DNA of 25,169 bases. Origin: a virus. Positions 1-25,169 of this stretch are shown here, in pieces. How positions within the stretch are numbered: position 1 is the stretch's first letter; each line of letters begins with the position of its first letter. Under the pieces are notes generated by a model. It saw nothing but the letters and a program-made list of their open reading frames with translations. It did not search any database and was not told the origin of the DNA. The stretch is taken from the IMG/VR virus record IMGVR_UViG_3300045135_000437, positions 1 through 25,169 of that record; one strand, written 5' to 3'. The position numbers and the translations under genes are program-made.

Positions 1-1
1 A

Positions 2-133
2 AATGAATATCGTAAGGAAGAAATAAAAGAAGCTATTATTAATTGGACAGTAGGTATACTTGCTGTAGTAACTGGTGTAGCTATTATGGTAGGTGTAATA
101 TATTTAATAACCTTACAACAAGGTAAGATGTAA
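2..133 (+). CDS. C-terminal end of a small membrane protein (5' cut off)
   Basis: An open frame enters from the left edge and ends at a TAA at 131-133, giving 43 visible residues. It begins with a charged stretch rich in K and E, followed by one long hydrophobic segment (roughly residues 14-37 of the visible part) and a short polar tail ending QQGKM. This fits a single-span membrane protein with a soluble N-terminal part outside the window. The stop overlaps the next ATG by one base (TAATG), so the two genes are probably translationally coupled. It lies upstream of a lysis block and could be a holin-like or accessory membrane protein, but nothing in the fragment identifies a family. Confidence 0.55.
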   Translation, partial: NEYRKEEIKEAIINWTVGILAVVTGVAIMVGVIYLITLQQGKM

Positions 134-390
134 TGGCTAAAGTTGAATCACAACAAAGTTTAGATAGATGGACAAAACAGAAGTGGAGAACTAAAAGTGG
201 TAAGCCTTCTACCCAAGGTCCGAAAGCTACAGGAGAACGTTACCTTCCTGAAAATGCAATTAAAGCAATGTCTAGCTCACAGTATGCGGCGAGTACGGCT
301 AAGAAAAGAAAAGATAAAGCGGCGGGTAAACAGTTTTCTAAACAACCTAAAGGGGCAGCTAAAACGGCTGCACGTTTTAGGAGATCGTAG
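133..390 (+). CDS. Small basic phage protein, DUF5872-like
   Basis: This encodes an 85-residue, strongly basic protein. The first half carries a conserved-looking motif (S-L-D-R-W-T-K-Q-K-W-R-T-K-S-G-K-P-S), then K-A-T-G-E-R-Y-L-P. The second half is a Lys/Ala-rich tail (KKRKDKAAGKQF) ending R-F-R-R-S. From memory this resembles the DUF5872 family of small phage proteins; the assignment was not checked by a search. The charge suggests nucleic-acid binding, which is inference only. The start overlaps the previous stop by one base, and an AAGG sits about 10 nt upstream. A second open frame over the same bases (197-397) has no family-like pattern and was left out. Confidence 0.7.
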   Translation: MAKVESQQSLDRWTKQKWRTKSGKPSTQGPKATGERYLPENAIKAMSSSQYAASTAKKRKDKAAGKQFSKQPKGAAKTAARFRRS

Positions 391-393
391 CAA

Positions 394-624
394 ATGACTG
401 TAAGCTTAGGACTATTAGACCATATGCCTTTACCACAAATGCCTTTTGATAAAGTTCCAGAACAATATGAAGCTACAAGAAAAATAGAAGAAACATCTAA
501 GGCAGTTGATAAAAAAGTAGATAAGTATAAGTATACTGATGCATATACATATCACCCACATAATCAAAACAAAGTCTATCCCCAACAAAGACAGGGTGAA
601 AACGTAGACTTTGTAGTAGCATAG
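394..624 (+). CDS. Hypothetical protein, 76 residues
   Basis: I do not recognise this protein. It has a Pro/Leu/Met-rich start (L-D-H-M-P-L-P-Q-M-P-F), a charged middle rich in K, D and E likely to be helical, and a Tyr/Gln/His-rich polar end finishing V-D-F-V-V-A. There is no membrane segment and no signal peptide. A GGAG at 380-383, inside the end of the previous gene, lies 10 nt before the ATG and supports this start; the gap to the upstream gene is only 3 nt. Its place in a tight run of small genes before the lysis genes supports it being real, but gives no specific function. Confidence 0.6.
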   Translation: MTVSLGLLDHMPLPQMPFDKVPEQYEATRKIEETSKAVDKKVDKYKYTDAYTYHPHNQNKVYPQQRQGENVDFVVA

Positions 625-632
625 GAAATATA

Positions 633-962
633 ATGGTAGTAGACTTTGATGTAGATGGTGATGGTAAGATCACTGAATCTGAAGTAGCAATGAAAGAACG
701 TATGCTTGAGATTGAGCTACGTGAAGAAAAAGCTGAGTCACAGAAAAAAATGGCATGGGTAGCTATGGCTATGATGATTGGCTTTACAGTATTTCTGTTT
801 ACACCTATTATGTCAGACACACGTGTAAGTGCTCTAGCAGATTTGCTAGGGCTATTTTATATTGCACAGACAGGTATAGTAGCTGCTTACATGGGTGCCA
901 CAGCTTACATGGCAGGTAAGCCTATGGGCAATAAAACAGCAATGAGTAAGGATATGAGATAA
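633..962 (+). CDS. EF-hand membrane protein, holin candidate
   Basis: This encodes 109 residues. Residues 6-17 form a textbook EF-hand calcium loop: D6, D8, D10, G11, I13 and E17 occupy the canonical positions. A charged helix (about 18-39) follows, then two hydrophobic segments at about 40-60 and 67-94, and a short basic tail. Two membrane spans, small size and a position directly before an endolysin gene fit a holin, which would open the inner membrane so the endolysin can reach the peptidoglycan. That role is inferred from position and topology; the calcium site is read directly. AGGAAA lies 7 nt upstream of the ATG. The stop overlaps the endolysin start by one base, so the two are probably co-translated. 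Confidence 0.7.
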   Translation: MVVDFDVDGDGKITESEVAMKERMLEIELREEKAESQKKMAWVAMAMMIGFTVFLFTPIMSDTRVSALADLLGLFYIAQTGIVAAYMGATAYMAGKPMGNKTAMSKDMR

Positions 963-1429
963 TGGGATTTAGTTTAAGCAGTCGTTCACTAGGTAAACTA
1001 GAGGGTGTACATCCTGATTTAGTAACAGTTGTACAACGTGCCATTGAACTTACGGATGTAGACTTTGGTGTGACGTATGGTGTACGTACACTTGCAGAGC
1101 AAGAAGAACTGTACAACACTGGACGATCACAAACTATGAACTCCAAACATCTTATTCAAGACGATGGGTATTCACATGCCGTAGACCTTGTAGCCTATTT
1201 TGGTTCAAATGTAAGTTGGGAATTAAATGTTTATGATGACATTGCAGATGCTGTGGCAGAAGCAGCTAATGAAGTTGGCATTCCACTAAAGTGGGGAGCA
1301 GCATGGTCAGTAGGTGACATTACTAGGTATGTAGGTACTATGGAAGACGCAATGAATGAATATATTGATTTACGTAGATCACAGGGTCGTAGACCATTTA
1401 TTGATGCACCACACTTTGAAATGATGTAA
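962..1429 (+). CDS. Endolysin, M15-type zinc peptidase
   Basis: This encodes 155 residues resembling M15 (VanY / L-alanyl-D-glutamate) peptidases, which cut the peptide part of peptidoglycan at lysis. Visible motifs are Y-G-V-R-T-L-A-E-Q (39-47), the zinc region S61-K-H63 followed by S-H-A-V-D75-L, and the terminal D148-A-P-H151-F-E. By analogy with the T5 endolysin, H63, D75 and H151 would bind zinc and D148 would be catalytic. The spacing from H63 to D75 is 12 residues rather than the 7 in the usual SxHxxGxAxD motif, so about five residues appear inserted. There is no signal peptide, so export should depend on a holin, and the candidate lies directly upstream. The start is fixed by the TAATG overlap and an upstream AAGGA. 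Confidence 0.88.
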   Translation: MGFSLSSRSLGKLEGVHPDLVTVVQRAIELTDVDFGVTYGVRTLAEQEELYNTGRSQTMNSKHLIQDDGYSHAVDLVAYFGSNVSWELNVYDDIADAVAEAANEVGIPLKWGAAWSVGDITRYVGTMEDAMNEYIDLRRSQGRRPFIDAPHFEMM

Positions 1430-1439
1430 GGAACAAAAA

Positions 1440-1700
1440 ATGCAAGACTCTTGGCACTTATCTAAATCTGTACCTGTAACATTTATAGTAGCTATTATTA
1501 TGCAAACAGCAGCCCTTGTATGGTATGTGTCTACTCTTGATAGTGCCATTAAACAAAATGCAAAAGATATTTTACGTAATGAAACAAGGCTAGACTCAAT
1601 AGAATCAATTGTTCAAAGTCAAGCTGTAACACTTGGTAGAATGGATGAAAATATAAAAGCCATTAGAGAAATGATGGAACGTAGAAGAATAGAGCAATGA
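1440..1700 (+). CDS. Membrane-anchored coiled-coil protein, Rz-like (i-spanin candidate)
   Basis: This encodes 86 residues. A single hydrophobic span at about 11-31 is followed by a long charged helix (33-84) with heptad-like spacing of I, L and M, which fits a coiled coil. A short N-terminal tail, one inner-membrane span and a periplasmic coiled coil is the layout of Rz-type inner-membrane spanins, and the gene lies between the endolysin and a lipoprotein gene, as spanins often do. An AAGGAA 7 nt before the ATG supports the start. The last four bases overlap the lipoprotein start (ATGA at 1697-1700). An alternative is a small accessory membrane protein that is not a spanin. There is no sequence-level match I can name. 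Confidence 0.62.
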   Translation: MQDSWHLSKSVPVTFIVAIIMQTAALVWYVSTLDSAIKQNAKDILRNETRLDSIESIVQSQAVTLGRMDENIKAIREMMERRRIEQ

Positions 1701-2047
1701 AATGGTTAGTAGTATGTTTACTTTTATCAGGATGTGGTTTGAGCAGCTTGGGACTCTTAGGTGGTGGTGGAGGACCGACTGTAAACAGCAACGCCCAGAT
1801 TGGGAAAGAAAATAAACAAGCTGTTGTTACTTACGAAGAAGAAGAAAGCAATAATGCAGGACGTGATATTATTACAGAAACTAAAGAAATTGAGGCAGGT
1901 CCAGTAGAAAAACTATTAATCAGTAATCAGAACATACCACCTTGGGTAATGTTGTTACTTATCTTAGGATGGTTGTTACCTACACCAACAGAAATAGGCA
2001 GAGCAATGGCAAACTTTGTGCTTGCATTATTTAGAAGAAAGATTTAA
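1697..2047 (+). CDS. Spanin-type lipoprotein with C-terminal membrane segment
   Basis: This encodes 116 residues. It opens with a lipoprotein signal, M-K-W-L-V-V-C-L-L-L-S-G-C13, where C13 is the likely lipidated cysteine. A Gly-rich linker follows, then a region with Q-I-G-K-E-N-K-Q (34-41), an acidic stretch (E47-E50), and near the end a hydrophobic segment at about 81-95 (P-P-W-V-M-L-L-L-I-L-G-W-L-L-P) plus a short amphipathic helix. An outer-membrane lipid anchor together with a C-terminal inner-membrane segment is the u-spanin design, as in phage T1 gp11, which fuses outer and inner membranes after peptidoglycan loss. The Q-I-G-K-E-N motif with this tail is, from memory, common in marine phage spanin-like proteins. 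The gene overlaps the Rz-like gene by 4 nt. Confidence 0.72.
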   Translation: MKWLVVCLLLSGCGLSSLGLLGGGGGPTVNSNAQIGKENKQAVVTYEEEESNNAGRDIITETKEIEAGPVEKLLISNQNIPPWVMLLLILGWLLPTPTEIGRAMANFVLALFRRKI

Positions 2048-2048
2048 A

Positions 2049-2420
2049 ATGGCACGTGCACTAACAGAAAAACAACAAAAACTACTAGCAGTTCTATTTG
2101 ATGAAGCAGGTGGTGATATTGTTGCTGCAAAAAAACTTGCAGGATATTCTGATTCTACATCATCTACAGAAATTATAAATTCACTTAAAGATGAAATACT
2201 AGATGCTACGTCTTCTTATATGGCACGTAATGCACCTAAAGCTGCAATGGCTATGGTAGGTGCTTTGTATGATCCTACTGAACTAGGTATTCGTGATAAG
2301 ATGGCTGCAGCAAAAGAATTACTTGACCGCACAGGTTTGGTAAAAACAGAAAAAATGCAAGTAGAAGCTAAAGGTGGTGTAATGTTAATGCCACCAAAAC
2401 AAATGGATGATGATGACTAA
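2049..2420 (+). CDS. terS: Terminase small subunit
   Basis: This encodes 123 residues from ATG 2049. An upstream in-frame ATG at 2016 would add 11 residues inside the previous gene and was not used. The N-terminal half (T-E-K-Q-Q-K-L-L-A-V-L-F-D-E-A-G-G-D, then A-A-K-K-L-A-G-Y-S) has the helix-turn-helix flavour of phage small terminases, which recognise the packaging site. The C-terminal part A-A-A-K-E-L-L-D-R-T-G-L-V-K-T-E-K is a recurring small-terminase pattern, and the tail is acidic (DDDD). It lies one base after the spanin stop and two genes before TerL, as expected. The family call rests on these motifs and position, not on a search. The Shine-Dalgarno is weak, so expression probably relies on coupling to the gene before it. 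Confidence 0.78.
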   Translation: MARALTEKQQKLLAVLFDEAGGDIVAAKKLAGYSDSTSSTEIINSLKDEILDATSSYMARNAPKAAMAMVGALYDPTELGIRDKMAAAKELLDRTGLVKTEKMQVEAKGGVMLMPPKQMDDDD

Positions 2421-2841
2421 ACCTCTACAAAAGTGGAAGTTACCCCAACCGACAGATATAAAAGAAGACAATGAATGGATACCTATTCCCCGAATATCTA
2501 GGACCATTCCATTTGGATACGAAATAGACCCAGATGATCCTGATGTACTATTGCCTGTTGAGCATGAACTTGATATGCTTGAGAAAGCTAAACAGTACTT
2601 AAAACAATACTCTTATCGTGAAGTAGCTAATTGGCTTACACGAAATACGGGTAGAGATATATCTCATGTAGGATTACGGAAACGGTTGGATAATGAAAGA
2701 CAACGAAAGAACAAAGCTGCAAGCCTACGCCGATGGGCAAAATATGCAGAAAAGGCAATCGCCAAAGCGGAAGAGATTGACCGCAAAAGACTTGGAGCCA
2801 AAGCCGACGAAGAGGACACGTACTACCAAGCCCAAGCCTGA
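2407..2841 (+). CDS. Helix-turn-helix protein joined to packaging genes; possible N-terminal part of TerL
   Basis: This encodes 144 residues. Three ATGs in a row (2407, 2410, 2413) make the exact start uncertain; all lie in the end of terS. The N-terminal third has W-K-L-P-Q-P and an acidic P-D-D-P-D-V-L-L-P stretch. Residues 67-98 (Q-Y-S-Y-R-E-V-A-N-W-L ... I-S-H-V-G-L-R-K-R-L-D) look like a helix-turn-helix, followed by a basic, Ala-rich helix. The last 149 nt overlap the start of TerL in the +1 frame. The final residues (ADEEDTYYQAQA) look arbitrary, whereas the same bases in the TerL frame read as a basic Pro/Lys linker. This suggests the two may be made as one protein by frameshift, or that an indel separates them. 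Confidence 0.7.
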   Translation: MMMTKPLQKWKLPQPTDIKEDNEWIPIPRISRTIPFGYEIDPDDPDVLLPVEHELDMLEKAKQYLKQYSYREVANWLTRNTGRDISHVGLRKRLDNERQRKNKAASLRRWAKYAEKAIAKAEEIDRKRLGAKADEEDTYYQAQA

Positions 2842-4276
2842 ACCTGCAAAGATAGTTGAAGAGATTCCTATTGAGGAACAACACAACGTAATCTTTAAAC
2901 CTAATGCAGGACCACAGACAGAGTTTCTTGCTGCAGGTGAACGTGAAGTCCTATATGGCGGCAGTGCTGGCGGTGGAAAAAGTTATGCAATGTTAGCAGA
3001 CCCCTTACGTTACATGGGTCATCCTAGTTTTTCAGGACTGCTACTTCGCCACACAACAGAAGAACTTAGGGAACTTATATTTAAGTCACAAGAAATGTAC
3101 CCTAAGATTTGGCCTGGGATTAAATGGTCAGAAAGAAAAATGCAGTGGACTGCGCCCTCTGGTGCGAGGTTGTGGATGTCCTACCTAGACAAGGAAGATG
3201 ACGTTCTGCGTTACCAAGGTCTAGCATTTAGCTGGATAGGCTTTGACGAACTAACTCAGTGGGCCAGCCCCTTCGCATGGAACTACATGAGATCACGTCT
3301 ACGGTCCACTGCACCTGACCTTCCTATATTTATGAGAGCAACTACCAATCCAGGGGGCAGGGGTCATCATTGGGTTAAAAAAATGTTTATTGACCCAGCA
3401 CCTGCAGGTAAAGCATTTAATGCTACTGATATTGAATCGGGTGAAGAACTTAAATATCCTGCAGGACATGAGAAGGCAGGAAAACCATTATTTAAACGTA
3501 GGTTTATACCTGCACGATTAAAAGACAACCCTTACCTATCTACCCAAGGTGACTACGAAGCAATGCTACTGTCACTACCAGAACAACAACGTAGACAACT
3601 ATTAGATGGTGATTGGGACATTAAAGAAGGTGCAGCCTTCACAGAGTTTGACCGTAACGTTCATGTAATTGAACCGTTTAGGATACCAAACAATTGGGTA
3701 AAGTTTAGAGCATGTGATTATGGTTATGGTTCTTATAGTGCTGTGCTTTGGTTTGCCGTTGCGCCTGATGAGCAACTTATTGTATATAGAGAACTATACG
3801 TCAGTAAAGTTTTAGCCACAGACCTTGCAGATATGGTCCTAGACTTAGAAGCAGAAGACGGTAACATTAAGTATGGCGTACTAGATAGTTCATTGTGGCA
3901 CAAACGTGGAGACACTGGACCTAGCCTAGCAGAGCAAATGGTTAGTCGTGGTTGTAGGTGGAGGCCATCAGACCGTTCTAAAGGTTCACGTGTAGCAGGT
4001 AAAAATGAAATACATCGTAGATTACAAGTAGATGAATTTACAGAAAACCCCAGATTAGTATTCTTCAATACTTGTACAAATACAGTAGCACAATTACCTG
4101 CTATTCCACTTGATAAGAAAAACCCTGAAGATATTGACACACACTCTGAAGATCACTTGTACGATGCATTACGGTATGGTATAATGTCAAGACCAAGATT
4201 TAGTATATTTGACTACGATCCTAGCAGTACACGTTCAATGGGTATGAGAGTAGCAGATTCTACATTTGGCTATTAA
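2693..4276 (+). CDS. terL: Terminase large subunit (packaging ATPase and nuclease)
   Basis: This encodes 527 residues from ATG 2693. It drives DNA into the prohead and cuts it. ATPase motifs are Walker A G89-G-S-A-G-G-G-K-S97, Walker B W-I-G-F-D185-E186 and the coupling motif A-T-T-N-P-G-G-R-G-H-H at 216-226. The RNase H-like nuclease follows with acidic positions D342 (C-D-Y-G-Y-G), D398 (G-V-L-D-S-S) and D487/D491 (E-D-H-L-Y-D-A-L-R-Y-G). The first 50 residues are basic, low in complexity and encoded inside the preceding gene. A start downstream of the overlap would remove Walker A, so translation must begin in the overlap (2693 or 2744) or arrive by frameshift from the upstream frame. Length and motifs are complete for the family. 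Confidence 0.95.
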   Translation: MKDNERTKLQAYADGQNMQKRQSPKRKRLTAKDLEPKPTKRTRTTKPKPEPAKIVEEIPIEEQHNVIFKPNAGPQTEFLAAGEREVLYGGSAGGGKSYAMLADPLRYMGHPSFSGLLLRHTTEELRELIFKSQEMYPKIWPGIKWSERKMQWTAPSGARLWMSYLDKEDDVLRYQGLAFSWIGFDELTQWASPFAWNYMRSRLRSTAPDLPIFMRATTNPGGRGHHWVKKMFIDPAPAGKAFNATDIESGEELKYPAGHEKAGKPLFKRRFIPARLKDNPYLSTQGDYEAMLLSLPEQQRRQLLDGDWDIKEGAAFTEFDRNVHVIEPFRIPNNWVKFRACDYGYGSYSAVLWFAVAPDEQLIVYRELYVSKVLATDLADMVLDLEAEDGNIKYGVLDSSLWHKRGDTGPSLAEQMVSRGCRWRPSDRSKGSRVAGKNEIHRRLQVDEFTENPRLVFFNTCTNTVAQLPAIPLDKKNPEDIDTHSEDHLYDALRYGIMSRPRFSIFDYDPSSTRSMGMRVADSTFGY

Positions 4277-4286
4277 GGAAACGTAA

Positions 4287-6416
4287 ATGGCAGAAGATAA
4301 TGAAATTTTTATTGAAGATGATTCCATAGCCTTAGAGGATACGGAAAACTCTATTGAGTTTGATGCTAACACATCTAAAATTATTCCTCATATTATGGAA
4401 CGTTTTCACAGGTCTGAAGATTATAGAAGGCAAGATGAAGAACGTTGGTTGAGTTCTTACCGTAACTATCGTGGTATATATGGTCCTGATGTACAGTTTA
4501 CAGATGCAGAAAAATCTCGTGTATTTATTAAAGTTACTAAAACAAAAACTCTCGCTGCCTATGGGCAGATTGTTGATGTTCTTTTTGCTAACAACCGTTT
4601 TCCTCTTTCTATAGAACCTACTGAATTACCTGATGGTGTAGTTTCAGATGTACATTTTGATCCTGCTGAACCACCAGAAATGCGTGACAATGGTTTAACT
4701 AAAGAAGTTAGTCCTTATGGATTTAAAGGTGATAATAAAGAGTTTCCTGCAGGTGCTACACTTAAAACTTTAAATGAAATGCTTGGTCCGTTAAAGAACA
4801 AGTTTGAAAGTATTGATAATGTTCAAGAAGGTGTGGGTAAAACTCCTACAGCAGTTACATTTAGTCCTGCAATGATTGCAGCAAAAAAGATGCAAAAGAA
4901 AATTCAAGATCAGTTGGAAGAATCTTCCGCATCTAAACACTTACGTAGTACAGCATTTGAAATGGCTTTGTTTGGTACTGGCGTTATGAAAGGTCCGTTT
5001 GCTGTAGATAAAGAATATCCTAATTGGGACGAAGAAGGTAACTACGATCCAGTATTTAAAACAGTACCCCAAGTATCCCATGTATCTGTATGGAATTTTT
5101 ATCCTGATCCAGATGCAAATAATATGGATGAAGCCCAATATATAATTGAACGTCATAAACTTTCTCGCACACAAATGAGAGCATTAAAGAAACGTCCATA
5201 CTTTCGTAGTGCAGTTATTGATGAAGCAATTGCACTAGGCGAAAATTATGATAAACAATATTGGGAAGATGATCTTTCTGATTATGCACCAGAACACGGT
5301 ATTGAACGTTTTGAAGTATTAGAGTATTGGGGTATGGTAGATACCGAAATGCTTGAAGAGCAAGGCGTAGATATTCCAGAAGAGTTAGAGGCATTTGATG
5401 AACTGCAAGCAAACGTATGGATTTGTAATAACAAATTGCTTCGTATGGTTCTTAATCCATTTAAACCTGCTCGTATTCCATATCAAGCTGTACCATACGA
5501 ATTAAACCCATACTCATTTTTTGGAGTAGGTATTGCAGAAAATATGGATGATACACAAACTCTTATGAATGGGTTTATGCGTATGGCAGTTGACAATGCT
5601 GTATTATCTGGTAATCTATTAATTGAAGTAGATGAAACTAACTTAGTTCCAGGCCAAGACTTATCAGTATACCCAGGCAAAGTATTCCGTAGACAAGGTG
5701 GTGCACCAGGGCAAGCTATCTTTGGAACTAAGTTTCCAAATGTTGCAGGTGAGAACTTACAGCTATTTGACAAGGCACGAGTACTTGCCGACGAGTCAAC
5801 AGGCTTTCCATCTTTTGCACATGGACAAACTGGTGTATCTGGTGTAGGTCGTACAGCTAGTGGTATTAGCATGTTGATGGGTGCTGCTAGTGGTGGCATT
5901 AAAAATGTAATTAAAAATATTGACGACTATTTGCTACGCCCAATGGGTGAAGGTCTATTCCGTTTTAACATGCAGTTTGACTTTGATCCAGAGATACGTG
6001 GTGATTTAGAAGTTAAAGCACGTGGAACTGAAAGTCTGATGGCTAATGAAGTACGTAGTCAACGACTAATGCAATTTTTGCAAGTATCTTCCAACCCTGT
6101 ACTTGCACCATTTGCTAAAATGGATTATATTATTCGTGAGATCGCAAAGTCTCTTGATCTTGACCCCGACAAAGTAACTAATAATATGGCAGAGGCGGCA
6201 CTGCAAGCTGAAGTTATGAAAGGTATGCAAGCACAACAAGCACCACAGGAAGCACCAGCAGGTGCTAACCCAATGGATACATCGGGAGCAGGTGGCGGTA
6301 ACATTGGCGTAGGCCAAGCACCAACACCACAGGAACAAGGATTTAGTGGAAATGCAGGACAGGGAGCACCTCAACAAGCTCAAGGCGCTGGTCAGCAACC
6401 ACCAGCAGTGGCATAA
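4287..6416 (+). CDS. Portal protein
   Basis: This encodes 709 residues and lies directly after TerL, the usual place for the portal, the dodecameric ring through which DNA enters and leaves the head. An acidic N-terminus is followed by R-S-E-D-Y-R-R-Q-D-E-E-R-W and Y-R-N-Y-R-G-I-Y-G-P-D (about 42-70), then K-V-T-K-T-K-T-L-A-A-Y-G-Q-I-V-D-V-L-F (81-99). A long alpha/beta body follows with S-V-W-N-F-Y-P-D-P-D-A near 270 and a segment rich in G and S near residue 525 (G-Q-T-G-V-S-G-V-G-R-T-A-S-G-I-S). The last 90 or so residues are Gln/Ala/Gly/Pro-rich and probably disordered. GGAAAC precedes the ATG. The large size fits portals with a C-terminal barrel. Confidence 0.9.
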   Translation: MAEDNEIFIEDDSIALEDTENSIEFDANTSKIIPHIMERFHRSEDYRRQDEERWLSSYRNYRGIYGPDVQFTDAEKSRVFIKVTKTKTLAAYGQIVDVLFANNRFPLSIEPTELPDGVVSDVHFDPAEPPEMRDNGLTKEVSPYGFKGDNKEFPAGATLKTLNEMLGPLKNKFESIDNVQEGVGKTPTAVTFSPAMIAAKKMQKKIQDQLEESSASKHLRSTAFEMALFGTGVMKGPFAVDKEYPNWDEEGNYDPVFKTVPQVSHVSVWNFYPDPDANNMDEAQYIIERHKLSRTQMRALKKRPYFRSAVIDEAIALGENYDKQYWEDDLSDYAPEHGIERFEVLEYWGMVDTEMLEEQGVDIPEELEAFDELQANVWICNNKLLRMVLNPFKPARIPYQAVPYELNPYSFFGVGIAENMDDTQTLMNGFMRMAVDNAVLSGNLLIEVDETNLVPGQDLSVYPGKVFRRQGGAPGQAIFGTKFPNVAGENLQLFDKARVLADESTGFPSFAHGQTGVSGVGRTASGISMLMGAASGGIKNVIKNIDDYLLRPMGEGLFRFNMQFDFDPEIRGDLEVKARGTESLMANEVRSQRLMQFLQVSSNPVLAPFAKMDYIIREIAKSLDLDPDKVTNNMAEAALQAEVMKGMQAQQAPQEAPAGANPMDTSGAGGGNIGVGQAPTPQEQGFSGNAGQGAPQQAQGAGQQPPAVA

Positions 6417-6567
6417 TTTTGAAAATTATTTAGACACTGTTATTGCTCAACAACATCGTGTAATGGAACAAACTGATAATGTTCAGATATTACACAGAGC
6501 ACAAGGTGCAATATATCAGTTACGTAGACTTAAACTTTTACGTGACGAAGTACTTAAATCAGGATAA
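6352..6567 (+). CDS. Small helical protein overlapping the portal end
   Basis: This encodes 71 residues from ATG 6352; an in-frame GTG at 6346 would add two. AAGGA at 6337-6341 lies 10 nt before the ATG. The first 65 nt overlap the portal gene in another frame, within the portal's Gln/Ala-rich tail. The protein is almost wholly helical and charged: H-L-N-K-L-K-A-L-V-S at the start, Q-Q-H-R-V-M-E-Q-T in the middle and L-H-R-A-Q-G-A-I-Y-Q-L-R-R-L-K-L-L-R-D-E-V at the end. From memory, similar small proteins follow the portal in other marine phages, with no known role. The sensible amphipathic pattern and the unoverlapped 3' half support a real gene. A head-assembly or portal-associated role is a guess. 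Confidence 0.7.
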   Translation: MQDREHLNKLKALVSNHQQWHNFENYLDTVIAQQHRVMEQTDNVQILHRAQGAIYQLRRLKLLRDEVLKSG

Positions 6568-6571
6568 ATAA

Positions 6572-9500
6572 ATGGCAGGATTAGGCAAAGGACTTAAAGC
6601 ATTAGCAGGGTCCGTTACCCCACCTAAAAAAGATATAAATCCATTGTTAAAACAAATGGAAGAAGCTTTTACATCTCCTGATCTTGATCTTTTTGATAAA
6701 GATCCAAATGCTGAAACAGAATTAGTAGGAAGATTCTACTCTCCTGTATATTCTACTATTGAAAAAATGCCTATAGGTAAAGAAGGCACTAAAGGTGAAA
6801 ACATTATGGGGTACTTAAACAAACGTGCTCCTAATGTAGATAAATCTGAACTAGAATCTTTTAATATTAATCTTGATCCAAATAAAAAATATACTAGAGA
6901 AGAAGTATTAACGTTAGCTAAAGAAAAAGGTTCTTCTGATTATACTATTGAAAAACAAAAATATACAGAGTATGAAGATACTCAAAGACAAAATGTTTCT
7001 GATAAAGAAGTAGAGTATGCTGAATTAGTACTTCAAGGAAAACAAGATTATACAAGGCATTCTAATAAAACACATTTTGGTGGAAAGAAAAATATAGGAC
7101 ACTCAAGAGTTTCTATTAGAGAAGAAATGCCTGAAGGTGGTCCACTTTCACAAAAAATAGTAGATCGTCCTCGTTATCTTTTAATTGAAGAATTACAAAG
7201 TGATTTAGCTAAAGTTAGAGATGATCTTCCAAACGAAGAAAGTCCTATAACTAATTATTACAATCAGGGTTCACCTTTTGATCCTAATATAGACATTGAA
7301 CAATTTAATCGTGAAGTATTCTATCCAAAAATTTCAGGTAATTTTGATGACCTAGTAGAAGAGTTAAATGATTTATTTAATATCTACGTAGATAGAAATG
7401 TAGTTAATACAATTAAAGATTTTTATCTTACTACTTTTGATCCTGAATTAATAGACAGTATTGATGATTTTAAAAAAATAAACCAAGATGATACTTATAA
7501 AAATCAATTAATAAAAACATTAAAAGATGAGCACAATATTGATGCTGCAGGAAGAGATATAGAAACCGTTTCACTAGATGCAATTAGAAAAAAATCAGAC
7601 ACTTCATCTGGAGAAACGGATTGGTCTTCTGGTGGAGACTATGAATTATCACCTGATGAAGTTTTAGAAAGAGAAGTAAAAAGAGTTGTACAAAGTACTA
7701 AAGCATTTATAGATAATCTTTATTTAGCTGGTGCCCCAAAATCGCAATTAAACCTAGAAGAAATACAAACATTACCTGTTGCTACTAGAACTGAGTATGT
7801 AAAACGATTACTTTTAGCAAACATTGCTTATGCAAAACAAAACAATATTAATAAAATTGTTATTCCGAATTACAAAGAAATAGCAAGCCAAAGAGTAGAT
7901 ACTTTTGATGCTGTTTTATATGATAGAGGAATGGATGAAACTGATCCTTTAGTGCAAAAATATAAAAAGGCACTTGAAAAAGGTAAAGAAGTTGAAGTAG
8001 CACAAGAATATTTTGAAGGCGTATTTAAACCTATATATGAAGATGCTGTAAAAAAAGTATTAAACGGTTTAAAAGCAGAAACAAAAAGTGCTATTAAAAC
8101 TAGCACAAAAGAATTAAAGTATCCTGATTTAACAAAACCAGATCGTTTTAGAAAATCAAATGCTTTAGAAATAGACATTACTGAATTTGATTATGATCCA
8201 GCAACAAGTATATTTAGATTTGCAGAAGGTGGAGCAGTTCCTATGGAAGAACAAATGAAACTCTTTGAACAGGGTGGCCTCAGAGATGAAGGCGGTATGG
8301 TAGATGAAGTATCAGGAAATGATGTTCCAATTGGAAGCACTCGTAAAGAAGTACGTGATGACATACCTGCCATGCTAAGTGAAGGTGAGTTTGTATTTCC
8401 TGCAGACGTAGTACGTTTTCTTGGACTAGAACGATTAATGAATCTTAGGCAAGAAGCTAAGATGGGCTTGAAACAAATGGAAGCTATGGGTCAGATGGGT
8501 AACAGTGATGAAGCTACAATGCCTGATGACTTACCTTTTGGTATGATGGATTTAATTATTGTTGAGGGAGAAGAGGAAGAGCCAGAAGAAAAAGCACATG
8601 GTGGTGTTATTCATGCACAACAAGGCACATTTGTAACTCCTATTTTTGATCCACAAAATCAAGATGTACGTCCATACACAAACGATGGTGGACAAACAGT
8701 TCGTTATATTCCATTCTTAGGTGGGCAACCTGTCTACCCAATTCCAGAAGGATATGTACCATTAGATCAAGCTACTGCACTAGAAACAGAAGAAACACCT
8801 GAAGCTATCCCAACAGATGATGATGATCCTCGCCCACCTGTAGAGCCATCAGAATTTCAGAAAGCAGGTGGATGGAATATGGACTTTGGTGATCCACCCG
8901 ATCCTAATAAAGTAGAACTTTGGATTAAAGAGGCTGAAAAAGTAAGCACCGTTGGTAATGTAGTCTCAGGTGTTTTGGCTGCAGTTAATCCAGTACTAGG
9001 TGTTTTTAATGCTGTTGGTACTCATTTAAATAAAAAAGGAATAACAAACAATTATGAACGTGTATTAAAAGCTGCATCTAAAACTCCTATTAAAGGGCAA
9101 ATGGATCGTATAGAAAAAGTTAATAAACGTTTGACAGATCCTGAAAGCAAAGGTATACTTGGTGGTATAGTTGGAGAAATTATTGACGGAATTAGTGGAG
9201 CAGTAGGTCTTACACCAGAGGAAACAGCTATAGCTAAAAACGTTGGTAATACAAGCATAACAACTCCAATAGAAACAGATCCAAATAAATTTGAATTAGA
9301 TCTTAAAGAAAGTCTACGTCCTGTATCAAAACCTGAAGAATTAAAAGATATTGGTATTAGAGGAAATACATTAAATGCTCAAGAAGCAGAAGTATTACGT
9401 AAAGCTGGAATTGATATAACTAGAGTAGACCCTACCGAAGCTAGAAGAGCACTTGCACTTGCATCAATAGATAGTCCAATTAGTAGTGATAAAACTATAC

Positions 9501-10273
9501 AAAATTTAAAAAAATATAAAAATAAAATAGAAAAACCTATTACGTCCGACACAGCCATACCTCCTTCTGTTTCTTCTTCACTTTCACCACCTACTGTAGA
9601 AAAACAAACTGAAGAAACATTACTTCCACCAGATAGAACGGGAGCAGATACAATTAGAGGTGTTATTCCCACAGACACTGCAGCATTTGCAGCTAAACCA
9701 GAACAAGTAACGGGTGGTTTAGGAGAAGTAAAAACACGGGCAGATGATAGGCAAACCTTTGAATTAACCACTGCTAATGAAAAATTGCGAAAAGCATTAC
9801 AAGCTATACGCAGTGCTGACACAGTTAACTCTCTTGTAGAAAGAGGTACAGATGCAAAAAATAAAGGATTACAACAGTTAGCAAAAAATGCTGAAGAAGC
9901 AATTGAAAGTATTGTTTCTGGAAACGAAGCTAGTGGTTTAGACGATAAAGGTCCAATGAGATTTGCCTCAGCAACACAGCAAAATGCAGTATCGTTAGAA
10001 CCACAAAAACCTAAAAGAGTTGGAATGCAATCTAAAGACGACGATGGGCCAAGTCTTGCAGAACGAATGCAAAAAACAATGCAAGAGCAAGCTACAAAAT
10101 CTTTAGACACATTTGATAAAAATGTAGGAGAAGTAGTATCCAAAGCTAAAACTAAGTCTGCACAAAAAGCAGCTAAACAAGAAGCTAAAAAAGTTAAAGA
10201 AAAACTTGAACAGCAAGCTAAGGGTATTAAGACAGGCTTCAAGAAAGGTGGACTTGCAAGCCGTAAAAAATAA
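6572..10273 (+). CDS. Large virion-type protein: polyvalent-protein-like N-terminus joined to a structural C-terminus
   Basis: This encodes 1233 residues. Residues 160-212 contain T-R-H-S-N-K-T-H-F-G, G-H-S-R-V-S and a late L-I-E-E-L-Q-S-D motif. With N-N-I-N-K-I-V-I-P-N (about 426-435) this resembles domains of phage polyvalent proteins, which are thought to accompany injected DNA. From about residue 553 the style changes: repeated GG motifs, D-D-I-P-A-M-L-S-E-G-E-F-V-F-P-A-D-V-V (around 600), acidic blocks, a hydrophobic stretch (about 791-816) that might touch membrane, then a Lys/Ala/Gln-rich coiled-coil tail ending G-G-L-A-S-R-K-K. Position between portal and scaffold suggests an internal or ejected virion protein. 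AGGA precedes the ATG. A second start at 8243 has its own GGAG. Both assignments are from motif memory. Confidence 0.78.
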   Translation: MAGLGKGLKALAGSVTPPKKDINPLLKQMEEAFTSPDLDLFDKDPNAETELVGRFYSPVYSTIEKMPIGKEGTKGENIMGYLNKRAPNVDKSELESFNINLDPNKKYTREEVLTLAKEKGSSDYTIEKQKYTEYEDTQRQNVSDKEVEYAELVLQGKQDYTRHSNKTHFGGKKNIGHSRVSIREEMPEGGPLSQKIVDRPRYLLIEELQSDLAKVRDDLPNEESPITNYYNQGSPFDPNIDIEQFNREVFYPKISGNFDDLVEELNDLFNIYVDRNVVNTIKDFYLTTFDPELIDSIDDFKKINQDDTYKNQLIKTLKDEHNIDAAGRDIETVSLDAIRKKSDTSSGETDWSSGGDYELSPDEVLEREVKRVVQSTKAFIDNLYLAGAPKSQLNLEEIQTLPVATRTEYVKRLLLANIAYAKQNNINKIVIPNYKEIASQRVDTFDAVLYDRGMDETDPLVQKYKKALEKGKEVEVAQEYFEGVFKPIYEDAVKKVLNGLKAETKSAIKTSTKELKYPDLTKPDRFRKSNALEIDITEFDYDPATSIFRFAEGGAVPMEEQMKLFEQGGLRDEGGMVDEVSGNDVPIGSTRKEVRDDIPAMLSEGEFVFPADVVRFLGLERLMNLRQEAKMGLKQMEAMGQMGNSDEATMPDDLPFGMMDLIIVEGEEEEPEEKAHGGVIHAQQGTFVTPIFDPQNQDVRPYTNDGGQTVRYIPFLGGQPVYPIPEGYVPLDQATALETEETPEAIPTDDDDPRPPVEPSEFQKAGGWNMDFGDPPDPNKVELWIKEAEKVSTVGNVVSGVLAAVNPVLGVFNAVGTHLNKKGITNNYERVLKAASKTPIKGQMDRIEKVNKRLTDPESKGILGGIVGEIIDGISGAVGLTPEETAIAKNVGNTSITTPIETDPNKFELDLKESLRPVSKPEELKDIGIRGNTLNAQEAEVLRKAGIDITRVDPTEARRALALASIDSPISSDKTIQNLKKYKNKIEKPITSDTAIPPSVSSSLSPPTVEKQTEETLLPPDRTGADTIRGVIPTDTAAFAAKPEQVTGGLGEVKTRADDRQTFELTTANEKLRKALQAIRSADTVNSLVERGTDAKNKGLQQLAKNAEEAIESIVSGNEASGLDDKGPMRFASATQQNAVSLEPQKPKRVGMQSKDDDGPSLAERMQKTMQEQATKSLDTFDKNVGEVVSKAKTKSAQKAAKQEAKKVKEKLEQQAKGIKTGFKKGGLASRKK
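8231..8245 (+). promoter_or_regulatory. Possible internal ribosome binding site and ATG within the 1233-residue gene
   Basis: GGAG at 8231-8234, preceded by AAGGT, lies 8 nt before an in-frame ATG at 8243 (residue 558). Starting there would give a 676-residue protein beginning M-E-E-Q-M-K-L-F-E-Q-G-G-L. This is just where the polyvalent-like region ends and the virion-type region begins, so a shorter structural form could be made from the same message. The GGAG also encodes Gly-Gly, which is frequent in this protein, so it may be coincidental. Confidence 0.35.
9131..9159 (+). promoter_or_regulatory. Sigma70-like promoter match inside a gene
   Basis: TTGACA at 9131-9136 and TATACT at 9154-9159 are separated by 17 nt, which is a perfect -35 box and a 5/6 -10 box at ideal spacing. 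It lies inside the 1233-residue gene, about 1.2 kb before the scaffold gene, and could boost scaffold and capsid transcription. AT-rich DNA gives chance matches, so this is only a candidate. Confidence 0.33.
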
Positions 10274-10287
10274 TAACCACCAATATG

Positions 10288-10331
10288 ACTAGCTACCCAT
10301 CCCCCTACCAACAGGCTACGGTGGCCCTAGT
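10288..10331 (+). promoter_or_regulatory. Imperfect hairpin just before the scaffold ribosome binding site
   Basis: The 71-nt gap before the scaffold ATG holds a foldable element. ACTAG-CTACC (10288-10297) can pair with GGTGG-CC-CTAGT (10320-10331), giving ten pairs with one U-G pair and a two-base bulge around a 22-nt loop. AAAGGA (10333-10338) begins two bases after the stem. There is no U-tract, so it is not a standard terminator. A processing or translational control site is possible. I see no promoter in this gap. Confidence 0.35.
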
Positions 10332-10344
10332 GAAAGGACAAATA

Positions 10345-11208
10345 ATGTCAGACACAATTATGGCTGAAGAAATGCAGCCCCAAAAGAAAGCGGCTTTTGC
10401 CAATCGTAAATACACAAATGAAGAACGATTGAAAAAAGAAGAAGAAGAACTTGAACAGCTAATAGCTGAACAAAAAGGTGAAGCAGTAGAGAAAGAACCA
10501 CAAGAAGCTGAACCTAAAAATGCTGAAGAAAAAAGTTTTAAAAAACGTTATGGTGATCTACGTAGACACCAACAGCAAAAAGAAAAAGAATACGAAGATC
10601 GTATTAATGCACTTGAGCAACAGCTTAACCAAGCAACAAAACAAGAAATCCGACTACCTAAGTCAGATGAAGACATTGAAGCTTGGGCAAATAAGTATCC
10701 AGATGTTGCGGCTATTGTTGAAACTATTGCAATTAAAAAAGCAAAAGAACAATCAGCAGATTTGGAAGAACGTGTAAAAGCAGTAGACGAAATGCGTGAG
10801 ACTGCAGCACGTGAAAAAGCTGAAGCAGAGTTGTTAAAACTGCACCCTGACTTTAATGACATTCGTGATGACGATGATTTTCATCAGTGGGCAGAAGAAC
10901 AACCAAAGTGGATACAAGAAGCACTGTACGAGAATAACAATGATGCTCGTTCTGCTGCTCGTGCAATTGATCTATACAAAGCAGATCGTGGCATTAAAAA
11001 AACTAGAGCCACATCAAAAGATGCTGCACGTTCTGTAAATACACGAAATGAACGTAGCAAACCTCAGTCAGATAGAACAGGAATGTCTATAAAAGAATCT
11101 GACGTGCAAAGAATGTCTGCCGTAGAATACGAAAATAATGCTGATACAATTATGGAAGCTATTCGTACAGGCAACTTTATTTACGATTTATCTGGTTCTG
11201 CTAGGTAA
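10345..11208 (+). CDS. Capsid scaffolding protein
   Basis: This encodes 287 residues from ATG 10345, chosen because AAAGGA lies 6 nt upstream. An in-frame ATG at 10285 would add 20 residues rich in Pro, Ser and Gln through a hairpin region and has no ribosome site. The protein is highly charged and helical: E/K/Q-rich coiled coil at about 30-95, then D-E-D-I-E-A-W-A-N-K-Y-P-D-V, a second charged helix, and L-H-P-D-F-N-D-I-R-D-D-D-D-F-H-Q-W-A near 165-182. A basic Ser/Arg tail precedes a conserved-looking end, A-I-R-T-G-N-F-I-Y-D-L-S. This composition and its position just before the major capsid gene fit a scaffold that templates the prohead and then leaves. Confidence 0.87.
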   Translation: MSDTIMAEEMQPQKKAAFANRKYTNEERLKKEEEELEQLIAEQKGEAVEKEPQEAEPKNAEEKSFKKRYGDLRRHQQQKEKEYEDRINALEQQLNQATKQEIRLPKSDEDIEAWANKYPDVAAIVETIAIKKAKEQSADLEERVKAVDEMRETAAREKAEAELLKLHPDFNDIRDDDDFHQWAEEQPKWIQEALYENNNDARSAARAIDLYKADRGIKKTRATSKDAARSVNTRNERSKPQSDRTGMSIKESDVQRMSAVEYENNADTIMEAIRTGNFIYDLSGSAR

Positions 11209-11214
11209 AAAGTA

Positions 11215-11242
11215 TTGACATTATAGTTATTTATGATATAAC
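11215..11242 (+). promoter_or_regulatory. Sigma70-like promoter for the major capsid gene
   Basis: TTGACA (11215-11220) is followed after 16 nt by TATAAC (11237-11242), which is a perfect -35 box and a 5/6 -10 box in the only large non-coding gap of the window. Transcription would start near 11249 and give a leader of about 210 nt. A capsid-specific promoter makes sense because this protein is needed in the highest copy number. Confidence 0.62.
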
Positions 11243-11246
11243 TATA
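11222..11246 (+). repeat. Perfect 9-bp inverted repeat over the -10 box
   Basis: TATAGTTAT (11222-11230) and ATAACTATA (11238-11246) are exact reverse complements separated by 7 nt. The right arm covers the -10 box of the capsid promoter. The centre-to-centre distance of 16 nt would suit a dimeric regulator bound across one and a half helical turns. It could also be a small hairpin at the 5' end, or chance in AT-rich DNA. Confidence 0.5.
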
Positions 11247-11248
11247 TG

Positions 11249-11457
11249 TATTAATAGGTTATGCAGCCCCAGAAATGGATTACCTGCATAGCCTAGCCCA
11301 AGCAAACAACAGACCTTACGGACTTACCTAGTAATTCATGGCCCGTAAATGTAACACAAAGGCCAAGTGTTATAGCTTACGCACCCTACGATGTCTAGCC
11401 TCCTATCAAGTATCTGTGTGTTTTGCATCTGTTACTGCTAACTAAAGGAGAATGATA
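11249..11457 (+). promoter_or_regulatory. Long structured 5' leader of the capsid gene
   Basis: This is 209 nt without a convincing open frame. Stem 1 is twelve base pairs with one G-U pair: 11255-11266 with 11284-11295, whose 17-nt loop holds CCA-GAAA-TGG. Stem 2 is TTACGG (11316-11321) with CCGTAA (11343-11348), enclosing TTAC-CTA-GTAA. Stem 3 is TAACAC (11352-11357) with GTGTTA (11367-11372). The loop of stem 3 contains GGCCA (11361-11365), which can pair with TGGCC (11339-11343), forming a possible pseudoknot that competes with one base pair of stem 2. Computationally described RNA motifs upstream of phage capsid genes exist; whether this is one of them is not known here. Confidence 0.5.
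11444..11450 (+). promoter_or_regulatory. Strong ribosome binding site that decides the capsid start
   Basis: AAAGGAG at 11444-11450 is a near-perfect Shine-Dalgarno. Two in-frame ATGs follow, at 11452 and 11458. The first is only 1 nt from the site and too close; the second is 7 nt away, which is ideal. The capsid start is therefore placed at 11458. Confidence 0.75.
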
Positions 11458-12522
11458 ATGGCATTTTCATCAGCAGCAGGTTATGGGAATTTACCCAATG
11501 GTAATTTTAGTCCTGTAATCTATTCCAAACAGGTGCAACTTGCTTTCCGCAAGGCATCTGTTGTTGAAGCAATCACGAACTCTGATTATTTTGGAGAGAT
11601 TGCAAACATGGGTGACTCAGTTAAAATCATTAAAGAACCTGAGATCACCGTGAAGTCCTACTCACGTGGGACCACAATTACGCCACAAGATTTGGATGAT
11701 GAAGACTTTTCATTGACCATTGACAAAGCTAACTACTTTGCCTTCAAGGTGGACGATATTGAAGAGGCTCACAGCCACGTCAATTTCCAAAGCCTTGCAA
11801 GTGATCGTGCTGCGTACCGTTTGTCTGATCAGTTTGACCAAGACGTTCTTGGTTATTTGTCAGGCTACACACAATCTGCAATTCATGGTTCGCCAGATAC
11901 AGCCAATACAACTGTAAATGGTTCTAAAGCCATCTCTACTGCAGGTTCTGACGAGTTGCTATCTTCAATGAAAGTTGACGGTAATGACTTTAATGCTGGT
12001 ACTGCTGATTACTCAGTAGCACTATTGCCACGTACAGGTGGTGCAACTGCTGCCCCTTCAACGGCAGGTGAGACTAACCCTCTTACTTTGATTGCACGTA
12101 TGGCTCGTAAGCTTGATCAACAAAATGTTGATTCATCTGGAAGGTGGCTTGTAGTTGACCCCGTATTTATGGAAATCCTTCGTGACGAAGACTCACGTCT
12201 TTTGAACGCCGATTTCGGTGAATCAGGTGGACTTCGCAATGGTCTTGTTCTAAACAATTTACACGGTTTCCGTGTTTATGTTTCTAACAACCTACCTACA
12301 ATTGGTACTGGTCCTGCAACTGAAGCAGCGTCAAATAACTCTAACTACGGTGTTATCGTAGGTGGACATGATTCCGCTGTTGCAACTGCAGAGCAGATCA
12401 ATAAAACAGAAACATATCGTGACCCTGACAGCTTTGCTGACATTGTTCGTGGTATGCATCTATACGGTCGCAAAATCCTTCGCCCAGAAGCGTTGGTTAA
12501 TGCGAAATATAACATTCGCTAA
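11458..12522 (+). CDS. Major capsid protein
   Basis: This encodes 354 residues from ATG 11458. It follows the scaffold gene, has its own promoter and the strongest ribosome site in the window, and shows a less AT-rich codon choice than its neighbours, all expected for the most abundant virion protein. The N-terminus (M-A-F-S-S-A-A-G-Y-G-N-L-P-N-G-N-F-S-P) leads to Q-L-A-F-R-K-A-S-V-V-E-A and I-K-E-P-E-I-T-V-K-S-Y with D-L-D-D-E-D-F-S-L-T-I-D-K-A. Later parts are R-L-L-N-A-D-F-G near 250 and G-F-R-V-Y-V-S-N-N-L-P near 270. This matches, from memory, the HK97-fold shell proteins of marine podoviruses. Gene order and expression signals carry most of the weight in the call. Confidence 0.9.
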   Translation: MAFSSAAGYGNLPNGNFSPVIYSKQVQLAFRKASVVEAITNSDYFGEIANMGDSVKIIKEPEITVKSYSRGTTITPQDLDDEDFSLTIDKANYFAFKVDDIEEAHSHVNFQSLASDRAAYRLSDQFDQDVLGYLSGYTQSAIHGSPDTANTTVNGSKAISTAGSDELLSSMKVDGNDFNAGTADYSVALLPRTGGATAAPSTAGETNPLTLIARMARKLDQQNVDSSGRWLVVDPVFMEILRDEDSRLLNADFGESGGLRNGLVLNNLHGFRVYVSNNLPTIGTGPATEAASNNSNYGVIVGGHDSAVATAEQINKTETYRDPDSFADIVRGMHLYGRKILRPEALVNAKYNIR

Positions 12523-12538
12523 TAGGGAGGGATAAATA

Positions 12539-13030
12539 ATGGCTACAGTTACTACTTTGTCTGCTCCTGCACACGGTTCAAGTGCACGTGGACGTTCTCC
12601 GTATATGGTAGAGCAAGAGATTGATCTTGCTGCTGCTGCAACTGCAAAGGGTTCTGCCCTAGCTGCTGCTGATATTATCCAAGCAATTACTGTTGGCGCA
12701 AACACAATGGTAATGGCTGCAGGTATGGAATGTACTACAACACCTTCAGGTGGTACAGGTACAGTTCTTGACCTTGGTATCACAGGTGGTGACGTTGATG
12801 CGTTTGTTGATGGTTTTGCTTTTGACTCTGCTTCTGCAGGTGATTATGCAACATTGGCAAACACTGCATGTCCTATCTTGGTTACTACATCAGATACAGT
12901 TGATGTATTGATTCAAGCTGCTACAACAGTATCTACCGCAGGTAAGGTACGTGTATATGCAGTACTAATGGATGTTGATGGACTTGGCGAAATGACCGCC
13001 GATGAAGTTGCACGTGATGCACTAGCATAA
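12539..13030 (+). CDS. Probable capsid decoration or head-associated protein
   Basis: This encodes 163 residues, rich in Ala, Thr, Val and Gly with few charges, and predicted to be mostly beta. The start A-P-A-H-G-S-S-A-R-G-R-S-P-Y-M-V-E-Q-E-I-D leads to beta-like segments with G-A-N-T-M-V-M-A-A-G-M-E and D-T-V-D-V-L-I-Q-A, and an end V-R-V-Y-A-V-L-M-D-V-D-G. It directly follows the major capsid gene, with AGGGAGG 8 nt before the ATG, a very strong ribosome site that implies high copy number. A terminator-like hairpin comes right after. A capsid cement or surface protein fits best, but no named family is recognised. Confidence 0.65.
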   Translation: MATVTTLSAPAHGSSARGRSPYMVEQEIDLAAAATAKGSALAAADIIQAITVGANTMVMAAGMECTTTPSGGTGTVLDLGITGGDVDAFVDGFAFDSASAGDYATLANTACPILVTTSDTVDVLIQAATTVSTAGKVRVYAVLMDVDGLGEMTADEVARDALA

Positions 13031-13038
13031 TAAAACAT

Positions 13039-13066
13039 TTAAGGGGCTGGGCAACTGGCCCCTTAA
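13039..13066 (+). terminator. Terminator-like hairpin after the capsid genes
   Basis: TTAAGGGGCT (13039-13048) pairs with GGCCCCTTAA (13057-13066), giving ten pairs with one U-G pair and an 8-nt loop. The GC-rich core suits an intrinsic terminator, but only a weak TCTAACTT follows in place of a U-run, so read-through is likely. It could trim the abundant capsid message and protect its 3' end while leaving lower expression for the tail genes. Confidence 0.6.
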
Positions 13067-13086
13067 TCTAACTTAAAGGTACTATT

Positions 13087-13809
13087 ATGGCTACATATGT
13101 TGCACTTGTAAATGAACTATTGCGAAGAATAAATGAAACTACACTTGATACAGCAGGTGATGGGTTTGGTGATGCTCGTAACTTACAAGCTATTGCAAAA
13201 GATGCTATTAATTCTAGTACTCGTGAAATTTTACAAACGTCACAAGAATGGCCTTTTACTTTTACTACTTATACAGAAACATTAGTTATTGGAACAGGTA
13301 CATACGCATGGCAATCAGATGTATCTAAAATTGATTGGGATTCTTTTTATTTAAAACGTTTGTCTTCAGAAGATAATGAACCAAAAAAACTTACAGTGCT
13401 TAGTTACGTAGACTATCTTAGATACTACAGACCACAAGAAGATACATCAGGTGCAGATGGACGAGATACACCACAACTTATTTATAAAACAGAAGAACGT
13501 AAATTTGGTGTAACACCAGTACCAGATGCTGCATATGAAATAGAATACCGTTATTGGTCTTTTCCTAGTGATCTAACGGCGTTTGACGATACGTCTATTA
13601 TTCCAGATAGATTTAAACATGTACTTATAGATGGTGCCATGATGTATATGATGCGGTTTCGCAGCAATGAACAAAGTGCAGCTATACATCAACAAAACTT
13701 TCAAAATGGAATAGATACAATGCGAAGGCTACTATTAGATAGCCCTGCATATATTTCATCTACTATTCGTGCTAACAGATATTTTAATGCTAATATAGGC
13801 GCACAATAA
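13087..13809 (+). CDS. Head-tail adaptor / tail tube A-like protein
   Basis: This encodes 240 residues. It starts with a helical part (L-V-N-E-L-L-R-R-I-N-E, then A-I-A-K-D-A-I-N-S-S-T-R-E-I), continues with Q-E-W-P-F-T near 55 and a beta-rich core with L-S-Y-V-D-Y-L-R-Y-Y-R-P and E-I-E-Y-R-Y-W. It ends in a helix with D-G-A-M-M-Y-M-M-R-F-R-S-N-E-Q-S-A and F-Q-N-G-I-D-T-M-R-R-L-L. A helical bundle with an inserted beta region resembles podovirus adaptors such as T7 gp11 and P22 gp4, which extend the portal. This is a resemblance in layout, not a verified match. AAAGGT precedes the ATG. The stop overlaps the next start by one base, and that next gene is the tail hub. Confidence 0.75.
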   Translation: MATYVALVNELLRRINETTLDTAGDGFGDARNLQAIAKDAINSSTREILQTSQEWPFTFTTYTETLVIGTGTYAWQSDVSKIDWDSFYLKRLSSEDNEPKKLTVLSYVDYLRYYRPQEDTSGADGRDTPQLIYKTEERKFGVTPVPDAAYEIEYRYWSFPSDLTAFDDTSIIPDRFKHVLIDGAMMYMMRFRSNEQSAAIHQQNFQNGIDTMRRLLLDSPAYISSTIRANRYFNANIGAQ

Positions 13810-15596
13810 TGGCAGATAATTTAGCTACGTTTCCTGTACCCTGTGTAGGTGGTCTTATAAATAACGTAGACCCTTTAACACACGGTAGTCAATTCTCAGG
13901 ATCAGCTTATCGTATGATTAACTACGAGCCATCTCTTAACGGTGGCTATCGTCGTGTTTCAGGGTATACAGAATCTTACGGAGAACTTACAGGTAAAGCT
14001 AATACTGCTGTACTAGGACTGCATGTTTCTGCAGATATTAATCAAGGTATTTTTGGTTGTAGAGAACCTGCTTCAGGAAATAATTATTTACATTGGTACA
14101 ATCACTACTATGATGTAACACTAGCTTCAGGAGAAGGTTCAGGATTTACAGTAGGTGAAACTGTAACAGGCGTAGTTAGTTCAGGAGATAGTACTGCAGT
14201 AGCAGCTACAGGTACGGTTATATCTAAAACTGCAGATGCTCTTGTAATTGACTTTGGTAAATTACCCGATAATATATTTGCTACAAGTAATGTTTTAACA
14301 GGCGGTACATCTTCTGCTACAGGTACAGTGCAATCTACTCCTACTGTTAAAGGGTGGCAAGCAGTAACTACTTCAGGCTCACCTACAATGACAGGTGTAA
14401 GTCAAGTTAGGTTTGAAAACTTTAACTGGGGGGCACCTAAGTTTGCTTTAGTTGATGGTATTAATCCTGCAGCTACTTATGATGGTACAACTTATACACA
14501 AATTACTGATGCTAATGCTCCTACAGACCCTACATTAGTTGCAGCATTTAATAACCATTTGTTTTTAGCAGGTGATCCTGCTGAATCATATAACTTGTAC
14601 TTTAGTGCTCCTGTAGACGAAACTAATTTTGATCCTGCAGATGGTGCAGGTGTTATTAATGTAGGTTTTGAGGTTGTACAAATCAAAGCATTTCGTGATC
14701 AATTAATTATATTTGGTACTAACAATATCAAACGTCTAGTCGGTGACAACCAAGCTAACTTTGTGTTGCAGAATGTTACAAACAACTTGGGTTGTATTGC
14801 ACCTGATAGTGTTGCAGAGTTTAACGGTGACATTATCTTCCTAGCACCTGATGGTTTACGTCCTGTATCTGGTACTGATCGTATTGGTGATATTGAACTT
14901 GCCACACTATCTAAGCCTATTCAGTCTATTTTTGAAGATTACATTGACCAAGAAGACTTGGCAACTATTCGTACTGTCGTAGTTAAAAAGAAATCACAGT
15001 TCCGTTTGTTTTTTGCTGATCAAAACTCACTAGGACTAATCGGTGGTATTCGTCGTAGTGGTGTTGGTACAAATGCAGGTTTTGAGTATGGACAACTTGT
15101 AGGTATTGAAGTTAATGCTGCAGCTAGTGGTTACATTGGTGATGAAGAGTTTGTCATTCATGGGGATTCAGTAGGTAGTGTATTCCGTCAAGAGTCTGGT
15201 AATACTTTTGATGGCAATAACATTTTTAGTTTGTATCAAACACCTTACGTCTACATGAATGATCCAGAAATACGTAAGACAATTCATAGTGTTAATACTT
15301 ACCTACGTGCTGAGGGTGTCCTTAATGTTGTAATGGCTATTGAGTATGATTACGGTGATACCGATGTAACAAACCCTACAGATTTTAGTTTTACTACAGT
15401 AGGTGCTGCTGCTTACTATGATCGTGCAGTGTATGATGCAGCAGAGATTTACGATGGTAACCCATCACCTATTCGTTCAACCAATGTTTCGGGATCAGGT
15501 AAGTCCGTTTCAATTAAATATGTTACCAATGCAGACCAACCTAGCCATACTATTCAAGCCTATAGTATCACGTATGGTGTAGGAGACAGGAGATAA
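13809..15596 (+). CDS. Tail hub / nozzle protein (tail tube B- or stabilisation-like)
   Basis: This encodes 595 residues. The N-terminus (P-V-P-C-V-G-G-L-I-N-N-V-D-P, then Y-R-M-I-N-Y-E-P-S-L-N-G-G-Y-R-R) resembles proteins that sit below the adaptor in podovirus tails and form a beta-propeller nozzle. Residues about 111-174 look like an inserted small beta domain with two similar parts (V-G-E-T-V-T-G-V-V-S-S-G and L-T-G-G-T-S-S-A-T-G). The body has F-N-N-H-L-F-L-A-G, F-R-D-Q-L-I-I-F-G and F-N-G-D-I-I-F-L-A-P-D-G-L-R as successive blade-like strands. Translational coupling to the adaptor (TAATG) supports joint assembly. P22 gp10 and T7 gp12 are functional analogues by position, not proven homologues. 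Confidence 0.75.
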   Translation: MADNLATFPVPCVGGLINNVDPLTHGSQFSGSAYRMINYEPSLNGGYRRVSGYTESYGELTGKANTAVLGLHVSADINQGIFGCREPASGNNYLHWYNHYYDVTLASGEGSGFTVGETVTGVVSSGDSTAVAATGTVISKTADALVIDFGKLPDNIFATSNVLTGGTSSATGTVQSTPTVKGWQAVTTSGSPTMTGVSQVRFENFNWGAPKFALVDGINPAATYDGTTYTQITDANAPTDPTLVAAFNNHLFLAGDPAESYNLYFSAPVDETNFDPADGAGVINVGFEVVQIKAFRDQLIIFGTNNIKRLVGDNQANFVLQNVTNNLGCIAPDSVAEFNGDIIFLAPDGLRPVSGTDRIGDIELATLSKPIQSIFEDYIDQEDLATIRTVVVKKKSQFRLFFADQNSLGLIGGIRRSGVGTNAGFEYGQLVGIEVNAAASGYIGDEEFVIHGDSVGSVFRQESGNTFDGNNIFSLYQTPYVYMNDPEIRKTIHSVNTYLRAEGVLNVVMAIEYDYGDTDVTNPTDFSFTTVGAAAYYDRAVYDAAEIYDGNPSPIRSTNVSGSGKSVSIKYVTNADQPSHTIQAYSITYGVGDRR

Positions 15597-15599
15597 AAT

Positions 15600-17591
15600 A
15601 TGGCAGGATCAGGTTATACACGACAGTCGGTAGCTAGTATCGTACCTACAGCCGTTGTACGTGCTGCCCCGATTAACGCAGAGTTTGATAAGCTACGAGA
15701 TGCTTTCACTCAGAGTGACACAGGTACAACAGGTCACAGACACGATGGTTCTTCTGATGAAGGTTCTTACGTTCCATTTATTGCTGACTTAGATAAGCAG
15801 AATTATCTTACAGTAGATCAGACTAACAATCGTTTTGGTTTGTTTATTGAGGTAAGTGGTTCACCAGTAGAGCAATTACGTTTCCAAGACGGTGTTATTG
15901 TACCTGTTACAGATAACGACATTGACCTTGGCACATCTTCACTAGAATACAAGAATGCATACTTTGATGGTACAGTCTATGCTGATACAGTAAGTATTGG
16001 TGACAATGACTACACTACTATCACAGACAACACATATGCTGTAAGCTCAGGAGACTTAACCTTTGATGTATCTGGTGACATTATCTTTGATGCTGACAAT
16101 GCTGACGTATTCTTGAAGGATGCAGGAACACAGTATGCAGCATTCGTCAACAACACAGGAAACCTAATCCTCAAAAGTGGTAGTACTACTGCTATTACAT
16201 TCACTGGTGCTAATGCAGACTTTGCAGGTACACTAGACGTAACAGGAGCAGGTACGTTTGATAGCACACTGTCTGTAGCAGGGGTAGCCACACTAAGCTC
16301 TAATGCTACTGTAGGTGGCACTCTAGGCGTTACAGGGGCTGCTACACTAAGCAGTACACTAGGTGTAACTGGTGCAGCTACATTCAGTGACAACCTCACT
16401 GTAACAGGGGATGCTACAGTAGGTGGCAACCTTACAGTCAATGGTACACTGACTACACTAAATACTACCAACACTGTTGTCTCTGACACATTGATGGAAC
16501 TAGGTAACGGTACTACAGGTACACCTGTAAATGACTCAGGTATTGTTATTGAACGTGGTAGTGCAGACAATGCATTTATCGGGTTTGATGAGTCTGCTGA
16601 TAAGTTTATCGTAGGTACAGGTTCCTTTACAGGTGCAAGCACAGGTGATCTAACAATTACAAAAGGCACCTTGCAAGCTAACCTAGATTATGATACACTT
16701 TCAGATGGAACTATCACAGTAACAGGCTTTGTAGATGAAGATGATATGGCATCTGACAGTGCTACACTTATTCCTACTCAGCAATCTGTTAAAGCATATG
16801 TAACTACTATTGCAGGACAGTCTAACAATATTGTTGGTCTTACTGCTACAGCAGCCGAACTAAATCAACTAGATGCAAGTGCAGCAAGTCCATCATCTGT
16901 AACACTAGAAGGCACGGACGGATTCTTGTTGATTGATACATCAGCAGGTACACTAAAGCAAGCACTAATCAGTGACTTTAATAACTTTATTACTACTGAC
17001 CTTGTAGGAGATACAACACCACAACTTGGTGGTAACCTAGACCTAAATAGCAGTGATATTACTGGTACTGGTAATATTAACACTACAGGTTCTGCAACAT
17101 TCTCTAGCAGCTTGACTGCACTAGATGCAAGTTTCACAGGTACAGGTGCTGTTGACGTTCCTGCAGGTACTACTGCACAACGTCCAGGTACTCCATCAAA
17201 CGGCATGATCCGTTATAACTCTGATGATGCACAGTTTGAAGGTTATGCAGATGGAGCATGGGGTGCTATCGGTGGTGGTGGAGACACACAAACTGCCTCT
17301 ACATCAAGTACTACTCAAACAGCTATTGCTACTTATACAGCCTCTACATCATTAGGTATTGAGATTACTGTTATTGCTACAGATACCGTAGCTACAGAAC
17401 GTACAATCACTAAACTTCTTGTAACACATGATGGTACAACAGCAGTAGCTACACAGTATGGTGAAGTGAATACAGCTACAGCTATGGCTACGTATGATGT
17501 AGACATTAGTGGTGGCAATGTACGACTGCTTGCTACAGCAGCATCAGCTAACTCAACTAACTTTACAGCATCAGCTACAATTTTAGCTTAA
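15600..17591 (+). CDS. Tail fibre with beta-repeat shaft
   Basis: This encodes 663 residues. The N-terminus ends in F-D-K-L-R-D-A-F and G-H-R-H-D-G-S-S, which looks like a virion-attachment domain. Next comes D-I-D-L-G-T-S-S-L-E-Y-K-N-A-Y-F-D-G (about 112-129). At about 205-295 a run of short repeats of the form T-L-x-V-T-G-x-A-T-L alternates Gly/Thr/Ala/Val in a way typical of a trimeric beta-shaft. After it, D-S-G-I-V-I-E-R-G and F-I-G-F-D-E-S-A-D-K-F are patterns I recall from marine phage fibres, including T4-like cyanophages. The last 100 residues, Thr/Ala-rich after a G-G-G-G hinge, form a likely tip domain. It would bind the host surface. It is more weakly A/T-biased than the three proteins after it. 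Confidence 0.83.
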   Translation: MAGSGYTRQSVASIVPTAVVRAAPINAEFDKLRDAFTQSDTGTTGHRHDGSSDEGSYVPFIADLDKQNYLTVDQTNNRFGLFIEVSGSPVEQLRFQDGVIVPVTDNDIDLGTSSLEYKNAYFDGTVYADTVSIGDNDYTTITDNTYAVSSGDLTFDVSGDIIFDADNADVFLKDAGTQYAAFVNNTGNLILKSGSTTAITFTGANADFAGTLDVTGAGTFDSTLSVAGVATLSSNATVGGTLGVTGAATLSSTLGVTGAATFSDNLTVTGDATVGGNLTVNGTLTTLNTTNTVVSDTLMELGNGTTGTPVNDSGIVIERGSADNAFIGFDESADKFIVGTGSFTGASTGDLTITKGTLQANLDYDTLSDGTITVTGFVDEDDMASDSATLIPTQQSVKAYVTTIAGQSNNIVGLTATAAELNQLDASAASPSSVTLEGTDGFLLIDTSAGTLKQALISDFNNFITTDLVGDTTPQLGGNLDLNSSDITGTGNINTTGSATFSSSLTALDASFTGTGAVDVPAGTTAQRPGTPSNGMIRYNSDDAQFEGYADGAWGAIGGGGDTQTASTSSTTQTAIATYTASTSLGIEITVIATDTVATERTITKLLVTHDGTTAVATQYGEVNTATAMATYDVDISGGNVRLLATAASANSTNFTASATILA

Positions 17592-17601
17592 TACGTAAGC
17601 C

Positions 17602-17622
17602 AAGTGGAAGGTGAAGCATGGC
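17602..17622 (+). repeat. 21-bp leader repeat, copy 1
   Basis: These bases are identical to 21629-21649. The copy includes the Shine-Dalgarno GGAAGG and the ATG plus two following bases of the first propeller fibre. The second propeller fibre lacks it and starts by TAATG overlap. The repeat suggests the first and third genes were copied or exchanged together with their leader. Confidence 0.8.
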
Positions 17623-19600
17623 AAACAATAAAGACTTCAAAGTAAAGAACGGTATTAAACCCACTGCTTATCATGAGGCGGTGGGTACTGTTACGTCTGG
17701 GAGTGAGGGGTATTATCTATCTGGTGCTAGTTACGACAGTGTTAGTTTTAGTGTAGCTAGTCAGGATAGTGACAGTAATTCCTTCTATATAAAGCCAGAT
17801 GGAACAAAGTTTTGGATTGTTGGAAATACTAATAATTCAATATATGAGTATACTATGTCTACAGCTTGGGACTTATCAACAGCATCTTATGCAAGTACCA
17901 GCTTTAGTGTAGGAAGCCAAGACACTTCTCCCTATGGTTTGTCATTTAAGACAGATGGTACAAAGATGTACATGTTAGGTCAAATTAATGATACAGTTTA
18001 TCAATACACTTTAAGTACAGCTTGGGACATATCTACAGCCAGCTATGATAGTATTAGCTTTAGTGTAGCTAGTCAGGAAACAAGCCCAACAAATCTTTTC
18101 TTTAAGACAGATGGTACAAAAATTTACATTGTGGGTTCTATAGGAAATGATGTAAATGAATATAATTTAAGTACTGCATGGGATATAAGTACTGCAAGTT
18201 ACAATCAAACTGCTAGTTTTACATCTGAAGAAGCAACACCGCTTGGTGCTACATTTAATTCTGATGGAACAAAGATGTATATTGTTGGATACACTTCAGA
18301 CACAGTGTTTGAATACGATTTATCAACTGCGTATGATATTTCTACCGCAACATATAATAGTGTTAGTTTTGATGTGTCATCACAAGATGTTGCTCCATAT
18401 GTAGCTTTATGGAAGTCTGATGGAACAAAGATGTACGTTATTGGTGGAGGAAACAACACCATCTACCAATATTCCACATCCCTAACCACCGCCACCTTAG
18501 ACCTATCCACAGGTTCAGTCTTTGAGATTACCCCAACGGCTCCCACTCAGATCAGCCTAAGTAACCCTGCTGCTAGTGGTACTGTGAGTAGTGCTACGTT
18601 GATATTGCATGGAGACATGACTGCTAGTTATGATCTAAACAATATTGTTGGTACAGGCGACGAGATAAACGTAGAAGATCAACTTAGTGCAACTAGTGTT
18701 ACTAACCTAGAAGGTATATTTATAAGCACTGACGGTGACAAAATGTATCTTGCTGATGAACAAGATGATGTTATTCACCAGTATGCTATGAGTAGCCCTT
18801 TTATGCTTAGTACAGCAACATATGAAAAGTCTTTAGATATTTCATCTGAAGGCACATTTCCTACAGCTATTTTCTTTAAGCCTGATGGTACTAAGATGTA
18901 TAATGCTAATGTTGTTGTTGGTGGTTCTACAGATGGTCAGATTTTCCAGTATGATTTATCTACTGCATGGGACATTGGTACAGCTACATACAACAGTAAA
19001 AAACTAGATAGTAGTACACAAGAGACATACCCTTGGGGTTTCTGGTTCAAGACAGACGGCACTTCGTGTTATGTTATGGGGCAGACTACTGATGATGTAT
19101 TCCAATATGATCTTACAACTGCATGGGATTTGTCTACAGCAAGCTATGCAAGTAAGAGTATAGCTGAGACAAGCATGAACCACGGTATTGCATTCAACGG
19201 TGATGGTACTAAGATATTCATAGGTAAATACTTGACAGAGTATGACCTGTCTACAGCATGGGATATTAGCACCGCAACAGCCTCTGGAAATACTGCACAA
19301 GGTAGTTATAGACGTTACGATGGAAGTGCTACTTACACTGTAGCTAATGGCGGTAAGTTTATCTATCGTCCTTACACATACAGATCAGAAAAAGGAAAAG
19401 CTGCACAAGAAGAAGAGCAAATAATCACAAGACTTGTATGGGGTGAACCGTATAGCATTACGTATGATAGCAGTATTAAGTTTCAAGCAGGGTTAGCCCC
19501 TACTTCACCAGAGGTAGGCAAGACAGATGTTATTACTTTTGTGACGACAGACGGTGGTACTACATACACTGCAACTAAAGTTATAGATGGAGCAGTGTAA
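17618..19600 (+). CDS. Propeller-repeat tail fibre protein, copy 1
   Basis: This encodes 660 residues. The short N-terminus (M-A-N-N-K-D-F-K-V-K-N-G-I) matches the opening of many marine phage fibres. Five repeats of about 50 residues follow (about 36-300), each with a core like F-K-T-D-G-T-K-M-Y-M-L-G, then Y-Q-Y-x-L-S-T-A-W-D-I-S-T-A-S-Y, as in beta-propeller blades. A linker (T-L-D-L-S-T-G ... S-L-S-N-P-A-A-S-G) leads to four clear repeats (about 356-555) and a degenerate fifth. The end (I-T-Y-D-S-S-I-K-F ... F-V-T-T-D-G-G-T-T-Y) is a common fibre tip. No enzyme motif was seen. Receptor binding is the likely role. The stop overlaps the next start by one base. Confidence 0.8.
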   Translation: MANNKDFKVKNGIKPTAYHEAVGTVTSGSEGYYLSGASYDSVSFSVASQDSDSNSFYIKPDGTKFWIVGNTNNSIYEYTMSTAWDLSTASYASTSFSVGSQDTSPYGLSFKTDGTKMYMLGQINDTVYQYTLSTAWDISTASYDSISFSVASQETSPTNLFFKTDGTKIYIVGSIGNDVNEYNLSTAWDISTASYNQTASFTSEEATPLGATFNSDGTKMYIVGYTSDTVFEYDLSTAYDISTATYNSVSFDVSSQDVAPYVALWKSDGTKMYVIGGGNNTIYQYSTSLTTATLDLSTGSVFEITPTAPTQISLSNPAASGTVSSATLILHGDMTASYDLNNIVGTGDEINVEDQLSATSVTNLEGIFISTDGDKMYLADEQDDVIHQYAMSSPFMLSTATYEKSLDISSEGTFPTAIFFKPDGTKMYNANVVVGGSTDGQIFQYDLSTAWDIGTATYNSKKLDSSTQETYPWGFWFKTDGTSCYVMGQTTDDVFQYDLTTAWDLSTASYASKSIAETSMNHGIAFNGDGTKIFIGKYLTEYDLSTAWDISTATASGNTAQGSYRRYDGSATYTVANGGKFIYRPYTYRSEKGKAAQEEEQIITRLVWGEPYSITYDSSIKFQAGLAPTSPEVGKTDVITFVTTDGGTTYTATKVIDGAV

Positions 19601-21630
19601 TGGCTAACAATAAAGACTTCATCGTAAACAATGCTGTAGAAATAGGTGGTAGTGTTAAGGTTGGTACAGGAACTATTACGTCTGGAAGTGAAGGGTATTA
19701 CTTACTATCTGGTGCTATTTATGACAGTGTTAGTTTTAGTGTTTCAAGTCAAACAGGTACTATGCAAGGGTTTCGTTTTGGAGACAGTGGAGCTAAAGTC
19801 TACGTTGCCAGTGCATCTGATGCGACAATATATCAATATGATCTGTCAACGGCTTATGATATTTCTACAGCATCATATGCTAGTAAATCTTTCTTAGCAT
19901 CATCGCAATCAACAAATTCATATGCTGTAGATTTTAAATCTGATGGTACTAAGATGTACATTCTTGGGTTAACCAATGACACTGTGTACCAATACAGTCT
20001 AAGTACAGCATGGGATGTGTCTACGGCAAGCTATGATAGTGTTAGCTTTAGTGTAACTTCCCAAGAAGCCACTCCTGCACATGTAGAGTTTAAAACAGAT
20101 GGCACTTCTTTTTATATAGTTGGTGTAGGTAATGATACAGTTTATCAATATGACCTAACAACTGCTTGGGATTTAAGTAGTGCATCTTATGCCTCTAAAA
20201 GTATGGCAACAGGATTAACTAACCCATACCACTTTACGTTTAAGCCTGACGGCACAAAGATTTTTATTTCTGAAGCTGCCGATATTATCACACAGTTTTC
20301 ACTTACAACAGCTTGGGATATTTCAACGGGTAGCACAGATAGTGTTACATTTGACGTATCTTCTCAGGTAACAGGTGATGTTGCTATTCAATTCAATAGT
20401 GATGGAACAAAACTTATAGCAGGTGGTGATGGAGCAGATGCGTTACACCAATACTCCACATCCCTAACCACTAAAACCCTAGACCTATCTACAGGCAATT
20501 ATTTTAGTGTCACCACAGATGAACCTTGTAAGTTTTTATTCAGTAACCCTGCAGAAGGACAGACATTTCACCTAGAAGTAACTACTAACATACCTGATTC
20601 AGATTATTATGGATTAAGTGATTATGCACTTGTTGCTCCTGATGGAGGGCCAGATGGCTTTTCTGTAGGATCATTCAAAACAGGCAATCAAACTACTGCA
20701 GGTTGTTTTGGCCTAACTTTTAAACCTGATGGTTTTAAAATGTATGTGTTAGACAACGGTACGGATACTGTCTATCAATATTCACTAAGTGATCCGTGGG
20801 ATGTAACAGGTGCAATCTATGACAGTAAAAGTTTTAGTACTAATTCTCAAGATGTTACACCTTACGGAATAGCATTTAAACCTGATGGTACTAAAATGTA
20901 CATATTAGGCAGAGGAGGTGGTGATGTATACGAGTATGATTTATCTACTGCATGGGACGTTAGCACTGCTGCTTATAACAGTGTAGTCTTTGCCATAGAT
21001 GGTCAGGCAGCAGCACCCCAGACAGGCTTAGACTTTAGTCCAGACGGAACTAAAATGTACGTCATGGATAACTCTAGTACAAGTAGTGATGTTTATCAGT
21101 ATACATTAAGTACTGCATGGGATTTATCTACAGCTAGTTATGCAAGTAAGACTTTTGCAATCAACGATGGTTTTGTAGGTGACTTCCATATATCACAAAC
21201 TAATGGTAGGTATGCTTTCTACACCAATTATACAGATGATCGTGTAGAAGAGCTAAAACTATCTACTCCTTATGATATTAGTACAGCTACTAAAACAGGA
21301 AATTTATATAATTTATACGGTCCTTTTTATAACACAATGATTTCTGCTAATCTTTTAAACCCTGCAGGATTATATTTCAAACCTGATGGCTCTCGTTTCT
21401 TTGTATGGAATGACTTTACAAATGATTCAGAGACAGAAGACGGTGTCTTTCAGTTTGACGTTCCCGATTATTTTTATAATGCACCTCTTACATGGCCTAG
21501 CAATGTTGAGTGGTCATATGAAGAAGTAGAAGTAACACCTTTGGCTCCTAGTAAAGAAGTGTATACATTTACTACACGAGATACAGGTACAACTTACATA
21601 GGCTCAAAGTCTGTGTATGGACTTAGCTAA
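19600..21630 (+). CDS. Propeller-repeat tail fibre protein, copy 2
   Basis: This encodes 676 residues and is a paralogue of the neighbours. M-A-N-N-K-D-F-I-V-N-N-A opens the protein. Five blade repeats (about 35-290) and five more (about 368-616) follow, for example F-K-P-D-G-T-K-M-Y-I-L-G and Y-E-Y-D-L-S-T-A-W-D-V-S-T-A. Between them lies T-L-D-L-S-T-G-N-Y-F-S-V-T. The tip (L-T-W-P-S-N-V-E-W, then Y-T-F-T-T-R-D-T-G-T-T-Y) closes it. The N-terminal 60 codons are close to copy 1 even at DNA level, and a 25-nt block before the linker (20447-20471) differs from copy 1 (18465-18489) by one base. Blades elsewhere are diverged, so the surface loops probably differ in what they bind. It is translationally coupled to copy 1. 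Confidence 0.8.
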   Translation: MANNKDFIVNNAVEIGGSVKVGTGTITSGSEGYYLLSGAIYDSVSFSVSSQTGTMQGFRFGDSGAKVYVASASDATIYQYDLSTAYDISTASYASKSFLASSQSTNSYAVDFKSDGTKMYILGLTNDTVYQYSLSTAWDVSTASYDSVSFSVTSQEATPAHVEFKTDGTSFYIVGVGNDTVYQYDLTTAWDLSSASYASKSMATGLTNPYHFTFKPDGTKIFISEAADIITQFSLTTAWDISTGSTDSVTFDVSSQVTGDVAIQFNSDGTKLIAGGDGADALHQYSTSLTTKTLDLSTGNYFSVTTDEPCKFLFSNPAEGQTFHLEVTTNIPDSDYYGLSDYALVAPDGGPDGFSVGSFKTGNQTTAGCFGLTFKPDGFKMYVLDNGTDTVYQYSLSDPWDVTGAIYDSKSFSTNSQDVTPYGIAFKPDGTKMYILGRGGGDVYEYDLSTAWDVSTAAYNSVVFAIDGQAAAPQTGLDFSPDGTKMYVMDNSSTSSDVYQYTLSTAWDLSTASYASKTFAINDGFVGDFHISQTNGRYAFYTNYTDDRVEELKLSTPYDISTATKTGNLYNLYGPFYNTMISANLLNPAGLYFKPDGSRFFVWNDFTNDSETEDGVFQFDVPDYFYNAPLTWPSNVEWSYEEVEVTPLAPSKEVYTFTTRDTGTTYIGSKSVYGLS

Positions 21631-21649
21631 GTGGAAGGTGAAGCATGGC
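21629..21649 (+). repeat. 21-bp leader repeat, copy 2
   Basis: These bases are identical to 17602-17622. Here the repeat begins inside the stop of the second propeller fibre and ends just after the ATG of the third, so it carries the ribosome site. The exact match between genes whose coding parts have diverged points to recent copying or selection on the leader. Confidence 0.8.
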
Positions 21650-23651
21650 TAATAACAAATCATTTAAAATAAAAAATGGACTTGATGTAGGGGGCAGCTT
21701 ACAGCAAACAAACGGTACTATTACAACTACAACTTATGGGTATGCTTTTGTTGGTGCTTCATACGATGATATATATTTAGATGTTCAATCAGGAAGTGTT
21801 AGTTCTGTTGGTGCTGCCTTTAAAACGGATGGTACAAAATTATACATTGTTAATAGTTCTGCTGATACTATTATTGAATACCCCTTATCTACAGCTTGGG
21901 ATATTACTACTGCAGGAACATTAGCAACTTTTTCTGTTACAAGTGAAGATACTGATCCTCGTTCCGTGGCTTTTAAATCTGATGGTACTAAAATGTTTGT
22001 TTTAGGAAGCACAGGTAACGATGTTAATCAATACACACTATCTACAGCCTGGGATGTTACCACTGCATCTTATGATAGTGTTACTTTTAGTATAAGTAGT
22101 CAGGCAACTACCCCTGAAGGACTTCGTTTTAAACCTGATGGTACTAAAATGTTTGTTTTAGATAATAACAATGATGGATTACATCAGTACTCTTTATCTA
22201 CAGCATGGGATTTGTCTACTGCTAGTTATGACAGTATATATTATGATTCTGGTTCACAAGATAGTTCTCCTGAAGGATTTGATTTTAATTCTGATGGTAC
22301 TAAATTGTTTATACTTGGCCAGACAAATGATATAATATATCAATACTCTTTAACTACTGCTTATGATGTGTCTACTGTAAGCTATGACAACGTAACACTT
22401 TATGTAGGAGATAAAAATGGAATAGGACAAGACATTGTTTTCGGAGATAGTGGAAATAAAATGTTTTTTCTAGGGGGTAATCAAAACTTTTATCAATACT
22501 CTACTAAAGGTTATCTTGAAACTCTAGATTTATCTACAGGTAATTTTTTTAGTCTTACCCTTTCTGGGCCTACTACTATAGCATTTAGCAACCCTCCTGC
22601 TTCTGGTCTAGCACAGGCAATACAGCTTGAGATTACAGGTAATTTAGCTACAAAATATGACATTTCTGATTTAACATTAGTGTCTGCTGTAGAGAGTGAT
22701 ATTAATAATCAAGGATGGGGATTGCAGAACGGTGGTTTTATTGGGCTACATAATGCTATAGCAACTCCTTCAGATTTATTCTTTAAACCAGATGGCACTA
22801 AACTATATACTCTTGATAAGAACTCAGACGATATTGATCAACATACACTAAGTACTCCTTGGGATTTAAGTACAGTAACAGATGACGATAATCCGCTTAT
22901 TGGTTTTGAAACAGAAGATACCAATATGGAAGGTATGTACATAAAGCCAGACGGTACTAAACTTTTCCTAATTGGTAGAACTAGTGCTGATATTTTTGCC
23001 TATGACCTTTCAACTGCATGGGACGTATCTACTGCTACACATAACAGTGAATCCTTAGATTTAACTGCCACAGAAACATACCCTACTTCAATAACCTTTA
23101 ATCCTGATGGAACAAGATGTTTTATTATTGGTCGCTCCAGTAGCCCACCTCATATCACACAATTTGATTTAACTACTGCGTGGGATATTAGTACAGGTAC
23201 AAATATTGTAAGTACTGACCTTGATGGTATATCCGCTCCTGACGGTATGTTTATCAGTCAAGACGATGGTAAGTATTTAATTGCAGTCTATAACAAAATC
23301 TTTTATAGATATACTTTTGGTACAGCTTGGGATTCAACTACTATTTCTTTTGACAATTATCAAGAATACTTGCAGTATGCTGATGGTTTTGGTACAGGTA
23401 CTGGTAACTTTCAAGGCATATATATCTCCCCAGATCACACGTATATGTATGCTATTCAACCATCAGGTGACATGGTATTCCAATTTTCTTTGAGCAGTTC
23501 TAGTCCAGTATCTTGGCCTAGTAGTATTAAATGGAATAATTTTGAAATTGGTCCCGCACCACAATCTAGTAAAAAAAATGTTTTTAGCATATTTACTATA
23601 GATGGTGGTACAAACTATTATGGCAAGTTAGTAGGGGAAAAAGTAGAATGA
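21645..23651 (+). CDS. Propeller-repeat tail fibre protein, copy 3
   Basis: This encodes 668 residues and is the most diverged of the three paralogues. The start M-A-N-N-K-S-F-K-I-K-N-G-L-D-V-G-G-S is close to the general marine fibre N-terminus. Five blades run to about residue 290 (for example F-K-P-D-G-T-K-M-F-V-L-D), then T-L-D-L-S-T-G-N-F-F-S-L-T, L-E-I-T-G-N, five further blades (about 374-613) and a tip with V-S-W-P-S-S-I-K-W and F-T-I-D-G-G-T-N-Y-Y-G. The tip is nearer to the usual fibre form than in the other copies. The ribosome site lies in a 21-bp repeat shared with copy 1. The last four bases overlap the next gene (ATGA). Host-surface recognition is inferred. Confidence 0.8.
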   Translation: MANNKSFKIKNGLDVGGSLQQTNGTITTTTYGYAFVGASYDDIYLDVQSGSVSSVGAAFKTDGTKLYIVNSSADTIIEYPLSTAWDITTAGTLATFSVTSEDTDPRSVAFKSDGTKMFVLGSTGNDVNQYTLSTAWDVTTASYDSVTFSISSQATTPEGLRFKPDGTKMFVLDNNNDGLHQYSLSTAWDLSTASYDSIYYDSGSQDSSPEGFDFNSDGTKLFILGQTNDIIYQYSLTTAYDVSTVSYDNVTLYVGDKNGIGQDIVFGDSGNKMFFLGGNQNFYQYSTKGYLETLDLSTGNFFSLTLSGPTTIAFSNPPASGLAQAIQLEITGNLATKYDISDLTLVSAVESDINNQGWGLQNGGFIGLHNAIATPSDLFFKPDGTKLYTLDKNSDDIDQHTLSTPWDLSTVTDDDNPLIGFETEDTNMEGMYIKPDGTKLFLIGRTSADIFAYDLSTAWDVSTATHNSESLDLTATETYPTSITFNPDGTRCFIIGRSSSPPHITQFDLTTAWDISTGTNIVSTDLDGISAPDGMFISQDDGKYLIAVYNKIFYRYTFGTAWDSTTISFDNYQEYLQYADGFGTGTGNFQGIYISPDHTYMYAIQPSGDMVFQFSLSSSSPVSWPSSIKWNNFEIGPAPQSSKKNVFSIFTIDGGTNYYGKLVGEKVE

Positions 23652-24391
23652 GTGTTTTTAACAGTATAATGTTAAACTCTGCAAACCTATCTGGTAAAAA
23701 ACCTTTGTTTATAGGGCAGAATGTTGGTACTGTTGCAAACGGTAATGCTATATCTTTAGACCTTACGGAAGGTTCAAGTAAGCCCATTGATGTACAGGAA
23801 GGCGATTTGATTGTTGCATTACATGCTGCAGGTAGTTCAGGGGATATATTACCAGATATGCATATGGATACGGCTGCTTCTGCTTATATGAATACTATTG
23901 TTTCATCACGAGATAATGATACATATGATCCAAATATGAAAATATATGTAGGCAGAGCAACTACAAACGTTTCTACCTTTGCTGTAGATAGTATAGGTAA
24001 CACTTCAGTAGCTGTAACACTTGCCGTTATGGTATTTAGAAATGTAACATCTGTAAATCAGATAAAACTTGACGAGTCTGCTAGTTCAGACGATCCTAAC
24101 TTTCATATGGGTACTAATTTAAAAAGAGGTGACATTGTAGTTGGTGGGGCTGTTGTTGCTCATATATTAGGTAGTGCTGTTGCAGATAACTTTGAACAAC
24201 ATGGAACTACAATAGAAACAGCTTACTTTGATAAGTTTATAACAGATTCATCAAGTGATACATATGATTGTACTTTTGGGCTAGGTTATAAAATTATAAC
24301 AGACGAAAGAGCTTTTAAGCCAGTACATTTAGATTCAGACCTAAGCGGTTCATCTTCTGCTTTTGTAAGCTCAACTTTAGTACTAAGATAA
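23648..24391 (+). CDS. Beta-rich tail-associated protein
   Basis: This encodes 247 residues coupled to the third propeller fibre by an ATGA overlap. After a short start the sequence shows alternating hydrophobic strands, with V-Q-E-G-D-L-I-V-A-L-H-A-A-G near 55-70, V-A-V-T-L-A-V-M-V-F-R near 120-130 and R-G-D-I-V-V-G-G-A-V-V-A near 160-170. The pattern E-G-D-L-I-V followed by G-F/V-F-R type strands recurs, from memory, in small jelly-roll-like proteins of marine phage tails. No catalytic motif or membrane segment was seen. It could be a fibre tip, collar or accessory adhesin. Its place between fibres and the tail chaperone supports a tail role only in general terms. Confidence 0.6.
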   Translation: MSVFNSIMLNSANLSGKKPLFIGQNVGTVANGNAISLDLTEGSSKPIDVQEGDLIVALHAAGSSGDILPDMHMDTAASAYMNTIVSSRDNDTYDPNMKIYVGRATTNVSTFAVDSIGNTSVAVTLAVMVFRNVTSVNQIKLDESASSDDPNFHMGTNLKRGDIVVGGAVVAHILGSAVADNFEQHGTTIETAYFDKFITDSSSDTYDCTFGLGYKIITDERAFKPVHLDSDLSGSSSAFVSSTLVLR

Positions 24392-24415
24392 AAAACATAC
24401 AGAAAGGATTAGACA

Positions 24416-24928
24416 ATGTATGTAAACACGGCAACAGGCCAATATCCCTACACAGTAGGACACTTTCGTAGAGATCACAGTAATACTAGTTTTCCTAAGA
24501 ACATTAGTGAAACACTATTAGCACGTTATGGCATTAAGAAGGTTGTCTACGCAGATAAACCTAGTTATAATGTAGCAACACAAAAGTTAGTAGAAGCCTC
24601 TAAACCTGTAAGAGAGACTGACGGTGTATATACAGCAGAGAATGCTCCTAATGAATCTATGATCGGAGATACTATCTACACAGGACGTTGGATTATCAAC
24701 TATACTGTGACTGATATGACTGCAGAGGAAATTACAGCAAATGATACTGAGGCTGCACGACTAGCACGTATAGTACGTAATCGTCTATTAGCTGAAACAG
24801 ATTACTATGCACTGTCAGACGTTACTATGTCAGCAGAAATGACTATCTATCGTCAGGCTTTACGTGACATTACTGCGCATGAAAATTGGCCTCACTTGGC
24901 TGATAATGACTGGCCCACTAAACCATAA
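24416..24928 (+). CDS. Tail (fibre) assembly chaperone
   Basis: This encodes 170 residues. The C-terminal 53 residues (118-170) show R-N-R-L-L-A-E-T-D-Y-Y-A-L-S-D, then Y-R-Q-A-L-R-D-I-T and a W-P-T-K-P ending, which is the pattern of the phage tail assembly chaperone family (I recall it as Phage_tail_APC, PF16778). The N-terminal part has F-P-K-N-I-S-E-T-L-L-A-R-Y-G-I-K and an Asp/Thr-rich middle with Y-T-G-R-W-I-I-N-Y-T-V, likely to bind fibre proteins. Such proteins help fibres fold and are usually found, as here, downstream of fibre genes. AGAAAGGA precedes the ATG. Which of the four fibres it serves cannot be read from the sequence. Confidence 0.82.
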   Translation: MYVNTATGQYPYTVGHFRRDHSNTSFPKNISETLLARYGIKKVVYADKPSYNVATQKLVEASKPVRETDGVYTAENAPNESMIGDTIYTGRWIINYTVTDMTAEEITANDTEAARLARIVRNRLLAETDYYALSDVTMSAEMTIYRQALRDITAHENWPHLADNDWPTKP

Positions 24929-24939
24929 GGATGATAAGA

Positions 24940-25169
24940 ATGAACAATCAAACAATGAACATTAAAAATCCTACATTTGGTGGCTTTAAGCCAGATGCAA
25001 TGTCACGTATTGCAAAGACACTGGGCTATGAAGGTGAGATGTCTGGCTTTCAGCAGTATCTTGACCAGAACCCTGACAAACGTATACAGATGGATCAGTT
25101 TAAACAAGCAGCTATGATGATGGCTAAAGGTGGTTCTGTACAAAAATTTCAAGTAGGTGGTACGCCGAC
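24940..25169 (+). CDS. Start of a virion-type protein (3' cut off)
   Basis: ATG 24940 opens a frame that runs off the window after 76 full codons. AAGG (24927-24930) lies 9 nt upstream. An in-frame ATG at 24955 is the alternative. The visible part begins M-N-N-Q-T-M-N-I-K-N-P-T-F-G-G-F-K-P-D-A, continues with a helical, charged region (L-D-Q-N-P-D-K-R-I-Q-M-D-Q-F-K-Q) and turns to M-M-M-A-K-G-G-S-V-Q-K-F-Q-V-G-G. The GG-rich turns resemble those in the 1233-residue protein at 6572, and this start is familiar to me from large structural proteins of marine phages. An internal or tail virion protein is likely, but the fragment is too short to go further. Confidence 0.65.
   Translation, partial: MNNQTMNIKNPTFGGFKPDAMSRIAKTLGYEGEMSGFQQYLDQNPDKRIQMDQFKQAAMMMAKGGSVQKFQVGGTP

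Follow-up and report, generated by a model that had tools for sequence, protein, structure and literature searches.

Three neighbouring genes of a marine podovirus resemble one tail-fibre device with exchangeable propeller domains

Introduction

Host range in phages is known to change by the exchange of whole fibre tips. In the branched tailspikes of the Ackermannviridae phages CBA120 and S117, tandem receptor-binding genes combine conserved assembly domains with exchangeable variable receptor domains (PMC11414711, PMC8825819), and in the Staphylococcus phage phi11 the five-bladed beta-propeller of Gp45 is the proposed receptor-binding platform (PMC4901313). Domain shuffling of receptor-binding proteins and tail fibres is known as a general phenomenon, also between distant phages; the parts of that account considered here do not mention propellers, nor was a fixed-scaffold, multi-socket layout found in them (PMC10684548).

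In this study, we analysed a stretch of viral DNA of 25,169 nucleotides (IMG/VR record IMGVR_UViG_3300045135_000437, hereafter the window), in which three related proteins look like one device. They probably make up a multi-part tail-fibre tip, in which three fixed scaffolds with two sockets each hold receptor-binding propellers that are swapped to change specificity; the binding and the assembly are what we infer. As in phi11 Gp45, a fibre protein would present a five-bladed propeller as its receptor-binding platform (PMC4901313), whereas Gp45 is encoded by one gene, has one propeller per chain, belongs to another sequence family and is without sockets or a scaffold trio. As in the Ackermannviridae, several tandem proteins of distinct types stand in a fixed order (in 25 contigs), with a presumed role in receptor binding. 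However, what gives those whole spike proteins their specificity is a variable C-terminal part, in contrast to the small domains inside conserved scaffolds considered here, and the scaffolds, unlike the spikes, have two sockets each that may be empty. The claim of an earlier note on this DNA, that no such system had been described, has to be narrowed in view of the tandem multi-spikes (PMC11414711) and Gp45 (PMC4901313), but neither of these joins fixed scaffolds with internal sockets, and literature searches on DUF7483 and on marine phage fibre propellers found no description. Precedents exist for multi-fibre complexes and for a receptor-binding protein with a five-bladed propeller; the rack layout was not found described.

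Results

The window is a fragment of a marine HMO-2011-type podovirus, with capsid, portal, terminase and tail genes that are homologous and in matching order, and an MCP that is 93% identical to that of Roseobacter phage CRP-345 and 81% to that of HMO-2011. This agrees with the short-tailed phage recognized in the earlier note, and the three adjacent genes that it singled out (660, 676 and 668 aa) were recovered as the same ORFs, neighbours spanning 17618-23651 (+), with 41-49% pairwise identity among their products (E down to 5e-121). The genes of the unit, which extends downstream to 24928, are as follows.

15600..17591, + strand: trunk tail-fibre gene (663 aa) with an HMO-2011-type N-terminus; 65% to its equivalent in locus L142 over most of its length
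17325..17588, + strand: C-terminal 88 aa of the trunk gene, putative hub domain on which the cassette would dock; conserved upstream of scaffold 1
17618..19600, + strand: gene A, scaffold 1 (660 aa), two filled sockets; ORF call, scaffold-1 clade with support 100/99
19600..21630, + strand: gene B, scaffold 2 (676 aa), two filled sockets; ORF call, blade HMM, AF2 pLDDT 82.5
21645..23651, + strand: gene C, scaffold 3 (668 aa), two filled sockets; ORF call, blade HMM, tip against phrog_7760 and phrog_9017
23648..24391, + strand: fourth carrier (247 aa); overlaps gene C by 4 bases, a -4 junction kept in many relatives
24416..24928, + strand: tail-fibre assembly chaperone (Phage_tail_APC); PF16778 above cut-off (E 1e-10), PHROG tail fiber assembly

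The trunk fibre gene and the start of gene A are 26 bp apart, and the stop of gene A and the start of gene B share one base (TAATG). In the CRP phages, the gene in the trunk position is annotated as a putative tail fiber protein. A PHROG search matched the C-termini of genes B and C to the tail-fibre families phrog_7760/phrog_9017, and the tip is also matched in annotated fibre proteins of phage isolates. With the chaperone downstream, the fibre context proposed earlier is upheld, and tip homology together with the tail-module setting identifies the three products as predicted tail-fibre proteins. For the Gp10-like XD domains that link the spikes in the Ackermannviridae, the one Pfam match of that name was sub-threshold (12 bits; cut-off, 27), and its model is that of a coat protein.

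A blade HMM built from the three window proteins found 9, 10 and 10 blades in genes A, B and C, respectively. The number of about ten repeats per protein given in the earlier note is thus confirmed, but the blades form two blocks of five and not one run. The 165 blade runs in relatives are most commonly of size 5 (n = 127), followed by 10 (n = 18) and 4 (n = 11). AlphaFold (AF2) modelled 20 strands per block with high pLDDT, in five groups of four, which bears out the expectation of propeller-like blades. Each block is most likely a five-bladed propeller, with ring closure taken from the strand counts and the blocks of five. The motifs DG-K-Y and LSTAWD-ST are conserved in the blades, and variability is highest at blade positions 14-18 and 34-38, in loops expected on the top face. 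No close relation to phi11 Gp45 emerged: gene A had no match in a sequence search of the PDB, and neither Gp45 nor any other five-bladed receptor-binding protein was among the top 50 Foldseek matches. Tandem WD40 proteins dominated the PDB matches of the two-propeller model, and the single-propeller model returned general WD40 and NHL propellers; TM-scores were low.

Depolymerases are common among phage fibres and spikes, and the propellers could be lactonase- or glycanase-like enzymes that cut a surface polymer instead of merely binding to it, so that the rack would be a depolymerase set. Pfam Lactonase (PF10282) does score above its cut-off of 21.7 in genes B and C (47.3 and 37.4 bits; not reported for gene A), as does SGL in the same two genes. 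However, the lactonase family is seven-bladed and the blocks here are of five, and an NCBIfam search gave no family above cut-off, with 6-phosphogluconolactonase at 28.8 against 370; on these two grounds, a single seven-bladed lactonase propeller was rejected. Moreover, the most conserved blade positions recur in every blade, as structural motifs do, and no single conserved catalytic set is seen in the blade alignment. We therefore regard an enzymatic rack as improbable, and receptor-binding propellers as the better reading.

Between and around the propellers lies a small scaffold, delimited from sequence, that consists of an anchor of ~28 aa and a tail-fibre tip of ~91 aa with two insertion sites. 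Socket 1 separates the anchor from the tip, and socket 2 lies in a hairpin of the tip beta-sandwich; each socket holds 0 or 1 five-bladed propeller, or in some cases a DUF7483 domain. The fibre tip of the earlier note is real, given its tail-fibre PHROG matches, but it is not one terminal piece: the strands that open it (LDLSTGxxF...FSNP) occupy residues ~293-331, the remainder is C-terminal, and the second propeller lies in between. The parts in the window are the following.

17726..18493, + strand: gene A socket 1, five-blade propeller, ~residues 37-292; blade HMM starts 37, 89, 141, 193, 244
18650..19432, + strand: gene A socket 2, five-blade propeller in the tip, ~residues 345-605; blade HMM starts 349, 402, 456, 508
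19705..20472, + strand: gene B socket 1, propeller, ~residues 36-291; AF2 five four-stranded blades, strands 40-286
20476..20589, + strand: gene B tip part 1, residues 293-330; tip HMM, strands 288-329
20662..21465, + strand: gene B socket 2, propeller in the tip domain, ~residues 355-622; AF2 strands 357-620, blade HMM
21481..21627, + strand: gene B tip part 2, residues 628-676; tip HMM, tail-fibre phrog_9017 match at 630-671
21756..22517, + strand: gene C socket 1, propeller, ~residues 38-291; blade HMM starts 38, 94, 141, 193, 246
22707..23489, + strand: gene C socket 2, propeller, ~residues 355-615; blade HMM starts 361, 414, 464, 531, 583

In socket 2 of gene A the fifth and last blade is degenerate and is deduced from length. 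All six sockets of the window are filled with propellers, each of them different, and this full complement was seen in the window alone.

Three such scaffolds in a row are carried by 25 IMG/VR contigs; as the loci were found by peptide patterns, the figure is not a census. The gene junctions are conserved across these cassettes (-1, +14/15 and -4). On a scaffold tree of 60 rows, the position label changes only 2 times, which is the minimum, and nearest neighbours share the same position in 60/60 cases (19.3 expected). Gene A falls inside the scaffold-1 clade; the long branches of genes B and C make their exact placement less sure. By sequence, then, the scaffolds are old, distinct paralogues in a fixed order. 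A recent tandem duplication of one fibre in the window phage, with no wider system behind it, would account for the adjacency, similar length and shared architecture of the three paralogues. However, the scaffold types recur at the same position in other contigs, and the position-sorted tree, with gene A in its clade and only two changes, led us to reject this highly improbable alternative. Nor is the multiplication of whole proteins named in the earlier note supported as a recent event: the scaffolds are old and keep their own positions in the 25 contigs, and it is the inserted propeller that varies.

In the relatives, socket contents (propeller, DUF7483 domain or nothing) do not track the scaffold, and occupancy changes 21 times on the same tree. 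Natural empty scaffolds of ~117-120 aa occur in L015, L017, L041, L073 and L142. A near-isogenic pair differs in scaffold 3, empty in one and filled in the other, by a single propeller insertion of ~786 bp, with flanks identical at 229/234 and 125/126 bases. Scaffolds that are 85-99% identical hold propellers mostly 39-61% identical. On the propeller tree, the label of carrier plus socket changes 36 times against a shuffled mean of 35.9, i.e., it is mixed as at random, a test weakened by the poor resolution of that tree (2/56 branches starred). Nearest neighbours among propellers agree in carrier and socket in 17/59 cases (10.8 expected), or 15/57 (10.5 expected) after near copies were removed. 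As the same frames occur with other propellers, another domain or nothing, the cassette resembles a plug-in system for host-cell recognition.

Because blades are repeats and the relatives are mostly metagenome contigs, the apparent swapping might reflect chimeric assembly at repeated blades. However, the propellers are only ~40-55% identical and thus offer no long exact repeats, insertions fall at the same scaffold positions, empty scaffolds recur, and near-identical layouts from different samples share the same load (L070/L071/L072, L234/L235 and L237/L238). We give assembly artefacts very little credence as the source of the pattern.

Discussion

The two readings of the earlier note, an adhesin set and a hetero-oligomer, both fit the data. 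The three scaffold proteins might be obligate subunits of one hetero-trimeric fibre with a single receptor-binding head, rather than three separate adhesins, in keeping with three position-specific scaffold types that are each present once and always found together, in overlapping genes. Branched fibres of separate homotrimers, as in the Ackermannviridae, fit the same facts, and we consider the hetero-trimer somewhat unlikely. In the multi-part tip that we favour, three scaffold subunits with two sockets each would dock through their anchors on the 88 conserved residues that end the trunk fibre, and the chaperone would help to assemble the device. The variable face of each propeller may be its binding site for cell-surface receptors, probably glycans, and the exchange of whole propellers by recombination would change or widen specificity with no need to rebuild the fibre.

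What is exchanged appears to be a small closed domain that sits in a fixed socket of a conserved scaffold; the arrangement recurs in three co-inherited subunits, with up to six sockets. The assignment of propellers to sockets may thus be a readable code, comparable with host range across abundant marine phages. The scaffold is also a natural protein that tolerates insertions of ~260 residues at two places, and the proposed role offers a testable function for propellers and DUF7483 domains annotated as hypothetical or lactonase.

Wherever the region is visible, the hub domain lies directly upstream of scaffold 1 (27/27 cassettes; two further listed cassettes start at scaffold 2 and fall outside this count), and it is fused to unrelated N-terminal trunks across cassettes. 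In relatives, the fourth carrier has a propeller, DUF7483 or other domains after a short conserved N-terminus, with five blades in L017, L046, L081 and L149. We tentatively suggest, as a possibility somewhat short of an even chance, that docking domain, three scaffolds with six sockets, fourth carrier and chaperone form a mobile, self-contained cassette that has been transferred among phages of the podovirus, siphovirus-like and probably T4-like kinds. It would act as a combinatorial adhesin rack, with sockets that can be loaded with whole propellers, emptied and loaded again.

The hub domain is nearly missing from cultured phages, and none of the cultured phages searched was found to have the three-scaffold cassette. 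A scan with the MCP gave 80 HMO-2011-type loci in which the examined stretches lack the cassette, many of these stretches being too short to show it. The search of phage proteins with the blade consensus, suggested earlier, did find the same propeller family in isolates. In Lentibacter phage ICBM2 (Cobavirus), gp51 (403 aa; annotated as a hypothetical protein) contains a five-blade propeller, 44% identical, and lies between tail assembly chaperone genes; neither a scaffold trio nor a split tip was seen. In Roseobacter phages CRP-13 (gp43), CRP-9 (gp42) and CRP-2 (gp51), which are of the same phage type as the window, the product of a gene downstream of the tail-fibre gene has 15 blades, arranged as three blocks of five, but it is one long protein with other N- and C-termini. 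A scan of genome contigs gave three loci; one of them, L151, has its scaffold-1 gene on a contig of 7 kb assigned to an archaeal MAG and is probably phage contamination.

Results

The window is a 25-kb fragment, taken from IMG/VR, of the genome of an HMO-2011-type podovirus. It encodes terminase, portal, P22-like capsid and tail tube proteins, a tail fibre of 663 aa (the trunk), the products of genes A to C, a protein of 247 aa, and a chaperone for tail-fibre assembly. The capsid protein shares 93% identity with its counterpart in Roseobacter phage CRP-345 and 81% with the one in the SAR116 phage HMO-2011; within the region searched, genes A to C had no match in CRP-345. ORF calling and sequence comparison confirmed the paralogous reading frames, listed here with the gene that follows them:

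17618-19600, gene A (scaffold 1)
19600-21630, gene B (scaffold 2)
21645-23651, gene C (scaffold 3)
23648-24391, fourth carrier gene, matching no Pfam or NCBIfam family; PHROG gave just a weak match to a family of unknown function

A blade HMM resolved the blades of each protein into two blocks of five, with an LDLSTGxxF...FSNP segment between them. Natural relatives with a contiguous tip show that this segment and the C-terminal W...DGGTTY stretch make up one tip domain of about 91 residues. Whole genes of 117-120 residues in such relatives (L-numbers are compared loci, mostly IMG/VR contigs) consist of the anchor and tip alone:

L015, 10408-10770, one gene
L017, 6935-7297, one gene
L041, 2438-2797, one gene
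L073, genes 2 and 3
L142, genes 2 and 3

Each gene is therefore a scaffold with two insertion sites, or sockets; by sequence comparison, socket 1 lies between anchor and tip, and socket 2 within the tip. The AlphaFold2 model of gene B (pLDDT 82.5) places blades at residues 40-286 and 357-620 and tip strands at 288-329 and 636-675. That of L015 gene 1, in which socket 1 alone is filled (pLDDT 90.3), has five sets of four blade strands, twenty in all, followed by an unbroken tip, socket 2 being a hairpin between strands 328-335 and 343-345. From this strand grouping, the blocks are predicted to be five-blade propellers.

Three IMG/VR scans yielded 95 tip genes lying in chains.

Socket contents of the 95 tip genes
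Both sockets empty: 25
Propeller in socket 1 only: 21
Propellers in both sockets: 21
Propeller in socket 2 only: 20
Other domain present (Pfam DUF7483 where searched): 8

With one further scan, the tally of contigs bearing three consecutive scaffolds rose to 25, and the window alone among them is loaded with propellers at all six sockets. In the long contig L286, four sockets hold DUF7483 and none a propeller. Scaffold trios in which DUF7483 replaces propellers or accompanies them (L286, 8987-13898; L047, 10001-14282) lie in contigs resembling contractile-tailed phages; this domain may represent a second type of plug-in adhesin.

A scaffold-only tree of 60 rows, 20 per position, sorted by position with two position changes, the minimum, and the nearest relative in another contig held the same position for all 60 scaffolds (19.3 expected). 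Socket occupancy required at least 21 changes on this tree. Labelled by carrier and socket, the propeller tree required 36 changes against a shuffled mean of 35.9; nearest neighbours agreed in 15 of 57 cases without near copies (10.5 expected) and in 17 of 59 with them (10.8 expected, p ~0.04). Propellers thus appear unsorted by carrier and socket; the propeller tree is poorly resolved (2 of 56 branches starred), so a faint sorting signal may have been missed. Scaffolds at 85-99% identity hold propellers at mostly 39-61% identity. Scaffold 3 of L015 and L020 differs by one propeller, with flanks matching at 229/234 and 125/126 bases, and L020 and L081, whose scaffolds are 92% identical, share a virtually identical propeller.

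The junctions between the genes are also conserved: scaffolds 1 and 2 overlap by one base, scaffolds 2 and 3 are about 14-15 bases apart, and the fourth gene overlaps by four bases or one in most contigs. In 27 of the 27 cassettes that show both scaffold 1 and the gene preceding it, that gene ends in a domain (the hub) resembling residues 576-663 of the window's trunk fibre, joined to very different N-terminal trunks. Cultured phages gave two partial matches, both in copies of one cyanophage; being nearly absent there, the hub is no general fibre ending. A tail-fibre chaperone lies downstream in many contigs of sufficient length.

Carriers of the cassette are HMO-2011-type podoviruses (L019, L023, L074, L137, L142, L145, L245), one more podovirus-like contig, L067, which encodes an internal virion protein, and contigs encoding a lambda J-like tail protein (L149) or a tape measure protein (L020). 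L047 and L286 are probably T4-like carriers, a placement drawn from few genes, with neighbours resembling baseplate wedge and long-tail-fibre families.

Discussion

We propose that the anchors would attach to the hub with which the trunk fibre ends, and that loaded propellers would point toward the cell. By the usual propeller convention, the top face carries the d-a and b-c loops. Variability in the blade model is highest at positions 14-18 and 34-38, and the DG-K-Y and LSTAWD-ST loops are nearly invariant; on the basis of YVTN-type blades, we take the former to be the top face and the latter the bottom. Such asymmetry would fit a ligand-binding top face. The apparent similarity of propeller ends between the two sockets would make it easier to exchange propellers whole. 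The five-bladed propeller of phage phi11 Gp45, its proposed receptor-binding platform, provides a precedent for receptor binding (PMC4901313).

Branched multi-spike complexes (PMC11414711) are already known, as are domain shuffling in tail fibres (PMC10684548) and receptor-binding proteins that contain propellers (PMC4901313). In the present layout, receptor binding and assembly are putative. We found no account in the literature of conserved scaffold trios whose members each have two internal sockets, and the papers on RCA phages whose propeller proteins are related make no mention of the propellers.

Where the window has its cassette, HMO-2011 (L061, 25010-31699) has over ten small genes with tail-fibre or tail-related annotations, which may be a further multi-part set of adhesins. 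Long proteins of 15-17 blades, with no scaffold recognised, occur in L016 (10094-12583), L048 (4374-10855), L096 and L097. A second scaffold family in L022, L092, L098, L101 and L130 has a different anchor (MSxxIDYSSG...) and the same tip; its members are empty or propeller-bearing, likewise in tandem, which suggests repeated origin or spread of the socket design. Three Roseobacter phages encode a single 'hypothetical protein' of about 1220 residues with three five-blade blocks, ending in AAQNLKIRVV:

CRP-13 (L002), 6420-10061
CRP-9 (L003), 6420-10145
CRP-2 (L005), 7551-11219

These phages offer a cultured system for the window's propeller family.
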